Shown here piece after piece: positions 1-64,000 of a DNA stretch of 64,000 nucleotides. A program made the translations under genes and the position numbers. This stretch comes from Acidimicrobiales bacterium (GTDB lineage Bacteria; Actinomycetota; Acidimicrobiia; Acidimicrobiales; Poriferisodalaceae): assembly GCA_009843525.1 (NCBI GenBank), contig VYDH01000018.1:124001-188000 (forward strand), given 5' to 3'. The notes beneath the pieces are model-generated. The model searched no databases. It saw only the letters and a program-made list of their open reading frames with translations, and was not told the origin of the DNA. Every line of letters begins with the position of its first letter. Position 1 is the stretch's first letter.

Positions 1-1
1 C

Positions 2-1375
2 CCCGGCACGGTGCTCGCGGAGGGCATCGATTTCTGTTGGACCAGCTACCCGGAGTATCTCGATGCGCTCGCAGCGACGCCCCGGGTGATGGATGTCGGC
101 AGCCAACTGCCCCACGGAGCACTGCGGTTCTTCGTGATGGGCGAGCGCGGCGCCGATCATGCCGAGGTGCCGACAGCTGAAGAACTCGAACGGATCACCG
201 ACTTGGTCACCGAGGCGCTCGAAGCAGGGGCGCTTGGGTTCACTACCAGCCGCACCACCAAGCACAAGGCGGCGGACGGTCGGCTGACGCCGTCGCTGTC
301 GGCGGGGGATCCCGAGCTGGCCGCGGTGGCGCGGGCGATGCGGCAGGCCGGCGCCGGAGTGCTGCAGGTGAATTCCGACTTCGGGCCCGGCGAGTTCGAA
401 ACCCTTCGCGCAGCCGCCGAGCTGTCCGGCCGCCCGTTGTCAGTGCTGCTGCTGCAGGTCGACAATGCACCGGAGCTCTGGCGCGAAACCCTCGATCACA
501 TCCGTGCCGCCAACGCTGCGGGCATTGCCGCGAATGGGCAGGTCGGCTGCCGACCCATCAGCGTCATGCTCGGACTCGACGTGTCGGTGAATCCCTTCGG
601 CAATCACCCGGCCTACCGGCAGATCGCCCATCTGCCCACGCCGCAGCGAGCCGCCCGCATGCGCGACGACGAGAGCCTGCGTCGGGCGCTGGTTGAAGAC
701 CGGCCGGCGGACGGGTTCAGCAAGTGGATGGACTACGCGCTCACGCGTGCGTTCGAGCTCGGCGACGTGCCCGACTACGAGCCCGATCCCCGTGCCTCGG
801 TGGCAGCCCGCGCTGCAGACCTGGGCGTCAGCCCGTGGGAGCTGGCATTGGACCTGCTCTCGGACGGTGATGGCGACGCCCTGCTCCTGTATCCCTTCGA
901 GAACTACACCGGCGGCAGCCTGGATGTGATCCGCGAGATGTTGGCCGATCCGCACACCATCTGCGGCATCGGCGACGCGGGAGCGCACGTCGGCACCATC
1001 TGCGATGCGTCCTACCCGACGTACCTGCTGACCCACTGGGCTCGGGACCGCAGCCGCGGCGACGGCCTGCCGCTCGAGTTCCTGGTGCACAAGCAGACCC
1101 GCGCCAACGCGCTCGCATATGGGCTGGCCGACCGCGGTCTGGTCGCGCCGGGCTACCGCGCTGACCTCAACGTGGTCGACTTCGAAGCCCTCGGCGTGGG
1201 GCGCCCGCAGCTGGTCTACGACCTGCCGAGCGGCGGCAAACGCCTGATCCAGCGGTCGACGGGATACCGGCACACGTTCGTGGCGGGTGTCGAGGTGTCC
1301 GCGGACGGCCAGTTCACGGGTGCCCGCCCAGGCACGCTCGTGCGCGGCTCGGTGGCGGACCCGGCGAATCAGTGA
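2..1375 (+). CDS. N-acyl-D-amino-acid deacylase family amidohydrolase, 5' partial
   Basis: The gene runs into the left edge of the window, so its N-terminus and the first metal-binding histidines are missing; about 457 residues remain of a family that is usually 530-570 long. The reading frame is open from base 2, and the GTG at 11 is not a convincing start. The C-terminal half carries the GIGDAGAHVGTICDASYPT segment typical of D-aminoacylases and related amidohydrolase-3 enzymes, which hydrolyse N-acyl amino acids or similar amides in the cytoplasm. It is followed 4 bases later by a CoA-transferase gene, so the two are probably co-transcribed. The substrate cannot be told from sequence. Confidence 0.85.
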   Translation, partial: PGTVLAEGIDFCWTSYPEYLDALAATPRVMDVGSQLPHGALRFFVMGERGADHAEVPTAEELERITDLVTEALEAGALGFTTSRTTKHKAADGRLTPSLSAGDPELAAVARAMRQAGAGVLQVNSDFGPGEFETLRAAAELSGRPLSVLLLQVDNAPELWRETLDHIRAANAAGIAANGQVGCRPISVMLGLDVSVNPFGNHPAYRQIAHLPTPQRAARMRDDESLRRALVEDRPADGFSKWMDYALTRAFELGDVPDYEPDPRASVAARAADLGVSPWELALDLLSDGDGDALLLYPFENYTGGSLDVIREMLADPHTICGIGDAGAHVGTICDASYPTYLLTHWARDRSRGDGLPLEFLVHKQTRANALAYGLADRGLVAPGYRADLNVVDFEALGVGRPQLVYDLPSGGKRLIQRSTGYRHTFVAGVEVSADGQFTGARPGTLVRGSVADPANQ

Positions 1376-1379
1376 GCCA

Positions 1380-2585
1380 GTGACGGCTTTGCCATCGCCG
1401 GAGGCCACCGGAGGCTCCGAGCTGCCGCTGGCCGGCATCACCGTGCTCGATCTGACCATTGCCCGCGCCGGGCCAACGGCCGTGCGGCAGCTCGCGGACT
1501 GGGGTGCCGACGTCATCCGGGTGGATGCGCCCACCGACGGATTCGAGGAAGGCCGGGAAGCTTCGCCGGATCACCTCAATATCCATCGCAACAAGCGCTC
1601 GCTGGTCATCGACTTGAAGAACCCGTCAGGTCGTGAGCTGCTCCACCGTCTCGTCCGCTCGGCCGATGTGCTGATTGAGAACCTGCGGCCCACGGTCAAG
1701 TACCGGCTCGGATTCGACTGGGAGACGCTGCACGACGTGAACCCTGCCCTTGTGATGGGCTCCATCTCGGGGTTCGGCCAGGACGGCCCGTACGCCACCC
1801 GGGGCGGCGTGGATCAGATTGCCCAAGGCCTCGGCGGGATGATGGCGGTCACGGGCCTGCCCGGCCACGGCCCCGTGCGGGCTGGCGTGGCGATCAGCGA
1901 CGTGACTGCTGGCCTTCAGCTCGCGATCGGTGTGCTCGTGGCGCTCATCGAGCGGTCCCGCACCGGTGAGGGTCGCTGGGTGCACACCTCGCTGCTCGAG
2001 TCGATGATCGGCATGCTCGATTTCCAGGCGGCTCGCTGGACGGTGGCGGGGGAGGACCCGCCACAGGCCGGCAACGACCATCCCACGATGATCCCCATGG
2101 GCACCTACGAGGCAGCCGACGGGCGCATCAACATCGCAGCGCCCGGCGGGCGGCTGTGGCGGGCATTCTGTGCCGAGATCGGGCGCCCTGATCTGCCTGA
2201 CGATGATCGGTTCTCGTCTACGAAACTGCGCTCGGCCAACCGCGCCGAGCTGAACAAGCTCATCAGCGAGCAGCTCGCCACCGCGGGCTGTGACGAATGG
2301 GTGGAGCGGCTCAACGCCGTCGGCATCCCGTGCGGGCGCGTCAACAGCGTGGCCGAGGCATTTGCCGACCCGCAAGTGCAGCACCTGGGCATGGCCGCGC
2401 CGGTGCATCACCCGGTGATGGGCGACATTCGCATTGTGCGAAACGCCACCCAGATCGACGGGGTGCCCGGTGAGATCCGACGGCCCAGCCCCGCGCGCGG
2501 CGAGCACACCGACGAGATCCTGGCCCAATTCGGTCTGGAACCCGACGAGATCGCGGCCCTGCGCGACGCCGGCGCCGTCAGCTGA
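1380..2585 (+). CDS. CaiB/BaiF-type (family III) CoA transferase
   Basis: A 401-residue protein with the family III CoA-transferase layout: an N-terminal Rossmann-like part beginning LAGITVLDLTIARAGPTAVR, then YKxxLGFDWETLHDVNPALV-like sequence and the region GVAISDVTAGLQLA holding the expected catalytic aspartate. These enzymes move CoA between carboxylic acids such as carnitine, formate, oxalate or bile-acid intermediates. The start is the GTG at 1380, four bases after the upstream stop. The frame is open further upstream, but those residues lie inside the previous gene and look unlike the family. Operon with the amidohydrolase is likely; the acyl substrate is unknown. Confidence 0.9.
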   Translation: MTALPSPEATGGSELPLAGITVLDLTIARAGPTAVRQLADWGADVIRVDAPTDGFEEGREASPDHLNIHRNKRSLVIDLKNPSGRELLHRLVRSADVLIENLRPTVKYRLGFDWETLHDVNPALVMGSISGFGQDGPYATRGGVDQIAQGLGGMMAVTGLPGHGPVRAGVAISDVTAGLQLAIGVLVALIERSRTGEGRWVHTSLLESMIGMLDFQAARWTVAGEDPPQAGNDHPTMIPMGTYEAADGRINIAAPGGRLWRAFCAEIGRPDLPDDDRFSSTKLRSANRAELNKLISEQLATAGCDEWVERLNAVGIPCGRVNSVAEAFADPQVQHLGMAAPVHHPVMGDIRIVRNATQIDGVPGEIRRPSPARGEHTDEILAQFGLEPDEIAALRDAGAVS

Positions 2586-2644
2586 GGCGACCCGCAGTAA
2601 CCAGCAGGAATCACTCCGCGATTTCCTGCATGAATTGCATCAGG

Positions 2645-2679
2645 CGGCGGGCTGGCAACCTTGAGCCGCCAGCCCGCCG
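2645..2679. terminator. GC-rich hairpin between convergent genes
   Basis: A perfect 12-bp inverted repeat (2645-2656 with 2668-2679) around an 11-base loop lies between the convergent CoA-transferase and metY genes. There is no T-tract on either side, so if it terminates transcription it does so as a bidirectional GC-hairpin. Confidence 0.5.
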
Positions 2680-2696
2680 GCCGTTGATGTCAAGCG

Positions 2697-4031
<1,335 letters not shown>

Positions 4032-4101
4032 GTTGAGCTCCATTTCTTACGCCCCATAAGGCGGGCTATGCCTGACCCGGCGGGATTGCCGAGCGCGCAG
4101 C

Positions 4102-4139
4102 ACTGTACCGGTAAAACCCGACCTGTCCAGTCGGATTTT
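4102..4139 (-). promoter_or_regulatory. metY promoter with overlapping Rrf2-type operator
   Basis: On the minus strand a -35-like TGGACA (4129-4124) is followed after 16 bases by a -10-like TACAGT (4107-4102). The -35 lies inside a palindrome: arms AAAACCCGAC (4113-4122) and GTCGGATTTT (4130-4139), nine of ten positions complementary, with a 7-base spacer. The CCGAC...GTCGG form resembles IscR/CymR-like Rrf2-family operators. Binding by such a repressor is inferred; the regulator gene is not in this window. Confidence 0.6.
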
Positions 4140-4152
4140 CTGTGACAGGTCG
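4119..4152 (-). terminator. possible terminator hairpin overlapping the metY operator
   Basis: A perfect 9-bp inverted repeat, CGACCTGTC (4119-4127) and GACAGGTCG (4144-4152), follows the stop of the hydroxyacid dehydrogenase gene on the minus strand and runs into GGTTTT. It could end that transcript, or be a second regulatory dyad for metY. Confidence 0.35.
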
Positions 4153-4181
4153 ATGTCGGATTCGCTGGGTGCGCTGTGGGT

Positions 4182-5207
4182 TCAGAATCCGGTCTGTTTG
4201 TCCACGACGCCTTCGAGCGGGCGGCCTTCGCGCAATGCGATGAGGTTGCGGCAGAAGCGCTCCAGGTTGCGCCGTGCGCGGTGCTGGCTCGCCCCAGCCG
4301 TGTGAGGTGTCATGACGCAATTGTCGAACGCCCACAGCGGGCTGTCCGGCGGCAGCGGCTCGACCGGAGCTACATCGAGGGCGGCCCCGCCGATCCGGCC
4401 TTCGGCCAGCGCCCGTTCCAACGACGGGCCGTCGATGATCTCGCCGCGGGTCACGTTGAGCAGGATGGCGCCGTCGGGCATCGAAGCGAACATCTCGTCG
4501 TTGAACATGCCCTTGGTGTCGGCGGTGAGCGGCAGGCCCACCGCCAGCACGTCGCTGGTGGCCACGATGTCACCCAGCGACTCGGGCCCGCCGACCGTCT
4601 CGACGCCCTCGCCGGGCGGCACCGGGTACAGATCCATGGCCTGCACGCGCATGCCGAACGCGAGTGCCCGGCGGGCAATGTGCCGGCCCGTGCCGCCAAA
4701 TCCCAGGATGCCCATCGTGAGGCCCTCGAGCTCCAGCTCGCTGTAGCGCATTTGCTCCCGGAGGTCGTTGTCCCATCCGTCCGGCCCGAGCTTCACCGCC
4801 GTTGCGATGCGCCTCACCAGCGCCAGCAGCAGACCGAACGCGTGGTCGGCGAGGTGGCTGCCGACCAGGCCCTTCTCGCCGGTAAGCACGACGTCGCTGT
4901 CGAGGAATCTGGGGTACATGAACATGTCGACGCCTGAGGCTGTCGCATGGATCCAGCGCAGCTTCGGGGCGGCGTCGAACAGCCACTGGGGCACGATGCC
5001 GAGGATCACCTGTGCGTCGGCTGCCAGGGGAACCCCATCCCGCGGTCGGTCCACGATGTTCACGACGGCGCCGGGCCCCGCCGCATCGCGAATAGCGGCC
5101 TCGTCGTCGGGACTGACATCGGGCAGCGTGAGCGTCTTGGTGACGAGCACATTGAGCGGCCCGTCGGGCACCTCGAGAACAGTCGGGCCGGGTAACTGGG
5201 CGCTCAT
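4182..5207 (-). CDS. D-2-hydroxyacid dehydrogenase family protein
   Basis: A 341-residue NAD(P)-dependent 2-hydroxyacid dehydrogenase. The dinucleotide-binding site is LGFGGTGRHIARRA, and the family catalytic triad is visible as Arg in NVTRGEIID, Glu in APVEPLPPDSPLW and His in MTPHTAG. Such enzymes reduce 2-oxo acids to D-hydroxy acids or act on glyoxylate and hydroxypyruvate. Its ATG overlaps the TGA of the upstream hydratase gene (ATGA), so the two are translationally coupled and probably act in one catabolic route. The exact substrate is unknown. Confidence 0.9.
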   Translation of the reverse strand: MSAQLPGPTVLEVPDGPLNVLVTKTLTLPDVSPDDEAAIRDAAGPGAVVNIVDRPRDGVPLAADAQVILGIVPQWLFDAAPKLRWIHATASGVDMFMYPRFLDSDVVLTGEKGLVGSHLADHAFGLLLALVRRIATAVKLGPDGWDNDLREQMRYSELELEGLTMGILGFGGTGRHIARRALAFGMRVQAMDLYPVPPGEGVETVGGPESLGDIVATSDVLAVGLPLTADTKGMFNDEMFASMPDGAILLNVTRGEIIDGPSLERALAEGRIGGAALDVAPVEPLPPDSPLWAFDNCVMTPHTAGASQHRARRNLERFCRNLIALREGRPLEGVVDKQTGF

Positions 5208-5983
5208 GAGATGATGGCCTCCACGTCGCCGATCTGGCTGTAGGTGGTCACCCAGCGTTGGCCTGGCTCAACACGAAATCGGGCGTACGCACCCGTGATG
5301 ACGCACTGCTCGGGCTCGAGCGCCATACCGTGCCGGTGCAGCGTGGCCGCCAGCCGGGCAATCGACAGGTAGGGATTGTCGACCTCGTCCGCAGCGGTGC
5401 AGCTGAAGCGTTCGGTGCTGTCGCAGGAGACCGTAACGACGCAGCGGTCGAGCTCGTCCGCTGGCGGCGGGTCCACGCCCGAACCTCGCACGATGGCCCA
5501 GTTGGTCAGGTTGTCGGCCACGAGCATGGCGAGGTTGCCCCCGACCGCTACTCGCGCCTCGTTCACCTCGTAACCAGCGCACACTTGCGAGATCCGGGCG
5601 GGAACCGAGGACGGATCGACATCGTCGCCGGCGATGCGCTCACCGATCACGAAGCACATCTCGGGCTCAATGCTCACCTTGCGGATCTCTGACGACGGGA
5701 TGTCAGCAGGCGTGGTGAGCACACGATTGACGTGCCCGAACGGCCGGTCGTCGATGCCCACCGTCGTGCGGGCCCGATCCGACGTGAGCCCCACCTTCCA
5801 GCCCGCGTGCACGGCGCCATCGGTGACCGCCCTGCGCTGCATTTCGCATTGGATGGCTAGGCCGTCCTCAAAGCCGAGGTCCGCGAAGGCTGCTGCGGGC
5901 ACGTCACCGCCCGCGGCGTAGTAGTCGGACAGCGCCTCGGCGGCGGCCAAGCGTGCGGGACTGAGTTGACGGGCAGCACTCAC
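5204..5983 (-). CDS. 2-keto-4-pentenoate hydratase / fumarylacetoacetase-like protein
   Basis: A 259-residue protein matching the MhpD/HpaH hydratase family in length and in segments such as AGWKVGLTSDRARTTVGID, EPEMCFVIGERI and GYEVNEARVAVGGN. Members add water to 2-hydroxy-dienoates or decarboxylate 4-oxalocrotonate at the end of meta-cleavage pathways. The open frame extends further upstream, but that part overlaps the divergent dioxygenase gene and is unlike the family. The GTG at 5983 is chosen because TAAGGT lies 8 bases before it, which fits a leaderless start. It is coupled to the downstream dehydrogenase by an ATGA overlap. Confidence 0.87.
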   Translation of the reverse strand: MSAARQLSPARLAAAEALSDYYAAGGDVPAAAFADLGFEDGLAIQCEMQRRAVTDGAVHAGWKVGLTSDRARTTVGIDDRPFGHVNRVLTTPADIPSSEIRKVSIEPEMCFVIGERIAGDDVDPSSVPARISQVCAGYEVNEARVAVGGNLAMLVADNLTNWAIVRGSGVDPPPADELDRCVVTVSCDSTERFSCTAADEVDNPYLSIARLAATLHRHGMALEPEQCVITGAYARFRVEPGQRWVTTYSQIGDVEAIIS

Positions 5984-5997
5984 AGCGGCGCACCTTA
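5984..5997 (-). promoter_or_regulatory. leaderless promoter, TAAGGT
   Basis: TAAGGT (5997-5992, minus strand) stands 8 bases before the GTG at 5983. There is no Shine-Dalgarno sequence, as expected for a leaderless mRNA. Confidence 0.55.
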
Positions 5998-6060
5998 GAT
6001 GCAGCGCAGCACGCGGTTCAGATGTCCGGGATCGTCCTTTGCGGCACAGGTCGCTCGCCG

Positions 6061-6073
6061 TAGTGTGACTCCC
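6061..6073 (+). promoter_or_regulatory. leaderless promoter, TAGTGT
   Basis: TAGTGT (6061-6066) lies 7 bases before the ATG at 6074 with no Shine-Dalgarno. It faces the divergent hydratase promoter about 64 bases away. Confidence 0.6.
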
Positions 6074-6517
6074 ATGAGGTTGCAGCTGGCACTCAATGTG
6101 AATGACATCGACGAAGCAGTCGACTACTACTCGCGGCTCTTCGATGCCGAACCGGCCAAGCGCCGCGACGGGTACGCCAACTTCGCGATCGACGAGCCGC
6201 CGCTCAAGCTGGTGCTGTTCGAGAATCCCGGCAACGGGGGCACCATCAACCATCTCGGGGTCGAGACCGAATCCGCCAGCGAGGTGGAGCAGGCTCATGC
6301 CCGCATGGTCTCCGCTGGCATCACCACCTCCACCATCGACGAGACCATGTGCTGCTACGCCGAGAAGGTCGAGACCTGGGCCACCGATCCGCACGGCATC
6401 GACTGGGAGTGGTACGTGAAGCAGGGCGACGTCGAGGTGATGAACAACGTGGTGCTGTCACGACGCGGCGACGGTCTGGAACGCGAGAGTCACGCTGACG
6501 ACGCTTGCTGCGCCTAG
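6074..6517 (+). CDS. ArsI/CadI-like VOC dioxygenase (possible C-As lyase)
   Basis: A 147-residue vicinal-oxygen-chelate protein. The likely metal ligands Gln4, His60 (in TINHLG) and Glu112 (in DWEWYVK) are present, together with a vicinal thiol pair Cys93-Cys94 in TMCCYAEKVETWATDPHG. This arrangement matches the ArsI/CadI group. ArsI enzymes cleave the carbon-arsenic bond of trivalent organoarsenicals, while CadI proteins are metal-induced relatives of less certain activity. A second Cys-Cys pair is at the very C-terminus (DDACCA). No arsR or arsenic transporter is adjacent. The start is set by a TANNNT hexamer just upstream. Confidence 0.8.
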   Translation: MRLQLALNVNDIDEAVDYYSRLFDAEPAKRRDGYANFAIDEPPLKLVLFENPGNGGTINHLGVETESASEVEQAHARMVSAGITTSTIDETMCCYAEKVETWATDPHGIDWEWYVKQGDVEVMNNVVLSRRGDGLERESHADDACCA

Positions 6518-6532
6518 CGCCACCCGCCGTCG

Positions 6533-7360
6533 CTAGTTCTGGGGTCGGCGCTCGCGGAGGAGCACTTCCTGGGCGATCGTCGCCACGTGACGGCCGTCAG
6601 GCGAGAACAGATTCCCCACCGTGATGCCGCGAGCACCGGTCAGACCGTGGCAATCGAACTGGTACAGGTGCCACTCGTCGGCACGCATCGGACGGTGGAA
6701 CCACATGGCGTGGTCCAGCGACGCACCCATGAACGTCTCCTGGTAGCGCTCGTGCGGAACCTGCAGGGGGTGCAGCGAGCGGGCAGCGTTGAATTGGATT
6801 GCGTCTGAGGTGAACGCCAGCCCGCAGACGTGCAGCCGGGGATCGTCGTCGATGGGATCGACAATGCGCACCCAGCCCATCGACTGGCCGGCTCCCGGAT
6901 GGCTCGGCAACGGGCGGCGTTCCATGATCCACGGCCAACGCTCTTCGTCGATGTTGCGACAGTCCTGCGGGTCGGGGGCGAGGGGGATGCGTGCCGTCTG
7001 CACTTCGGCGTCCTGCTCGGCCACATGGAATGAGCACGACAGGTTCAGGATTGCACCACCGCTCTGGCGGGCCACGACTGCCCGGGTGCAGAACGAGCGG
7101 CCGTTGCGAAGCCTGTCCACCTCGTAGCGGACCGGCTCGTCGAGGGTGCCGCCGCGGATGAAGTAGGCGTGCACCGAGTGCGGCACAAACCTCTCGTCAA
7201 CGGTCTGGAATGCCGCCCACAGGCCTTGCGCGATGACCTGCCCGCCGTAGATCCGGCCCCACATGTACTCGGGGCTGACGCCGACGTAGGTGTCGGGCCC
7301 GTGCTGCTCGAGGAACATCACCTCGCCGTACGTCGTCGGCGCGGAGATGCCGCTCGTCAC
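6533..7360 (-). CDS. tesB: acyl-CoA thioesterase II (double hotdog)
   Basis: A 275-residue TesB-type thioesterase that hydrolyses acyl-CoA to free acid and CoA. The N-terminal hotdog carries RIYGGQVIAQGLWAA and SVHAYFIRGG, and the second one carries SLDHAMWFHRP and TGARGITVGNLFSPDGRHVAT, both typical of the family. The start is the GTG at 7360, preceded by AGGGG at a good distance; the longer open frame would overlap the acyl-CoA dehydrogenase. It is the last gene of a crotonase, dehydrogenase and thioesterase operon on the minus strand, consistent with fatty-acid or sterol side-chain turnover. Confidence 0.9.
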   Translation of the reverse strand: MTSGISAPTTYGEVMFLEQHGPDTYVGVSPEYMWGRIYGGQVIAQGLWAAFQTVDERFVPHSVHAYFIRGGTLDEPVRYEVDRLRNGRSFCTRAVVARQSGGAILNLSCSFHVAEQDAEVQTARIPLAPDPQDCRNIDEERWPWIMERRPLPSHPGAGQSMGWVRIVDPIDDDPRLHVCGLAFTSDAIQFNAARSLHPLQVPHERYQETFMGASLDHAMWFHRPMRADEWHLYQFDCHGLTGARGITVGNLFSPDGRHVATIAQEVLLRERRPQN

Positions 7361-7388
7361 AGCAATCCCCTTCGGGATTCGCCCTGAT

Positions 7389-8606
7389 TCACAGCAGTCC
7401 CTTACGGGACTCGCGCCAAGGCACATCGCGATCAAGTCGAGGTTCGCCGGGCAGGCCCAGCACGCGTTCGCCGAGGATGTTGCGCTGGATCTCGTCGGTG
7501 CCGCCGCGGATCGACATCGACGGAGCCGTCACCGTCTCGATGTAGCCATGACCGTTTTCGAGCATGCCTGCGGCTCCCGCGGCGCGATTCGCCAGGTAGG
7601 CGCGTCGCTTGTACGACGACACCGTCCTCAGCTTCGCACCGCTGCCGGCCGGTCCTGGACTGCCGCCCGAGCGGGCTTCGTCTGCGGCGCGTTGCGCAGT
7701 CCAGCGCGACGCCATGTCGGCGGCATAGATCGACATGGCCTCGTCGCGTCTCACCTTGTCATCGAGTGCCCCGAGCGCGGCCAGATCGGTGATCCATGTG
7801 GGAACGCGGGCGCCACGCTTCGCACCGTCGCCCCCGCCACGGCTGCCGGCCCCGGCCCGTTCGTGCGAGAGGATCGTCATCGCAACCCGCCAACCCTCAC
7901 CCACATCGCCGACTCGCCAAGCGTCGGGAACGACGGTGCCATCCACGAACACCTCGCTGAAGTGGGCATCGTTGTTCATCTGCCGCAATGGCCGCACGTC
8001 GACGCCGGGTGCGTCCATGGCGATCACGAACATCGTGAGTCCCTTGTGCTTGGGCTGTTCCGGGTCGGTACGGGCCAGGCAGATGGCCCACTCAGACCAC
8101 ATCGCCCGACTGGTCCAGGTCTTCTGGCCGCCGAGCCGCCACACCTCGCCGTCCTGCGCAGCGCTCAGGGCCACGTTGGCAAGGTCCGATCCGGCCTCGG
8201 GCTCGGAGAACATCTGGCACCAGATCTCGGCGCCCGATGCGATCGGCCGCAGCCAGCGGTCCTGCTGCTCTGCGGTTCCGTGCGTCAGCAGCGCAGGGCC
8301 CACCATGCCGAGCCCGATGGCGAACGGGTAGAGGTCGGGCACCACGTACTCGCGCAGCACCGAGCCGATGAGCTGGTTCTCCGCCACTGAGGCATCGCGG
8401 CCGCCATGGGTGGACGGCCAAGTCGGCACGTGCCAGCCGCCGTCCACGGTCGCCGCCAGGTATGCCCGGCCCTCGTCGAGGTCGTCGCTGCCAGCCCCCA
8501 TCGAGGTCAGGCGCGTCTGGTCCGTGCGACGTTCGAGCAAGCCGTCGAGAGCCGCCCGGATGTTGTCGGCAGCGAGCGCGGCTGATTGCGATGCGAGATC
8601 GGTCAT
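7389..8606 (-). CDS. acyl-CoA dehydrogenase
   Basis: A 405-residue flavoprotein of the acyl-CoA dehydrogenase family, which introduces the alpha-beta double bond in beta-oxidation. Visible family segments are WCQMFSEPEAGSDLANV (FAD and substrate loop), the WTSRAMWSEWAICLART region, and the C-terminal IRGGTDEIQRNILGERVLGLP. A stretch near residue 270 (AGAGSRGGGDGAKRGARV) is glycine-rich and variable. The gene lies 40 bases downstream of the enoyl-CoA hydratase and 28 bases ahead of tesB. The physiological acyl chain is unknown. Confidence 0.92.
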   Translation of the reverse strand: MTDLASQSAALAADNIRAALDGLLERRTDQTRLTSMGAGSDDLDEGRAYLAATVDGGWHVPTWPSTHGGRDASVAENQLIGSVLREYVVPDLYPFAIGLGMVGPALLTHGTAEQQDRWLRPIASGAEIWCQMFSEPEAGSDLANVALSAAQDGEVWRLGGQKTWTSRAMWSEWAICLARTDPEQPKHKGLTMFVIAMDAPGVDVRPLRQMNNDAHFSEVFVDGTVVPDAWRVGDVGEGWRVAMTILSHERAGAGSRGGGDGAKRGARVPTWITDLAALGALDDKVRRDEAMSIYAADMASRWTAQRAADEARSGGSPGPAGSGAKLRTVSSYKRRAYLANRAAGAAGMLENGHGYIETVTAPSMSIRGGTDEIQRNILGERVLGLPGEPRLDRDVPWRESRKGLL

Positions 8607-8646
8607 CAGTCGCGGGCGACGTCGGGCGTTCCGGTACGACCGGGCA

Positions 8647-9480
8647 TCAGCTGCGGGTGAAGTTGGGCGTCCGGCGTTCGTTCATGGCGTTGACGCCCTC
8701 GCGCCAGTCGTTGGTGGTGCGCAGGCGATCCTGCTCGGCCTTCTCGTTGTCAGTGGCCGCCTTGATGGCATCGGCCAGGTGGCCGCGCATGGTGTAGCGG
8801 ATCGACTCGACGGCCAGCGGGGCCGAGCCGGCGATCTCGCACGCGAAGTCGTAGGCCGCCTGGCGCAGCTCGTCGAGCGGCACCAGCTTGTCGGCCAAGC
8901 CGATCTCGACGGCTTCGTCGCCCTTGACGCGCCGGCCGGTGTAGAGCAGGTCGAGGGCCTGCTGGTTGCCGACGAGTCGGGGGAGCGTGACGGTCAACCC
9001 GAATCCATGGTGGAAACCCAATCGGGCGAAGTTGGCGGTGAAGCGGGCCTCGGGGGCGGCAATGCGGAAGTCCGGGAAACATGCCACGCCGAGACCGCCG
9101 CCCACAGCCGCACCCTGGATGGCCCCCACGACCGGCTTGCGCTTGGAGAAGAGGTCGAATGCCGCGTCGTAGAGATGTCGGGGGCTGCCGTCGGCGTTGG
9201 TCGCCGTGATTTCGCCGCCTCGCCGGCCGTCAGAACCGAACTGGGCACCGGCGCAGAAGTTCTTGCCCTCCGAGCACAGCACACTGGCGCGGCAGCCGTC
9301 CTCCTCGTCGAGATCGCCAAACGCGGCCACTAGGCCGTCGATCAGCTCAAGGTCGAAGAAGTTGTGCGGAGGCCGCTGAATCTCCACAACGGCCACATGG
9401 TCATCGCTCAGCTTCACCGATACGTCGCCATACCGGCCGAATTCGTCGAGGTTGCTGTCGACTGCGCTGTTGCTGCTCAT
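8647..9480 (-). CDS. enoyl-CoA hydratase/isomerase (crotonase) family protein
   Basis: A 277-residue crotonase-fold protein. The oxyanion-hole segments are SVLCSEGKNFCAGAQFGSD and VVGAIQGAAVGGGLGVACFPDFRIA, followed by TRLGFHHGFGLTVTLPRLVG-like sequence. It hydrates or isomerises enoyl-CoA. The general-acid glutamates of classical hydratases are not clearly placed, so isomerase or lyase activity is possible. It heads the minus-strand acyl-CoA operon. Its ATG at 9480 has TACGCT six bases upstream and no Shine-Dalgarno, so it is probably translated from a leaderless message. Confidence 0.9.
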   Translation of the reverse strand: MSSNSAVDSNLDEFGRYGDVSVKLSDDHVAVVEIQRPPHNFFDLELIDGLVAAFGDLDEEDGCRASVLCSEGKNFCAGAQFGSDGRRGGEITATNADGSPRHLYDAAFDLFSKRKPVVGAIQGAAVGGGLGVACFPDFRIAAPEARFTANFARLGFHHGFGLTVTLPRLVGNQQALDLLYTGRRVKGDEAVEIGLADKLVPLDELRQAAYDFACEIAGSAPLAVESIRYTMRGHLADAIKAATDNEKAEQDRLRTTNDWREGVNAMNERRTPNFTRS

Positions 9481-9492
9481 GCGGCGAGCGTA
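9481..9492 (-). promoter_or_regulatory. leaderless promoter, TACGCT
   Basis: TACGCT (9492-9487, minus strand) lies 6 bases before the ATG at 9480 that opens the crotonase, dehydrogenase and thioesterase operon. Confidence 0.6.
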
Positions 9493-9575
9493 GGTGCGCC
9501 GTTCCAGCGACGCACAGTGCGCCCGCCTATTCGGTGCCCGCGGCTCTCAGACGGGCGCATGTTCGAGAGGCGAGG

Positions 9576-9956
9576 TCACTGCCAAGCCAGCACCTGTGGA
9601 GCGTTCGGCGGCGCCGCTGTGCGAAGCGACGCGAAGTCGGCGGCGTCCGAAGTCAGGATGTCGTGGCCGATTCGCTGCGCCACCAGATAGAGGTGCGCGT
9701 CAACCACGTCGGCAGTGCCCGACCTGCGGAGAGCCTCGCCGACTTGCGCAACGTCTCCCGGCGCAAAGGGGTGCACGGTCATTGCGCCAAGCGCACGTGC
9801 GAGGCGAACCTGCCGGCTGCCGTTGCGCCACACCTGCGCCGCAACCGGGGCCGTCGTGTGCAGCGGCTCTGCGAGCCGGTCCACGTTGGTGAGCAGGTTC
9901 CTGCCGGTCTTTGTGCCGCGATCGATCGCGATGAGCACCCCGGCGTCGAGGATCAT
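9576..9956 (-). CDS. vapC: PIN-domain toxin, VapC family
   Basis: A 126-residue PIN-domain protein, probably a metal-dependent RNase toxin. Acidic residues at the expected sites are Asp4 (MILDAG), Asp83/Asp86 (TADVVDAHLYL) and Asp104/Asp107 (ILTSDAADF). The second conserved acid, normally Glu before a VWR-like segment, is Gln41 (AAQVWRNG). This could be a natural subfamily variant or could lower activity. The ATG overlaps the antitoxin stop (ATGA), the usual coupled order of antitoxin then toxin. Confidence 0.88.
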   Translation of the reverse strand: MILDAGVLIAIDRGTKTGRNLLTNVDRLAEPLHTTAPVAAQVWRNGSRQVRLARALGAMTVHPFAPGDVAQVGEALRRSGTADVVDAHLYLVAQRIGHDILTSDAADFASLRTAAPPNAPQVLAWQ

Positions 9957-10186
9957 CGATTGAAATAGCGCCGCTGCATCTCGGCGACTGCGTCCTCGTC
10001 GACCGGACCCGACTCGGCCTCCCAGTCCCGCAGCAGCGACCGGAGTTCTTGGCGCTGCCGCTGTTCCTCGGCAAGCCTCCGGATGCCGTGCCTGATGACG
10101 CTCGACTGATCGCCATACTCGGGCACCAACAGCTCCAGCAGGCGCCGATCCTCGTCACTCAGGCGAATCGTGGTCGTCCCACTCAT
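9953..10186 (-). CDS. vapB: ribbon-helix-helix antitoxin, VapB-like
   Basis: A 77-residue protein beginning MSGTTTIRLSDEDRRLLELL, a ribbon-helix-helix DNA-binding strand and helix, followed by a charged C-terminal tail (LLRDWEAESGPVDEDAVAEMQ) of the kind that wraps the toxin. It should neutralise the adjacent PIN toxin and repress its own promoter. The open frame extends upstream to 10327, but ATG 10186 is chosen because the -10-like TACGGT lies directly before it and the protein family begins here. Confidence 0.87.
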   Translation of the reverse strand: MSGTTTIRLSDEDRRLLELLVPEYGDQSSVIRHGIRRLAEEQRQRQELRSLLRDWEAESGPVDEDAVAEMQRRYFNR

Positions 10187-10202
10187 GCCCACACCGTAAT
10201 AC
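10187..10202 (-). promoter_or_regulatory. vapBC promoter with short palindrome
   Basis: TACGGT (10198-10193, minus strand) stands 6 bases before the vapB ATG. It overlaps the 9-base palindrome CGTATTACG, a plausible half of an autorepression site. Confidence 0.55.
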
Positions 10203-10490
10203 GTCTGTAGCACACCCACCCCCGATATCCCCGCCGCCCGACCAATGGGCTGACAGATAGGCCGGCGTCGAACACCCGCTGCGATCATGGTTCTGCGAGT
10301 CCACGTCAAGCAAACCGTTTTCGACACCCTCGGCGGTGGGCTCTGCGCCGAGGCGCTCGCTGCCCAGCCGATGCTCGGTGGAGCCGCCGCATTAGCCGAA
10401 CCGTCAGCCCAGTCCGTCAGCCTCGGCCGCTTCGATATCTGGAAGGCGCTCGGCTCCCTGCGTGGGTCCGCAGCCCTATGTCCGGCGCTC
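10187..10490. other. 304-bp gene-poor gap upstream of vapBC
   Basis: Apart from the vapBC promoter at its left edge I see no convincing gene here. Both strands contain open frames, but these read as biased high-GC translation without family features or start signals. Confidence 0.5.
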
Positions 10491-11855
10491 TCAGGCTGCG
10501 GGGTCTTCCCACAGCGGTTTGGCGGTGGGCGAGGGTCTGGTGGTGGTGGGAGTCCGCGGCGTGCGACGCGTGGGCTTGCGCTGCGGGGCGGGTTGAGCGG
10601 GATGTGCCGGGTCGGGGGGCGCTAACCGGTAGCGGCCGTCGCGGACGGTTACTTGCCAGTTGTGGTCGTGGATGAGGTCATGGCAGCGCCAGCACACGAG
10701 CACGAGATTGTCGAGGCGGGTCTTGCCGCCGCGTTGGCAGGGCGTGATGTGGTGGGCTTCGCACTCGCCGGGTGGTTCCCCGCAGCCGACGCACGCCCCG
10801 TCGCGGGCGATGAGCGCGCGTCGCTGTGCTGCGGTGGGTGCTCGGCTGGCGACGGTTTCATACAGCGGCGTGAGCTCGTCGCCGAAGATCTCGACCCAGA
10901 GATCGGAGTTGCAGGCCAGCCGCCCCAGGGTGCTAGGCGGGATCGGGCCGACACCGCAGATCTCGGCGATGCCGCCAGGTGCGTCGCTGAGTGCTGCGAG
11001 GTCGGCGCGGACGATGATCTCCGCAGTCTTGCTGCCAGCCGGGGAAGTCGGCCTGGGGTCGAATACCGGCTCGGTTTCGGCGTTGGACTCGGCGCTGGTG
11101 GCGAGGAGAGCGTCGAGGGCGTCAGCCATGCGCTGGTCACGAGTGCGGACCGCTTTGTCAGGCACAGTGCCGCTGTCGCGGCCGTCGGGGGCCGCCTCCG
11201 ATGCTCGCGACTGGGCCTGCCGGCGGCGGTCCGCTTGGCGGAGCTGTTCGGCTTGTTGGCGGAGGCGTTGCTGGATGCGGGCGCCCATCTCTGCGTCGAA
11301 CGAACCGCGCATCTGCACCGAGCCGTCCTCGCCGTTCCAGAACCGCACATTGCGGTTGCGCCGGTTACGACGATGCTGCGCAGCGAGATCGTCGGCGCTC
11401 TGGTGCTGGATTGTCCAGCGTTGCGAGGCCTGGGCGAACTCGTCTTCAGGGAGCGTCTTGGCCATCTGCACCAGGTCGGCATCGCCCTGCACGGCGTCGG
11501 GGCTCGTCTTGCGAGCGGCCTGGGCCAGCTTGGCGGCGTTCGCAAGGCTGATCTCGCCCTCAGAAACCGCAGTGCGAGCCTCGGGCAACTCGGCCAGCTC
11601 CGCCTCAGCACGCACATTGCGGGCAGCCTCCGAACGCGACCGTCCACCGACCTGGTTCAGCAGCCCTGCGCCGCCGTCGCCGTGGCACTCTCGCTGAGCG
11701 ACCACCGAAGCAGCTTTGGTCTCAAGCAACTCGACACGCGAGCGCAGCGACTTCGCCAGCCCGAGCGTGTGACGCAGCTCACCAGTAGGTGCCGCCTCGA
11801 CGCCATCGAGCGCTGCGGTGAGGCATTCCAGCGCCTGTTGCACCTGCGAGAACAT
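10491..11855 (-). CDS. DUF222 and HNH endonuclease domain protein (13E12-repeat type)
   Basis: A 454-residue protein of the multicopy actinobacterial DUF222-HNH family. An N-terminal helical DUF222 region (about residues 30-330) is followed by an HNH nuclease motif: ALIARDGACVGCGEPPGECEAHH, GGKTRLDNLVLVCWRCHDLIH, with two zinc CxxC pairs. The C-terminal 45 residues are Pro/Thr/Arg-rich and low in complexity. The role is uncertain; such genes are often found in variable regions. TAGAAT six bases before the ATG marks a leaderless start. Confidence 0.9.
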   Translation of the reverse strand: MFSQVQQALECLTAALDGVEAAPTGELRHTLGLAKSLRSRVELLETKAASVVAQRECHGDGGAGLLNQVGGRSRSEAARNVRAEAELAELPEARTAVSEGEISLANAAKLAQAARKTSPDAVQGDADLVQMAKTLPEDEFAQASQRWTIQHQSADDLAAQHRRNRRNRNVRFWNGEDGSVQMRGSFDAEMGARIQQRLRQQAEQLRQADRRRQAQSRASEAAPDGRDSGTVPDKAVRTRDQRMADALDALLATSAESNAETEPVFDPRPTSPAGSKTAEIIVRADLAALSDAPGGIAEICGVGPIPPSTLGRLACNSDLWVEIFGDELTPLYETVASRAPTAAQRRALIARDGACVGCGEPPGECEAHHITPCQRGGKTRLDNLVLVCWRCHDLIHDHNWQVTVRDGRYRLAPPDPAHPAQPAPQRKPTRRTPRTPTTTRPSPTAKPLWEDPAA

Positions 11856-11867
11856 ACGTTCATTCTA
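11856..11867 (-). promoter_or_regulatory. leaderless promoter, TAGAAT
   Basis: TAGAAT (11867-11862, minus strand), the closest match to a consensus -10 among the set, lies 6 bases before the ATG of the DUF222-HNH gene. Confidence 0.65.
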
Positions 11868-12179
11868 CCGGGTCGGTGTGATACGAAAGCACTCACATGC
11901 TTATTGAATCATTGCAAATATATGACACATACTTTTAGATGGTTTCAACTACAAGCAAATGGATGCTGAACGACCTCGATGGCAGCATCGTCCGCCGACG
12001 AGAACTCCACCTCAGTTCGATCATGTGGGATGGGTTGGCCTGACGGCAGCGTCGTCTGCTGGCGCGGAATCGTGCTCGCCCCGCACAATGTGCTGTGGCG
12101 CGAGATTCCCGGAACTACACGAGGATCGAGGTGAGCGCCCGCCGTTACAGCCGTTGGCTGCTGGGCGGCAAGTAGGGGC
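11868..12179. other. 312-bp intergenic gap with an AT-rich core
   Basis: The stretch 11880-11960 is markedly AT-rich for this genome. A 34-codon frame (11939-12043, plus strand, MVSTTSKWML...) starts inside it but has no ribosome site or recognisable homologue, so I do not call it a gene. No terminal repeats or transposase remnants are visible. Confidence 0.45.
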
Positions 12180-13301
12180 TCAGCCCAAGGCGGCAGTGCC
12201 CGAGGTGATGAGGGGGTAGAGGCCGTCGGGGCCGACGCTGGTGGCCATCGTGCCGAGCACGGCTGACCAGTGGGCGTCGGAGCCGTATTCCTTGCGCCAG
12301 CTCCACAGCCGGCGGCTGAAGTGGTGCAGTGGGTACTCCTGGGTCATGCCCATGGCGCCGTGGGCCTGGTGGCAGGCCTTGGTGGCTCGGGCGGCTGCCT
12401 GGTTGGCGATGAGCTTGGCTGCCGCGATCTCGAAGGGAGCCTCGCCACGGGTGGCTTCGCGTGCCGCCACCTCGGCGGCCATGCGCACGAGCGCTGCATC
12501 CTGCGCAGCCCAGACCAGGTGTTGCTGTACTGCCTGGAATCGGGCCACCGGACGGCCGAATTGCACTCGCTCGTTGGTGTAGCTGACCGTGAGCTGGCAC
12601 ATCTTCTCGATGGCGCCTGCCATCAGCGCTACCCGCGACAACGCACCGCGCTGCGCCAGCGCCTCCGCGTCGACGCCGTCAGGAGCGGGCGCCGCAACGC
12701 CGGCGGCGCCAACGAAGCGCACGGTGTCGCGGGGCTCGCCGGCCATATTGGGGAGCGGTGTGATCTCGCACTCCGATGCCGGCACCGCAACGACGGATGT
12801 TTGCCCGTCGCAGTCACAGACACACACGATCAACTCGGCGCTGCGAGCCCACGGCACCCGGTGGGCTTCGCCGTTCAGCACTGCGGTGCCGTCGCCGGCG
12901 ATCTCCATCGAGCAGGCCCCGCCGCCGGACCAACCGACTTCGGCCGCCCGAGGCGGGACGACCGTGACGAGACCGTCAGGTCGTTCGATGCCGGCTTGAG
13001 CCAGCAGCCAGCCGCCGAGGATGCCGTTCTCCGCCGCGGGGATAGGTGCCGAGTGGTAGCCGACCAGGCGAAGCACCTCGATGGCCTCGGCGAGCGTGCC
13101 GCCCGATCCGCCGGCCTCCTCAGGTACGGCGATGAGGTCGAATCCGGTCTCGCAGAAGGCATCCCAGATGTCGGGCGCGACACCGGCTTCTTCGGCGGCT
13201 TGCACTGCCTCATGGGTGCACAGCTCGCCGAACAGCCGGTCGGCCGTCTCAGTGATCAGCTCGTCGACCACGACTGGCTCGGGCGCCGTCGTCACGGTCA
13301 T
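12180..13301 (-). CDS. acyl-CoA dehydrogenase family protein
   Basis: A 373-residue member of the acyl-CoA dehydrogenase family of the shorter, diverged type often paired with a second dehydrogenase subunit in sterol side-chain degradation. Recognisable parts are GGTLAEAIEVLRLVGYHSAPIP in the N-terminal helical domain and YTNERVQFGRPVARFQAVQQHLVWAAQDA, ACHQAHGAMGMTQEYPLHHFSRRLW at the C-terminus. Its ATG overlaps the stop of the upstream dehydrogenase (ATGA), so the pair probably forms a heteromeric FadE-like enzyme. Confidence 0.88.
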   Translation of the reverse strand: MTVTTAPEPVVVDELITETADRLFGELCTHEAVQAAEEAGVAPDIWDAFCETGFDLIAVPEEAGGSGGTLAEAIEVLRLVGYHSAPIPAAENGILGGWLLAQAGIERPDGLVTVVPPRAAEVGWSGGGACSMEIAGDGTAVLNGEAHRVPWARSAELIVCVCDCDGQTSVVAVPASECEITPLPNMAGEPRDTVRFVGAAGVAAPAPDGVDAEALAQRGALSRVALMAGAIEKMCQLTVSYTNERVQFGRPVARFQAVQQHLVWAAQDAALVRMAAEVAAREATRGEAPFEIAAAKLIANQAAARATKACHQAHGAMGMTQEYPLHHFSRRLWSWRKEYGSDAHWSAVLGTMATSVGPDGLYPLITSGTAALG

Positions 13302-14449
13302 GCCGGCAGCCCCTGCAAGCCCTTCGAGGCCACCGAGCGCAGGATCTCGATGGTGCCGCCGCGGATCGTGTTGCCGGGGAAGGTCACCACGCACTGCGCC
13401 AGCAGCCGCTCGAACAGCGACTCAGACTCTGGCGAGTATTCCTCGTCGATGAGCTGCACCAGCTTCTCGACCACTTCCTGCTCGTAGCGAGTCCCCATTT
13501 CCTTCACCAGCGCCGACTCCACCGACGGCGCTTCGCCCTCGTCGATCAGCCGTGCGACTGACAGCGACAGGTTCCGGATGCCCCACCAGCGAGCAGCGAG
13601 CTCACCGAACAGGTCCGACACCGCGTCTTCCATCGGCGTGCCGGAGGCCTCGCGCAGCAGCTGCTCCACCGTCGAGAACGGCGACAGCCAGCGGTCGGGC
13701 CCGCCCCGCTCGTACGCCATCTCGGTGGTGTTCTGGTGCCAGCCCATGCCCGGCTGGCCCACCACGTTGATGTCGGGCACGAACACATCGTGGAACGTCA
13801 CCTCGTTGAAGTGATGGCTGCCGTCCAGAAACGGGATCGGGCTGATCTCGAGACCCGGCGAACGCAGATCGATCAGAAACTGTGACAGGCCGGCGTGCTT
13901 GTTGCCGTCCTCCATGGGCGCCGTGCGCAGCAGGCAGATGAACCAGTCATTCATGTGCGCGTTCGATGTCCAGATCTTCGTGCCGTTCACGACCCACCCG
14001 TCGTCGGAGCGCTCGGCCCGGGTCGACACCGAAGCCAGGTCTGAGCCGCTGTCGGGCTCGCTCATGCCGATCGAGAAGCCCAGCTCGCCCCGGCAGATCG
14101 GCGGCAGGAACCGTTCCCGCTGCTCATCGCTGCCGAACTTCAGGATCACGTTGCCGGTCTGGCGGTCGGCCACCCAGTGATGGCCCACTGGTGCTCCACA
14201 GCGCAGCATCTCTTCGACCACGATGAAGCGCTGCACGGCGGTGCGGTCCGAGCCGCCCCAACGTGACGGCAGTGCCATGCCCACCCAGCCGCGGGCAGCC
14301 ATCTTGGCCGAGAACTCCCGGTCGTGATCGGCAGCCATGCCCAGGCACGGCTCGTGGGTGCCCGGCGGAAGCTCGGCAGCCAGAAACTCACGCACCTCAG
14401 CCTGGAGGTCGAGTTCCGGGCCGGTCAGTTCGGTCGGCGTGAATCTCAT
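13298..14449 (-). CDS. acyl-CoA dehydrogenase
   Basis: A 383-residue acyl-CoA dehydrogenase with the canonical loop FSIGMSEPDSGSDLASV, the WTSNAHMNDWFICLLRT segment and the terminal TIRGGTIEILRSVASKGL. The longer open frame upstream reads antisense through the monooxygenase gene. The ATG at 14449, with GAGG six bases before it, gives the family's normal N-terminus (MRFTPTELTGPELDLQAEV). Translational coupling to the following shorter dehydrogenase suggests an alpha-beta heteromer like those of sterol catabolism; this pairing is inference. Confidence 0.9.
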   Translation of the reverse strand: MRFTPTELTGPELDLQAEVREFLAAELPPGTHEPCLGMAADHDREFSAKMAARGWVGMALPSRWGGSDRTAVQRFIVVEEMLRCGAPVGHHWVADRQTGNVILKFGSDEQRERFLPPICRGELGFSIGMSEPDSGSDLASVSTRAERSDDGWVVNGTKIWTSNAHMNDWFICLLRTAPMEDGNKHAGLSQFLIDLRSPGLEISPIPFLDGSHHFNEVTFHDVFVPDINVVGQPGMGWHQNTTEMAYERGGPDRWLSPFSTVEQLLREASGTPMEDAVSDLFGELAARWWGIRNLSLSVARLIDEGEAPSVESALVKEMGTRYEQEVVEKLVQLIDEEYSPESESLFERLLAQCVVTFPGNTIRGGTIEILRSVASKGLQGLPA

Positions 14450-14484
14450 CTGCAACCTCGAGGATGATTCAGGTTCTGGGGCGA

Positions 14485-16107
14485 TCAGGCCAAGGCGAAG
14501 CCGCGGTAGTTGTCCGACGCCACGTCCTCGCAGATCTCGACATAGGGCGGGAAGCCCGGCAGCGGCATGAAGACCCGGGTCTTGCCCGGAATGTTCGCCC
14601 CCAGGTACCACGAGTTGCAGGTGGGAAACAGCGTCAGATTGGCCACAGCGTTGACGTAGTCGACCCAGTAGGCCTCGGCATCGGCTTCGGGCTCGATCGT
14701 GGCGGCACCCCGCTCGCGCAGATCCACCAAGCATCGAGCGATCCAGTCGACGTGCTGCTCGATGGACGGGATCATGTTGGTCAGCACCGAGGGGCTGCCG
14801 GGACCCGACACGGTGAACATGTTCGGGAATCCAGCAACACCCAGTCCGAGGTAGGTGCGTGGTCCGGCGTCCCAGTGGTCCGCCAGTCGAGCGCCTTCAC
14901 GCCCAGTGACGTTCATCCGCAGCAGGGTTCCGGTCATGGCGTCAAAGCCGGTGGCGTACACCAGCGCGTCGACGGGGTACTCCTGGCCGTCGACCACCAC
15001 GCCGGCTGCGGAGATTCGGTCGATCGGCGTCTCGGACACGTCCACCAGGTGAACGTGCGACAGGTTGAACGTCTCGTAGTAGTTCGTGTCGAGGCACGGG
15101 CGCTTGCACGCAATGGTGTTGTGCGGGGTGAGCTTGGCTGCGGTCTCGGGATCGTCGACGATCCCGGCGATCTTGCCGCGGACGAACTCCGCCACGCGGC
15201 CGTTGGATTCGGCGTCGAGACCGATGTCGCTGTACGCCCGGTAGAAGGTGAAGCCGCCCACATCCCACCGCTCCTGCATGCGCTCGTCGAACTCGGTGGC
15301 ACTCGCTTCCTTCGCGAGGTCCTCGCCATCGGGCAGCCGCTGCACCATCGCCGCTTGCTGGGTGAGCATCCTGGCCCGCCGCTCGCGGTAGTTGGCTTTC
15401 CAGTCGGCCTGATCGGACGCATCCAGCGGCTCGTTGCGGGCGGGCACCGAGTAGTTCGGCGTGCGCTGGAACACCGTCAGCTCAAGGCACTCGTCGGCGA
15501 TCACGGGAATCGCCTGGATGGCGGACGATCCCGTGCCGATCACACCCACCGACAGCCCTGAGAAATCGACGCCTTCGTGCGGCCAGCGACCCGTGTGGTA
15601 CGTCGGCCCCTCGAACGTCTCGGCGCCGTCGAAGTGGGGGACATTGGCCGTCGACAGGCACCCCGTTGCCATGACCATGAAGCGCGCTAGGTAGGTGCCC
15701 CGGTCGGTTTGCAGGCGCCACTGGTTGTCGGCGTCGTCCCAGTCGACCTGGGTGACCGTCGTCTCGAAGCGGATGTCGCGGCGCAGGTCGTACCGATCGG
15801 CGACGTGGTTGGCGTAGCGGAGGATCTCGGGCTGGCCGGAGTAGCGCTCGGACCATTCCCATTCCTGCTCGAGCTCGGGGTCGAACGAGTACGAGTACTG
15901 CATCGATTCGACATCGCAGCGGGCGCCCGGATAGCGGTTCCAATACCACGTGCCGCCCACGCCGCTGGCTCGCTCGACCACCGCCACGTCGAATCCGAGC
16001 CCGCGCAACTTGTGCAGCATGTACATGCCGGCGAAACCGGCGCCGACCACGACGACGTCGTGGACGCTCGGCTCGGCGCCGTTCAAGTCCACCCCGTCGC
16101 TGCTCAT
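14485..16107 (-). CDS. FAD-dependent Baeyer-Villiger-type monooxygenase
   Basis: A 540-residue class B flavin monooxygenase. The FAD motif VVVGAGFAGMYMLHKLRGLG opens the protein, GVGGTWYWNRYPGARCDVES is the characteristic cyclohexanone-monooxygenase segment, and the NADPH site is VIGTGSSAIQAIP. Such enzymes insert oxygen next to ketones to give esters or lactones, for example in cycloalkanone or steroid breakdown. The Baeyer-Villiger fingerprint appears as FEGPTYHTGRWPHEG. The start is ATG 16107 with TAGTCT eight bases upstream. It lies 35 bases ahead of the acyl-CoA dehydrogenase pair, suggesting a shared catabolic transcript. Confidence 0.92.
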   Translation of the reverse strand: MSSDGVDLNGAEPSVHDVVVVGAGFAGMYMLHKLRGLGFDVAVVERASGVGGTWYWNRYPGARCDVESMQYSYSFDPELEQEWEWSERYSGQPEILRYANHVADRYDLRRDIRFETTVTQVDWDDADNQWRLQTDRGTYLARFMVMATGCLSTANVPHFDGAETFEGPTYHTGRWPHEGVDFSGLSVGVIGTGSSAIQAIPVIADECLELTVFQRTPNYSVPARNEPLDASDQADWKANYRERRARMLTQQAAMVQRLPDGEDLAKEASATEFDERMQERWDVGGFTFYRAYSDIGLDAESNGRVAEFVRGKIAGIVDDPETAAKLTPHNTIACKRPCLDTNYYETFNLSHVHLVDVSETPIDRISAAGVVVDGQEYPVDALVYATGFDAMTGTLLRMNVTGREGARLADHWDAGPRTYLGLGVAGFPNMFTVSGPGSPSVLTNMIPSIEQHVDWIARCLVDLRERGAATIEPEADAEAYWVDYVNAVANLTLFPTCNSWYLGANIPGKTRVFMPLPGFPPYVEICEDVASDNYRGFALA

Positions 16108-16121
16108 CGCCGCAGAGACTA
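16108..16121 (-). promoter_or_regulatory. leaderless promoter, TAGTCT
   Basis: TAGTCT (16121-16116, minus strand) lies 8 bases before the monooxygenase ATG at 16107. Confidence 0.55.
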
Positions 16122-16180
16122 CCGATGCGCTCGTGGCCGAGCCGAGAGTCCACGACGCAGCCGGAAGCGCGGCGATGTGG

Positions 16181-16193
16181 CACGCTCCGGGCC
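16181..16193 (+). promoter_or_regulatory. possible leaderless promoter variant, CACGCT
   Basis: CACGCT (16181-16186) takes the place of TANNNT, 7 bases before the amidase ATG, divergent from the monooxygenase promoter. It is weaker than the TANNNT examples. Confidence 0.35.
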
Positions 16194-17750
16194 ATGCCCC
16201 GACCGACCCAACCGTGCGACCTCGACGCGACCAGCGCGAAGGCGTTGCTGGAGGCTCGCGAATTGTCGGCGGTCGAGCTGCTCGAGTCGTGCCTGGCGCG
16301 GGCCGACGACACCGACATTGCGGTGAATGCACTCGTGGTTCGCGACGACGTCGCAGCGAGATCGAGGGCGCAGGCGATCGACGATGCCCGCGCCCGCGGG
16401 GAACCGCTGGGATCGCTGGCAGGTCTGCCGGTGGCCGTCAAGGACATCCAGGCCACTGCCGGGTTGACCACCACCTACGGCGCGGTGCCGTTTGCCGACA
16501 ACGTGCCCGATGCTGACGACGGCATCGTGGCGCGTGTCCGGGCCGCCGGGGCGGTCATCATCGGCAAGACCAACACGCCCGAGCTGAGCATCGGCGCCAA
16601 CACGGTCAACCGGCTGTTCGGCGCCACCGGCAACCCATTCGACCCGTCGCTGACATGCGGTGGCAGCTCCGGCGGCTCTGCGGTGGCGCTGTCCTGCGGG
16701 ATGGCGCCGCTGGCCACCGGATCCGACCACGGCGGCAGCCTGCGCATCCCGGCTTCGTACTGCGGGGTCGTCGCCCACCGCTCCACGCCTGGCACGGTGG
16801 CTCACGACGAGCGCACGATCGGCCGCACCAACTACAGCGTGCAGGGACCGATGGCCCGCACCGTCGCTGACGCGGCGTTGCTGCTGTCGGTGATCGCCGG
16901 GCGCGATCGCGATGCCCGGCGCGATCCCATGGCGTTCCCACTCGATGCCGCCGCGTTCGCCGATCTGCCGAACGTCGACGTGACGTCGTTGCGCGTGGGG
17001 GTCAGCGCCGACCTGGGCGGGTTGCTGGTATCTGATGCTGTCCGGACCGTCTTCGCCGACCGCGTCGAGCGGCTCGCGGGCATCGTCGCCGCGGTCACTG
17101 AGGCCGACGTCGATCTCAGCGATGCACTCGATGTGGATTGGCAGCTTCGCTCGGACATCTTCGCCACCAACTACCACCGCAGCATTCACAAGTTCGACCC
17201 GGATGCGGCTGGGTCCGACGGCGGCTTCAACCCCAATATCCGCGCCACCTACGACGAGGCGCTGAACACCACGGTGCTCGACATCGCCAAGGCGCGGCGG
17301 CGCCAGGTCGAGCTGTACCGCGCCACCGATGCGCTGTTCGACACGTTCGATGTGCTGGTCTGCCCTGGAGTCAGCGTGCCGCCGTTCGACTGGCACCAGC
17401 TCTTCCCGGCCGAGATCGACGGTCAACCAGTGCGCAACTACATGGCATGGCTCGGACTGTCCGCGGCGCTCACGGTCGTCGGCCACCCCACCACGGCATT
17501 GCCCTGCGGCCTGGACGGGCAGGGCACGCCGTTCGGCCTGCAGATCGTCGGCCCCAGCTACAGCGACCGGCGGTTGCTGGGGATCGCCGCAGCGCTGGAG
17601 GCAGCGTTCGCCGCCGACCGGGTGATGGCACGCCCGATGCCTGACGTGGGCTGGCTCAGCACGCTCGAGACTGCCTGCCGCGCCGAGGGCAAGCTCGTTC
17701 ACGCATCCGCACCGCCTCAGCAGGGCGCCGCCGGCGACTCACGCCACTAG
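16194..17750 (+). CDS. amidase signature family hydrolase
   Basis: A 518-residue amidase. The Ser-cisSer-Lys triad is visible as Lys83 (PVAVKD), the cis-serine near 158 in TCGGSSGGSA and the nucleophile Ser182 in GSDHGGSLRIPA. These enzymes hydrolyse carboxamides to acids and ammonia. The ATG at 16194 is chosen because earlier in-frame codons lie within the divergent promoter region. Its last 12 bases overlap the convergent hydantoinase-like gene. Proximity to that gene suggests breakdown of amide or cyclic-amide compounds, but the natural substrate is unknown. Confidence 0.92.
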   Translation: MPRPTQPCDLDATSAKALLEARELSAVELLESCLARADDTDIAVNALVVRDDVAARSRAQAIDDARARGEPLGSLAGLPVAVKDIQATAGLTTTYGAVPFADNVPDADDGIVARVRAAGAVIIGKTNTPELSIGANTVNRLFGATGNPFDPSLTCGGSSGGSAVALSCGMAPLATGSDHGGSLRIPASYCGVVAHRSTPGTVAHDERTIGRTNYSVQGPMARTVADAALLLSVIAGRDRDARRDPMAFPLDAAAFADLPNVDVTSLRVGVSADLGGLLVSDAVRTVFADRVERLAGIVAAVTEADVDLSDALDVDWQLRSDIFATNYHRSIHKFDPDAAGSDGGFNPNIRATYDEALNTTVLDIAKARRRQVELYRATDALFDTFDVLVCPGVSVPPFDWHQLFPAEIDGQPVRNYMAWLGLSAALTVVGHPTTALPCGLDGQGTPFGLQIVGPSYSDRRLLGIAAALEAAFAADRVMARPMPDVGWLSTLETACRAEGKLVHASAPPQQGAAGDSRH

Positions 17751-20126
17751 GGGCCGGCCAGCAGCGGTTACCCGCAGGGTCGCTTCCACAAAGAGCTCAC
17801 GGCCGTTGCTCGGTGCCGTGCGAGTCCGAAAATCCACGGTGACCTCCGCATCGTGAGCGCCCGCGACCGCTGCCTCGGCCTTGGCGGCTTCGACTGCTTG
17901 TGCCGTCGCCCATTCCCGAGCCTCGTCGAGGCTGTGCCAAATCGGAGGATCGTCTCCCCAGTGGGCCCGGTAGCTGCCGCGACGTGGCGCGGTCACCGTG
18001 ATCTGCTTGGTGATGCGGACCGGTGCCACGGCTGCACCGACCGCGTTGGCCACCTGGGCATGGGCCGGGACGGCTGCCGTCGTGCCGAGCAGGGCCGCGA
18101 TGAGCGGGGCGTAGGTGGGGGCCGGGGCCCCGATCGCAACAATCGGGTTCCTCGCGCCGGCATCGAGGTGTGCCAGCAGAACGCGATTGGGCGGAATCGG
18201 TGTGGCATCCGGCGCGATCGGGACGCCAGATGACTCGCTGGAATCGAGCAAGCCCCACAGCGGATTGACATCGCCGGGTGCTGCATCTTCGGGAGTTGCA
18301 TCGTTGGGTGCTGCATCGTTGGATTCAGGGGCAGCGGGACGGTCGAGGGCGCGTTGGCGCCGGTCCAGAGCTGCCTGCGCAAGTGGCCGCCTGATCTCGC
18401 TTGGGGCAATGCCGTCCGCGCCCAATGCCACGCCGAGCAGTGCTTCGGCGGTACCGCGCAGCGCGACGCGCATGACCCGCCGGCTCAGATCGACGGCACC
18501 GGTGCCGACATCAACGCCGTAGCGATCGCGCTGGCGGCTGAACAACTCAGCGCCGGCGCTGGCTGCTGAGGCGTCGCCCACGGTGTCGGCGTCGATTAAT
18601 CCGAGCACGACACAGGCGTCGGTCGGCGTCAGCGCGGCGCGTCGCACCAAACCGCTGCGTTCGAGGCGCTCGAGGGCTCCGCGCCAGCGAGCTGACCGCT
18701 TGAGTTCGGTGAGGGGCAGTGCCCCGCCCGCGCCGTCGACCAGCCGCAGGATCTGATCGTCGAGCCGCATCTGAGGGGAGTCGGGCGGGCCCGTGCCCGT
18801 GAGGAACCCAGCCGCCGCCCCGCTCGCTGCGCGCAGCAGCAGCTGCCCGAACTCGGCCAGGGGCCGTTCTGCCTCCAGCTGGCGCCGCAGCATCGGCACG
18901 ACCACATCGGGATGCCGCTGGGCGGCAACGCACAGCGGCACCACCCTGCGAGGTCCGACGGAAAGTTCGCCGCGGCCGCCGTCGGGTGGGATCCGGATCT
19001 CGCTGTCGCCGCCGAGGCCCACGGTTACGGTCGGCAGGGCGGTCACCATCGTGGCGTGACCGCCGACGGTAGCCGTGTCGGCATCGTCGCTGCCGTCCGC
19101 GGCAACGACGGCGCCGCTGCGGATCGCTGCGATGTCGGTGGTGGTGCCACCGATGTCGACGATCAGCCCCCCGGCGTCGAACATCTCCTGGCCCACCGCC
19201 GAAGATCCCGCCAAGTGGCGAGCACCGATGACACTGGCCGCAGGTCCCGACAGCACCGTCTCGATCGGGCGCTCAGTCACGAATCTCGACGAGACGAGCG
19301 AGCCGTCCCCCCGGACCACCATGAGCCGGGCGTCGAGATGCAGCGACTCCATTGCTGCCCGGATGGCCTCCGTGAAGCGGGCAGTGACCGAGATGAGCTG
19401 AGCGTTGAGCAGCGTTGTGACCGCCCGGCGAGGACCGCCGAGTCGCGGGGACAGCTCATGGCTGCACGTCACGGGCTTGCCCGTGCGCTGCGCAATGGCG
19501 TCGCGAGCCTGCAACTCGTGGGCGGCATTGCGCACGCTGAACTGCGCCGCGACGGCGTATGCCTCGACCCCCGCATCGATGCTGTCGAGTGCCCTTCCGA
19601 GCTCATCGAGATCGAGCGGGTCGCGTTCATCGCCATGAGCGCTGTGCCCACCGCCCACCACGACGACTGGCGCCGAAGCGAGGCTGCCGGTCAGCCGATT
19701 GTGCCCATCGACCGAGTCGGGGGCCTCAGGGGCGTCGGCTCGAACGATCCGCGGACCGAGCGCGCGCGCATGCAGTCCGACGCGCGCCAGCACCTCGGGC
19801 TCGAAGCCGATGGCCACCAATCCGGCAGGTCTCGCAGCGCCCTCGACGAGCGCGTTGGTTGCCAGCGTCGTGGAAACCGCCACCAACCGAATGTCTGCGG
19901 CGCTGACGGTGCCGGTTCGCGCGTTCTGCGAACCGCTGCTGCCCTCCAGCACGCTGCTCATCGCTTCGACGACGCAGCCGTAGAGATCTTCGTGCCGTGT
20001 CGGTGTCTTGGCCGTCGCCACCACCCGATCGGAGTCGTGGTCGTACACGACGGCGTCGGTGAACGTGCCGCCGGTGTCTATTCCCAGACAGAAACGGCCT
20101 GGCGGCGTCCGGAGCGGCGCTGTCAC
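17739..20126 (-). CDS. hydantoinase/oxoprolinase family protein
   Basis: A 795-residue protein whose N-terminus (LGIDTGGTFTDAVVYD) and second ATP-grasp-like phosphate motif (VDIGGTTTDIAAI) identify the HyuA/OplA family, which opens five-membered cyclic amides with ATP. The middle (about 420-530) resembles a winged-helix insertion, followed by an acidic, Asn/Asp/Ala/Pro-rich low-complexity segment around residues 600-620. No HyuB partner is adjacent, so it may act alone or on a different substrate. The GTG start at 20126 has a CACACT hexamer seven bases upstream. Confidence 0.82.
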   Translation of the reverse strand: MTAPLRTPPGRFCLGIDTGGTFTDAVVYDHDSDRVVATAKTPTRHEDLYGCVVEAMSSVLEGSSGSQNARTGTVSAADIRLVAVSTTLATNALVEGAARPAGLVAIGFEPEVLARVGLHARALGPRIVRADAPEAPDSVDGHNRLTGSLASAPVVVVGGGHSAHGDERDPLDLDELGRALDSIDAGVEAYAVAAQFSVRNAAHELQARDAIAQRTGKPVTCSHELSPRLGGPRRAVTTLLNAQLISVTARFTEAIRAAMESLHLDARLMVVRGDGSLVSSRFVTERPIETVLSGPAASVIGARHLAGSSAVGQEMFDAGGLIVDIGGTTTDIAAIRSGAVVAADGSDDADTATVGGHATMVTALPTVTVGLGGDSEIRIPPDGGRGELSVGPRRVVPLCVAAQRHPDVVVPMLRRQLEAERPLAEFGQLLLRAASGAAAGFLTGTGPPDSPQMRLDDQILRLVDGAGGALPLTELKRSARWRGALERLERSGLVRRAALTPTDACVVLGLIDADTVGDASAASAGAELFSRQRDRYGVDVGTGAVDLSRRVMRVALRGTAEALLGVALGADGIAPSEIRRPLAQAALDRRQRALDRPAAPESNDAAPNDATPEDAAPGDVNPLWGLLDSSESSGVPIAPDATPIPPNRVLLAHLDAGARNPIVAIGAPAPTYAPLIAALLGTTAAVPAHAQVANAVGAAVAPVRITKQITVTAPRRGSYRAHWGDDPPIWHSLDEAREWATAQAVEAAKAEAAVAGAHDAEVTVDFRTRTAPSNGRELFVEATLRVTAAGRPLVA

Positions 20127-20139
20127 CGCCGCCAGTGTG
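20127..20139 (-). promoter_or_regulatory. possible leaderless promoter variant, CACACT
   Basis: CACACT (20139-20134, minus strand) lies 7 bases before the GTG of the hydantoinase-like gene. The same hexamer recurs before 27904 and 36283. Confidence 0.35.
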
Positions 20140-20303
20140 CCAGCGCACGGCGGCCGAGAGTGGCGACGAGCGTGCCGAGCGGTTCAACGAGTGGACTCGG
20201 CCGCCCGTATCGGTGAGACTGCACGGTGGTGCGCCGCTGCGTCCGCTGCGAGCCGGCGGCGGCTGTCCGAAGAACACAGTTGCAGCTCCACGAGGAGGAA
20301 CCG

Positions 20304-20711
20304 ATGGGCGTCAAGTCAGTCAACGAGATGGTTGCCGAGGCCAAGACCCGTATCGACAACATCTCGCCGGCAGAGGCACACCGTCGTGTCACCGAAGAGG
20401 GTGCGCTGATCGTGGACATCCGCGATGTCCGTGAGCTCCAGCGAGACGGTGCCATCGTGGGCTCCACTCATGCGCCGCGCGGCATGCTCGAGTTCTGGGT
20501 GTCGCCTGATTCCCCGTACACCAAGGCAGAGTTCCAAGAAGGGCGCGAGCTCATTCTGAGCTGCGCAGCCGGGGGAAGGTCTGCTCTGTCTGCGGACACG
20601 CTGCAGGACATGGGAGTGGCCAAGGTCAGCCATATCGAGACCGGCTTCGCCGGCTGGAGAGCTGACGGGTTCGCGGTCACCGACTACGACACGTTCCGGT
20701 CGCAGCGCTGA
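20304..20711 (+). CDS. rhodanese-like sulfurtransferase domain protein
   Basis: A 135-residue single-domain rhodanese. The active-site loop is ILSCAAGGRSALSAD with the catalytic cysteine, and the N-terminal ALIVDIRDVRELQRDGAI strand is typical. It should carry a persulfide for sulfur transfer or cyanide detoxification. The start at 20304 is firm because GAGGAGGAA, one of the strongest Shine-Dalgarno sequences in the window, lies just before it. It sits 53 bases ahead of the dimethylformamidase-like gene in the same direction, so they may be co-transcribed. Confidence 0.9.
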   Translation: MGVKSVNEMVAEAKTRIDNISPAEAHRRVTEEGALIVDIRDVRELQRDGAIVGSTHAPRGMLEFWVSPDSPYTKAEFQEGRELILSCAAGGRSALSADTLQDMGVAKVSHIETGFAGWRADGFAVTDYDTFRSQR

Positions 20712-20764
20712 CCGCGCCGGTCGACCGGACCGCCGACTCCGCCAAGCCGAGCGAGCAACGCACT

Positions 20765-23041
20765 GTGAGTCAGACTGACGCGCCCCAAGCAGGAGACGCC
20801 GATACCCCCAAGCAGCTCACCGGCTATTGCGAGCCGTGGTCGCTGCGCGCCGGCGAAACCGTGCGCCTGTTGGCATCGAGCCACCAGCCCGGCCGAGCAG
20901 ACATCGACATCACTCGAATCGTGTGCGGCGACCCAACCCGCTACGGACCCGGCTTCGACGAGCGCCCAGCGCCGTCAGCCGGCAACTGGTCGGTGACGCT
21001 CGACGAGCAGCCGCTCGTGCCTGGCTCGTACGGGGTCGCGGCAGTTGACGGCGTGCCCAGCGTCAGCCGTCTCGGTCTGCGGGTGTGGATGATGCCAACC
21101 CTGCTGGATGGGCCGCAGCGCGTTGCGACGCTGTGTGCGCAGACCGCAGGCGCGTCGGCGAGTTCTGCAGCAGAGGCATTGCGTCTTGACCTCTCCGAGG
21201 GACGCGCCGTTGTGTCGACCTCAGCACACGGCCAACAAGTCCAGTTGGTTGTTGACGATCGGCCGCTGACTCGCAACCGCTGGTACTTGCTTGATGCCGA
21301 ACTGGACCTCGATGCCGGAACCCTGAGCGCCGCGGTGACCACGGCGCGGTCGGACTCACCTGGGCGCGATGCGCTTGAAGGAAGCCGGTTGAGCGACCTG
21401 CCGATGCCGATGCTGGAGGCTGAGCTCATCGAGTCTGCACATGACGGTGCGCCCCGGCACGGCACCGGCGGCACAGCGAGCCTCGGGATGCCGGCGGTCA
21501 CCGACGCCCTCGCGCCGGTCACGCTGTGGCTCGCAGCGGGGCCTGGAGGCGAGCGATTCGACGGACGTCTCGCGCAGCCGACGCTTCGGACCGGCGATGG
21601 CACCGTTTCATGGGCTCTCTCCGCCGACATGGCGGGACGCACGGTGCCCGCTGATGATCCTTCCTGCGGGCCGATCGTCCTGCATCAGTTGCCGGCGCGA
21701 GCGATCACGGGGCCTGCGTGGGACGGCACGGCACATCGGTGGGCGGACAACCCGTCCCACTTCGACGCGGTCCACTTCCATCGAGACGATCTGTACGACG
21801 CGGGCTGGCAAGCCACCGTTGAGGCGACGCTGCCGGACGACTTGCCGAGCGGCATCTACGCCTTCCGTGTGTGCAGCGACGCCGGTGAGGATCGCGTGCC
21901 GTTCTTCGTCCGCCCTGCGTCGGGGGAGCGCACTGCCGACGTGGCCCTGCTGATGCCGACGGCCACGTATATGGCCTACGCCAACCACCGGATGCTCTTC
22001 GAGGGCGCCGACTTCATCCCGACCAAGACGCGCCTGCGGCCCGAGCACGCGTACATCCGGGATCATCCCGAACTCGGCCTCAGCCACTACGAGAAGCACC
22101 CGGACAGCAGCGGCGTCATGTTCAGCTCGCGGCGCCGACCGGTCCTGAACCTGCGCCCCGGCGCGGACGGCTGGAACTTCACGCCCGACACCGACATCAA
22201 CGCATTCCTGGAGCACCTCGAAATCGGCCACGACATCGTCACCGACGAGGACCTGCATTTCGAGGGCGTCGACGCCATCGCGCCATACCGCGTGCTGGTG
22301 ACCGGCAGCCACCCTGAGTACTGGTCGACCGCCATGCTGGACGCACTGGCCGAGTGGCAGCGCAATGGCGGTCGGCTCATGTACCTGGGCGGCAACGGCT
22401 TCTACTGGAGGGTGGCATTCAGCGATGACTGGCCGGGCGCCATGGAGCTGCGCCGGGCCGAGGACGGTGTGCGCAATTGGCAGACCGGGCCGGGGGAGAG
22501 CTATCACGCTTGGGGCGGCGAGTACGGCGGGATGTGGCGGCGCCAAGGGCGAGCGCCCAACGAGATCTGCGGCATCGGCTTCGCCGCGCAGGGATTCGAC
22601 AAGGCCACCTACTTCGTGCGCGATCCGGCAGTAGACAGCTCGCGCGCAGCGTGGATCCTCGACGGGGTTCCCGACGAGCGCATTGGCACATCCGGGCTGG
22701 GCGGCGGCGCCGCCGGCCAGGAACTGGATCGCTACGACGTGCGGCTGGGATCGCCCGAACACGCCGTGATGCTCGCCTCGGCCACCACGTTCGGGCCCGA
22801 CATGCTGCGCACTAAGGAAGAGTTCGAAGGCTCGGTGGACTTCCCGACGCCCGATCCCATGGTGCGCGCTGACATGGTGTTCTACGAGACGCCGAACGGC
22901 GGAGCGGTGTTCTCGGTGGGCTCGATCTCCTGGTTCGGCGCGCTGGCCCGCGACGGCTATGACAACGACATCGCACGCATCACGGCCAACGTGGTGCGGC
23001 GCTTCGCCGACCCTGAGCCCTTCCCGCCGCCAATTGCATGA
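20765..23041 (+). CDS. N,N-dimethylformamidase large-subunit-like protein
   Basis: A 758-residue protein resembling the large (beta) subunit of N,N-dimethylformamidase. The N-terminal half looks like beta-rich sugar-binding or lectin-like domains. The C-terminal half carries RVLVTGSHPEYWS with Glu518 and LMYLGGNGFYWRVAF with Asn544, the positions expected for the mononuclear-iron amidohydrolase centre, as well as TYMAYANHRM tyrosines. Dimethylformamidase splits formamides into amine and formate. No small-subunit gene is adjacent, so the protein may be a single-subunit relative with another amide substrate. The GTG start lacks a clear ribosome site. Confidence 0.75.
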   Translation: MSQTDAPQAGDADTPKQLTGYCEPWSLRAGETVRLLASSHQPGRADIDITRIVCGDPTRYGPGFDERPAPSAGNWSVTLDEQPLVPGSYGVAAVDGVPSVSRLGLRVWMMPTLLDGPQRVATLCAQTAGASASSAAEALRLDLSEGRAVVSTSAHGQQVQLVVDDRPLTRNRWYLLDAELDLDAGTLSAAVTTARSDSPGRDALEGSRLSDLPMPMLEAELIESAHDGAPRHGTGGTASLGMPAVTDALAPVTLWLAAGPGGERFDGRLAQPTLRTGDGTVSWALSADMAGRTVPADDPSCGPIVLHQLPARAITGPAWDGTAHRWADNPSHFDAVHFHRDDLYDAGWQATVEATLPDDLPSGIYAFRVCSDAGEDRVPFFVRPASGERTADVALLMPTATYMAYANHRMLFEGADFIPTKTRLRPEHAYIRDHPELGLSHYEKHPDSSGVMFSSRRRPVLNLRPGADGWNFTPDTDINAFLEHLEIGHDIVTDEDLHFEGVDAIAPYRVLVTGSHPEYWSTAMLDALAEWQRNGGRLMYLGGNGFYWRVAFSDDWPGAMELRRAEDGVRNWQTGPGESYHAWGGEYGGMWRRQGRAPNEICGIGFAAQGFDKATYFVRDPAVDSSRAAWILDGVPDERIGTSGLGGGAAGQELDRYDVRLGSPEHAVMLASATTFGPDMLRTKEEFEGSVDFPTPDPMVRADMVFYETPNGGAVFSVGSISWFGALARDGYDNDIARITANVVRRFADPEPFPPPIA

Positions 23042-23062
23042 GCGGCTGCGCGGGGCGGTCGG

Positions 23063-23761
23063 TCAGCCGTCCTTGCGTGCCTCGGAGATGAGCTCGCTCA
23101 CCCGATTCGCCGCCGGGGCGTAGTCGGGATCGACCTCTGGGCCCGGAACGAACTCCGGCACTTCGACGCGTTCGGGACCGGACGGCGGTGCTGACCGCGC
23201 CGGCGCGGCTGCCGGTGCAGCTGCAGCGGGTTCGGCCGCAGGGGCCGGGGCCGGCTCGGCATCACCGCGCCCAGCGGCTGGAGCCGGACTCTCCGCGGCC
23301 GGGGCGGGACTGCTCTCCGGGGCCGGGACGCCGGTTGCCTCGCGTGCGGATTTGGAACGGGCGAGTATCGCGGCGAGTCGGGGATCAGCTCCTCCGTCCT
23401 CGGCGGCCGGCTCCTCGGGCGTGGTCGCCTCCGCGGGGGGTTCTGCTGCCGGCTCGTCGGTGCTCGCTGCCGGCAGCCCTCGCGATTCAGCAGCCGCGGC
23501 ACGGGCTTCGGCTATACGCGCTCGCTCCTGGGCGGCTTCGATTTCCTCTCGCGCTCTGCGGGCCAGGAACTGCGGCCATTCATCCTCGGGCACCAGCTTG
23601 CTGTGGGCCACCGAGATGACTTCGACGTCGTTGTCGAAGCGCACGCGGTAGCGCTTGATGGCGAAGCCGAGGCCGCGACCGCACTTGCCTGGCGTGCCTT
23701 CTGGGACGCCGGGAAGGTCTTCGTTGACTACTACCCGGGTGCCGCGCCTGTATTCGCTCAT
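23063..23761 (-). CDS. uncharacterised protein with SH3/KOW-like N-terminus and Ala-Pro-rich tail
   Basis: A 232-residue protein I cannot name. Residues 1-60 (RRGTRVVVNEDLPGVPEGTP, then YRVRFDNDVEVISVAHSKLVP) look like a small beta-barrel of the SH3 or KOW type. A charged helix (about 65-95, REEIEAAQERARIAEARAAA) follows, and residues 100-210 are low-complexity Ala/Pro/Glu. The C-terminus (VDPDYAPAANRVSELISEARKDG) is again ordered-looking. There is no signal peptide or membrane segment. It is divergent from the epimerase gene 93 bases away. The function is unknown. Confidence 0.7.
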   Translation of the reverse strand: MSEYRRGTRVVVNEDLPGVPEGTPGKCGRGLGFAIKRYRVRFDNDVEVISVAHSKLVPEDEWPQFLARRAREEIEAAQERARIAEARAAAAESRGLPAASTDEPAAEPPAEATTPEEPAAEDGGADPRLAAILARSKSAREATGVPAPESSPAPAAESPAPAAGRGDAEPAPAPAAEPAAAAPAAAPARSAPPSGPERVEVPEFVPGPEVDPDYAPAANRVSELISEARKDG

Positions 23762-23840
23762 GACCCGGTTCCGCTGACGCTCGCGCTCATCGTTGCGGGA
23801 GCGTACCGGCGAATGAGGCCAGCTTCACCGGCACCCGTCG

Positions 23841-23854
23841 TAGATTCAGGGGGC
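23841..23854 (+). promoter_or_regulatory. leaderless promoter, TAGATT
   Basis: TAGATT (23841-23846) lies 8 bases before the GTG at 23855 and decides the start of the epimerase gene. Confidence 0.6.
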
Positions 23855-25009
23855 GTGAGCGAGCGGACAGCGTTGGTGGTGGGCGGCACCGGTCCAACCG
23901 GACCCCACGTGGTCAAGGGCCTGCTGGAGCGCGGCTACCGCGTGACGATCCTGCACACGGGACGCCATGAGGCCGATGAGATCACCGATCTCGTCGAGCA
24001 CATCCACACCGATCCGTTCGATGCCGATCGGTTCGCTGCTGCCATCGGGTCGGCCACGTACGACCTGTCGGTGATCATGTACGGGCGGCTGCGCGAGATC
24101 GCCCGGGTGATGGCCGGCCGTGTGTCCAAGTTCGTGAGCATCGGCGGCTTCCCCGTTTACAGCGGCTGGGGCGACGCCGATGCGCTGTGGCCGGCCGGCA
24201 TGCGAGTGCCGACGCGCGAGCACGACCGTCTGGTCTCCGACGAGCCGCCCGAGTTTCGCGTCAACAACAAGGTGCGCCAGATCGCCAACACGGAGCTCGT
24301 CGTATTCAGCGAGCACCCCACGGCGTCGCATCTGCGGTACCCGTGGATCTACGGCCCCGGCCAGATCAGCCCGCGCGAGTGGAAGATCGTGCGCCGCGTG
24401 CTCGATGGCCGCACGCGCATCGTGCTGCCCGACGGCGGGGTGACGTTGCAGGCCTCCGCCGACGCCCGCAATGCCGCGGCGATGGTGCTGGCAACGGTCG
24501 ATGCCGGCGCACGGTCGTCCGGCGAGGCGTACAACGTGTCCGACGAATGGACGCCCACGCTGCTGCAGTGGGTGGAGATCATCGCTGCGGCGCTCGGCCA
24601 CAGCTTCGAGATCGTGTCGATCCCGTGGGAACACGCAGCCGTATCGCACCATCTCACGCAGCGCAGCACGCCACATCACCGCGTCATCAACTGCGACAAG
24701 GCGATCTACCAGCTCGGCTATCGCGATGTCGTGGATCCGGTGGACGGGCTCAGCGACACGGCTCGCTGGCTCGCCCGTCCCGAGAATCACCCCGAGCCCG
24801 GCGGGGCTATGGAGCGCTCGATCGTCGACCGCTTCGACTATGAGGCCGAAGATCGGCTGATGGACGCATGGCAGGCCGCCATCGCCCGCGACGACATCGC
24901 CTCTGCCGCAGCTGCAGCAGATCCCGGATTCTTCGATCGCTATGCCGCCGAATTCGACGACCGCCCCGGCGCCGGCAAAGGGTGGACCTCCGTCAGCCGC
25001 TCCGGCTGA
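23855..25009 (+). CDS. NAD-dependent epimerase/dehydratase family protein
   Basis: A 384-residue extended-SDR protein. The Rossmann motif is VVGGTGPTGPHVVKGLLERG. The usual YxxxK signature is not obvious, so it may be an atypical member. Segments LRYPWIYGPGQISPREW and GEAYNVSDEWTPTLLQWVEIIAAALG match nucleotide-sugar epimerase-like proteins. The open frame continues 84 codons upstream, but that part overlaps the divergent gene; the GTG at 23855 follows TAGATT by eight bases. The substrate is unknown and the surrounding genes give no pathway. Confidence 0.85.
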   Translation: MSERTALVVGGTGPTGPHVVKGLLERGYRVTILHTGRHEADEITDLVEHIHTDPFDADRFAAAIGSATYDLSVIMYGRLREIARVMAGRVSKFVSIGGFPVYSGWGDADALWPAGMRVPTREHDRLVSDEPPEFRVNNKVRQIANTELVVFSEHPTASHLRYPWIYGPGQISPREWKIVRRVLDGRTRIVLPDGGVTLQASADARNAAAMVLATVDAGARSSGEAYNVSDEWTPTLLQWVEIIAAALGHSFEIVSIPWEHAAVSHHLTQRSTPHHRVINCDKAIYQLGYRDVVDPVDGLSDTARWLARPENHPEPGGAMERSIVDRFDYEAEDRLMDAWQAAIARDDIASAAAAADPGFFDRYAAEFDDRPGAGKGWTSVSRSG

Positions 25010-25039
25010 GCGTCAGGCACCACCAGCCGTTCAGGCTGA

Positions 25040-26218
25040 TCAGTCGCGGCTGTCAGGGGCGAGTTCGACCTCGGTGGCTTTGACTGAGACCCACAGGGTG
25101 GTGCCGGGTCGGATCAGAAGCTCGTGAGCGGCTCCTGGCGTGATGTCGGCCGTGAGCGGCAACGGAGAGCCGAGCAGCACACGGGTGATGTCACCCAGCG
25201 GCTCGACAGCTTCGGCGGTCGTGCGCCAGACGTTGCGGGGGCTGCCGCTGGGCCGCTCCCGATGCAGGGCAATCGCCCGCGGGTGGATCGTGGCCAAGAC
25301 CGCCCCGAACATCGATGTGTCCGCAGCGTGCAGCACCACAGCCGGGCGGCGGCCGGCCGGCGACGGTGTCGGGTCGTCGGTCGTCACGGTGATCTCGCCG
25401 TCGCGGGCGGTGCCGCGCACCAAATTGATGCCCGACAGGTCGGCGGCATATGCGGTCGCCGGCGCGCGTCGCAGCTCTTCGGGCGTTCCCGATTGGGTGA
25501 GGCGACCGTTCTCAAGGATGTGCACACGATCAGCCAGCACGAACGCGTCGGTGGGATCGTGGGTGATCAGCAGACGGGGCACATCGCCAGCGCCGTTGGG
25601 CGGGGCCGCAGGCGACGCGCTGCCGCCCTTGCGACCGCTGCTCAGGTGCGATGCCAGGTTGCGCCGCAGCCGGTTGCGGGCGGTGACGTCCAACGAGCCC
25701 AGCGGTTCATCGGCAACTAGCAGGTCCGGCTCGCAGGCGAGAGCCCGGGCGAGCGCCACCCGTTGGCGCTGGCCGCCTGACAGCGCACGCGGCCGTCGAT
25801 GGCCAAGATCGCCGAGGTCCATGGCATTCAGCCAGTCCTGCGCCCGCTCGCGAGCAGGGGCTCGACGCATGCCGCGAGATGTCAGCCCGAACGCCACGTT
25901 GTCGAGCGCGTTGAGATGCCGGAATAGCACTTGGTCTTGGAACACCACGCCGATACGGCGACCTTCGGGCGGAACGAAGACACTGGCGGCGGGATCGTCC
26001 AGAACCCGTCCGGCGAGGCGCACCACGCCGCCGTCCAACGGCAGCAACCCGGCGATCGCGGCCACGATCGTGGACTTGCCGGCGCCGTTGGGTCCGAGCA
26101 GGGCAGCGGTTTCGCCTGCTTCGACGCTCAGCGACACGTCTAGATCGAAATCGCCGCGCCGCAGCCGGATGTCGGCCTCCAAGCCGCTGGCCGTCGTGCT
26201 CATGGCGCCAGTGTTCAT
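25040..26218 (-). CDS. modC: molybdate ABC transporter ATP-binding protein
   Basis: A 392-residue ABC ATPase. Walker A is GPNGAGKS, the signature is LSGGQRQRVALARAL and Walker B is LLVADEP, followed by a C-terminal TOBE-like regulatory domain (about 285-385) that binds oxyanion in ModC proteins. It energises molybdate or tungstate import through ModB. The gene lies 10 bases after modB in the operon order modA-modB-modC. An ATG 15 bases further in (26203) is an alternative start. Confidence 0.9.
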   Translation of the reverse strand: MNTGAMSTTASGLEADIRLRRGDFDLDVSLSVEAGETAALLGPNGAGKSTIVAAIAGLLPLDGGVVRLAGRVLDDPAASVFVPPEGRRIGVVFQDQVLFRHLNALDNVAFGLTSRGMRRAPARERAQDWLNAMDLGDLGHRRPRALSGGQRQRVALARALACEPDLLVADEPLGSLDVTARNRLRRNLASHLSSGRKGGSASPAAPPNGAGDVPRLLITHDPTDAFVLADRVHILENGRLTQSGTPEELRRAPATAYAADLSGINLVRGTARDGEITVTTDDPTPSPAGRRPAVVLHAADTSMFGAVLATIHPRAIALHRERPSGSPRNVWRTTAEAVEPLGDITRVLLGSPLPLTADITPGAAHELLIRPGTTLWVSVKATEVELAPDSRD

Positions 26219-26228
26219 CGGCTCGGGT

Positions 26229-27068
26229 TCATCGGCTCGGCCACCAACGGTCCCGCAGGGCGATCAGCAAGCCCAGCGACAGTGCGACGAGCACCAGGCT
26301 GATAGCCACCGCCGCATCCCGGTTCGACTCCAGCGCCACGAACACTGCCAGCGGCAGCGTCTGCGTCCTTCCGCCGAGACTGCCTGCGAACGTGACAGTT
26401 GCGCCGAACTCGCCCAGGGCCCGCGCCCAGGCCACCACCACAGCGACGCCCAGCGCCGGCCCGATCATGGGAAGCGTCACCCGCCACAGCACGCGCAGCC
26501 GCGACGCGCCCAGTGAGGCTGCTGCGTTCTCGTAGCGACGGTCGAGATTCCGTAGCGCGCCCTCGACGGTCAGGATCACGAGCGGGGTGGCCACAAAGGC
26601 GTTCGCCAGGATGACCCCCCAGATCGAGTAGGGCAGCAGCAGACCGGTGGCGTCGTGGAGCGGCCCGCCGACAACACCGCGCCGCCCGAGTGCGAACAGC
26701 AACGCGGCGCCGCCCACCACCGGCGGCAGCACCATCGGCAGCGTCACGAGCGCCCGCACCACCGAGCGGCCCGGGAATGACACTCGCGCGAGCACCCATG
26801 CGAGCGGCACACCCACTAGCACGGCGACCGCCGCAGCAGCGATCGAGGACACCACCGAGAGCACAGCCGCGTCCACCACGAACCGGCTCGACAGGTGCGT
26901 CCACAACCCTGTCCAAGGCGTTCGAGCAGCGAGTCCGACAACCGGCAGGGCGAACAGCACGACACCCACTGCGGCGAGCACCGCGACCGGCCATGGCGGC
27001 AAGTCACTCGGCGTCCGCCGCGCTGCGCTGTCGCCGCTCTCGCTTGTTGCAGTCGATGCGTCGGTCAT
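26229..27068 (-). CDS. modB: molybdate ABC transporter permease
   Basis: A 279-residue inner-membrane permease with about five or six hydrophobic helices and the cytoplasmic coupling region ALGEFGATVTFAGSLGGRTQTLPL characteristic of ModB/CysT-type permeases. It forms the channel for molybdate delivered by ModA. Its ATG overlaps the modA stop (ATGA), and modC follows after 10 bases. The first 25 residues are polar and rich in Ser/Thr/Ala, so a later start is possible. Confidence 0.9.
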   Translation of the reverse strand: MTDASTATSESGDSAARRTPSDLPPWPVAVLAAVGVVLFALPVVGLAARTPWTGLWTHLSSRFVVDAAVLSVVSSIAAAAVAVLVGVPLAWVLARVSFPGRSVVRALVTLPMVLPPVVGGAALLFALGRRGVVGGPLHDATGLLLPYSIWGVILANAFVATPLVILTVEGALRNLDRRYENAAASLGASRLRVLWRVTLPMIGPALGVAVVVAWARALGEFGATVTFAGSLGGRTQTLPLAVFVALESNRDAAVAISLVLVALSLGLLIALRDRWWPSR

Positions 27069-27904
27069 GGCACGACGAATCCAAAATCAGCGAGCACGCG
27101 GCGTGCCGCGTCCGTCCTCATGAATGCGACAAAGGCCGTGGCTGCTGCAGGATTGGGCGCATCTGACAGCACGGCGGCAGCGTATGACGCCTGAGGTGCC
27201 GTCCCGGCTGTCCAGCCCAAGCTCACGATTGCACCGCCGTGCGAGCCGCTTTGCCTATTCGAGGCCGTATCGGTTGCGTACACCACGGCGGCGTCAAGCT
27301 CGCCGGCAGCAAGCTTGGTCGTCAGGACGCGCACGTTCGGCTCGTCAGAGTCGGGTACGGGTTCGATCTCCGCCCGCGCCAGACCTTTTCGAGCGAGCGC
27401 GCCGCAGGGAACCTCGGGCGCGCACAGCCCGATCAGCAGCTCGGGCCGGGCCAGGTCGGCGAGCGATGTCACCCCGGCCTCGTTGCCGGCCGGCACGGCC
27501 AGCACTAGCGAGTTGCGAGCCACCACGACCGGCGCGTGTGCCAGCCCGACCTCGTCGCGAACGGCGTCGAGATGGACAGGGTCTGCGGGGACGAACACAT
27601 CGGCGGGAGCGCCGGCAAGCACTTGCTCTCGCAATGCTGAGCTCCCGGCCCCTGCGATCTGCAGGTCCAGACCGGGATGGAGCAGTTCGAACTCACCGGC
27701 GAGCACCTCGGCAACCGGCAGCAGCGAGGCCGCTACGAGGACGTGCAGGTCGCCGCCGAGTTCGTCGTCGCTGGACCGAGCCGTGTCGCCGTCGCGTCCC
27801 GAGGTACATCCGGCTGCCAACTGCATCACCGCCAAGGGCAGCAGCACGAGCGCCGCAGCGAGACGCACCGCAGCCCCGCGATTCCCCCTACGGCGATCAC
27901 CCAT
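27065..27904 (-). CDS. modA: molybdate-binding lipoprotein
   Basis: A 279-residue periplasmic-binding-type protein. The N-terminus has a positively charged segment, a hydrophobic helix and a lipobox LAAGC with the lipid-attachment Cys33, so it should be anchored outside the membrane. Ligand-loop segments LHVLVAASLLPVAEVLAGEF, GAGSSALREQVLAGAPADVF and VVYATDTAS match ModA. The open frame extends to 28024, but ATG 27904 gives a proper signal peptide and has a CACACT hexamer upstream. Confidence 0.9.
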   Translation of the reverse strand: MGDRRRGNRGAAVRLAAALVLLPLAVMQLAAGCTSGRDGDTARSSDDELGGDLHVLVAASLLPVAEVLAGEFELLHPGLDLQIAGAGSSALREQVLAGAPADVFVPADPVHLDAVRDEVGLAHAPVVVARNSLVLAVPAGNEAGVTSLADLARPELLIGLCAPEVPCGALARKGLARAEIEPVPDSDEPNVRVLTTKLAAGELDAAVVYATDTASNRQSGSHGGAIVSLGWTAGTAPQASYAAAVLSDAPNPAAATAFVAFMRTDAARRVLADFGFVVP

Positions 27905-27919
27905 AGTTGCGCCAGTGTG
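27905..27919 (-). promoter_or_regulatory. possible near-leaderless promoter variant, CACACT
   Basis: CACACT (27919-27914, minus strand) lies 9 bases before the modA ATG. It is divergent from the promoter at 27950. Confidence 0.3.
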
Positions 27920-27949
27920 CCCGGCATACAGGGTCGCTGAGCTCGGGCC

Positions 27950-27962
27950 TATGGTTCCGGGC
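27950..27962 (+). promoter_or_regulatory. leaderless promoter, TATGGT
   Basis: TATGGT (27950-27955) lies 7 bases before the ATG at 27963 of the MBL-fold gene. Confidence 0.6.
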
Positions 27963-28874
27963 ATGGCTACGACGCTCGATTGGTACGGGTGCGCCACCTT
28001 CCGGTTGCGCACGGCCGGCCTCACGATCTTTCTCGACGCTTACATCGACCGCGCAGACAACGCCGCGGGCCCGGGCCTGTCGGCCGACGACGTCACCGAG
28101 GCCGACTGGGTGCTCGTGGGTCATTCCCACTTCGATCACCTCTACGGGGCGGAGCGCATCGTGGCCAACACCGATGCCACCTTGATCGCGTCCTATGAGT
28201 CGGTCCGGGTGATGGCGGAGGCGGGCGTTCCCGAAGAGCGGATGATCTGCGTGGCCGGCGGCGAGACCGTGGATCTCGCTCGGGAAGATCGGGGAGCGGG
28301 AGTGCGGGTGTCGGTGTATCCGAGCCAGCACTCCTGCGTCTGGTCGCACACCCAGATGGACCAGCCCGACCATGTCTGCCTGGGCGACCTCGGCGTGACC
28401 TGGCAGGAGCAGCAGGAACGCTTCGCCGAGCTGATGAAGTATCTGGCGACGGAGGTCGAGGCCGACACCAGCGCCCACATCGCCGCGTCCGCTGCCGGCC
28501 ACAGCGACCGGGGCGACGGGGGAGCGCTGCTGTTCCTGATCGAGGCGCCGGATGGCTCGGTGCTGTTCCAGGACACCTCGGGACACTGGTCCGGCGTGAT
28601 GCGCGACCTCCGCCCCGACGTGGCGATCCTTGCGGCGGCCGGACGTGGCAACATCGACGGCGAGCCCATCCAGGGCTCGCTGGCCCAGTTCATCGGCCGC
28701 CAAGCCGACCTGCTGCGGCCCCGCAAGGTCATCCTGGGACATCACGACAACTGGCTGCCGGGATTCTCGGTGCCGACCGACACGTCGTCCATTGCGGCCG
28801 AGCTGACCCGCGTCACGCCAGGCGCCGAATTCCTCGAACCCGGATACATGGAAGCTACGCCGATCCTGCCGTAA
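27963..28874 (+). CDS. MBL-fold metallo-hydrolase
   Basis: A 303-residue metallo-beta-lactamase-fold protein. The zinc motif HSHFDH (in VLVGHSHFDHLYGAERI) is intact, with further candidate ligands in YPSQHSCVWSH and VILGHHDNWLPG. The N-terminus (LDWYGCATFRLRTAGLTIFLD) matches UlaG-like or L-ascorbate-6-phosphate-lactonase-like hydrolases, but the substrate is unknown. The start is fixed by a TANNNT hexamer; the long upstream open frame runs antisense to modA and is discarded. Confidence 0.87.
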   Translation: MATTLDWYGCATFRLRTAGLTIFLDAYIDRADNAAGPGLSADDVTEADWVLVGHSHFDHLYGAERIVANTDATLIASYESVRVMAEAGVPEERMICVAGGETVDLAREDRGAGVRVSVYPSQHSCVWSHTQMDQPDHVCLGDLGVTWQEQQERFAELMKYLATEVEADTSAHIAASAAGHSDRGDGGALLFLIEAPDGSVLFQDTSGHWSGVMRDLRPDVAILAAAGRGNIDGEPIQGSLAQFIGRQADLLRPRKVILGHHDNWLPGFSVPTDTSSIAAELTRVTPGAEFLEPGYMEATPILP

Positions 28875-28918
28875 TCGAGATCCGCTGCCGACCTCGCAAC
28901 GTCCATACGGATCATTCG

Positions 28919-30043
28919 CTAGCGAGCGCGTATTGGCTGCCAGCGGCGGTAGGTGGCGCAGCGCCACAGCCATTCGACGGGGCCGAAGGCGAAGCGATCC
29001 AGCCAGGCCTTCGACCACCACAGTTGCACCGCCCATACGGCCACCACGAACACGGCGATGCCGCCGCGGCCCAGCTCCAGATCGTCCAGCAGAGCGCCCA
29101 GCACGAGCAAGCCAAGTGCTGTCTGGGTGAGGTAGTTGGTGAGTGCCATGCGTCCTGCAGCGCAAATGCGCTGTCGCAAGCCCCTGTCCCTCGCCGCATT
29201 CCACAGCGCGATCAGGCTGAGGTAGCCCAGGCACAGCGGCATGGTGGCCAGCGTGTTGGGGATGGTGCCTGCGACGGCCCAGTCGATATCGAAGCCCGTG
29301 GCGGCCATCAGGGCGAATCCGGCAGCGGACAGCGGCAGCCCGACGCCGAGGCCCCATGCCGCCATGCGGCGGTAGAACGAAGGTGCCCGGTTGCCGCTGA
29401 TGACACCCGTCCGGTAGAGCGCCGCGCCGATGAGCATGGCGCCCAAGGCTCTGCCGAAGTAGTCCGCCAGGAACCACGTCCCGATGACGCCGTAGTAGTC
29501 GCCGTAGTGCCAGAAGTCGATGAGCACGCTGGAGAAGCTGCGCAGCGACGACTGCACGAACCACGAGATGACTGCCACTGCGACATAGCACCCGCCGCCG
29601 AGTGCGAGCAGCACCTTGGGGGGCAGGTGCCGCAGTGCGAGCACGACCGGCGCGCACAAGGCATAGGCGAACAGCACGTCGCCGTCCCAGAACGACAGGT
29701 GCACGATGCCGATGCCCAGTAGCAGCGCGTTGCGCCACAGGCTCAGCAGCACGCTGCGCCGGCCCTTCGCCGCGGCACGCTCGGCGAACAGCACGACGCC
29801 GGCGCCGAACAGCATCGAGAACAGGCCCATGAACTTCTGGTCGGCGAAGATCTCTCCGGCGCCGCCGACGAGCCAGTCGAGCCATGTCCGTGAGCCGGCC
29901 GCGTCGAGGTTGGCGTAGGCGGCCGCGGGCAGACCGAATGCCACGGCATTCATCGTCAATATCCCGAGCACGGCCATGCCGCGCACCGCGTCGAGTGTCG
30001 TGATGCGTTCAGCGGCCCGCGTTGCCAGGGGACCCGACGTCAT
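28919..30043 (-). CDS. DUF418 (YeiB-like) integral membrane protein
   Basis: A 374-residue polytopic membrane protein with about nine or ten hydrophobic helices. The N-terminal ITTLDAVRGMAVLGILTMNAV and FADQKFMGLFSMLFGAGVVLF segments, and the C-terminal MALTNYLTQTALGLLVL, are the DUF418/YeiB signature. Members are related to acyltransferase-3-like membrane proteins, but their function is not established. It starts 43 bases after the alcohol dehydrogenase gene on the same strand, so co-transcription is plausible. Confidence 0.87.
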   Translation of the reverse strand: MTSGPLATRAAERITTLDAVRGMAVLGILTMNAVAFGLPAAAYANLDAAGSRTWLDWLVGGAGEIFADQKFMGLFSMLFGAGVVLFAERAAAKGRRSVLLSLWRNALLLGIGIVHLSFWDGDVLFAYALCAPVVLALRHLPPKVLLALGGGCYVAVAVISWFVQSSLRSFSSVLIDFWHYGDYYGVIGTWFLADYFGRALGAMLIGAALYRTGVISGNRAPSFYRRMAAWGLGVGLPLSAAGFALMAATGFDIDWAVAGTIPNTLATMPLCLGYLSLIALWNAARDRGLRQRICAAGRMALTNYLTQTALGLLVLGALLDDLELGRGGIAVFVVAVWAVQLWWSKAWLDRFAFGPVEWLWRCATYRRWQPIRAR

Positions 30044-30086
30044 GGCAGTCGGGCGAGGACTGCGGGCTCGCGGGCCGGCAGCGACC

Positions 30087-31178
30087 TCAGTCGAAGGTGA
30101 TGACGGTGCGGTTGGATTCGCCGGCCTTCATCCAGCCGTAGCCCTCGTTGATCTGTTCGAGATCGATGCGTGCCGAGATCATCTCGTCGAGCATGAGGCG
30201 GCCATCGAGGTAGAGGTCGATCATCATCGGGATGTCGCTGCGGAACTGGTTCGAGCCCATCATCGAGCCCTGCAGCTTCTTCTCCGCCAGAAAGTCGATG
30301 CCGCGCAGCTCGACCTTGGTCTTCGACGGCACCATGCCGATCACGGTGGCGGTGCCGCCGATGTCGAGCATGTTGAACGCTTGCTGCACGGTCTCGGCCA
30401 AGCCGATGGCTTCGAAGCTGTACTCCACGCCGCCCTTGGTCATGTCCTTCACGGCGGTCACCACGTCGTCTACCTCGGCGGCATTGACGGTGTCGGTGGC
30501 GCCCATCTGGCGGGCGGTCTCGAGCTTCGTCTCGGTCATGTCCACCGCAATGATCCGACCGGCGCCTGCCACACGGGCGCCTTGCACGGCCGACAGGCCG
30601 ATGCCCCCGCAGCCGATCACGCACACCACGCTGCCCACGCCGACGCCTGCGGTGTTCACTGCCGCGCCGAAGCCCGTCGTGACGCCGCAGCCGATCAGGC
30701 ACGCCCGGTCGAGCGGCATGTCGGGCCGCACCTTCACCACGGCGTTCTGGTGCACCAGCATCTGCTCGGCGAAACCGCCGAGCCGAGCCATCTGGCCAAC
30801 CTCGGTGCTGTCGTCACGCTCGAGCCGGGCCGCGGCGCCCTTGGCCCGCGAGGTGGCCCGAATATTGGTGCAGCGGTGCGGGTTGCCCGACAGGCAGCGG
30901 TGGCATTGGCCGCAGAAAATCGATAGGCACGCCACCACGTGGTCGCCGGGCTTCACGTAGCTCACGTCGCTGCCCACAGCCTCCACCACACCGGCCGACT
31001 CGTGGCCCATCACCAGCGGGAGCGGCGTGCGGAACAGGCCCTCCATGAAGTGCAGGTCGCTGTGGCACAGCCCCGCGCCCTTGGTCTGGATGAGCACCTC
31101 CTGCGGCCCCGGCGCATCGATGCGCAAGTCCTCGATCTCCAGGTCGCCCGGCTGCTCGCAGAGCACTGCTGCCTTCAT
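30087..31178 (-). CDS. zinc-dependent alcohol dehydrogenase (MDR superfamily)
   Basis: A 363-residue medium-chain dehydrogenase. The catalytic zinc ligands are in AGLCHSDLH and MGHESAG, the structural zinc cysteines in CLSIFCGQCHRCLSGNPHRC, and the cofactor site is VIGCGGIGLSAVQGA. It oxidises alcohols or reduces aldehydes with NAD(H); several actinobacterial relatives use mycothiol or the cofactor-like acceptor NDMA, which cannot be judged here. The ATG at 31178 has the ribosome site GAGGGG. Codons upstream in the open frame extend antisense into the divergent promoter region. Confidence 0.93.
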   Translation of the reverse strand: MKAAVLCEQPGDLEIEDLRIDAPGPQEVLIQTKGAGLCHSDLHFMEGLFRTPLPLVMGHESAGVVEAVGSDVSYVKPGDHVVACLSIFCGQCHRCLSGNPHRCTNIRATSRAKGAAARLERDDSTEVGQMARLGGFAEQMLVHQNAVVKVRPDMPLDRACLIGCGVTTGFGAAVNTAGVGVGSVVCVIGCGGIGLSAVQGARVAGAGRIIAVDMTETKLETARQMGATDTVNAAEVDDVVTAVKDMTKGGVEYSFEAIGLAETVQQAFNMLDIGGTATVIGMVPSKTKVELRGIDFLAEKKLQGSMMGSNQFRSDIPMMIDLYLDGRLMLDEMISARIDLEQINEGYGWMKAGESNRTVITFD

Positions 31179-31355
31179 CGCGTTCCCCTCGCGTTGTGCA
31201 ACCACGACAGTGGCTTCGCTTGACGCTGTCGAGATTAGGCGCGCAGCCGCAAACGCGTGCTCCAGATGCCCATCGCGTCCCCGCCGCCATCGGCCGTCGA
31301 GGCGGAAGGTGCGGTAGCGTCGATTCCAGCGGGACACGGCCGTCGAGGGGGAGTC

Positions 31356-31952
31356 ATGGCGAATGAGCACGGCTACTTGCCGAAGGTGACCGAGCTAGAC
31401 GACAAGCAGCAACGCCGCTTGGACACGTGGTACGCGAAGGCCTACACCGACGACAACCTGTTCCGCACGCTGGCTGCGGACGAGACCACCATCGACCTGT
31501 TCCTCGGCTGGGTCGGAGCCGTGTACGGCGGCCATCCCGACGAGGATCCCGGTGCGCTCGACCGGCACATGATCGAGCTGTGCCGCATCCGGATGGCCAA
31601 CCGGAACGAGTGCTTCCACTGAAGCCTCGTCAAGAGCGCATCGTTGGTGCGCACCGGACTGACTGACGAGGTCATCGCCCAGCTCGTCGACTACGAGGCA
31701 TCGGAGCTGCCCGAGTCGTGGAAGGCCGCGCTTGCACTGTGTGATCGGCTCTCAGGCTTCGAACACCGCGGGATCATCCCGCCGGAGCTGTATGAGCGGC
31801 TGAGCGATCACTTCAACCCCCAGCAGATACTGCGCCTCGGTGCGCTGCTTGCCTCCGCGAGCGGGTGGCACCGGATGATCGAAGCGTTCGGCATCCGGCC
31901 CGACCACTACCGGGCCGACCGGGATGCTCCCTGGGCCGCGGCTGCAGATTGA
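31356..31952 (+). CDS. AhpD/carboxymuconolactone-decarboxylase-like protein, probable selenoprotein (in-frame TGA = Sec89)
   Basis: A 198-residue reading interrupted only by TGA at 31620-31622. Upstream residues (IELCRIRMANRNECFH) and downstream residues (SLVKSASLVRTGLTDEVIAQ, later LGALLASASGWHRMIEAFGI) both fit one AhpD-like protein. The TGA falls on the second cysteine of the redox motif, giving C86-F-H-U89. AhpD-like proteins use such a thiol pair for peroxide or thiol-disulfide chemistry, and CxxU forms have been reported from marine metagenomes (my recollection). A SECIS-like hairpin follows the TGA. The ATG at 31356 has GAGGGGGAG before it. Alternatives are a nonsense mutation or sequencing error, but the exact position argues against both. 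Sec machinery is not in this window. Confidence 0.82.
31623..31671 (+). promoter_or_regulatory. candidate bacterial SECIS hairpin
   Basis: Directly after the TGA, an 8-bp outer stem (31625-31632 with 31664-31671, perfect) encloses a 5-bp inner stem (GCGCA 31636-31640 with TGCGC 31648-31652) plus a U-G pair. The apical loop is CGTTG (31642-31646) with G in second place, 19 bases after the TGA, inside the 16-37 range used for bacterial SECIS elements. Confidence 0.65.
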
Positions 31953-31969
31953 CCTCGCGAGCCGTCGCC

Positions 31970-31982
31970 TAGCTTCGATCTG
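31970..31982 (+). promoter_or_regulatory. leaderless promoter, TAGCTT
   Basis: TAGCTT (31970-31975) lies 7 bases before the GTG at 31983. Confidence 0.65.
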
Positions 31983-32843
31983 GTGAGCGAACAGGCAACG
32001 GACGCCGAACCGCTGTCGCCGGGCGACCGGCTCGCCGATGTCGTCGACTTCTTCGGCGTGCAGGCCACCGGTGACGAGCTGCGCTGGCTGCTGCCGATCT
32101 CGCCGAACGTTGCCAACTATCTCGGCGTGATGCACGGCGGCTGCGCTCTTGCCGCGGTCACCGCTGCCGCCGAGACATGGAGCGAGCGGCCGCTCGCAGC
32201 GGCTTCGGCACAGTTCATGGCCCGTGTCCCGCTCGGCGGCAGCGCTGAGGTCACCTTCGACATCGGCTCGGCCGGCAAGCGAATGACGCAGGTGCTCGCC
32301 CAGGTCACCGATGCGGCCGACGGCCGCGTGCTGATGCGAGCGCTGCTGGCACTGGGCGGTCGCCGGCTCGGCATCGATCAGGACTGGGGGCAGCCGCCCG
32401 ACGTTCCGGGGCCAGATGAGTGGCGACGTCGAACTGTGCCGGACAACGCCGTTGCGTCGTTCAGCACTGACGCCGACATCCGGTTCGGTCCGCACAGCGC
32501 CGGCGATCGGCGGATCCTCTGCTGGGCGCGGCTCGCCGGCACGCTGGCCTCCACGCGCCAGGGCCTGATAGCGCTGGCAGACACGCTCGCGACGGGGATG
32601 CACCGCAGCCTTGGCCTGCGGTGGCGTGGCGGCAGCATCGACAACACCGTGCGCATCGCCGGGAATGCCGACTGCGAGTGGGTGCTGCTGGATATCGAGA
32701 CCGACGGATTCCACAACGCTGTCGGCCACGGCGTCGTGCGGATGTACACGCCCGACGGCAGGTTGCTGGCCACCGGGAACCAGTCGTTCGCTGTGGCGCG
32801 GGTGTCGGGCCCGCAGAAGGCCTCCGGACGTAGTCAGCACTAG
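31983..32843 (+). CDS. acyl-CoA thioesterase-like double-hotdog protein (copy 1)
   Basis: A 286-residue protein built of two hotdog-like halves. The first half contains ELRWLLPISPNVANYLGVMHGGCALAA, the second IDNTVRIAGNADCEWVLLDIETDG. It resembles actinobacterial TesB-like acyl-CoA thioesterases, but substrate and activity are inferred. The gene immediately downstream is a clear paralogue. Translation should begin leaderless at the GTG 31983. The family also includes acyl-CoA thioesterases without a conserved catalytic triad, so an ordinary housekeeping role in lipid turnover is possible. Confidence 0.82.
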   Translation: MSEQATDAEPLSPGDRLADVVDFFGVQATGDELRWLLPISPNVANYLGVMHGGCALAAVTAAAETWSERPLAAASAQFMARVPLGGSAEVTFDIGSAGKRMTQVLAQVTDAADGRVLMRALLALGGRRLGIDQDWGQPPDVPGPDEWRRRTVPDNAVASFSTDADIRFGPHSAGDRRILCWARLAGTLASTRQGLIALADTLATGMHRSLGLRWRGGSIDNTVRIAGNADCEWVLLDIETDGFHNAVGHGVVRMYTPDGRLLATGNQSFAVARVSGPQKASGRSQH

Positions 32844-32854
32844 CTTTCGGCTGC
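32841..32854 (+). promoter_or_regulatory. leaderless promoter, TAGCTT, overlapping a stop codon
   Basis: TAGCTT (32841-32846) lies 8 bases before the GTG at 32855. Its first three bases are also the TAG stop codon of the upstream thioesterase gene. Confidence 0.6.
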
Positions 32855-33706
32855 GTGAGCGCCGAAGCTGCCACGAGCGACGCCGCGCCGCAGGACCCGC
32901 ACGTCGGCGAGGTGATCGAGTTCTTCGGCCTCCAGTCGACTGCCGAAGAGCTGCGCTGGCTGCTGCCGGTCACCTACGACGTAGCCGGTGCCACTGGCAC
33001 GCTGCATGGCGGGTGCGCGCTCGCGGCCGCCGTAGCGGCCCTCGAAAGCGTCACCGGCCGGCCGATGGCCGCTGCATCGGCCCAGTACCTGGCGCGGCTG
33101 CCGGTGGGCGGCTGTGCGGCCGTCGCACTCGACATCGGCGCCAGCGGCAACCGGATGACCCAGGCCTCCGCGGAGATCACCGATGCTGTCGATGGACGGG
33201 TCATTCTGCGTGCGCTGGTGTCCCTCGGCGGTCGGCAGCTGGGAATCGACCAGACATGGACGACGGCCCCGGACGTGCCGCCTCCGGACTCATGCGAGCC
33301 TCGCGGCCCGACCTCGATTGAGGGCCGGTCGTTCACCGATCACGCCGACATCCGGCTCGCCGGGCAGCAGCCGGGCGAGCGCCACGTCCGGTACTGGGCG
33401 CGTCTCAACAGCACGCTGGCATCGACAGGGCCGGGCCTGACGGCGCTGGCCGACCTGCTGCCGAGCGGCATGCGCGTCAGCCTCGATGCCGGCTTCAGGG
33501 GATCCAGTCTCGACAACACGGTGCGGATCTCCGGCGAGGCCGAGAGCGAATGGGTGCTCTTGGATATCGAATCGGACGCCGTGCACAACGCCATCGGCAA
33601 CGGCATCGTTCGCATCTATTCCTCCGACGGGGGACTGCTGGCGACGGGCACCCAATCGTTCGCAATCACAAGGATCACGGGCCCGCTGGGCTCGCCGCAG
33701 CAATGA
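32855..33706 (+). CDS. acyl-CoA thioesterase-like double-hotdog protein (copy 2)
   Basis: A 283-residue paralogue of the preceding gene; both share FFGxQxTxxELRWLLP, a HGGCALAA core and a VLLDIExD motif in the second half, so the pair arose by tandem duplication. The second gene lacks the extra N-terminal dozen residues. It begins at GTG 32855 from its own TAGCTT element. Its stop overlaps the ATG of menA (ATGA), which ties thioesterase and quinone genes into one transcript; functional linkage beyond that is speculation. Confidence 0.82.
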   Translation: MSAEAATSDAAPQDPHVGEVIEFFGLQSTAEELRWLLPVTYDVAGATGTLHGGCALAAAVAALESVTGRPMAAASAQYLARLPVGGCAAVALDIGASGNRMTQASAEITDAVDGRVILRALVSLGGRQLGIDQTWTTAPDVPPPDSCEPRGPTSIEGRSFTDHADIRLAGQQPGERHVRYWARLNSTLASTGPGLTALADLLPSGMRVSLDAGFRGSSLDNTVRISGEAESEWVLLDIESDAVHNAIGNGIVRIYSSDGGLLATGTQSFAITRITGPLGSPQQ

Positions 33707-34581
33707 CGGGCCTACGCACGTGGCTGACCGGGGCACGGCCTCGCACCTGGCCGGCGTCGCTGGTGCCGCCGTTCGTAGGCACTGCAGCGTCCGATGCGGC
33801 GGCTAACGGCGACATCGAGTGGTGGCGAGCCGCTTTCGCGCTGATCGTGTCGCTGTGCATCCAGATTGCTGTCAACTACGCCAACGACTACAGCGACGGA
33901 GTGCGGGGCACCGATGTGGCCCGGGTAGGTCCGCAGCGCCTGGTGGCTTCCGGAGCGGCGTCGCCGACCGCAGTGCGGAACGCGGCGTTCGCAGCCTTCG
34001 GCGTGGCTGCCGTGTTCGGCCTCGTGGTGGCAGCGGCGGTGTCGTGGTGGCTCGTCGTGGCCGGCGGGGCGTCGATGCTCGCGGCGTGGTACTACACCGG
34101 CGGCCGGCGCCCGTACGGCTACCGGGGCCTCGGCGAGCTGTTCGTGTTCATCTTCTTCGGGCTGGTGGCGACGGCAGGATCGGCGTTCGTCCAGGACGCC
34201 CGCCTCACGATGCTGGGCATTGCTGCCTCGGTCCCGGTGGGCTTGGGCTCCGTGGCCCTGCTCATATCGAACAATCTGCGCGACCTGCCGACCGACGCAC
34301 AGGCCGGCAAGCGCACGCTGGCGGTGCGGATGGGCGACGGGCCGACCCGCGCCATGTACGCGGTGGTCGTAGTGCTGATGGTGTTCTCGCCGATGTATCT
34401 GTCGCTGCTGCGACCGTGGACGATGCTGGGACTCGCCGCCATCGCGTTCGCTGTTGCACCCGTTCGCACGGTGGTCCGCGGGGCCACCGGTGCTGCGTTG
34501 GTGGTAGTGCTTGCGGCAACCGGCCGTCTGCAGATCGTCGTGGGCGCCCTGCTGACCGTGGGCCTGGCCCTCGGACCATGA
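33703..34581 (+). CDS. menA: 1,4-dihydroxy-2-naphthoate polyprenyltransferase
   Basis: A 292-residue UbiA-family integral membrane prenyltransferase. The first allylic-diphosphate motif is NYANDYSDGVRGTD and the second is SNNLRDLPTDAQAGKRTLA. These asparate-rich loops plus about eight or nine membrane helices fit MenA, which joins a polyprenyl chain to 1,4-dihydroxy-2-naphthoate to give demethylmenaquinone. The ATG at 33703 overlaps the previous stop codon. The methyltransferase that finishes menaquinone, menG, is encoded 600 bases further on the other strand. Confidence 0.93.
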   Translation: MTGLRTWLTGARPRTWPASLVPPFVGTAASDAAANGDIEWWRAAFALIVSLCIQIAVNYANDYSDGVRGTDVARVGPQRLVASGAASPTAVRNAAFAAFGVAAVFGLVVAAAVSWWLVVAGGASMLAAWYYTGGRRPYGYRGLGELFVFIFFGLVATAGSAFVQDARLTMLGIAASVPVGLGSVALLISNNLRDLPTDAQAGKRTLAVRMGDGPTRAMYAVVVVLMVFSPMYLSLLRPWTMLGLAAIAFAVAPVRTVVRGATGAALVVVLAATGRLQIVVGALLTVGLALGP

Positions 34582-34641
34582 CATCGGCGACACCCTGCTT
34601 CCACCCGTGGCTGTGCCCATGCGATCCGCAATGATGTCCCG

Positions 34642-35148
34642 ATGAGCACAGACGCAGGTTCGGGGGCAGTGCTGGAACATCTCGCCGCGCTGGGCGTGGC
34701 CTACGAGGTGGTGGAGTGCGACCCCGACTTCGCCGACACGGCGCAATTCTGCGAGCGCTACGGCTATTCGATGAATGCGTCGGCGAACGCCATCTGCGTG
34801 GTGGGCAAGTCAGCCGAGCGGCCGATGGCGTGCTGTGTTGTGCTGGCATCGACGCGGCTCGACGTGAACGGTGTGGTGCGGCGGCGGCTGGGCACGCGCA
34901 AGGCATCTTTCGCCGACGCCGACGAAACCATCGCACGCACCGGGATGATGATCGGCGGCGTGACACCGTTCGGGCTTCCCGCAGACATCCCGGTCTGGAT
35001 CGACAGCCGGGTGATGGACTGCACCGAGGTCATCGTGGGCGGCGGCTCTCGGGACTGCAAGATCCTCTGCCCGCCGGCCTCGCTGGCCGCGCTGCCCACA
35101 GCCGAGGTCGTCACGGATCTGGCCAAGGCGAATCCGCCGGCCAGCTAA
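34642..35148 (+). CDS. YbaK/ProX-type aminoacyl-tRNA deacylase domain protein
   Basis: A 168-residue single-domain member of the YbaK/EbsC family, which hydrolyses mischarged tRNA such as Cys-tRNA(Pro). The N-terminal part (LAALGVAYEVVECDPDFADTAQF) and the end (GGGSRDCKILCPPASLAALPTAEVV) match the family's substrate pocket region, including the GGGSR/K loop. The central segment NASANAICVVGKSAERPMACCVV is also typical. Its TAA stop overlaps the TAG stop of the convergent menG gene by three bases. Confidence 0.85.
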   Translation: MSTDAGSGAVLEHLAALGVAYEVVECDPDFADTAQFCERYGYSMNASANAICVVGKSAERPMACCVVLASTRLDVNGVVRRRLGTRKASFADADETIARTGMMIGGVTPFGLPADIPVWIDSRVMDCTEVIVGGGSRDCKILCPPASLAALPTAEVVTDLAKANPPAS

Positions 35149-35840
35149 GGGGCGGAGCCCTCTCGCGTCGCCGTGATGAGTTGGGCGATGCCGCCGCTCA
35201 GCAAGATCCTGTCGAGGGAGCCGAATCCGGCATTGGCGAGTTGGGCCAGCAGCACCGGCGCCTCCGGCAGGTACGCCACGGACTCAGGCAGGTACCGGTA
35301 GGCGGACCTGCTGGAGAGCAGGCTGCCCACCGCCGGCACCACCTTGCCGAAATACACCCGGTGACCAGCCCGCAGCAGCGGGTTGGCCGGTTCGGCGACC
35401 TCGAGCAGCGCGATCCGGGCGCCAGGCCGGAGCACCCGGGCCAGCTCCGTGAAGAACGGTTCGAGGCTCGTGAAGTTCCGCAGTGCGAAGCCGCACGTCG
35501 CGCCGTCCAGCGACGCGCTGCGCACTCCGAGCCTGAGCGCGTCGGAGCGCACCAGGGGTGCAGCCGTGGTAGCCGCCGCGAGCATGCCTGCAGAGAAGTC
35601 GACGCCCACGGGCCGCAGACCGGCCGATTCAAGCTCGTTGCACAGGTCGCCGGTTCCGCATGCCACGTCGAGCACGGTTTCTCCGGGTGTCAGGCCGAGG
35701 GCCGCCACGGTGCGGCGCCTCCAGCGAGTATCGAGGCGGAACGTCAGCAGCCGGTTCAGCAGGTCATAGCGAGGTGCGATCTCGTCGAACATCTCCTCGA
35801 CGGCTTGGGCTTTGTCCTCGGGGCTGGGCAGCCGAGTCAC
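35145..35840 (-). CDS. menG: demethylmenaquinone methyltransferase
   Basis: A 231-residue UbiE/MenG methyltransferase, the last step of menaquinone synthesis. The SAM site is VLDVACGTGDLCNEL, with the family segments FDEIAPRYDLLNRLLTF, LDGATCGFALRNF and VLRPGARIALLEVAEPANPLLR. The GTG start at 35840 overlaps the stop of an upstream membrane-protein gene (GTGA); the longer open frame through that gene is not protein-like. Translational coupling makes expression dependent on the membrane protein. Confidence 0.92.
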   Translation of the reverse strand: MTRLPSPEDKAQAVEEMFDEIAPRYDLLNRLLTFRLDTRWRRRTVAALGLTPGETVLDVACGTGDLCNELESAGLRPVGVDFSAGMLAAATTAAPLVRSDALRLGVRSASLDGATCGFALRNFTSLEPFFTELARVLRPGARIALLEVAEPANPLLRAGHRVYFGKVVPAVGSLLSSRSAYRYLPESVAYLPEAPVLLAQLANAGFGSLDRILLSGGIAQLITATREGSAP

Positions 35841-36283
35841 GTGAACCAGACACGGCGATGACTGCGGCTCATCGGGTGAAACAGCAGCACCAGCAGCAGC
35901 GCGTCGAACATGAGACGCATGATCATGCCCAGCTCGAAGCTCACGCGGACACCCCACCACAGCGTCGCTACTGCCGCGTAGATTGCCGCAGCGGAGCACA
36001 GCCAATGGCCCCAACGACGCTCGTTGGCAGTGCCCGCGCCGCCTGCGATGTACCCGCCGGCGAGCAGAACGGTGACGGCCGGCGGAACAATACTGTCGCT
36101 CAGATCGGCTGCTGTGCGGTCGCTGGCGAACAGCGAGACGATGCCCTCGAAGATGTCGCGCGCCAGTTGCGAGTCGATGCGTGTGCCGAACAGGAACAGC
36201 AGCCCGGCCGAGAAGTAGCACAGCACCACGGCGCTCAGCAGCGTTTGTGGCTGGCTGCGGTTGAGCCACCGCATCTGGTTCAC
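35837..36283 (-). CDS. small integral membrane protein coupled to menG, function unknown
   Basis: A 148-residue protein with about four hydrophobic helices: LLSAVVLCYFSAGLLFLF, a segment around AVTVLLAGGYIAGGAG, AAAIYAAVATLWWGV and LMFDALLLVLLF. I do not recognise a family. A GTGA overlap with menG suggests the product works at the membrane with the quinone pathway, but this is inference from position only. I place the start at GTG 36283, six bases after a CACACT hexamer; ATG 36274 three codons later is an equal alternative. Confidence 0.7.
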   Translation of the reverse strand: MNQMRWLNRSQPQTLLSAVVLCYFSAGLLFLFGTRIDSQLARDIFEGIVSLFASDRTAADLSDSIVPPAVTVLLAGGYIAGGAGTANERRWGHWLCSAAAIYAAVATLWWGVRVSFELGMIMRLMFDALLLVLLFHPMSRSHRRVWFT

Positions 36284-36295
36284 CGGGCAAGTGTG
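36284..36295 (-). promoter_or_regulatory. possible leaderless promoter variant, CACACT
   Basis: CACACT (36295-36290, minus strand) lies 6 bases before GTG 36283 and faces the mshD promoter about 50 bases away. Confidence 0.35.
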
Positions 36296-36341
36296 GCACC
36301 TGTGCCAGCACGATCCCATCCACGGGGCTGAGCCGCAGCAT

Positions 36342-36354
36342 TAGCCTGCGCCCG
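36342..36354 (+). promoter_or_regulatory. leaderless promoter, TAGCCT
   Basis: TAGCCT (36342-36347) lies 7 bases before the GTG at 36355. Confidence 0.6.
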
Positions 36355-37113
36355 GTGAGTGTCGCAGCGAGTGCCGATCCCGTCATCTCGATCGGGGCCG
36401 ATCAGCATGGCGCGGTCCTAGAGGCCAATGCCGCACACTGGTCGCCCGGCGCATTGGCTGCAGCATTGCGGCTGCAGCTCCGCGACATCTCGGGGCCCCT
36501 GTCGGTCTGGATTGATCATCCGGACCACGACGAAGCAGACGGAGCCGACCTCACGCCGGCCGAGACTCGACTCGGGCGCGGGCTCGCAGAGCTTGGCCTG
36601 ACGTTCGAGCGCGACCTCTACCGCATGGAGCGATCGCTGCCGATGGATCAGCCCAGCGGCATCGAGACGCGTTCGTTCGTGGTCGGCCAGGACGAGCAGG
36701 CGTGGGTGGAGGTCAACAACCGGGCGTTCTCCTGGCACCGCGAGCAGGGCGGCTGGACGCTGGCCCAGGTTGCCGAGCGCCAAGCCGAGCCGTGGTTCGA
36801 CGCCGACGGCTTCCGGGTGTACGACATCGACGGCTACATCGCCGCCTACTGCTGGACCAAGGTGCACACCGATGAGGTCCCGCCGGTCGGCGAGGTGTAC
36901 GTCATCGCGGTTGACCCGCAGTATCACGGCCGCGGGCTCGGCCGGGCTCTGACGCTGGCCGGCTACGAGCATCTCGCCGATGCAGGCCTGACACGGGCGA
37001 TGCTCTACGTCGACGCCGACAACACGCCCGCCGTCACGCTCTACCTCGACCTCGGCTTGGAGGTGGCCGTGGTGCGTCGGCTGTTCACCGGCACCGGCCC
37101 GCTGAACTCGTAG
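36355..37113 (+). CDS. mshD: GNAT acetyltransferase, mycothiol synthase-like
   Basis: A 252-residue protein whose C-terminal GNAT domain closely resembles mycothiol synthase: FSWHREQGGWTLAQV, GEVYVIAVDPQYHGRGLGRALT with the acetyl-CoA P-loop, and LYVDADNTPAVTLYLDLGLE. MshD acetylates Cys-GlcN-Ins in the last step of mycothiol production. Canonical MshD is about 300 residues with two GNAT halves; here the N-terminal half is shortened. The name is therefore likely but not certain. rlmN follows after 14 bases. Confidence 0.8.
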   Translation: MSVAASADPVISIGADQHGAVLEANAAHWSPGALAAALRLQLRDISGPLSVWIDHPDHDEADGADLTPAETRLGRGLAELGLTFERDLYRMERSLPMDQPSGIETRSFVVGQDEQAWVEVNNRAFSWHREQGGWTLAQVAERQAEPWFDADGFRVYDIDGYIAAYCWTKVHTDEVPPVGEVYVIAVDPQYHGRGLGRALTLAGYEHLADAGLTRAMLYVDADNTPAVTLYLDLGLEVAVVRRLFTGTGPLNS

Positions 37114-37127
37114 CAGGCTGAGCAGCC

Positions 37128-38219
37128 GTGACAGCCCCCGGCGCCGATCCCTCGCTCGGCGATCTGAGCCGCGCGGAACTCGGGGAACTGCTCGACGGCG
37201 AGCCGGCCTACCGGCTGGACCAGGTGTGGGACGGCCTGTACCGCCAGCGTCGCCCGCTGTCTGAGCTCACCAATGTGCCCAAGAGCCTGCGACAGGCCAT
37301 CGGCGAACTGCTGCCGCCCGCGCTGACACTCGTCCGCACCCAGTCGGCAGACCGAGGCACCACCACCAAGCACCTGTGGTCGCTGCGTGACGGCCACCTA
37401 GTGGAGTCGGTGCTGATGCGCTACCGGAACTGGACGACGCTGTGCATCAGCAGCCAAGCCGGCTGCGCGATGGCGTGCAGCTTCTGTGCAACAGGCCAGG
37501 TGGGATTCGACCGCAACCTGAGCGTGGGCGAGATCGTCGAGCAAGTGCTGGGCACGTTGCAGGAGACAGGCTCAAACGATCGGTCCGCCTCCGGCGGAGC
37601 CATCAATATCGTCTTCATGGGCATGGGCGAGCCGCTCGCCAACTACGAGGCGGTGTGGGCAGCGGTGGAGCGGTTCCACGGCGACATGGGCATCGGCGCC
37701 AGGCACATCACGGTGTCGACCGTCGGGGTCATTCCCGGCATCGAGCGCCTTGCAGCAGCAGCGCAGCCGGTCAACCTGGCGGTCTCGCTGCATGCCGCCA
37801 ACGACCGCCTGCGCAACCGCATCGCGCCCATCAATCGCACGTACCCGCTGCGTGATCTGGCGCGCTCGCTGGCCGACTATCGCCGCGCCAAGCGACGGCG
37901 CATCAGCTTCGAATGGGCGATGATCGGCGGCGTCAACGACACCGACCGCGACGCGGCCGAGCTAGCTGCGTATGCACGTCCGCTGGCGGCCCACGTCAAC
38001 CTCATTCCGCTGAATCCCACACCGGGGTACGGCCACCAGCCCTCGCCAGCCGGGCGAATCGAGCACTTCGCCGCCGAGCTGTCGTCCCATGGTGTGAATG
38101 CCACCGTGCGCCAGAACCGCGGCACGTCGATCGACGCCGCCTGCGGTCAGTTGCGCGCCGACAAGCTCGTCTCGATTGGCAGACACGGTCGCGGCGCACG
38201 CGCTCGGGCGGAGCGCTAG
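37128..38219 (+). CDS. rlmN: 23S rRNA (adenine2503-C2)-methyltransferase
   Basis: A 363-residue radical-SAM enzyme. The [4Fe-4S] motif CAMACSFC is intact, GEPLANYE is the SAM-binding GGEP-like loop, and the second catalytic cysteine is in QNRGTSIDAACGQL. RlmN methylates A2503 of 23S rRNA and A37 of some tRNAs. The GTG start lies 14 bases after mshD, and the nth gene follows 10 bases after its stop, so mshD, rlmN and nth form one likely operon. Confidence 0.95.
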   Translation: MTAPGADPSLGDLSRAELGELLDGEPAYRLDQVWDGLYRQRRPLSELTNVPKSLRQAIGELLPPALTLVRTQSADRGTTTKHLWSLRDGHLVESVLMRYRNWTTLCISSQAGCAMACSFCATGQVGFDRNLSVGEIVEQVLGTLQETGSNDRSASGGAINIVFMGMGEPLANYEAVWAAVERFHGDMGIGARHITVSTVGVIPGIERLAAAAQPVNLAVSLHAANDRLRNRIAPINRTYPLRDLARSLADYRRAKRRRISFEWAMIGGVNDTDRDAAELAAYARPLAAHVNLIPLNPTPGYGHQPSPAGRIEHFAAELSSHGVNATVRQNRGTSIDAACGQLRADKLVSIGRHGRGARARAER

Positions 38220-38228
38220 ACACTCGCC

Positions 38229-38870
38229 ATGGCCAAGCCGCGATCGCCGAAGGGGCGCGCCCAGCGAACCCACGAGCGGCTCAAGGACGAGTACGAGGCT
38301 GTCTGCGAGCTGGAGCATCGCAACCCATTCGAGCTGCTGGTGGCGACGATCCTGTCTGCGCAGTGCACCGATGCTCGTGTCAATGCCACCGTTCCCGGGG
38401 TGTTCGCGAAGTATCCCGACGCCGAGGCGCTGGCTTCCGCCGATCTCGATGACCTCGAGGAGCTGGTGCATCCCACCGGCTTCTTCCGCAGCAAGGCGCG
38501 CAACCTGCAGGGAATGGCCCGCCGGCTGCTGGCCGACCACGGCGGCGAGGTGCCGACCAGCCTGAAGGACTTGGTGAAGCTGCCAGGTGTCGGTCGCAAG
38601 ACCGCCAATGTCATCCGGTCGGTGGCGTTCGACCTGCCGGGGCTGCCGGTGGACACCCATGTCGGCCGCTTGGTGCGGCGCCTCGGCATCACCGCCGAAG
38701 AGGATCCGGTCAAGGTAGAGCTGGCCTTGAACCCGATGATCCCCCAGTACGAGCGGGGCGACTTCAGCCTGCGCTTGATCCTGCACGGCAGGCGCGTCTG
38801 CTCGTCCCGCAAGCCCGCATGCGACGACTGCGTGCTCAACGACTTCTGCCCGAGCGCCTTCGCGGCCTGA
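38229..38870 (+). CDS. nth: endonuclease III (DNA glycosylase/AP lyase)
   Basis: A 213-residue base-excision-repair enzyme that removes oxidised pyrimidines and nicks abasic sites. The helix-hairpin-helix is LPGVGRKTANVI with the catalytic lysine, the catalytic aspartate is in PVDTHVGRL, and the [4Fe-4S] cluster ligands follow the C-x6-C-x2-C-x5-C pattern at the C-terminus. The length is normal. It is third in the mshD-rlmN-nth run. Confidence 0.95.
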   Translation: MAKPRSPKGRAQRTHERLKDEYEAVCELEHRNPFELLVATILSAQCTDARVNATVPGVFAKYPDAEALASADLDDLEELVHPTGFFRSKARNLQGMARRLLADHGGEVPTSLKDLVKLPGVGRKTANVIRSVAFDLPGLPVDTHVGRLVRRLGITAEEDPVKVELALNPMIPQYERGDFSLRLILHGRRVCSSRKPACDDCVLNDFCPSAFAA

Positions 38871-38924
38871 ACCGTCACCGACGCCGGCTGTGGTGCGAAT
38901 GCCAGACCCAAGAGGTGCGACCGA

Positions 38925-39842
38925 ATGACTGAGCCAGCGAATCCCGGCAGCGGCACGGTGCGCAGGTCATCGCACTTCGTGCCTGGCGCGAACGAGCGGA
39001 TGTTGGAGAAGTCGATCGCGACTGATGCCGACAGCCTCGTGCTGGATCTCGAAGATGCGGTCACACCTGACAACAAGGACAGCGCCCGCACCACGGTCGC
39101 AGGCTGGCTGGCCGATGTCGACTTCGGCGCCAAGGAGCGGGTGGTTCGGATCAACCCGCTCGACACCCCGTGGTGCGCTGCCGATGTCGCCGAGACGATG
39201 GTGTCGCCGCCAGACGCCTACCTGGTGCCGAAGGTCAACAACGCAGCCGAGGTCGTCGAGCTCGACAGCATGATCGCCCGCTGGGAGCTGGAGCACGGCC
39301 ACCCGCCCGGCGGCGTGGTGCTGCTGGTGCTGGGAACCGAGACGCCTCAAGGGCTGCTGAACATCGGCGAGCTCGCTCGCCATGACCGGGTGGACGCGCT
39401 GAGCTGGGGTGCCGAGGATCTCTCGGCGGCCATGGGCTCGAAGGCCAACCGGGATGCGACGGGGGCGTACCTGCCGGTGTTCGAGTACGCCCGGGTCATG
39501 TGCCTGGTGGGCGCCACGGCGTGGGGCAAGCAGCCGCTCGACACGGTGTTCGTGGACTTCCGCGACGACGAGGGGCTGGCCGTCGAGTGCACTACATCAG
39601 CAGCGATGGGATTCACCGGCAAGATCACCATCCACCCCGCCCAGATCGACATCGTCAACGCCGCGTTCACGCCCAGCGAGGCCGAGATGGCCGACGCTCG
39701 GGAGCTGCTCGAGGCATTCGCCGAGGCCGAATCGGCGGGCTTGATGGCGTTCGCTCACAAGGGCCAGATGGTGGACGTGCCGCACCTGACCCGCGCCCGC
39801 AAGATCGTGGCAACAGCGGAGGCCATCGCTAAGCGCTCCTGA
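38925..39842 (+). CDS. HpcH/HpaI aldolase / citrate lyase beta-like CoA-ester lyase
   Basis: A 305-residue CitE-like protein. The (beta/alpha)8 barrel motifs are RRSSHFVPGANERMLEKS, DSLVLDLEDAVTPDNKDSAR, VVRINPLDTPW, the metal-binding Glu in VLLVLGTETPQGL, and GFTGKITIHPAQIDIVNAAF. Members cleave or form malyl-, citramalyl- or methylmalyl-CoA. An AGAGG sequence precedes the ATG by nine bases. It lies 54 bases after nth in the same direction and may have its own promoter. Confidence 0.9.
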   Translation: MTEPANPGSGTVRRSSHFVPGANERMLEKSIATDADSLVLDLEDAVTPDNKDSARTTVAGWLADVDFGAKERVVRINPLDTPWCAADVAETMVSPPDAYLVPKVNNAAEVVELDSMIARWELEHGHPPGGVVLLVLGTETPQGLLNIGELARHDRVDALSWGAEDLSAAMGSKANRDATGAYLPVFEYARVMCLVGATAWGKQPLDTVFVDFRDDEGLAVECTTSAAMGFTGKITIHPAQIDIVNAAFTPSEAEMADARELLEAFAEAESAGLMAFAHKGQMVDVPHLTRARKIVATAEAIAKRS

Positions 39843-39923
39843 ACTCTTCGCGGGAGCGGATGCAGGCAAGGCAACCCGGCTCGTCGCGGTGCATTGCCGT
39901 CGGCGCATCGGCGCGCCGCAAGG

Positions 39924-40112
39924 TCAGCGAAGCGCGTCCGTGGCCTGCGCCAGGCGACGGCGAGCCATCCGCAGCGAGCGTTCCACCTCGTAGAGCTCCA
40001 CGCCGACATCCTCGTGCGGTGTGCCCATCAGCTCGTCGGCAGCCTGCGACACGCGGTTGCCCAGCTCGCCCACAGCCGTCTCGATCGACGACAGCTCCGC
40101 AGCACTGATCAC
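39924..40112 (-). CDS. small helical protein of unknown function
   Basis: A 62-residue, probably alpha-helical protein (ISAAELSSIETAVGELGNRV ... YEVERSLRMARRRLAQATDAL) rich in Glu, Arg and Leu, compatible with a coiled coil or a small helical bundle; I recognise no family. An in-frame ATG at 40130 exists, but the TAGCGT hexamer at 40125-40120 overlaps it and stands exactly seven bases before GTG 40112, so the shorter leaderless form is preferred. It is divergent from hisD. Confidence 0.6.
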   Translation of the reverse strand: MISAAELSSIETAVGELGNRVSQAADELMGTPHEDVGVELYEVERSLRMARRRLAQATDALR

Positions 40113-40125
40113 CCGCGGCACGCTA
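40113..40125 (-). promoter_or_regulatory. leaderless promoter, TAGCGT
   Basis: TAGCGT (40125-40120, minus strand) lies 7 bases before GTG 40112. Confidence 0.55.
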
Positions 40126-40176
40126 GCCATCGCTCGAGCTGCCCAAAATCGCAGCAGTGGCGATCAGGGGCGAAGG

Positions 40177-40189
40177 TACCCTCGGCGCC
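40177..40189 (+). promoter_or_regulatory. leaderless promoter of the his operon, TACCCT
   Basis: TACCCT (40177-40182) lies 7 bases before GTG 40190. It decides the hisD start against the in-frame GTG at 40157. No leader peptide, T-box or attenuator can fit, because transcription would begin at the start codon. Confidence 0.6.
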
Positions 40190-41506
40190 GTGCTGGAGCG
40201 GCTGGACCTGCGGGGCCTCGGCGATGAATCGGGCGATGCGCTTGCCGGTCTGTTGCCGCGCCCGCAGGCGGGCGACGCGGTGTCGCATGACGCAGTCCGT
40301 CGGCTGATTGACGAGGTTCGCAACGGCGGCGACGCTGCTGTGCGGGAGCTCACGGCCCGCTTTGACGGCGTCGATGTCGCTGACACGCTGGTGCCGGTTG
40401 CGGAGCTGTCTGCAGCTTGGGATCGGCTGTCGCCTGGCTTGCGCTCGGCGATGGAGACCGCCCACCGGCGCATCTTGGAATTTCACCAATCCGAGGCCGC
40501 CATCGGTCATGTCTATGAGCGTGACGGCGTCGCGGTTCGGTCGGTCAGCCAGCCGGTGGATCGGGCCGGCATCTATGTGCCGGGTGGCCTGGCTGCCTAC
40601 CCGTCCACCGTGTTGATGACCGTGCTGGTTGCCCGCGCTGCGGGCGTCGACGACATCGTGCTCTGCTCGCCGCCTGGTCCCGACGGCGACCTCGCCGCAC
40701 CGGTGCTGGCCGCGGCGCACTTGTGCGGAGTTACTGAGGTACACCGGGTGGGGGGCGTGCAAGCTGTCGCGGCGCTCGCGTACGGCACCGAGACGATCCG
40801 GCCCGCCGATGTCGTGGCCGGGCCCGGAAATGCCTGGGTGGCCACCGCCAAACAGCTCGTGGCCAGTGACGTGGGCGTGGCCTCGGCGTTCGCCGGACCT
40901 TCGGAAATCGTGGTGATCGCCGACGCGACCTGCCCGCCGGCCGCGGCAGCGACCGACGTGGTGCTGCAAGCCGAGCACGGCCCCGGCGGGCGCGCCTGGC
41001 TGGTCACCTGGGACGACGAGTGCGCCGAGGCCGTCTGCAGTGCCATCGGTCAGATCGTCGACCTGTCGCCCCGCCGGGTGGAGACGCTGGCCACGCTGAA
41101 GGCTGACGGATTCGTGTGCCTCGTGGATGGGCCAGCGCAGGCTGCCGACGTCGCCAACTTCGTCGCACCCGAGCATCTCCAGCTCATGTGCGAGTGTGCC
41201 GAAGATCTCGTCAGCAGCATCCGTCATGCTGGCGCCGTATTCATCGGGCCCTGGGCACCCGCATCGGTCGGCGACTACGTGGCGGGGCCCTCGCATGTGC
41301 TGCCCACCGCCGGCACGGCCCGCTTCGCTGGAGCGCTCACCACCGACGACTTCACCAAGCGGATGCACGTTGTGGATGTGTCCGAAGCCGGCTTCGACCA
41401 GCTTGCGCCTGCGGTGGCTGAACTGGCCGAGGCCGAGGGCCTGTGGGCGCACGCTGCCTCAGTGTCGCGCCGCAAGGAGTGGACCACCACAGGAGTGCGG
41501 CCGTGA
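40190..41506 (+). CDS. hisD: histidinol dehydrogenase
   Basis: A 438-residue zinc and NAD-dependent enzyme that oxidises histidinol to histidine in the final two steps. Family segments are VDRAGIYVPGGLAAYPSTVL, VVAGPGNAWVATAKQLV, FAGPSEIVVIAD and the C-terminal YVAGPSHVLPTAGTARF. The open frame begins at 40157, but the TACCCT hexamer puts the start at GTG 40190, giving a normal length. It is the first gene of the cluster hisD-C-B-H-A-F. hisG, hisE and hisI are absent here and must lie elsewhere. Confidence 0.95.
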   Translation: MLERLDLRGLGDESGDALAGLLPRPQAGDAVSHDAVRRLIDEVRNGGDAAVRELTARFDGVDVADTLVPVAELSAAWDRLSPGLRSAMETAHRRILEFHQSEAAIGHVYERDGVAVRSVSQPVDRAGIYVPGGLAAYPSTVLMTVLVARAAGVDDIVLCSPPGPDGDLAAPVLAAAHLCGVTEVHRVGGVQAVAALAYGTETIRPADVVAGPGNAWVATAKQLVASDVGVASAFAGPSEIVVIADATCPPAAAATDVVLQAEHGPGGRAWLVTWDDECAEAVCSAIGQIVDLSPRRVETLATLKADGFVCLVDGPAQAADVANFVAPEHLQLMCECAEDLVSSIRHAGAVFIGPWAPASVGDYVAGPSHVLPTAGTARFAGALTTDDFTKRMHVVDVSEAGFDQLAPAVAELAEAEGLWAHAASVSRRKEWTTTGVRP

Positions 41507-42576
41507 AGCCGCCGGTGCGCGACGACCTGCGCCTGCTCGACGGCTACCACTCGCCCCAGATCGACGTCGAGGTACGGCTCAACACCAATGAGGCGCCGGT
41601 GGGGCCGCCGCCGGAATTCGCCGACGCCCTCGCTGCGGAGCTGTGCAACGTCGAATGGCACCGCTACCCGGACCGCACGGCCGCTGCCCTGCGGGCCGAC
41701 CTTGCCGAGCTGGCAAGCACCGAGCCGGAACGCATCTTCGTGGCCAACGGCTCCAACGAGGTGCTGCAAACACTGTGCCTCACCTACGGAGGGGCAGGTC
41801 GCAGCGTCGCCACATTCGAGCCCACCTACGCCATGTACGGCCAGATCGCGCGAAGCACCCAATGTGCGCTCGTCGAAGGCGAGCGCCACGCCGACGGCAG
41901 CGTGAGCGTGTACGAGCTGGAGCGGGTCATCGAGCGGCACCAGCCGTCGATCGTGTTCCTGTGCTCGCCCAACAACCCCACCGGCACACCGGAGCGCATC
42001 GAGGTGCTCAAGCGAGCGCTGGAGATCGCACCGGGCCTCGTAGTGGTCGACGAGGCCTACGGGCAATTCGCCGACTGGAGCGCCATCGACCTGTGCGACG
42101 GTGCCGGGGGCCCCGACAACTTGGTCGTGACGCGCACCTACTCGAAGACGTGGGCGATGGCCGGAGCGCGGTTGGGCTACGCCGTCATTCCGGCGGGCAT
42201 GGCCGCAGAGTTCGAGAAGGTGGTGCTGCCGTACCACGTCGACACCGTCAAGCAGATCGCCGGACGTGTGGCGCTGCGCTTCACCGACGACATGGAGCAG
42301 CGCGTAGCTGCGATCGTGGCCGAGCGGGAGAGGATCGAGGCCGCGCTGAGCGGGATGGGCCTCGATGTGTGGCCCTCGCAGTCCAACTTCATCCTGTTCC
42401 GCACAACGGCCAGCGGGCACAGCGGCGACGACGTCTGGCAGGCGCTCGTGGACCGATCAGTGCTTGTGCGGAACTGCTCAGGGTGGCCCCGACTGGCCGA
42501 TTGCCTGCGTGTGACAGTGGGAACCCCGCCCGAGAATGATCGCTTCCTTGAGGCGCTGGCTGAGATTGTCTCGTGA
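41503..42576 (+). CDS. hisC: histidinol-phosphate aminotransferase
   Basis: A 357-residue fold-type I PLP aminotransferase. The substrate and PLP segments are VRLNTNEAPVGPPPEF, ANGSNEVLQTLC, FLCSPNNPTGTPE and VTRTYSKTWAMAGARLGY with the Schiff-base lysine. It transaminates imidazole-acetol phosphate to histidinol phosphate. The GTG at 41503 overlaps the hisD stop (GTGA) and has an AGGAG ribosome site seven bases before it; the longer open frame would begin inside hisD. Confidence 0.95.
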   Translation: MKPPVRDDLRLLDGYHSPQIDVEVRLNTNEAPVGPPPEFADALAAELCNVEWHRYPDRTAAALRADLAELASTEPERIFVANGSNEVLQTLCLTYGGAGRSVATFEPTYAMYGQIARSTQCALVEGERHADGSVSVYELERVIERHQPSIVFLCSPNNPTGTPERIEVLKRALEIAPGLVVVDEAYGQFADWSAIDLCDGAGGPDNLVVTRTYSKTWAMAGARLGYAVIPAGMAAEFEKVVLPYHVDTVKQIAGRVALRFTDDMEQRVAAIVAERERIEAALSGMGLDVWPSQSNFILFRTTASGHSGDDVWQALVDRSVLVRNCSGWPRLADCLRVTVGTPPENDRFLEALAEIVS

Positions 42577-42657
42577 ACATGCGATGGCGAGGGTGCGAAA
42601 CCTGCGTCGGGGCCGCAGGCTGATGTGGCCGAATCTGAAACACCCAGAGAGTGCACC

Positions 42658-43251
42658 ATGACTGCTCGAACTGCCACCGTGCAGCGGAACACCAAAGAAA
42701 CCCGGATCGACCTCACGCTCGACCTCGACGGCTCCGGCCAGAACGACATCTCGACGGGCCTGCCGTTCTTCGACCACATGGTCGCCCAGCTCGCCAAGCA
42801 CGCCCGCTTCGACCTGCAGCTGCGCACCGTGGGCGACCTCGAGATCGACGCCCACCACACGGTGGAGGACACCGGCATCGCGCTCGGCGAGGCGATGCGG
42901 CAGGCCTGGGGCGACAAGGCCGGGGTGCGCCGCTTCGCCTCTTATGTCGTGCCGCTGGACGAGGCGGCGGTCGAGGTGGTGCTGGATCTGTCCGGCCGGC
43001 CATTCCTGCACTACGACATCGAGCCGCCCGGCGAGAAGATTTTGGGCGATCCGCCCTTCGACCCGCAGCTCTGCGAGGAGTTCTGGCGCGGCCTGGTCAT
43101 GTCGGCCGGCATCACCCTGCACCTGGTGATGCTGCGCGGCCGCAACACCCACCACATCATCGAGGCCAGCTTCAAGGGTGCTGCGCGGGCCTTCTACGAC
43201 GCCATCCGCGTCGCCGACGACGTGCTGCCCTCCACCAAGGGCGTCCTGTGA
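42658..43251 (+). CDS. hisB: imidazoleglycerol-phosphate dehydratase
   Basis: A 197-residue monofunctional dehydratase with the Mn-binding histidine clusters DAHHTVEDTGIALGEA and NTHHIIEASFKGAARA and the conserved FFDHMVAQLAKH. It has no phosphatase domain, so histidinol-phosphate phosphatase must be encoded elsewhere. The ATG at 42658 is chosen because it gives the normal N-terminus (MTARTATVQRNTKETRIDL); an upstream codon at 42625 is less suitable. Gap to hisC is 81 bases. Confidence 0.95.
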   Translation: MTARTATVQRNTKETRIDLTLDLDGSGQNDISTGLPFFDHMVAQLAKHARFDLQLRTVGDLEIDAHHTVEDTGIALGEAMRQAWGDKAGVRRFASYVVPLDEAAVEVVLDLSGRPFLHYDIEPPGEKILGDPPFDPQLCEEFWRGLVMSAGITLHLVMLRGRNTHHIIEASFKGAARAFYDAIRVADDVLPSTKGVL

Positions 43252-43261
43252 AGGACGTCAG

Positions 43262-43903
43262 GTGAATGGCGATCGTCCTCTCGTTGCGGTCCTCGACTAC
43301 GGCATCGGCAACCTGCGCTCAGCCCAGAAGGCACTCGAACGGGCAGGTGCCGACGCTCGACTGACAGCCGACGCCGGACTGATCGCCGGCGCCGCCGGCG
43401 TCGTGCTGCCTGGCGTGGGGCATTTCGGCACCTGTATGCACCAACTGCGGGCGACGGGCCTGGAACAGCCCGCACTCGATGCCATCGAGAGCGGGCGGCC
43501 GTTCCTGGGCATCTGCGTGGGCATGCAGATGCTGTTCGAAGCGTCCGAGGAGGCACCAGGGGTCCCTGGCATGGGCGTGATGCCCGGCATAGTGCGACTG
43601 CTGCCCGACGGCATCGTGCGCCCACAGATGCAGTGGAACCGTCTCGATGTGCAGCGGCCAGACTGTCCGCTGCTGGCCGGACTGACCGACGGTGCTTGGA
43701 TGTACTTCGTCCACAGTTACGCGCCCGATACCGACGACTGCTTCGTGGCGGCGACCTGCGATTACCCCACGCCGATCACCGCGGTCACTGAGCGGGGCCG
43801 GCTGTGGGCCACCCAGTTCCACCCGGAGAAGTCCGGCGATGCCGGCAAGCGGCTGGCACAGAACTTCCTTGCCGCAGTGAGAGCCGACCAATGCCGCCGG
43901 TGA
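43262..43903 (+). CDS. hisH: imidazole glycerol phosphate synthase, glutaminase subunit
   Basis: A 213-residue class I glutamine amidotransferase. The nucleophile is in FLGICVGMQMLFE, and the His-Glu pair in ATQFHPEKSG. It feeds ammonia to HisF to make IGP and AICAR. The start is GTG 43262, ten bases after hisB, with AAGGA upstream. The N-terminal VAVLDYGIGNLRSAQKALERAG is typical of HisH. Confidence 0.95.
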   Translation: MNGDRPLVAVLDYGIGNLRSAQKALERAGADARLTADAGLIAGAAGVVLPGVGHFGTCMHQLRATGLEQPALDAIESGRPFLGICVGMQMLFEASEEAPGVPGMGVMPGIVRLLPDGIVRPQMQWNRLDVQRPDCPLLAGLTDGAWMYFVHSYAPDTDDCFVAATCDYPTPITAVTERGRLWATQFHPEKSGDAGKRLAQNFLAAVRADQCRR

Positions 43904-44703
43904 GCTTCGATCTGTATCCCGCGATCGACTTGCGCAACGGGCGCTGCGTGCGCTTGGTGCAGGGCGACTACGAGCGCGAGGTGCGCTACGACGCCAACCC
44001 GGTCGAGGTGGCGCACGAGTTTGCGGAGGCGGGCACCCGCTGGATCCACATGGTCGATCTCGACGCTGCCCGCACCGGTGAGCCGCAGCCGCAGAACCGG
44101 GCCGTGATCCGGTCGGTCGTGGCCGCCGTGGGAGACGCCGGCGTGCACGTGCAGGTCGGCGGCGGCGTGCGCAGCCGCGAGCGCGCCGAGGCGCTGTACG
44201 AAGCGGGAGTCGCCCGATGCGTGGTGGGCACCGCCGCGATCGAGAACCCCGATCTCGTCGGGGAATTGACTTCCGCCGGTCACCGCATCGCGGTGGGTCT
44301 CGACGTGCGGGGCACCGACGTGGCCACCCGCGGCTGGGAGCACCAGAGCGGGGTCAGCCTGGGCGATGCCCTCGCCCGGCTGGCCGGCAGCGGCGCTGAA
44401 GCGGTGATCGTGACGCAGATCGCCCACGACGGCATGGGCGGTGGGAGCGACCTGGCCGGGCTGCGGGAGGTGCTGGATGCGCCCCAGCGGCCTCCGGCGA
44501 TGTCGGTGATCGCCAGCGGCGGGGTGGGCTGCCTCGCCGATATCGCTGACCTGCGCGACCTGCGCTCGCCGCATGGGCACACGCTCGCGGGGGCCATCGT
44601 GGGCAAGGCACTCCATGACGGTGTGATCTCGCCCGTCGCTGCTGTGGTGGTGGCGCGCGGCAGTGCCGCAGTGGACGAACCCGACCCGGAGCCGGGCCAG
44701 TGA
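43891..44703 (+). CDS. hisA: ProFAR isomerase
   Basis: A 270-residue (beta/alpha)8 barrel that isomerises ProFAR to PRFAR. Phosphate-binding loops [20 protein letters not shown] and [13 protein letters not shown], the N-terminal [17 protein letters not shown] and the catalytic Asp are present. Many actinobacteria use a bifunctional version, PriA, that also does the TrpF reaction; here a separate trpF is present at 52083, so a monofunctional role is likely. The start is ATG 43891, overlapping hisH; GTG 43900 (GTGA overlap) is an alternative. Confidence 0.93.
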
Positions 44704-44734
44704 CCGAGTCAGCCAGACGAGAGGCTGGGCCGAG

Positions 44735-45517
44735 ATGAAGACCGTGCGGGTCATCCCCTGCCTCGACGTGGACGACGGGCGGGTCGTCAAGGGCGTCAAC
44801 TTCGTCGGGCTGCGCGACGCCGGCGATCCTGTCGAACTGGCAGCTGCCTACGACCGTCAAGGCGCCGACGAGATCGTCTTCTACGACATCACGGCTTCCG
44901 CGCACGGACGTGACACCATCATCGAGCTGGCCCGTCACACCGCCGAAGAGGTCTTCGTCCCGTTCACGATCGGCGGGGGCATCCGCTCGGTCGACGACGC
45001 CCGGGCACTGCTGCGCGCAGGGGCCGACAAGGTGTCGGTGAACTCGGCGGCCGTCGTGCGGCCCGAGCTGGTGCGCGAGATTGCCGATGAATTCGGCAGC
45101 CAGTGCGTCGTAGTTTCCGTCGACGCCAAGGCCAACGATGCCAGCAGCGGCGAGACCACGTCGTGGAACGTCTACGTCAAGGGCGGCAGGGAAGACACGG
45201 GCATCGACGCACTCGGCTGGGTGCGCCGGGTGGTTGAGCTCGGCGCCGGCGAGATCGTGCTGAATTCCATGGATGCCGACGGCACGAAGGCGGGCTTCGA
45301 CCTCGAGCTCACGCGGGCGGTCGTCGACGCAGTGGAGATTCCCGTGGTCGCCAGCGGGGGAGTGGGCACGTTGCAGCACTTGGTGGACGGCGCCCTCATC
45401 GCCAACGCCGATGCCGTGCTAGCGGCTTCGATCTTCCACTTCGGCGAGCACACGATTGCCGACGCCAAGCGGGCGCTGCTGGATGCAGGTGTCGCCGTCC
45501 GCCCTCCCACTGCCTGA
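44735..45517 (+). CDS. hisF: imidazole glycerol phosphate synthase, cyclase subunit
   Basis: A 260-residue barrel. Diagnostic segments are [67 protein letters not shown] and [15 protein letters not shown] with both catalytic aspartates. It uses ammonia from HisH to close the imidazole ring. The ATG at 44735 is 31 bases after hisA; longer upstream frame is not family-like. It is the last his gene of this cluster. Confidence 0.95.
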
Positions 45518-45574
45518 TTGATTGCCGGGTTCGGGCGCCGCTAGACGGTTTCAGTCCTGCTCGAAGGCGCCCGC

Positions 45575-45587
45575 TAGCTTCCCCGCC
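45575..45587 (+). promoter_or_regulatory. leaderless promoter, TAGCTT
   Basis: TAGCTT (45575-45580) lies 7 bases before the ATG at 45588 and separates this gene from the his operon. Confidence 0.65.
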
Positions 45588-47144
45588 ATGAGCTACCCCG
45601 GCACCCACTCGGCGACCGACCCAGACCGTCCAGCAGTGATCATGGCCCGCGACGGCCAGGCCCGGACGTTCGGCGAGCTCGAAGCGCGCAGCTGCCAGTT
45701 CGCACAGCTCATGTGGGCCGCCGGCTTGCGCCCGGGCGACCATGTGGCGATCTTCGCCGACAACAACATCGGTTACTTCGATGCCTACTGGGCCGCGATG
45801 CGCAGCGGCCTCTACTTCACGACCGTCAACCGCTACCTGACCGCCGACGAGGCCGCGTACATCGTGAACGATTGCGGTGCCCGGGTGCTCGTGGCCTCGC
45901 CCGCTGTCATCGATGCGGCCACCGAGATGCTGCCGCTCATCGGCGACTGCGACATCCGGCTCATGCTCGATGAAGCCGCTGATGGGTTCGATCCGTTCGA
46001 AGACGCCATTGCGGCTCATCCCGCCGAGCCGCTGGCTGAACAGCCGCGAGGGTCGGCGATGCTGTACAGCTCCGGCACGACGGGCCGTCCCAAGGGCATC
46101 AAGCGACCACTGGATGGCACGTCGATCACCGACCCGGATCTGCTCGGCGTCGGATTGCTGGGCGGCGTCTTCGGCTTCGGTGAAGGAACCCGCTATCTCT
46201 CGCCCGCGCCGCTGTACCACTCTGCGCCCCTGTCGTTCACGACCGGCACGCAGTCGGTCGGCGGCACGGCGGTGGTCATGGACCGCTTCGATGCTGCTGA
46301 GGCCCTGTCGTACATCGAGCGCTACCGCATCACGCACAGCCAGTGGGTGCCCACGATGTTCAGCCGGATGCTGAAGCTGCCCGAATCCGAGCGCACCCGC
46401 CACGACCTGACCAGCCATCAAGTCGCCGTGCACGCAGCGGCGCCGTGCCCCGTCAAGGTAAAGCACCAGATGATCCACTGGTGGGGTCCGATCCTGCACG
46501 AGTACTACGCCGGCACCGAGCTCAACGGCTTCTGCTACGTGAACTCAGACGAATGGCTCGAACGGCCCGGCACGGTGGGCAAGCCGCTCATCGGTGTGAT
46601 CCACATCTGCGACGACGAGGGCAACGAGCTGCCCGTCGGCGAGGCGGGCACCATCTACTTCGAGCGTGAGATCCCGGCCTTCGAATACCACAACGACCCT
46701 GCGAAGACCGCCGAGTCGCGGCACGACGATCACGAGCTCTGGTCGACCCTCGGCGATGTCGGGCGTGTCGACGACGACGGTTACCTCTACCTGACCGATC
46801 GCAAGGCGTTCATGATCATCTCGGGCGGGGTGAACATCTATCCCCAAGAGATCGAGGACTGCCTGGTGCTGCACCCCAAGGTGGCAGACGCCGCAGTGTT
46901 CGGCGTGCCCAATGACGATTTCGGCGAAGAAGTGAAGGCCGTCGTGCAGCCGCTAGCCGGCGTGGAACCCGGTGACGCATTGGCGACCGAGTTGCTGGGG
47001 TACTGCCGCGAGCACCTCGCGAACTACAAGGTGCCCCGGTCGATCGACTTCCGTGACGAGCTGCCCCGCCATCCCACCGGCAAGCTCTACAAGCGCATCC
47101 TGCGCGACGAGTACTGGGGCGACCGGTCCTCGCGCATCGTGTAG
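45588..47144 (+). CDS. acyl-CoA synthetase (AMP-forming)
   Basis: A 518-residue adenylate-forming enzyme. The P-loop-like motif is AMLYSSGTTGRPKGIKRP, the adenine-binding segment HEYYAGTEL, then WSTLGDVGRVDDDGYLYLTDR with the conserved Asp, and the terminal catalytic lysine in HPTGKLYKRIL. It activates a carboxylic acid to the acyl-CoA via acyl-AMP. Relatives are called fatty-acid-CoA ligases; the chain length is unknown. It begins at ATG 45588 from its own leaderless promoter. Confidence 0.92.
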   Translation: MSYPGTHSATDPDRPAVIMARDGQARTFGELEARSCQFAQLMWAAGLRPGDHVAIFADNNIGYFDAYWAAMRSGLYFTTVNRYLTADEAAYIVNDCGARVLVASPAVIDAATEMLPLIGDCDIRLMLDEAADGFDPFEDAIAAHPAEPLAEQPRGSAMLYSSGTTGRPKGIKRPLDGTSITDPDLLGVGLLGGVFGFGEGTRYLSPAPLYHSAPLSFTTGTQSVGGTAVVMDRFDAAEALSYIERYRITHSQWVPTMFSRMLKLPESERTRHDLTSHQVAVHAAAPCPVKVKHQMIHWWGPILHEYYAGTELNGFCYVNSDEWLERPGTVGKPLIGVIHICDDEGNELPVGEAGTIYFEREIPAFEYHNDPAKTAESRHDDHELWSTLGDVGRVDDDGYLYLTDRKAFMIISGGVNIYPQEIEDCLVLHPKVADAAVFGVPNDDFGEEVKAVVQPLAGVEPGDALATELLGYCREHLANYKVPRSIDFRDELPRHPTGKLYKRILRDEYWGDRSSRIV

Positions 47145-47156
47145 GAGACTGAGCCG

Positions 47157-47903
47157 CTACTGCAGGCTGCTCACGAACGAGGCGATCTTCTCGCCGACAA
47201 CCCGTGCGTGGCCCATCAGGAAGTGATCGCCGCCAGAGATCACGTCGACTTGGGTGTTCGTCCAGCTCTCGGTGATCTCGACTGCTTCCGCGGGGGAGCG
47301 GAACTGGTCGTGCTCGGGCACCAGCAGCAGCTTGGGCCGAGGATCGGCTGCGGCGCCCATCGATGCGGGGTCGACGATCCGCAACGGCGCGGCAATGCCG
47401 ATCCATGCCGACAAGGCGTCGTGTCCAGCCGCGAGCGAAACATCGCCGCCGAACGACCAGCCGGCCGAGACGACCGGCGGCGGATCAGCGGTGCCCGACC
47501 GGTCGGCCGCAAGGCGCACGGCTGCGTCGAACGCCGCCGCGGCGTCGAGCCGTTCGGCTTTCCCGTCGTCGTGGCTGCCGCCAGAGCGGCCTGTGCCGCG
47601 GAAGTTGTAGCGAAGCGCTGCGATGCCGCTCGCAGGCAGCGCCCGGAAAAGGTGATCGACAAGCGGATTCCACATGTCACCGCCGTACAGCGGGTGAGGG
47701 TGGGACAGCACAGCCACCGCGGCCGCGGTGCCGCCGGAACTGCCGTCGTCGGACCCAGCGCTTTGGGGCCGGCGCGAGCCGGGCCAGGCAGCCTCGGCCT
47801 CGAGCTCGATGCCGTCTGAGGTCACGGCCTCGACGGCGAACGCCTCGACCGTGAAGGGAGGCCCAGGAGCGGGCGTGCCACCGGAATTCTCTGCGTCAAT
47901 CAC
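47157..47903 (-). CDS. alpha/beta hydrolase
   Basis: A 248-residue alpha/beta hydrolase. The nucleophile elbow is SAGWSFGGDVSLAAG, the oxyanion region VLSHPHPLYGGDMWNPLV, an NFRGTGRSGG loop follows, and the acid/histidine pair is near VPEHDQFRSPAEAV and GGDHFLMGH. This layout matches YtxM/CocE-like or dienelactone-hydrolase-like proteins of unknown substrate. The GTG at 47903 is eight bases after a TACCGT hexamer that lies in a palindrome shared with the divergent gene. The longer frame upstream overlaps that gene antisense. Confidence 0.85.
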   Translation of the reverse strand: MIDAENSGGTPAPGPPFTVEAFAVEAVTSDGIELEAEAAWPGSRRPQSAGSDDGSSGGTAAAVAVLSHPHPLYGGDMWNPLVDHLFRALPASGIAALRYNFRGTGRSGGSHDDGKAERLDAAAAFDAAVRLAADRSGTADPPPVVSAGWSFGGDVSLAAGHDALSAWIGIAAPLRIVDPASMGAAADPRPKLLLVPEHDQFRSPAEAVEITESWTNTQVDVISGGDHFLMGHARVVGEKIASFVSSLQ

Positions 47904-47928
47904 GCTGGTGAACGGTACCGTGCGGGCG
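47904..47928. promoter_or_regulatory. palindromic bidirectional leaderless promoter
   Basis: The perfect palindrome ACGGTACCGT (47912-47921) contains TACCGT on both strands. The plus copy (47916-47921) lies 7 bases before GTG 47929 and the minus copy (47917-47912) lies 8 bases before GTG 47903. The two hexamers overlap by two bases. Confidence 0.6.
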
Positions 47929-48387
47929 GTGAGCGCTCCCGAGACCAGCAACGAGCATGGCGCCGCTTCGGCGACGAAACCCGCCCGTGCCTCGAAGAGC
48001 TCGAAGTCCGGCAGTCGCCCGAAGACCGCGGCCAGCAAGCCGAAGCCGTCCGCACCGCCCGACTCCGACGGCGAGCGCCGGCCCATCAAGATGCTGCATG
48101 ATCGGCTGCTTGTGCGGCTGCCCAACGACGGCTCGGAGCGGCGCACCAGTGGCGGCATCCTGATCCCCGCGACAGCTCAGCAGAACAAGCGCCTCGTGTG
48201 GGGTGAAGTCATCGGCGCAGGGCCGAACGTCCGGACCGCCCAGGAAGGCGATCGGGTGCTGTTCAGCCCCGAGGATCGCCATGAGGTCGAGGTGCACGGC
48301 GACGATTTCCTGATCCTGCGCGAGCGGGATGTGCATGCCATCGCTGCGCCTCGAATTGAGCCCGGCAGCACCGGCCTGTACCTGTGA
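47929..48387 (+). CDS. GroES-like co-chaperonin domain protein with Lys/Ala/Ser-rich N-terminal extension
   Basis: A 152-residue protein. Residues about 52-150 form a Cpn10/GroES-type domain: IKMLHDRLLVRLPNDGSERRTSGGILIPATAQQ-like sequence including the mobile-loop position, and WGEVIGAGPNVRTAQEGDRVLF. Residues 1-50 are a polar, low-complexity Ala/Ser/Lys/Pro tail not found in GroES, so the protein is about 50 residues longer than usual. No groEL is adjacent. It may be a paralogue rather than the main co-chaperonin. The start is GTG 47929, set by the shared palindromic promoter. Confidence 0.8.
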   Translation: MSAPETSNEHGAASATKPARASKSSKSGSRPKTAASKPKPSAPPDSDGERRPIKMLHDRLLVRLPNDGSERRTSGGILIPATAQQNKRLVWGEVIGAGPNVRTAQEGDRVLFSPEDRHEVEVHGDDFLILRERDVHAIAAPRIEPGSTGLYL

Positions 48388-48430
48388 TCGTGCGGCTCTG
48401 CCTTCGGGCCTGCGCAATGACCCAGATCCG

Positions 48431-50650
48431 ATGAGCACGGGCGAGACGCAGTTCCAGACCGGCGGCGGCATCACCGTCTCGCTCGCTGCGTCGACGGTCG
48501 ATGGCAATGCCGAGATCGAAAACCTCGTGGACCGGCTGGACGAGGCTCGGGGGGTGCTGCTGTCGTCGAGCTACGAATACCCTGGCCGCTACACCCGCTG
48601 GGACATGGGCTTCGCCGACCCGCCGCTGGCCATCACCAGCCGGGCGCAGGACATCTGGGTGAGCGCCCTGAACGAGCGGGGCACCGTGCTGCTGGAGCCG
48701 GTTTACGAGGCGCTGGCAGCGCTAGGCAGCACCGCTGGCATCGTCGACCTCCGCCATGAGCCCGGCGATGCCGCAGGCGCCGTGGTCTGCCGTGTGGAGC
48801 GGGCCGACCGGCGTTTCGAGGAAGAAGATCGCAGCCGCCAGCCGTCCACGTTCACGGTTGTGCGCGCCCTCGTGAATCTGTTCTCCTGCGACGATCCGCA
48901 CCTGGGCCTGTACGGGGCGTTCGGCTACGACCTTGCCTTCCAGTTCGAGCCCATCGCGCTGACGCTGCCGCGCCCGGCCGAACAGCGCGACCTGGTGCTC
49001 TACCTGCCCGACGACCTGCTCATCGTGGACCACGAGGGCGGCATTGCCCAGCGCTTCCGATACGACTTCGCCGTGGACGGCCGCAGCACCGCCGGGCTGG
49101 CGGGCGGCGGTGCGCGCGTGCTGTACGAGCCCGACTTCGAGCTGGAGGCGAGCTGCGACCATGAACCCGGCGGCTATGCGGCGGGCGTGCGTGCGGCCCA
49201 CGAGTACTTCGCCCGGGGCGACCTCTTCGAAGTGGTCACGAGCCAGATGTTCTCCGAGCCCTGCATCGAGTCTCCCGCAGAACTGTTCCGCCGGCTCAAA
49301 GAGCAGAACCCTGCGCCGTACGGGTTCCTGATCAACCTCGGCCCGGCTTCAGCCGGGCGCGGGGAGCACAGTGTTGCAGGAGAGAGCGGAGAGTGGCTCA
49401 TCGGTGCCTCGCCCGAGATGTACGTGCGGGTCGAGGGCGAGCGAGTCGAGACCTGCCCGATCTCAGGCACTATCGCCCGAGGCCAAGACCCCATCGACGA
49501 CGCCTCGCAGATACTGGCGCTGCTCAACTCGGCGAAGGACGAGTCGGAGTTGACGATGTGCACCGATGTCGACCGCAATGACAAGAGCCGCATCTGTGTG
49601 CCTGGGTCCGTCAAAGTGATCGGCCGCCGCCAGATTGAGATGTACTCCCGCCTCATCCACACGGTCGACCATGTGGAGGGGCGTCTGCGCTCCGGCTTCG
49701 ATGCACTTGACGCATTCCTGTCGCACACGTGGGCGGTCACGGTGACCGGCGCGCCCAAGACGGCGGCGATGATGTTCCTCGAACAGCACGAACGCACTGC
49801 CCGGGCTTGGTATGGGGGCGCAGTTGGCAAGGTGGGCTTCGACGGCAGCCTCAACACCGGGCTCACGCTCCGCACGATCCGCGTCGCCGATGGGCATGCA
49901 GAGGTGCGCGTGGGCGCCACGCTGCTGTGGGACTCCGAGCCCGACGAGGAGGAATCGGAGACCGAGCTCAAGGCGTCGGCGTTCCTCGACGCGATCCGCC
50001 GGCCGCGCTCGGCGGCGGCCACAGGGGTTGCGGCTTCGGTCCCCAGTGATCGGCGGGTGCTGCTGGTGGATCACCTCGACTCGTTCGTGCACACACTGGC
50101 GAACTACCTGCGCCAGACGGGTGCCACGGTGGTGACCCGCCGGGCCGGCTTTCCCACCGAGGAGATCAGCGCCGACAACTTCGACCTCATCGTGCTGTCG
50201 CCGGGCCCCGGCCGGCCCGACGACTTCAGCATCGGACCGGTGGTGCGCGCCTCGCTGGATGCCGGGCTGCCGCTGTTCGGGGTGTGCTTGGGATTACAGG
50301 GCATCGTGGAGTACTTCGGCGGCGAGCTGGGCCAGCTCTCCACGCCCATGCACGGCAAGCCGTCTGCCATCCGCATCCTCGGCGGGCAGCTGCTCGACGG
50401 GCTGCCAAAGGAGTTCCGGGCGGGCCGCTACCACTCGCTGTTCGCCCGCCGCTCCGAAGTACCCGATTCGCTCGAGGTGACGGCAGTCAGTCTCGATGAC
50501 GACATCGTCATGGCGGTGGAGCACCGTGAGCTGCCCGTTGCGGCCGTGCAGTTCCACCCGGAGTCGATCATGTCGCTCGACGACGGGGTGGGGCTCGCGC
50601 TGATTCGCAACGCCGTCGACCGTTTGGTGCCCGGATGGAGGGCTGGATGA
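48431..50650 (+). CDS. trpE(G): fused anthranilate synthase (component I and glutaminase)
   Basis: A 739-residue fusion. Residues about 1-520 are TrpE: the tryptophan-site segment LLSSSYEYPGRYTRWDMGF and the chorismate-binding part with GTIARGQDPIDDA, DESELTMCTDVDRNDKSRI and THTWAVTVTGAPK. Residues about 540-735 are the class I glutaminase: RVLLVDHLDSFVHTLANYL, LFGVCLGLQG with the nucleophilic cysteine, and AAVQFHPESIMS. It makes anthranilate from chorismate and glutamine. Fused TrpE(G) is best known from alphaproteobacteria and some other lineages. ygfZ overlaps its stop. Confidence 0.93.
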   Translation: MSTGETQFQTGGGITVSLAASTVDGNAEIENLVDRLDEARGVLLSSSYEYPGRYTRWDMGFADPPLAITSRAQDIWVSALNERGTVLLEPVYEALAALGSTAGIVDLRHEPGDAAGAVVCRVERADRRFEEEDRSRQPSTFTVVRALVNLFSCDDPHLGLYGAFGYDLAFQFEPIALTLPRPAEQRDLVLYLPDDLLIVDHEGGIAQRFRYDFAVDGRSTAGLAGGGARVLYEPDFELEASCDHEPGGYAAGVRAAHEYFARGDLFEVVTSQMFSEPCIESPAELFRRLKEQNPAPYGFLINLGPASAGRGEHSVAGESGEWLIGASPEMYVRVEGERVETCPISGTIARGQDPIDDASQILALLNSAKDESELTMCTDVDRNDKSRICVPGSVKVIGRRQIEMYSRLIHTVDHVEGRLRSGFDALDAFLSHTWAVTVTGAPKTAAMMFLEQHERTARAWYGGAVGKVGFDGSLNTGLTLRTIRVADGHAEVRVGATLLWDSEPDEEESETELKASAFLDAIRRPRSAAATGVAASVPSDRRVLLVDHLDSFVHTLANYLRQTGATVVTRRAGFPTEEISADNFDLIVLSPGPGRPDDFSIGPVVRASLDAGLPLFGVCLGLQGIVEYFGGELGQLSTPMHGKPSAIRILGGQLLDGLPKEFRAGRYHSLFARRSEVPDSLEVTAVSLDDDIVMAVEHRELPVAAVQFHPESIMSLDDGVGLALIRNAVDRLVPGWRAG

Positions 50651-51531
50651 CTGTCGTGCCTGTGCTCGATCGGTTGGTGACGGCGACGGTCCCGCGCGAG
50701 GTGCTCGTGGTGACCGGACCCGAGGCCGCCGGATACCTGCAGGGCCAGGTCTCTGCCGACGTGGGAGCCATGGAGGTCGGCCAGAGCGCGCTGTCGTTCC
50801 TGCTGGAGCCACGAGGCCGGATCGAGGCGCTCTTCGTCATCAGCCGGACCGGCCCTGAGACCTACATTGCCGACATCGAGCCCGGTTTCGGTGAGGCCAT
50901 GTCGGCATCGCTTGAGCGCTTCAAGCTGCGGACCCGCGCCGATTTCTCTCTGCATGAATGGCAGATGCACGCCGTGCGCGGGCCCCGCGCGGAAGGCGAA
51001 TCGACAGTCGGCGCTTCGAGCACTGGCCCGGCCGAGGCCCCAGAGCAGGTGGTGCGCCCCACGCACTGGCCGCTGGCCAGCGGCCACGACCTGCTGGCCG
51101 GCCCCGACAGCGAGGCCGTTGCGTTCGCCGAGGGTGCCGAACAGGTCTCGGCCGCTGAGTTCGAGGCGCTACGCATGGCCTACGGCGTTCCGGCCATGGG
51201 CATCGAGATTCAACCGGGCGACATACCCAACGAAACCGGCCTCGTCGAGCAAGCTGCGTCGTTCACCAAGGGCTGCTACCGAGGCCAGGAGCTGGTGGAG
51301 CGAATTGACTCGCGGACAGGTGGGCGCCGGTGCATTCAGCGCTTCCGAGCTACCGGCGACGTCTCGCCAGGTGACGGGCTGTGCGGCACCGACGGCGCTG
51401 GTGTCGGCACCGTGCTGAGTGCTGCTTTGCTGGCTGGCGCCATTGTCGGATTCGCATCGGTGCAACGAGATGTCGGCGGCGAGGTGCGCGTTGACGGCGG
51501 ACCGACCGTCGTTCTTGCCGATTTGTTCTGA
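50647..51531 (+). CDS. ygfZ: folate-dependent YgfZ-type Fe-S assembly/repair protein
   Basis: A 294-residue GcvT-like tetrahydrofolate-binding protein. The hallmark motif KGCYRGQE is present, preceded by GIEIQPGDIPNETGLVEQAA, and the N-terminus has VLVVTGPEAAGYLQGQVSADV. YgfZ proteins help maintain certain Fe-S enzymes. The ATG at 50647 overlaps the trpE(G) stop (ATGA). Its coupling to tryptophan synthesis is more likely convenience than function. Confidence 0.9.
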   Translation: MTVVPVLDRLVTATVPREVLVVTGPEAAGYLQGQVSADVGAMEVGQSALSFLLEPRGRIEALFVISRTGPETYIADIEPGFGEAMSASLERFKLRTRADFSLHEWQMHAVRGPRAEGESTVGASSTGPAEAPEQVVRPTHWPLASGHDLLAGPDSEAVAFAEGAEQVSAAEFEALRMAYGVPAMGIEIQPGDIPNETGLVEQAASFTKGCYRGQELVERIDSRTGGRRCIQRFRATGDVSPGDGLCGTDGAGVGTVLSAALLAGAIVGFASVQRDVGGEVRVDGGPTVVLADLF

Positions 51532-51693
51532 TCTCGCGGCTCCGCTCATCTGCATGTAACCGCTGCGGCGTCGGGTGGGTTCGCAATGACGCCCGCGGCG
51601 GTGCGCGTCGTGCGAGCCGAAGCCGTCGCAGGGTTCGCTACCGGTACGCTCGCAGGCTGTTGTTGAGTCAAACGGACCGCAGGGAGCAACGAC

Positions 51694-52008
51694 ATGGCAA
51701 AGACGGCACTCCTGGCCAAGCTGACCGCCAAGGAAGGCATGCGTGACGAGTTGCTCGCAGTGATCGCCGACATCGGCATGAGCAACGTCGCCGGCGAGCC
51801 GGGCACCGAGGTGTACGCCGCCCACAAGGATCGGAACGACGCAGACGTTGTGTGGTTCTACGAGCTGTACAGCGACCAGGATGCGCTCGCAGCCCACGGC
51901 GGCTCCGAGCAGATGAAGGTCTTCGGCCAGGCGACGCGGGAGTTCATGGCGGCCCGTCCTGAGCTCATCTTCCTGGACCCGGCCGTGGCCAAGGGTCTCG
52001 ACTTCTGA
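51694..52008 (+). CDS. antibiotic biosynthesis monooxygenase (ABM) domain protein
   Basis: A 104-residue ferredoxin-like ABM-fold protein (MAKTALLAKLTAKEGMRDEL, DADVVWFYELYSDQDALAAH). Such small dimeric proteins act as quinone monooxygenases, haem-degrading enzymes or have unknown substrates. Strong ribosome site AGGGAG upstream. The 162-base gap before it contains a possible -10 (TACGCT 51645-51650), giving a leader of about 40 bases. The specific function is unknown. Confidence 0.82.
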   Translation: MAKTALLAKLTAKEGMRDELLAVIADIGMSNVAGEPGTEVYAAHKDRNDADVVWFYELYSDQDALAAHGGSEQMKVFGQATREFMAARPELIFLDPAVAKGLDF

Positions 52009-52082
52009 CACTGGCCCAGCGACCACGAGCGGGATACATAGGCCCGCTGCCGCGAGGGATCGCCTGACATGCCGGTAGTGAC

Positions 52083-52757
52083 ATGTTCGTAAAGATCTGT
52101 GGCGTCACGAACGAAGAGGATGCGCTCGTCGCCGTCGGCATGGGTGCCGACGCGGTCGGCTTCAACTTCGTGCCCGGATCACCGCGGCAGATCTCGCCGC
52201 GGCTGGCTCGCGACATCGTTCGACGGCTGCCGGGCGGCATCGTCACGGTCGGCATCTTCCGCAACGAGCTGCCCGAGCGGGTGGTGCAGATCATGGACGG
52301 CGCGGGCTTGCGCCTCGCCCAGCTTCACGGCAACGAGACCGCGGCCGACAGCCGGTGGGTCGCCGAGCGGGTGCCCGGGCTCATCAAGGCATTCGTCGCA
52401 GGCGATCCCAATGTAGAACGCGTGCGCGACTACGGCGCCTCGGTGCTCATGCTGGACGCTTCCGAGCCCGGCAGCGGGCGAGTCTTCGACTGGCGGCAGC
52501 TGGAGGGCAGGGATCGCGGCATGAGGCTGCTGCTCGCGGGCGGACTGCGCGCCTCGAATGTGGCGCAGGCCATCGAGGTGGTGCGGCCGTGGGGTGTGGA
52601 TGTGGCGTCGGGGGTCGAATCCGAACCCGGCCGCAAGGACGTGCTCGCCATGCGTGAGTTCGTCGCGGCGGCCAAGGAGGCCGGGGCCCTCTACGAGGAA
52701 ACCGACGAATCGGAGCCGCCAGCGCAGGACGCGCCGTACGACTGGCGCGACGACTGA
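52083..52757 (+). CDS. trpF: phosphoribosylanthranilate isomerase
   Basis: A 224-residue barrel that converts PRA to CdRP in tryptophan synthesis. The N-terminus FVKICGVTNEEDALVAVGMGAD holds the catalytic cysteine, and AQLHGNETAAD, LLLAGGLRASNVAQAI and VDVASGVESEPGRKD are diagnostic. The last 25 residues are an acidic tail (EETDESEPPAQDAPYDWRDD) beyond the family end. It is followed 12 bases later by trpB. Confidence 0.95.
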   Translation: MFVKICGVTNEEDALVAVGMGADAVGFNFVPGSPRQISPRLARDIVRRLPGGIVTVGIFRNELPERVVQIMDGAGLRLAQLHGNETAADSRWVAERVPGLIKAFVAGDPNVERVRDYGASVLMLDASEPGSGRVFDWRQLEGRDRGMRLLLAGGLRASNVAQAIEVVRPWGVDVASGVESEPGRKDVLAMREFVAAAKEAGALYEETDESEPPAQDAPYDWRDD

Positions 52758-52769
52758 GCGAGGGACGGC

Positions 52770-54047
52770 ATGGCTGCAGCAACTGATGGTCCCACAGCGG
52801 GTTCGAGGTCGGTCATGGGCGAGCCCACGCCGAGTCACCGGTCTGTCATGGGCGAGCCCACGCCGAGTCACCGGTCAGTCATGGGCGAGCCCACGACTGA
52901 TGGCCGTTTCGGCGAGTTCGGCGGCCGATTCGTTCCCGAGACGCTGGTGGCAGCCTGCGAGGAGCTCGAAGCGGCGTTCCGGGAGGCGTGGGCCGACCCG
53001 GAGTTCGTGGCCGAATTCGAATCCACGCTGCGCGACTACGGGGGACGGCCCTCGCCGTTGACTGAGTGCCGCAATCTGTCGCGCCAGCTCGGTGTGCGCC
53101 TGCTGGTCAAGCGCGAAGACCTCAACCACACGGGCTCGCACAAGATCAACAACGTCATCGGTCAGGCGCTGCTGGCTCAGCGCATGGGCAAGACACGGCT
53201 GGTGGCCGAGACGGGTGCCGGCCAGCACGGCGTCGCCACGGCAACCGCTGCGGCGCTGCTGGGCATGGAGTGCAAGGTGTACATGGGCGCCGTCGACGTC
53301 GATCGTCAGGCCCTGAACGTGTTCCGCATGCGCCTGCTGGGCTCCGAAGTGGAATCGGTGCAGTCAGGCAGCCGCACGCTCAAGGACGCCGTCAACGAGG
53401 CGTTGCGCGACTGGGTGGCCACCGTCGAGAACACGCACTACTGCCTCGGCTCGGTGATGGGCCCCCATCCCTACCCGTGGATGGTGCGCACGTTCCACCA
53501 CATCCTCGGCGACGAAGCCGCTGCGCAGTGCAAGGACCTGACCGGCGGCGACCCCGATGTGGTGGTGGCGTGCGTCGGAGGGGGCAGCAATGCAGCGGGA
53601 ATCTTCTCGGGCTTCGCCGACGGCGACGCCCGGCTCGTGGGCGTCGAGCCCGCTGGCGGCGCTGCGGTCGGGCGCGGCGTGCCCGGCGTGGTGCACGGCA
53701 TGACGAGCTACCTCATGCAGGACGAGGTGGGCCAGGTGATGGAGGCCGAGTCGATCTCGGCCGGGCTGGACTATCCAGGCGTCGGGCCCGAGCACGCATA
53801 CCTCGCAGCGATCGGCCGTGCCGAGTACCCCAGCGTGACCGATGACGAGGTGGTCGAGGCATTCACGCTGATGAGCCGGGCCGAGGGCATCATCCCGGCG
53901 CTGGAGTGCGCTCATGCGCTCGCATGGATCGTGCGCGCCGCCCCGGAGATCCAGGGCCAGACGGTGCTGATGAACCTCTCGGGACGGGGCGACAAGGACG
54001 TCGACCAGATGATGGACGTGCTCGGCATGCATGGGTCGAGCGAGTGA
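52770..54047 (+). CDS. trpB: tryptophan synthase beta subunit with repeated N-terminal extension
   Basis: A 425-residue PLP enzyme joining indole and serine. The PLP lysine is in HTGSHKINN, the phosphate loop is [10 protein letters not shown], and [15 protein letters not shown] is the family N-terminus. Ahead of it are about 38 extra residues including three copies of [11 protein letters not shown]-like sequence encoded by a 33-bp tandem repeat. The ATG at 52770 follows a good ribosome site (GAGGGA). Three internal in-frame ATGs (52815, 52848, 52881), one per repeat, could also initiate; the last gives a standard-length TrpB. Confidence 0.93.
52812..52895 (+). repeat. 33-bp tandem direct repeat in the trpB 5' end
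   Basis: The core GTCATGGGCGAGCCCACG begins at 52812, 52845 and 52878, a period of exactly 33 bp. Units one and two are nearly identical over their whole length, while the third diverges after 18 bases. Each unit supplies one in-frame ATG. Confidence 0.9.
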
Positions 54048-54057
54048 GGTCGCACTC

Positions 54058-54864
54058 GTGACCGACGTATCCGGATCCGCCGGGGCCGAAAGGTTCGGTG
54101 CGCTCGAGACGCATTTGCGAGCTCGGCGTCAGGCTGGCGCGAAGCTGCTCATCCCCTACGTCACGGGTGGCTACCAGGGTTGGCAACGCGCCGTGGAAGC
54201 AGCCGCGGCGGCAGGCGCGGATGCCATCGAGATCGGTATCCCATTTTCCGACCCGGTGATCGACGGGCCGGTCATCCAGCAGGCGTCAACCGCTGCCCTG
54301 GCCGAAGGGGCGACTCCGGCTTCGGTGTTGGAAGAGGCGCGTGCCCTCGACACAGGCATTCCCCACGCAGTCATGACCTACTACAACCTCTGTCACCACC
54401 AGGGTCACGAGCGATTCGCCTCTGCGCTCGTCGAAGCGGGTGTGTCGGGGGCGATTCTTCCTGACCTTCCTTACGTCGAGGCAGGGTCGTGGCTTGCAGA
54501 TTCCGCTGAGATCGGCATCGAGGCGATCCTGCTGGCGGCCCCCACCACGCCCGACCACCGTCTTGCGGACTTGTGCGGCGCGTCTCGCGGTTTCGTCTAT
54601 GCCGTCGGGCTGCTCGGCGTTACCGGGGAACGTTCCGCGCTGGCGAGCACTGCCACCCAGATCGCGGCGCGGTGCCAGGCCGTCACTGATCGGCCGGTCC
54701 TCACCGGCGTCGGCATCGGTTCGCCCGCTCAGGCGGTAGAAGCCTGCGAGGTGTCCGATGGGGCGGTCATCGGCTCTGCCGTCGTCCGGACTCTGATGTC
54801 CGACGGACCCGAAGCGGTCGGCGAACTGGTGGCGACCTACCGGGCAGCACTCGATCGCGGCTAG
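54058..54864 (+). CDS. trpA: tryptophan synthase alpha subunit
   Basis: A 268-residue barrel cleaving indole-glycerol phosphate to indole for TrpB. Catalytic Glu/Asp segments are ADAIEIGIPFSDPVIDGPVIQ and GAILPDLPYVEAG, with the phosphate site in LTGVGIGSPAQA. The start is GTG 54058, because GAGG is eight bases upstream; an ATG at 54031 overlapping trpB would add nine residues. trpC and trpD are not in the window. Confidence 0.94.
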   Translation: MTDVSGSAGAERFGALETHLRARRQAGAKLLIPYVTGGYQGWQRAVEAAAAAGADAIEIGIPFSDPVIDGPVIQQASTAALAEGATPASVLEEARALDTGIPHAVMTYYNLCHHQGHERFASALVEAGVSGAILPDLPYVEAGSWLADSAEIGIEAILLAAPTTPDHRLADLCGASRGFVYAVGLLGVTGERSALASTATQIAARCQAVTDRPVLTGVGIGSPAQAVEACEVSDGAVIGSAVVRTLMSDGPEAVGELVATYRAALDRG

Positions 54865-54880
54865 CGATCGCGGTCAGACG

Positions 54881-55279
54881 GTGAGTCACGCCAATCCGGA
54901 TCCCGCCGAGTCGTCCCCGACAGATCCTGCGGCGCACGACCCCGATTGCGAGTTGTGCGAGGCGGCTCGCTTCACGCACTGGTATTTCGAGGATGAGCTG
55001 TGCTGGGTGGCCGACTGCGAGGTGTGCGCGACACCGATGGTGGTCTGGAAACAACACGGCACCGAGCCGCCCCCCGATGAGTTCGCCGCGATGCTGGCAC
55101 GACTCGTCGAAGCCGGTGAACAGAGATTCGGACCCGCAGGTGGGACAGTGGACCAGGTGATGCGCCAGATTCCCGACCATTTCCACGCCCACTATCGAGA
55201 CGCCGACTGGATGTCCCGCCGCTGGAACGAGCCGCCGAGTCGCTACACGGGCGTGGGCACGCCGCGGGTGACCCGATGA
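54881..55279 (+). CDS. HIT-like (histidine triad) protein with cysteine-rich N-terminus
   Basis: A 132-residue protein with Cys23/Cys26 and Cys41/Cys46/Cys49 (CELCEAARFTHW, LCWVADCEVC) and a C-terminal H100-F-H-A-H-Y-R that fits the HxHxH histidine triad. The order, a Cys pair then FEDELCWVADC and VVWKQHG, follows HIT nucleotide hydrolases, but with extra cysteines in place of part of the core, so it is a divergent member or zinc protein. I know no function. The GTG start lacks a clear signal. Its stop overlaps the cytochrome start (ATGA). Confidence 0.65.
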   Translation: MSHANPDPAESSPTDPAAHDPDCELCEAARFTHWYFEDELCWVADCEVCATPMVVWKQHGTEPPPDEFAAMLARLVEAGEQRFGPAGGTVDQVMRQIPDHFHAHYRDADWMSRRWNEPPSRYTGVGTPRVTR

Positions 55280-55671
55280 GGCCAGCGGCCCCGCGCCGGT
55301 CCGCCAGTGCGCGGCGTGCCCGCCGGCTGACGGTCGCGGTGGCGCTGGTCGCGGCGCTCAGCCTCGCCGGCTGCGGCGGCGCAGATGCGAGCGAAGCCGA
55401 CCTCGACCGGTTGGAGCAGGCATTCGCCAGCGCCGACGTGGCGCTCGGGACCGAGGTCTTCGACGACAGCTGCTCGGTGTGCCACGGCAGCGACGGCAGC
55501 GGCGGTGTCGGAGCAGCGCTCGGCGGTGTCGACGAACGCCTGAGCGTGCGCAATCACCTGTCGGTGGTGTGGACCGGCCGAGGATCGATGCCCCCGTTCG
55601 GCGGCATTCTCACCGATGCCGAGATCGCTGCAGTCGTGGCCTACCAGCGCAGCACGTTCGGCACCGAGTGA
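55276..55671 (+). CDS. mono-haem c-type cytochrome lipoprotein
   Basis: A 131-residue exported protein. An Arg-rich start, a hydrophobic helix and lipobox LAGC (Cys33) predict a lipoprotein on the outer face of the membrane. The haem site is C66-S-V-C69-H70, and Met105 in GRGSMPPFGG is the likely axial ligand. It would carry electrons to a terminal oxidase or dehydrogenase. The ATGA overlap couples it to the HIT-like gene. Confidence 0.9.
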   Translation: MRPAAPRRSASARRARRLTVAVALVAALSLAGCGGADASEADLDRLEQAFASADVALGTEVFDDSCSVCHGSDGSGGVGAALGGVDERLSVRNHLSVVWTGRGSMPPFGGILTDAEIAAVVAYQRSTFGTE

Positions 55672-55694
55672 TCCGCTGTTCCCGGTTGGCTCGC

Positions 55695-55707
55695 TAGCTT
55701 CGCACTG
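55695..55707 (+). promoter_or_regulatory. leaderless promoter, TAGCTT
   Basis: TAGCTT (55695-55700) lies 7 bases before the GTG at 55708. Confidence 0.65.
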
Positions 55708-56163
55708 GTGACCGACGCCGCAAGCGAGACCGAGTTCCCGCGACCTGACGAGCTGCTGCCGCACCGAGCGCCGTTCCTGCTGGTCGATGAGATAGTCGAA
55801 CTCGAACCCGGCGAGCGCTGCGTCGCTCTCTGGCATCTGAGCGGCACCGAGGATTTCTTCACAGGCCACTTCCCGGGCCGACCGACGCTGCCTGGGGTGC
55901 TGATGGTCGAAGCCCTCGCGCAGACTGCCGGTCTCGCCGCGGCCTCGGCGTCGTCGCTCGAAGGCAAGCTGGCGCTGTTCGGCGGCATCGACAAGGCCCG
56001 CTTCCGCCGCCAGGTCATTCCAGGCGACACGCTGCGCCTGGAAGCCACGATCGACCGCCTGTCGGCCCGCGCCGGTCGAGCCTCCGGAACCGCCAGCGTC
56101 GACGGCCAGGCAGCCTGCGAAGCCTCGATGATGTTCCTCATCGCCGACGCCGCCGCTGACTGA
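55708..56163 (+). CDS. FabZ-like 3-hydroxyacyl-ACP dehydratase
   Basis: A 151-residue hotdog protein. His54 in FTGHFPGRPTLPG and Glu68 in VLMVEALAQTAG are the FabZ/FabA catalytic pair, and the N-terminal DELLPHRAPFLLVDEIVE matches FabZ. It dehydrates 3-hydroxyacyl thioesters. It stands alone with its own leaderless promoter and no fab or lpx genes nearby, so its pathway is open: type II fatty-acid synthesis or a polyketide-like route. Confidence 0.88.
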   Translation: MTDAASETEFPRPDELLPHRAPFLLVDEIVELEPGERCVALWHLSGTEDFFTGHFPGRPTLPGVLMVEALAQTAGLAAASASSLEGKLALFGGIDKARFRRQVIPGDTLRLEATIDRLSARAGRASGTASVDGQAACEASMMFLIADAAAD

Positions 56164-56222
56164 GCTGATCGAACGGCGCAATCGGCGGCGAGTGCTTTCT
56201 CCAATCTCGACGTCATCGTCGC

Positions 56223-56774
56223 GTGAAATTGGCGCATTTGTGCAGGTCGCGCGAGGCTTTCGGCATGCTCCGCGAAGTCGGCGACGACTTCCAAGCCGAC
56301 TCACGTCGGCAGGGCACTGCATTCGAGCAGCAGGCCCAGGCGTACTTGGGCGCGCTCGGATTCGAGCTTCACGGCAGGCACAAACTCACCGATATCGGTT
56401 GCGAGGTCGATGACGTCGCCGAAGCCCCCAACGGTGAACTTGTGTACTTCGAGTACAAGGGCTCCTTCAAAGGCACACGGCCGGGAATGCGCCGCACGGA
56501 CACGGCCAAGAAGGCGTTGCTCACAGGGTTCCTGCTGCGCGCAATAGGTGACGACACTCCGTACTACGTGCTCACTTCGCATCTGCCCGAGGGCGGCGCA
56601 GCACAGCGAATGATCGACACAGCGGTAGGAGCCAAGGCCGTCTCAGGCGTGCTGGAACTGAACGATCCAGCCGCCAGCCAAGTGCTGACTGAACGGTTCG
56701 GTCCGCCTGCGAGGCCTCGGATCGGACCGGAACGAACCTGGCAGCCGTCTCTGCCAGTCGCTCACCGCGCCTAG
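56223..56774 (+). CDS. PD-(D/E)XK nuclease-like protein, function unknown (first of pair)
   Basis: A 183-residue protein with a possible restriction-endonuclease-like core: helix RRQGTAFEQQAQAYLGALGF, then HKLTDIGCEVDDV and VYFEYKGSFKG, giving the D...E-x-K arrangement. The residues expected for catalysis are candidates only. The start may be GTG 56223 or, more likely, ATG 56265, which has GAGG eight bases upstream. A similar-looking protein follows 23 bases after its stop. No known family is recognised. Confidence 0.6.
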   Translation: MKLAHLCRSREAFGMLREVGDDFQADSRRQGTAFEQQAQAYLGALGFELHGRHKLTDIGCEVDDVAEAPNGELVYFEYKGSFKGTRPGMRRTDTAKKALLTGFLLRAIGDDTPYYVLTSHLPEGGAAQRMIDTAVGAKAVSGVLELNDPAASQVLTERFGPPARPRIGPERTWQPSLPVAHRA

Positions 56775-56797
56775 CACCTCGGCTGGGCGGGACTTCT

Positions 56798-57364
56798 ATG
56801 CCGTCAGCATCCGTGCCGAGTGGCGAGTTGGATATCGACTGCTTTCGTCGTTGGGCTCTCGGCGATCTTGTTGACAACCGAAACAGAGGGCTCTTCGCAG
56901 AATGGCTCGTCGGCGAAGCGCTGGGCGTGATCGATGAGGCGGCACCGCGGCGGGAGTGGGATGCCTACGACTTGCTGTATCGCGAGACGAAGATCGAGAT
57001 CAAGGCGTCAGGACGTAGTCAGAGTTGGAGTCAGGAGCGGCAGTCGACGATTCGGTTCGGCATCGAGCAGAGATCGAGTTCATGGACGGCCGCAAGCGAC
57101 GAGTGGATCCCGCACGATGAGCCGATGCGCTTCGCTGATGTGTACGTGTTCTGCTTGCACCAGCCCGTACCGGCCACCAACGAGAATGTCGCTGATCCCG
57201 CCTGCTGGATGTTCTGGGTCATAGCGACCGAGACACTCGATCGGGAGCTTGGTTCGCAGAAATCGGTAGGCATTCGCCCGCTCAACCGTTTCGCGTCGCC
57301 CATCGCGTGGTCCGACATCCGCAAGGAGGTCGACGCGTATGTGGACTCACGGCAGAGCATCTGA
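56798..57364 (+). CDS. PD-(D/E)XK nuclease-like protein, function unknown (second of pair)
   Basis: A 188-residue protein with NRNRGLFAEWLVGEALGVI, REWDAYDLLYRETKIEIKASG and SWSQERQSTIRFGI. The Asp followed by E-I-K is the PD-(D/E)XK metal-site pattern, so it may be a nuclease or a nuclease-fold relative. GGGCGGGA precedes the ATG at 56798. It shares fold features with the gene upstream but not enough sequence to call a duplication. No methyltransferase or helicase accompanies them, so a classical restriction system is not supported. Confidence 0.62.
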   Translation: MPSASVPSGELDIDCFRRWALGDLVDNRNRGLFAEWLVGEALGVIDEAAPRREWDAYDLLYRETKIEIKASGRSQSWSQERQSTIRFGIEQRSSSWTAASDEWIPHDEPMRFADVYVFCLHQPVPATNENVADPACWMFWVIATETLDRELGSQKSVGIRPLNRFASPIAWSDIRKEVDAYVDSRQSI

Positions 57365-57426
57365 CCTGACGCTGAGAGAGTGACCTGCATGCGCTCCCGA
57401 CGGCCTGTCTTTCGCAGATCGACGAT

Positions 57427-57687
57427 TTAGTGCTGCGCGCTGCCCGCTTCGACGATGGCGGTCACGGTCTTGCGCCCGAGTCCGGACACCTCCGCAAGCT
57501 GACGCAGTGACGCTCCTGACTGATGAGCGACCCGGATCATGTCGTCGCGAATCTCCGCTTCCTTGTGTGCCCGCTCGGCACTGAGGCCTACTACCGCCAG
57601 CGCTGCGGCGACCTCGCCGTCGAGTTCTACGCGGTACTTGTTCATCGCAGCTCGGGCGGCTGACACCTCGGCTTCGGTGTAGCTCAT
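57427..57687 (-). CDS. small helix-turn-helix protein
   Basis: An 86-residue protein with a helix-turn-helix in its C-terminal half (IRVAHQSGASLRQLAEVSGLGRKTVTAIVE) and a charged helical N-terminus (YTEAEVSAARAAMNKYRVEL). It is likely a DNA-binding regulator. Its ATG overlaps the stop of the preceding 52-residue gene (ATGA). The tandem palindromes in the operon's promoter are its natural target if it autoregulates. Confidence 0.72.
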   Translation of the reverse strand: MSYTEAEVSAARAAMNKYRVELDGEVAAALAVVGLSAERAHKEAEIRDDMIRVAHQSGASLRQLAEVSGLGRKTVTAIVEAGSAQH

Positions 57688-57842
57688 TGCTGACCTCGCA
57701 GTTCTGTAGCGAGCTTGTCTCGAATCGACATCAAGGTTGCGATCCGTGGCGACATGTCGCCGGCGGCCTCCGCGTCATTGAGGTGAGCCAACACCATGCC
57801 AAGAAGTTCCAAGACCTCGATCTGTTCAAGCTCGATCCGCAT
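57684..57842 (-). CDS. small protein of unknown function, first gene of HTH operon
   Basis: A 52-residue helical protein (MRIELEQIEVLELLGMVLAH ... MSIRDKLATELRGQQ) of no known family. The start is ATG 57842 because a TATAAT -10 lies ten bases before it; an ATG at 57875 would lie upstream of this -10 and inside the second palindrome. It is coupled to the HTH gene by an ATGA overlap. The arrangement resembles toxin-antitoxin or phage-regulator operons, but neither product matches a known toxin. Confidence 0.6.
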   Translation of the reverse strand: MRIELEQIEVLELLGMVLAHLNDAEAAGDMSPRIATLMSIRDKLATELRGQQ

Positions 57843-57884
57843 CACTGGTCCAATTATAACCAGTGCTGGTCCCATAAGAACCAG
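57843..57884 (-). promoter_or_regulatory. TATAAT promoter inside two tandem palindromic operators
   Basis: Operator 1 (57843-57865) has perfect 7-base arms CACTGGT/ACCAGTG around a 9-base spacer that contains the -10 TATAAT (minus strand, 57858-57853). Operator 2 (57866-57884) has arms CTGGT/ACCAG, again with a 9-base spacer. The centres are 21 bp apart, two helical turns, so two dimers could bind side by side and block the promoter. Confidence 0.7.
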
Positions 57885-57952
57885 TAAGACAAGTGGTCCT
57901 CAAGCCGAGTCGGCTCCAAGAGTGACGGTCTTGGCGATCGGCCGGCGCTAGT

Positions 57953-58747
57953 TCAGCGGAGGTGGGAAGGGCGGGGGTCGGCCAGGCGGCCTAGGGGCGA
58001 TTGAGCTCGCAGGCCGCCGTCCACCACGATGGCTTCGCCGGTGACGAACGACGACTCGTCGCTCGCCAGCCACGCGGCAACGCTGGCGACTTCGTCGGGA
58101 TGGCCGAGACGGCGCAGAGCGTGCGCAGCCAGATTCCGCTCGAGCGCAACGGGATCCTGCATCATCCGCTGCACGGGTGGCGTCTGGATGGTGCCAGGGC
58201 AGATGGCGTTGACGCGGACGCCGTCGGGAGCGTGGTCGGTGGACAGCGCCCGAGTCAGATTGATGACTGCTGCCTTGGATGCCGCGTACACCACCGAGCC
58301 TCCGTCGCCGTGCAAGCCGCTGATCGACGCAGTGTTGATGATCGATCCGCCGCCGCGGGCCTCCATCGCCGGCACCGCGTACTTGGCGCCCAGGTACACC
58401 GAGCGCACGTTGACGTTCATCACGAGGTCCCAGTCGCGGGGCTCCAACTCCACTGCGGTGCCGGGGCGGATGGTGCCGGCATTGCTGTAGAGCACATCGA
58501 GACCACCCCAACGGTCGACCGCCTCGGCCACCATCGTCTCCACGTCGTCAGGTTCGGCCACGTTGGCGCCAAAGCCATGGGCTTCGCCGCCGGACTGCAC
58601 GATGGCCTCGGCCACCGCATCCGCACGTTCACGACGTATGTCCACGACGAGCACCGACGCCCCCTCGGCGGCGAAGCGATGAGCGCTGGCTTCGCCGATG
58701 CCCGATGCCCCTCCCGTCACGATCGCGATCTTGTTCTGGAGCAGCAT
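57953..58747 (-). CDS. SDR family oxidoreductase
   Basis: A 264-residue short-chain dehydrogenase. The cofactor site is VTGGASGIGEASAHRFA, LYSNAG is the structural motif, and the catalytic tetrad is Asn-Ser-Tyr-Lys with Y-x3-K in VYAASKAAVINLT. The acidic VVDIRRERAD loop favours NAD. C-terminal FVTGEAIVVDGGL is typical. It oxidises or reduces a secondary alcohol or ketone; the substrate is unknown. It is divergent from the downstream esterase. Confidence 0.92.
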   Translation of the reverse strand: MLLQNKIAIVTGGASGIGEASAHRFAAEGASVLVVDIRRERADAVAEAIVQSGGEAHGFGANVAEPDDVETMVAEAVDRWGGLDVLYSNAGTIRPGTAVELEPRDWDLVMNVNVRSVYLGAKYAVPAMEARGGGSIINTASISGLHGDGGSVVYAASKAAVINLTRALSTDHAPDGVRVNAICPGTIQTPPVQRMMQDPVALERNLAAHALRRLGHPDEVASVAAWLASDESSFVTGEAIVVDGGLRAQSPLGRLADPRPSHLR

Positions 58748-58894
58748 GCAGTCGTCTCCCTCGTCAGATTCCGGCCGTGCCGGCTTGCCTCACCGGCGCA
58801 GCGCATCGACACTACGACGCCGCCCCTGACTACGTTGTGCCGACCGGGCGCCTGCGCTCGGAATCAGGGCAATCAACCGCACCCGGAGGGCTCG

Positions 58895-59779
58895 ATGGCG
58901 AGCGAAGCGTTCTACAGAATCCGCGAGATCATCGCGTCGCAGGACATGCCTGCCGACATCGACGCCATGCGCAAGGGCATCGAGCTCACCGCTCGCCCGC
59001 TGCCGGCGGGCGTCACCGGCGAGATGGTGGATGCCAACGGCGTTCCCTGCGAGCTGCAGACACCTGACGAGACCACCGGCGACGCCATCGTGCAGTACGT
59101 GCACGGAGGCGGCTACGTCGCTGGCTCCATCGGCTCTCACCGGAACCTCACCGGTCACCTCGCCCTCAAGCTGGGCTGCCCGGTGCTCTCGGTGGACTAC
59201 CGGCTCGCGCCCGAGCATCCCCACCCGGCACCAGTTGAAGATTCAGTAGCGGTGTATCGCTGGCTGCTCGACCGCGGCTACCCAGCCGACCGGATCGCCA
59301 TTGCCGGCGACTCAGCGGGCGGCGGGCTCACGATGTCGACGCTCATGAAGCTGCGAGATGTGGGGCTGCCGTTGCCCGCCGCCGCGGTGCCCATCTCGCC
59401 GTGGGTCGACATGTCCGGAACCGGCGAGAGCGCCGTCACCCGTTCGGACCGCGACCCGATGGTGAGCGCCGGCGATCTCACCCGCATCGCCGGGGTTTTC
59501 CTCGGCCCCGACGGCGACCCCGCCGATCCGTACGCGTCACCGCTCGAGGGCGACTTGTCGGGCTTGCCGCCGCTGCTGATCCACTGCGGCGACGACGAGG
59601 TGCTGTTGAGTGACAGCGAACGGCTGGCTCACAAGGCTCGCACCTCCGGCGTCGATGTGACGCTGGAGGTCTGGCCCGAGATGATCCACGTGTGGCACTC
59701 GATGGCCGGCTTGTTCCCTGAGGCCGACGAAGGCATAGCGCGGGTAGCGGAATACCTCGGCGAGCGCTTGGAAGTTTGA
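58895..59779 (+). CDS. alpha/beta hydrolase, hormone-sensitive lipase family
   Basis: A 294-residue esterase. The HSL oxyanion motif is YVHGGGYVAGS, the nucleophile elbow IAGDSAGGGLT, the acid lies in HCGDDEVLLSDSE, and the histidine in EMIHVWHSM. It hydrolyses carboxyl esters of short chains. The ribosome site CGGAGGG sits four bases before the ATG at 58895; the long upstream frame is antisense to the SDR gene. Confidence 0.92.
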   Translation: MASEAFYRIREIIASQDMPADIDAMRKGIELTARPLPAGVTGEMVDANGVPCELQTPDETTGDAIVQYVHGGGYVAGSIGSHRNLTGHLALKLGCPVLSVDYRLAPEHPHPAPVEDSVAVYRWLLDRGYPADRIAIAGDSAGGGLTMSTLMKLRDVGLPLPAAAVPISPWVDMSGTGESAVTRSDRDPMVSAGDLTRIAGVFLGPDGDPADPYASPLEGDLSGLPPLLIHCGDDEVLLSDSERLAHKARTSGVDVTLEVWPEMIHVWHSMAGLFPEADEGIARVAEYLGERLEV

Positions 59780-59785
59780 GGGCCG

Positions 59786-60493
59786 TCAGGTAAGCGGGGC
59801 TGTCGCCACGTCATCGAGGAACCAGTCCACCAAGTCGAAGCAGTTGCGGCGGTTGGCGGCCTCGTTGCGCGCTACCTCGGCCACGACCTCCTCGCGGACG
59901 ATGCCCACCGATGCCAGGTAGTCGTCGCTGGCCTCACGGAGCCACTCGCTGGCCAGCTCCACGCTGATCTCAGGGTGGAACTGCGTGCCCACGCTGCGGC
60001 CCATACGGAACAGCTGCGGGCAGATCTCGGTGCTGGCGAGCAGCTCGGCCTCGTCGGGCAGGTGGAAGCGATCGTGATGCCACTCCATCCACGGCCCAGT
60101 CGATATCGGCAGGTCGACACCGTCCGGCGGCGAGATCCGGTACCAGCCGATCTCGGTCTCGGGGGAGCGATCCACCGAGCCGCCCAGCGCCGCGGCCAGC
60201 GCTTGGCCGCCGAAGCAGATGCCCAGCACCGGCGTGCCGCGCTCGTGCGAGCAGCGGATCAGGTCCAGCTCGGCGCCGATCCACGGCTTGATCGCGTCCT
60301 CATACACCGAGAAGTACGAACCCGTCACCACGAGGACATCGAAGTCGTTGCTGGGCAGTGGCTGAAAATCGGCCGGCTTGGTGTTGTCGGGCACCATCAC
60401 GTGGACATGCAAGTCGACACCCCGCTCAGCCAGGCGGTCGCCGACGAAACCGGGCCGCGAGGTCTCTTCGTGCGTGACGACCAGGGCTCTCAC
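59786..60493 (-). CDS. class I glutamine amidotransferase-like protein
   Basis: A 235-residue protein with a GATase fold: nucleophile in VLGICFGGQALAAALGG, the His-Glu pair in GTQFHPEISVELASEW. It lacks any synthetase partner domain, like the GuaA-like or gamma-glutamyl-GABA/YfeJ type hydrolases that stand alone. The GTG start is at 60493. It lies 38 bases after a P450 gene on the same strand, perhaps as the end of that transcript. The amide substrate is unknown. Confidence 0.88.
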   Translation of the reverse strand: MRALVVTHEETSRPGFVGDRLAERGVDLHVHVMVPDNTKPADFQPLPSNDFDVLVVTGSYFSVYEDAIKPWIGAELDLIRCSHERGTPVLGICFGGQALAAALGGSVDRSPETEIGWYRISPPDGVDLPISTGPWMEWHHDRFHLPDEAELLASTEICPQLFRMGRSVGTQFHPEISVELASEWLREASDDYLASVGIVREEVVAEVARNEAANRRNCFDLVDWFLDDVATAPLT

Positions 60494-60531
60494 GTGTTCT
60501 CCAGCGTCTGGCGATCAGTACTCGTCGGGCG

Positions 60532-61824
60532 TCATGCGGCCAGCTCGACGACCGAGACCGGCAGGTGCTTGATGCCGGAGATGAAGTTAGACCGCAGCCG
60601 CTCTACGGGACCGTCCTGCTCAATACGCACCACTCGCCGCAACAGCTCCTCGAACACCACCTTGATCTCCATGCGGGCGAGCCACGCTCCCAGGCACAGG
60701 TGGGGCCCGTTGCGGCCGAACGCCATGTGCTCGTTATCCGGCCGCGCCAGATCGAAGCGGAATGGGTGCTCGAACCGGTCCGCATCGTGATCGGCGCTGA
60801 CGTAGTACAGCACCACCTTGTCGCCCCCCCGCACTTTGGTGCCGCGGATCTCAGTGTCGCAAGTCGCGGTGCGTCGAAAGTGCGTGGTCACCGAGCTGGC
60901 CCGCAGCACCTCCTCGATTGCTGATTCAGTCAGGGCCTCGTCACCAGCCATCACCGCAGCGCGCCACGTGTCGAACAGGTGAGGGTGAGCCATGAGCACC
61001 CACAGCCCGTGCGTCATCGTGTAGCGGGTGGTGTCGTTGCCCGCTGCGATGATCAGCGTGAAGAAGTTCTTGAACTCCAAGTCGGTCAGCGGCGTGCCGT
61101 CGGTGGTGGGTGCCAACAGCTGGCTGATCACGTCTTTCGTCGGGCATTCGCGCCGCTGTGCAGCCTGCTCCGCGGCGTAAGCGAAGATCTCGACCGTCGC
61201 TGGGCTGCGAAACGGCATGAAGCGGAACTCGTCGGTGTCCACCAGCCCGACGGGGTAGTCGGTGAAGTCGGGATCGGTATTGCCGAGCAGCGCGTCGCCC
61301 CACTCGACGAGCTGATGGCCATCGGCATCGCTGGTGCCCAGCATGCGCCCCAGCATCCTCATCGGCAGCTCGGTGGCGACCTCGGTGACGAAGTCGAACC
61401 GGCCCTTCGGCAGCGCACGGTCCAGCACCTCGCAGGCCAGCCCCCTGATGGCGGCTTCGTAAGTGTTGACCACCCGCGGCGTGAACCCGCGGCTCACCAG
61501 GCGCCGGTAGCGCGTGTGCTCGGGCGGGTCCATCTCCATCATCGTCTTGCGCGCTTCGAGCTCGTCGGGCGCCATGTCCTCGAGCCGGATCCCCTGCGAG
61601 GAGGTGAACGTCTTGGTGTCGCGGCTGATGCGGAACGCATCGTCGTACTTGGTGACGGCCCAGTAGCCCCGCCCGTCGACTTCGTCCACCCAGGCGACTG
61701 GGTCCTCTCTTCGCATGCGGGCGAACGTGGCATGGGGCACGCCCTGGGTCCAGACGTCGTGGTCGGAGATGTTGGCGTCGTCGGGCCCGAGATCGTCGAG
61801 GTACGGCTCGGCCCAGGTGCTCAT
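60532..61824 (-). CDS. cytochrome P450 (first in this transcript's second place)
   Basis: A 430-residue class I bacterial P450. The I-helix oxygen-binding motif is IAAGNDTTR, the ExxR pair is in IEEVLRASS, and the haem-ligand loop FGRNGPHLCLG places the cysteine at about residue 377. It resembles actinobacterial sterol or fatty-acid hydroxylases such as the CYP125/142 type, but this is impression only. It lies four bases after the second P450 gene. A redox partner is not encoded nearby. Confidence 0.92.
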   Translation of the reverse strand: MSTWAEPYLDDLGPDDANISDHDVWTQGVPHATFARMRREDPVAWVDEVDGRGYWAVTKYDDAFRISRDTKTFTSSQGIRLEDMAPDELEARKTMMEMDPPEHTRYRRLVSRGFTPRVVNTYEAAIRGLACEVLDRALPKGRFDFVTEVATELPMRMLGRMLGTSDADGHQLVEWGDALLGNTDPDFTDYPVGLVDTDEFRFMPFRSPATVEIFAYAAEQAAQRRECPTKDVISQLLAPTTDGTPLTDLEFKNFFTLIIAAGNDTTRYTMTHGLWVLMAHPHLFDTWRAAVMAGDEALTESAIEEVLRASSVTTHFRRTATCDTEIRGTKVRGGDKVVLYYVSADHDADRFEHPFRFDLARPDNEHMAFGRNGPHLCLGAWLARMEIKVVFEELLRRVVRIEQDGPVERLRSNFISGIKHLPVSVVELAA

Positions 61825-61828
61825 GGCG

Positions 61829-63142
61829 TCAGGCTCTCACAGGTGCGGATGAATCGGCGGCTGCAGCATCGACTGCCACCTCGACAGAGGCGACGCCGTG
61901 AACGAAGTTCGACGGGATCCGCACGAGGTTTGAGACGCTGGCAGGCCGGATGCCGCGGTCCAGCATGGCTTCGAGCAGCACGGTCAATTCCATGCGGGCC
62001 AGGTAGGCGCCCAGGCAGAAATGCGGCCCTCCGCCGCCGAAGGCGATCTGCGCGTTGTCGGCCCTGCCGATGTCGAACTCGTCGGGCCGCTCGAACACTG
62101 CCTCGTCACGATTGGCCGACGGGTACCACATCACCACCTTGTCGCCCGCCGAGATCCGGGTGCCTGCGAGCTCGGTGTCGACTGCCGCGGTGCGGCGCAT
62201 GTGCAGGATCGGCGAGGCCCAGCGGATGACCTCCTCGACGGCGCTGGGGAGCAGTTCGCGGTCGGCCGCCAGCCGGTCCCACTGCTCCGGATGCTCCGCG
62301 AACGCGATCGTCCCGTGGGTGATCGCCGTGCGCGTCGTCTCATTGCCGCCGAACACCAGTACCTGGAAGAAGTTCCGGAACTCGGTGGCCGTCAGGCGGT
62401 CGCCGCCGACCTCGGCGTGCACCAGGTGGCTCACGACGTCGTCGGCGGGGTGTTCCAACCGCTCGTCGCCGAGCTTGGCCCCGTACTCGTACAGCCCCCA
62501 AGCTGCGGGGCTGCCGAAGGGGAGCAGGCGCAGCGGCGTCGTGTTGCCGTAGGCGTCAGGCGGCAGCGATTGCGTCTCGGTGGTGCCCTCGACCAGGTGG
62601 TTCGACAGCTCCACCATGTAGTCGGCGTCTTCGGGCGGCACGCCCAGGATCGCGATGATCACCCGGATCGGCAGCGGCGCCGCCACCAGTTCCACCCAGT
62701 CGCCGCCGCCCCGCTCGACCACCACATCGAGCAGCTTGTCGGCAATGGCACGCGTGCGCTCGGTGTACCGGCGCATCTGGCGGGGTGTGAACGCCTTGGA
62801 CACCACCCGGCGCAGCCGCGTGTGCGCCGGTGGGTCGTGCTCGAGGATCGATCGGCGGGCCTCCAATGCGTCGGCCTCGAGGTCCCACAGGTTGACGTGC
62901 CCGATGGCCGACGAGAAGCGCTCAGGATGGCGCGATACCTCGCACACGTCGGCGTGGCGCGTCACCGCCCAGAAGCCCCCGTTCGCATGCGGCTCAGCCT
63001 CGTAGCGGTTCCAGTGCAGACCCGGCCGTGCGCGAAGCTTGCGGAAGTCGTCCCAGGGAATGCCGTTCCCGTAGCGGCTGGCGTCGACGATGTCGATGTC
63101 GATGTCAGCGAGCCGCTCGCTCGGCGTCGATCCACCGGTCAC
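61829..63142 (-). CDS. cytochrome P450 (upstream gene)
   Basis: A 437-residue P450. The I-helix is VFGGNETTR, ExxR is VEEVIRWAS, and the haem loop FGGGGPHFCLG puts the cysteine at about residue 376. It differs clearly from the following P450, so the two are not a recent duplicate. I place the start at GTG 63142, matching the expected N-terminus (VTGGSTPSERLADIDIDIVD). The longer frame runs into the divergent gene's promoter. No clear ribosome site or TANNNT hexamer is visible, leaving the start somewhat uncertain. Confidence 0.88.
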   Translation of the reverse strand: MTGGSTPSERLADIDIDIVDASRYGNGIPWDDFRKLRARPGLHWNRYEAEPHANGGFWAVTRHADVCEVSRHPERFSSAIGHVNLWDLEADALEARRSILEHDPPAHTRLRRVVSKAFTPRQMRRYTERTRAIADKLLDVVVERGGGDWVELVAAPLPIRVIIAILGVPPEDADYMVELSNHLVEGTTETQSLPPDAYGNTTPLRLLPFGSPAAWGLYEYGAKLGDERLEHPADDVVSHLVHAEVGGDRLTATEFRNFFQVLVFGGNETTRTAITHGTIAFAEHPEQWDRLAADRELLPSAVEEVIRWASPILHMRRTAAVDTELAGTRISAGDKVVMWYPSANRDEAVFERPDEFDIGRADNAQIAFGGGGPHFCLGAYLARMELTVLLEAMLDRGIRPASVSNLVRIPSNFVHGVASVEVAVDAAAADSSAPVRA

Positions 63143-63257
63143 GATGTCATTCCGGCCAATGAGGTTTCGGGAGGCACAGCCGAATGGTAAGTCTGTGCCC
63201 GCCCGCGAGCCGACCAGACACGTCCATCGCATGCGAACACGACAGAGGAATGAACTC

Positions 63258-64000
63258 ATGAGCGAACTTGCCGACATCCAGAGCACCCTGCGGATGGCCG
63301 ATGTGCACACCGTCGAGGTGGCCATCGTCGACACCTACGGACACCTGCGCGGCAAGCGCTTTCCCGTCGACCACTTCCTGCGCTCGGTGGCCGAGGGCGG
63401 CTGTCATCTGGCAGACGCGATCTACATCTTCGACCTGCACAACGACCTGGTCGACAGCCCGTACATCAACATGGGCAAGGGCTTCCTCGACACGCACCTG
63501 GTGCCCGACCTCGGCACCCTGCGGATCTTCGGCCATCGTCCCGGTTATGCGCTGGTGTTCGCCGACAGTCTCGAACCGCCGCACCGCCTCCACCCCATCG
63601 CACCCCGCACGGTGCTGGCCCGCCAGATTGCGCGCTGCCGGGCACTGGGCTACAGCCCGCTCGTGGCCACCGAGATGGAGTTCTATCTGTGCGAGGCCGA
63701 CTGGTCGCACACGCAGAGCCACATCCAGTACTCGTCGCTCACCGACCGGTCAGACCTCGAATCGGTGCTGCTGGCGATGCGTCTAGCGATGATCGATGCC
63801 GGCATCCCCGTCGAATCGTCGAACCCCGAGTACGGACCGGGCCAGATCGAGATCAACGTGCAGTACTCCGATGCCATGACCACGGCCGACAACACGGCGC
63901 TCTACAAGAGCATCGTGAAGGAGATCGCCGAGGAGACCGGACTGAAGGCCACGTTCATGCCCAAGCCATGGACCGAGCCGTCGGGCAGCGGTATGCATGT
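63258..64000 (+). CDS. glutamine synthetase family protein, 3' partial
   Basis: The first 247 residues of a gene that runs off the right edge. The N-terminal beta-grasp (HTVEVAIVDTYGHLRGKRFP), VATEMEFYL with a metal-site glutamate, and the FMPKPWTEPSGSGMHV segment define the GS catalytic fold. The sequence resembles the GlnA3/PuuA-like group that ligates glutamate to amines rather than the assimilatory GlnA, but this needs the missing C-terminus. AGAGGA precedes the ATG at 63258 by nine bases. Confidence 0.88.
   Translation, partial: MSELADIQSTLRMADVHTVEVAIVDTYGHLRGKRFPVDHFLRSVAEGGCHLADAIYIFDLHNDLVDSPYINMGKGFLDTHLVPDLGTLRIFGHRPGYALVFADSLEPPHRLHPIAPRTVLARQIARCRALGYSPLVATEMEFYLCEADWSHTQSHIQYSSLTDRSDLESVLLAMRLAMIDAGIPVESSNPEYGPGQIEINVQYSDAMTTADNTALYKSIVKEIAEETGLKATFMPKPWTEPSGSGMH

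Follow-up and report, generated by a model that had tools for sequence, protein, structure and literature searches.

AhpD-like selenoproteins with a CxxU redox centre were described in 2005 (Sargasso Sea) and 2008 (GOS survey), according to excerpts of the two reports (PMC1088965, PMC2398784), and also appear in the excerpted list of a 2026 review; the preliminary description of the locus studied here had mentioned such proteins from marine surveys, which these excerpts confirm. The marine families AhpD-like 1 (COG2128), AhpD-like 2 (pfam02627) and CMD domain-containing protein belong, like the product of our gene, to the CMD/AhpD superfamily and, in the same excerpts, carry selenocysteine (Sec) at the second position of CxxU, as our gene does. 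For AhpD-like 1 the excerpted GOS data list 902 Cys homologues and 299 Sec proteins; for AhpD-like 2 the figures are 207 and 70, respectively (PMC2398784). In M. tuberculosis AhpD, the five-residue proton relay is formed by Glu118, Cys130, His132, Cys133 and His137, and the relay His is called invariant across the structures compared in the excerpted text (PMC3141380).

The gene analyzed here lies in a 64,000-nucleotide stretch of DNA from an Acidimicrobiales bacterium (the window). The coding sequence occupies positions 31356–31952 of the forward strand, from an ATG to a terminal TGA at 31950–31952, and is preceded by a putative Shine-Dalgarno-like GGGGGAG sequence (31347–31353). As proposed in the preliminary description, the frame is interrupted solely by a TGA at 31620–31622. 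Reading this codon as Sec yields an AhpD/CMD-like protein of 198 residues with Cys at position 86 and Sec at position 89, the predicted Cys86-Phe-His-Sec89 centre (31611–31622). The frame does go on past the TGA, but for 109 residues rather than the 110 originally counted. With the standard code two open reading frames are obtained (31257–31622 and 31644–31952), the split that ordinary annotation had been expected to make; what is divided in this way is a well-supported selenoprotein gene.

The order was sampled with 298 genomes, 107 of which matched the protein at E ≤ 0.001. These 298 genomes hold 21 close homologues (42–99 % identity, the window's own gene counted). In each of the 21 the matching stretch contains a single TGA, always at the same codon and in the context C[FV]HU. 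A scan of one genome per species (84,980 species, contigs of at least 3,000 bases) with two peptide patterns, a procedure that could miss more distant members, returned 52 matches, from which 47 loci were confirmed. These are labelled Acidimicrobiia, Acidimicrobiales and kin or, more broadly, actinobacteria, and TGA is found at the Sec codon in all 47. Pooling of both sets gave 68 sequences, 51 of them distinct. No Cys codon was found at the Sec position in the 21 close homologues from the 298 genomes or in the 47 scan loci; one of the two patterns does not touch the Sec codon, and Cys forms keeping that peptide would therefore be detected. Random stops elsewhere in the gene, which had been named as a sign against the selenoprotein, were looked for in the relatives: the TGA is kept at one codon and there is no other internal stop. 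In a sample of 396 genomes from the phylum, with at most 8 candidates scored per genome, seven had a match at E ≤ 1e-18. One is the window's own gene and the other six appear, by inspection, to represent other AhpD-like families, so that no member outside the order was found in this sample; the other 20 carriers evidently lie outside the 396-genome draw.

Downstream of the TGA, Ka/Ks values of 0.11–0.25 were obtained (Ks 0.22–0.88) in five same-genus pairs, which have members in common and are not independent. Past the hairpin codons described below, the values for the same pairs were 0.12–0.24. Purifying selection thus acts on the part of the gene downstream of the TGA, which, because Ka/Ks is low there, is not a decayed fragment, in agreement with the initial view of the 3′ part. 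Since the TGA stands at one codon in 21 and 47 homologous loci and Ka/Ks after it is in this range, chance is excluded and the in-frame TGA is confirmed as a real feature.

Bacterial SECIS hairpins are usually located just after the TGA. In the window, the forward strand can form a SECIS-like hairpin, GCGCAUC-GUU-GGUGCGC (31636–31652), with a 7-bp stem (31636–31642 with 31646–31652) and a GUU loop, 20 nt after the UGA. Across the 51 distinct sequences, synonymous codons vary largely freely upstream of the TGA and again starting at codon +11, but codons +6 to +10 show almost no such variation. Frozen codons are GCA for Ala (41/41), TTG for Leu (50/50) and GTG for Val (41/41), and TCG for Ser (46/49) and CGC for Arg (38/41) are nearly so, with AGC for Ser in 44/51 at position +5. 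Over the full length of these same genes, GCA makes up 18 % of Ala codons, TTG 18 % of Leu codons and GTG 45 % of Val codons.

The main SECIS test was carried out on 45 loci (37 distinct stretches), with six of the 51 sequences, in which the hairpin is shifted or different (L038, L039, L088, L090, L092 and L094), omitted. All 259 of 259 stem cells pair, compared with 15–53 % in slid-position controls, and two stem pairs are changed on both sides (5 cells), values reached by 4/500 and 0/500 shuffles. RNAalifold gave −10.4 for the main set and 0.0 in all 500 synonymous-codon controls. With the six omitted sequences added, RNAalifold gave −2.2 (200 controls: 0.0), and single sequences had a mean energy of −13.7 versus −10.2 (sd 0.4) in controls; singly, each of the six folds into a hairpin of its own. 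The hairpin offers a clear-cut case of an actinobacterial SECIS with covariation. A cmscan of the locus (L019) against Rfam, which may not model the bacterial element, returned four matches at E ≤ 10, none of them a selenocysteine element. Sequences L038, L088, L090, L092 and L094 form a subgroup whose post-TGA hairpin is unlike the main form. In L038, L088 and L092 the predicted stem starts a few bases earlier, a possible shift of the SECIS register.

Refutation of the selenoprotein by absent machinery, a prospect raised in the preliminary description, fails because the full Sec gene set (selA, selB, selD and tRNA-Sec) is present in the source assembly (3.34 Mb, 43 contigs, 93.8 % complete). 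The selA gene (381 bits) adjoins selB (277 bits) on contig C32, both scoring above cut-off. The selD gene (352 bits; L018, contig C5, 68078–69031, reverse strand) has one in-frame TGA of its own, at a GUACK motif, and its product is therefore probably a selenoprotein itself. The tRNA-Sec scored 66 bits with RF01852 (gathering score 47) and was called SeC with anticodon TCA by ARAGORN. RF01852 alone is not specific, as tRNA-Ser of the same genome reaches 48.4 bits, above the gathering score; the two tRNAs were separated by ARAGORN and not by RF01852. A selA match is present in all 21 carriers (weakest E 1.1e-43, in G070) versus 185 of the 298 genomes overall (hypergeometric p 2.8e-5, uncorrected for kinship). 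The original proposal of a selenoprotein with a CxxU centre is thus backed by the Sec machinery, the shared TGA codon and the conserved SECIS-like hairpin.

The window protein does not reach the cut-off of any of the Pfam and NCBIfam models that match it best, and with NCBIfam it falls far short. With Pfam CMD (PF02627; gathering cut-off 23), a model that matches all 21 homologues at E ≤ 1 (best 3.5e-11), its score is 19.9 bits. Its best two NCBIfam matches by E-value are NF053654 (YciW-related (seleno)protein; 32.8 bits, cut-off 310) and NF041238 (AhpD_rel_CFYUT; 20.1 bits, cut-off 175), and by these scores it is a member of neither; the best E-values among the 21 homologues, of which the other 20 were compared by E-value alone, are 1.2e-12 and 1.5e-5, respectively. 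TIGR01926 (peroxidase-related enzyme) matches 21/21 homologues at E ≤ 1, with a best value of 7.2e-15, and gives 16.9 bits for the window protein against a cut-off of 81.8. Proteins of this kind have been known since 2005; none of the libraries tried has a dedicated model for the subfamily described here and, unlike GOS AhpD-like 1 and 2 with their Cys homologues, it showed no Cys form in our sample, which makes it useful for asking why Sec is kept. No earlier report of the subfamily was found in the open-access papers searched, and the GOS AhpD-like 2 set may already have held members of it.

A structural model was built with AlphaFold2 from the alignment of 21 sequences, with Cys put at the Sec position (pLDDT 83, pTM 0.82, internal low point at residues 95–98). 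The predicted fold is all-helical and AhpD-core-like. The top solved structure found by Foldseek was 2prr, an AhpD-core peroxidase-related protein (E 1.9e-6); the search also found the AhpD-core proteins 3c1l, 2ijc and 6k40 and the debrominase Bmp8 (6ohi and 6ohj; E 7.9e-5 to 3.9e-4); the match to M. tuberculosis AhpD (1gu9) was weak (E 2.6). Sequence profile comparison likewise placed 2prr first (E 6.3e-15), with Bmp8 at E 1.9e-4.

The AhpD relay was mapped by spacing, not by superposition, onto Glu74 (codon 31575–31577, 12 residues before Cys86), Cys86, His88, Sec89 and Lys93 (codon 31632–31634, position +4 from Sec). The first four, including the TGA codon itself, are invariant in 51/51 distinct sequences. 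Our protein and M. tuberculosis AhpD share Glu, Cys, His and Cys/Sec with the spacing of the relay, and the Cys-Ser-His-Cys of the latter also has His right before the second redox residue in the excerpted description (PMC3141380). The differences are Sec in place of Cys133 and a basic residue in place of His137: the fifth position is Lys in 31, Arg in 20 and His in none of the 51 sequences, whereas 2prr has His at +4 in the profile alignment. The initial assignment as AhpD-like therefore holds at the level of the superfamily, by profile and predicted fold, and not for AhpD in the strict sense. Because the relay His, invariant in the structures of that comparison, is replaced by Lys/Arg, the protein should not be filed as a strict AhpD, though its function is likely similar.

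The first 80 listed relatives from the order outside the close group (L096–L175), a set that is not a random draw, have TGA at the second CxxC position in 42 cases and Cys in 38, so Sec use in the AhpD-like superfamily looks widespread in the order. The +4 residue is Arg in 41 and His in one of the 42 Sec sequences, and Arg in 28, His in eight and Gly in two of the 38 Cys sequences (Fisher p 0.011). A strict link of Sec with loss of the +4 His was rejected; since Arg is frequent in the Cys relatives too and the sequences share kinship, the association is suggestive.

Two acyl-CoA thioesterase-like genes (4HBT_3 by Pfam) follow on the same strand, at 31983–32843, 30 nt downstream, and at 32855–33706; the nearer one is possibly in the same operon as the selenoprotein gene. 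On the reverse strand lies a divergent gene for a Zn-dependent alcohol dehydrogenase-like protein (30087–31178, the start at 31178 being inferred, as the longest open reading frame extends to 31370), assigned by Pfam and by TIGR03989, its best NCBIfam model (332.8 bits, cut-off 440). Synteny was followed by tblastn, with hits required to reach E ≤ 1e-10 and to span 40 % or more of the query. Among the 29 loci L049–L077, where some misses are contig ends, the thioesterase-like gene lies no more than 200 nt downstream, in the same orientation, in 26 (61–93 % identity), and the dehydrogenase-like gene is divergent and within 1 kb upstream in 23 and at about 4.2 kb in three more. The arrangement is seen in L050–L072 and L074–L077; L049 is without both genes and keeps other downstream genes, and neither gene had a tblastn match in L073 or in the 18 distant loci L078–L095, several of which are short. 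A neighbourhood common to the whole subfamily was sought and not found, synteny being confined to the closer loci; when the outer loci were compared by naive open reading frames, no cluster joined more than 7 of the 19 loci, and the clustered frames were mostly antisense. With neither gene found in L078–L095, the hint of a tie to lipid or aldehyde chemistry is limited to the closer relatives.

We conclude, with a probability of roughly 0.88, that the gene encodes a selenoprotein, a thiol oxidoreductase of the AhpD/CMD superfamily with the redox pair Cys86/Sec89. The UGA at 31620–31622 would be read by SelB and tRNA-Sec(UCA), steered by the downstream hairpin. On the best reading, the all-helical product is predicted to be a Cys/Sec thiol-peroxidase or oxidoreductase. 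Sec89 selenolate, aided by Glu74, His88 and the basic residue 93, would attack a peroxide (or a disulfide), yielding selenenic acid, which Cys86 would resolve to a selenenyl-sulfide; a cellular dithiol would then restore the enzyme. The analysis itself establishes the open frame, the Sec machinery genes, the conserved hairpin, selection past the TGA and the predicted fold; from there we infer that the UGA is translated as Sec in vivo, as well as the reaction, peroxide as its substrate and the source of electrons.

Were the TGA a true stop, left by a recent pseudogenization or a sequencing error, two fragments would be expected, and the two frames seen under the standard code do fit this picture; the same TGA throughout both homologue sets, purifying selection downstream of it and a frozen hairpin after it make this explanation extremely improbable. 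Insertion of another residue, either Trp by a code-4-like reassignment or some other by near-cognate readthrough, has in its favour that a frame open under TGA as a residue cannot alone tell which residue is meant. We regard it as highly improbable, given that the gene's own terminal stop is TGA, that complete Sec machinery including tRNA-Sec(UCA) is present, that a SECIS-like hairpin follows, and that the position is the second Cys of CxxC, held by Cys or Sec in the 80 second-tier relatives.

The chemistry allows more latitude. Bmp8, a debrominase by its PDB title, acts by thiol-dependent dehalogenation, and a selenoprotein with such a reaction, or an adaptor disulfide reductase, would be in line with the presence of Bmp8 among the fold matches and, weakly, the profile matches, with the loss of the AhpD relay His and with neighbouring thioesterase and alcohol dehydrogenase genes. 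The top fold matches, however, are peroxidase-related proteins, and in the profile comparison Bmp8 is the poorer match (E 1.9e-4 vs 6.3e-15), so a non-peroxide reaction appears rather unlikely. Returning to the selenoprotein with a Cys86/Sec89 pair, we tentatively raise a more specific picture, which is itself doubtful: an Acidimicrobiia-specific, obligately Sec-dependent AhpD-like enzyme in which Lys/Arg replaced the relay His, a selenolate calling for charge stabilisation and not deprotonation, and which in the closer relatives would work with the acyl-CoA thioesterase and divergent alcohol dehydrogenase in handling lipid peroxides or aldehydes.

The same genome contains a second AhpD-like gene with an in-frame TGA (L179:1501–1740; contig C31, 14056–14295, forward strand), with the motif CHYU. 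Read through the TGA, its product scores 136 bits with TIGR01926, above the cut-off of 81.8.
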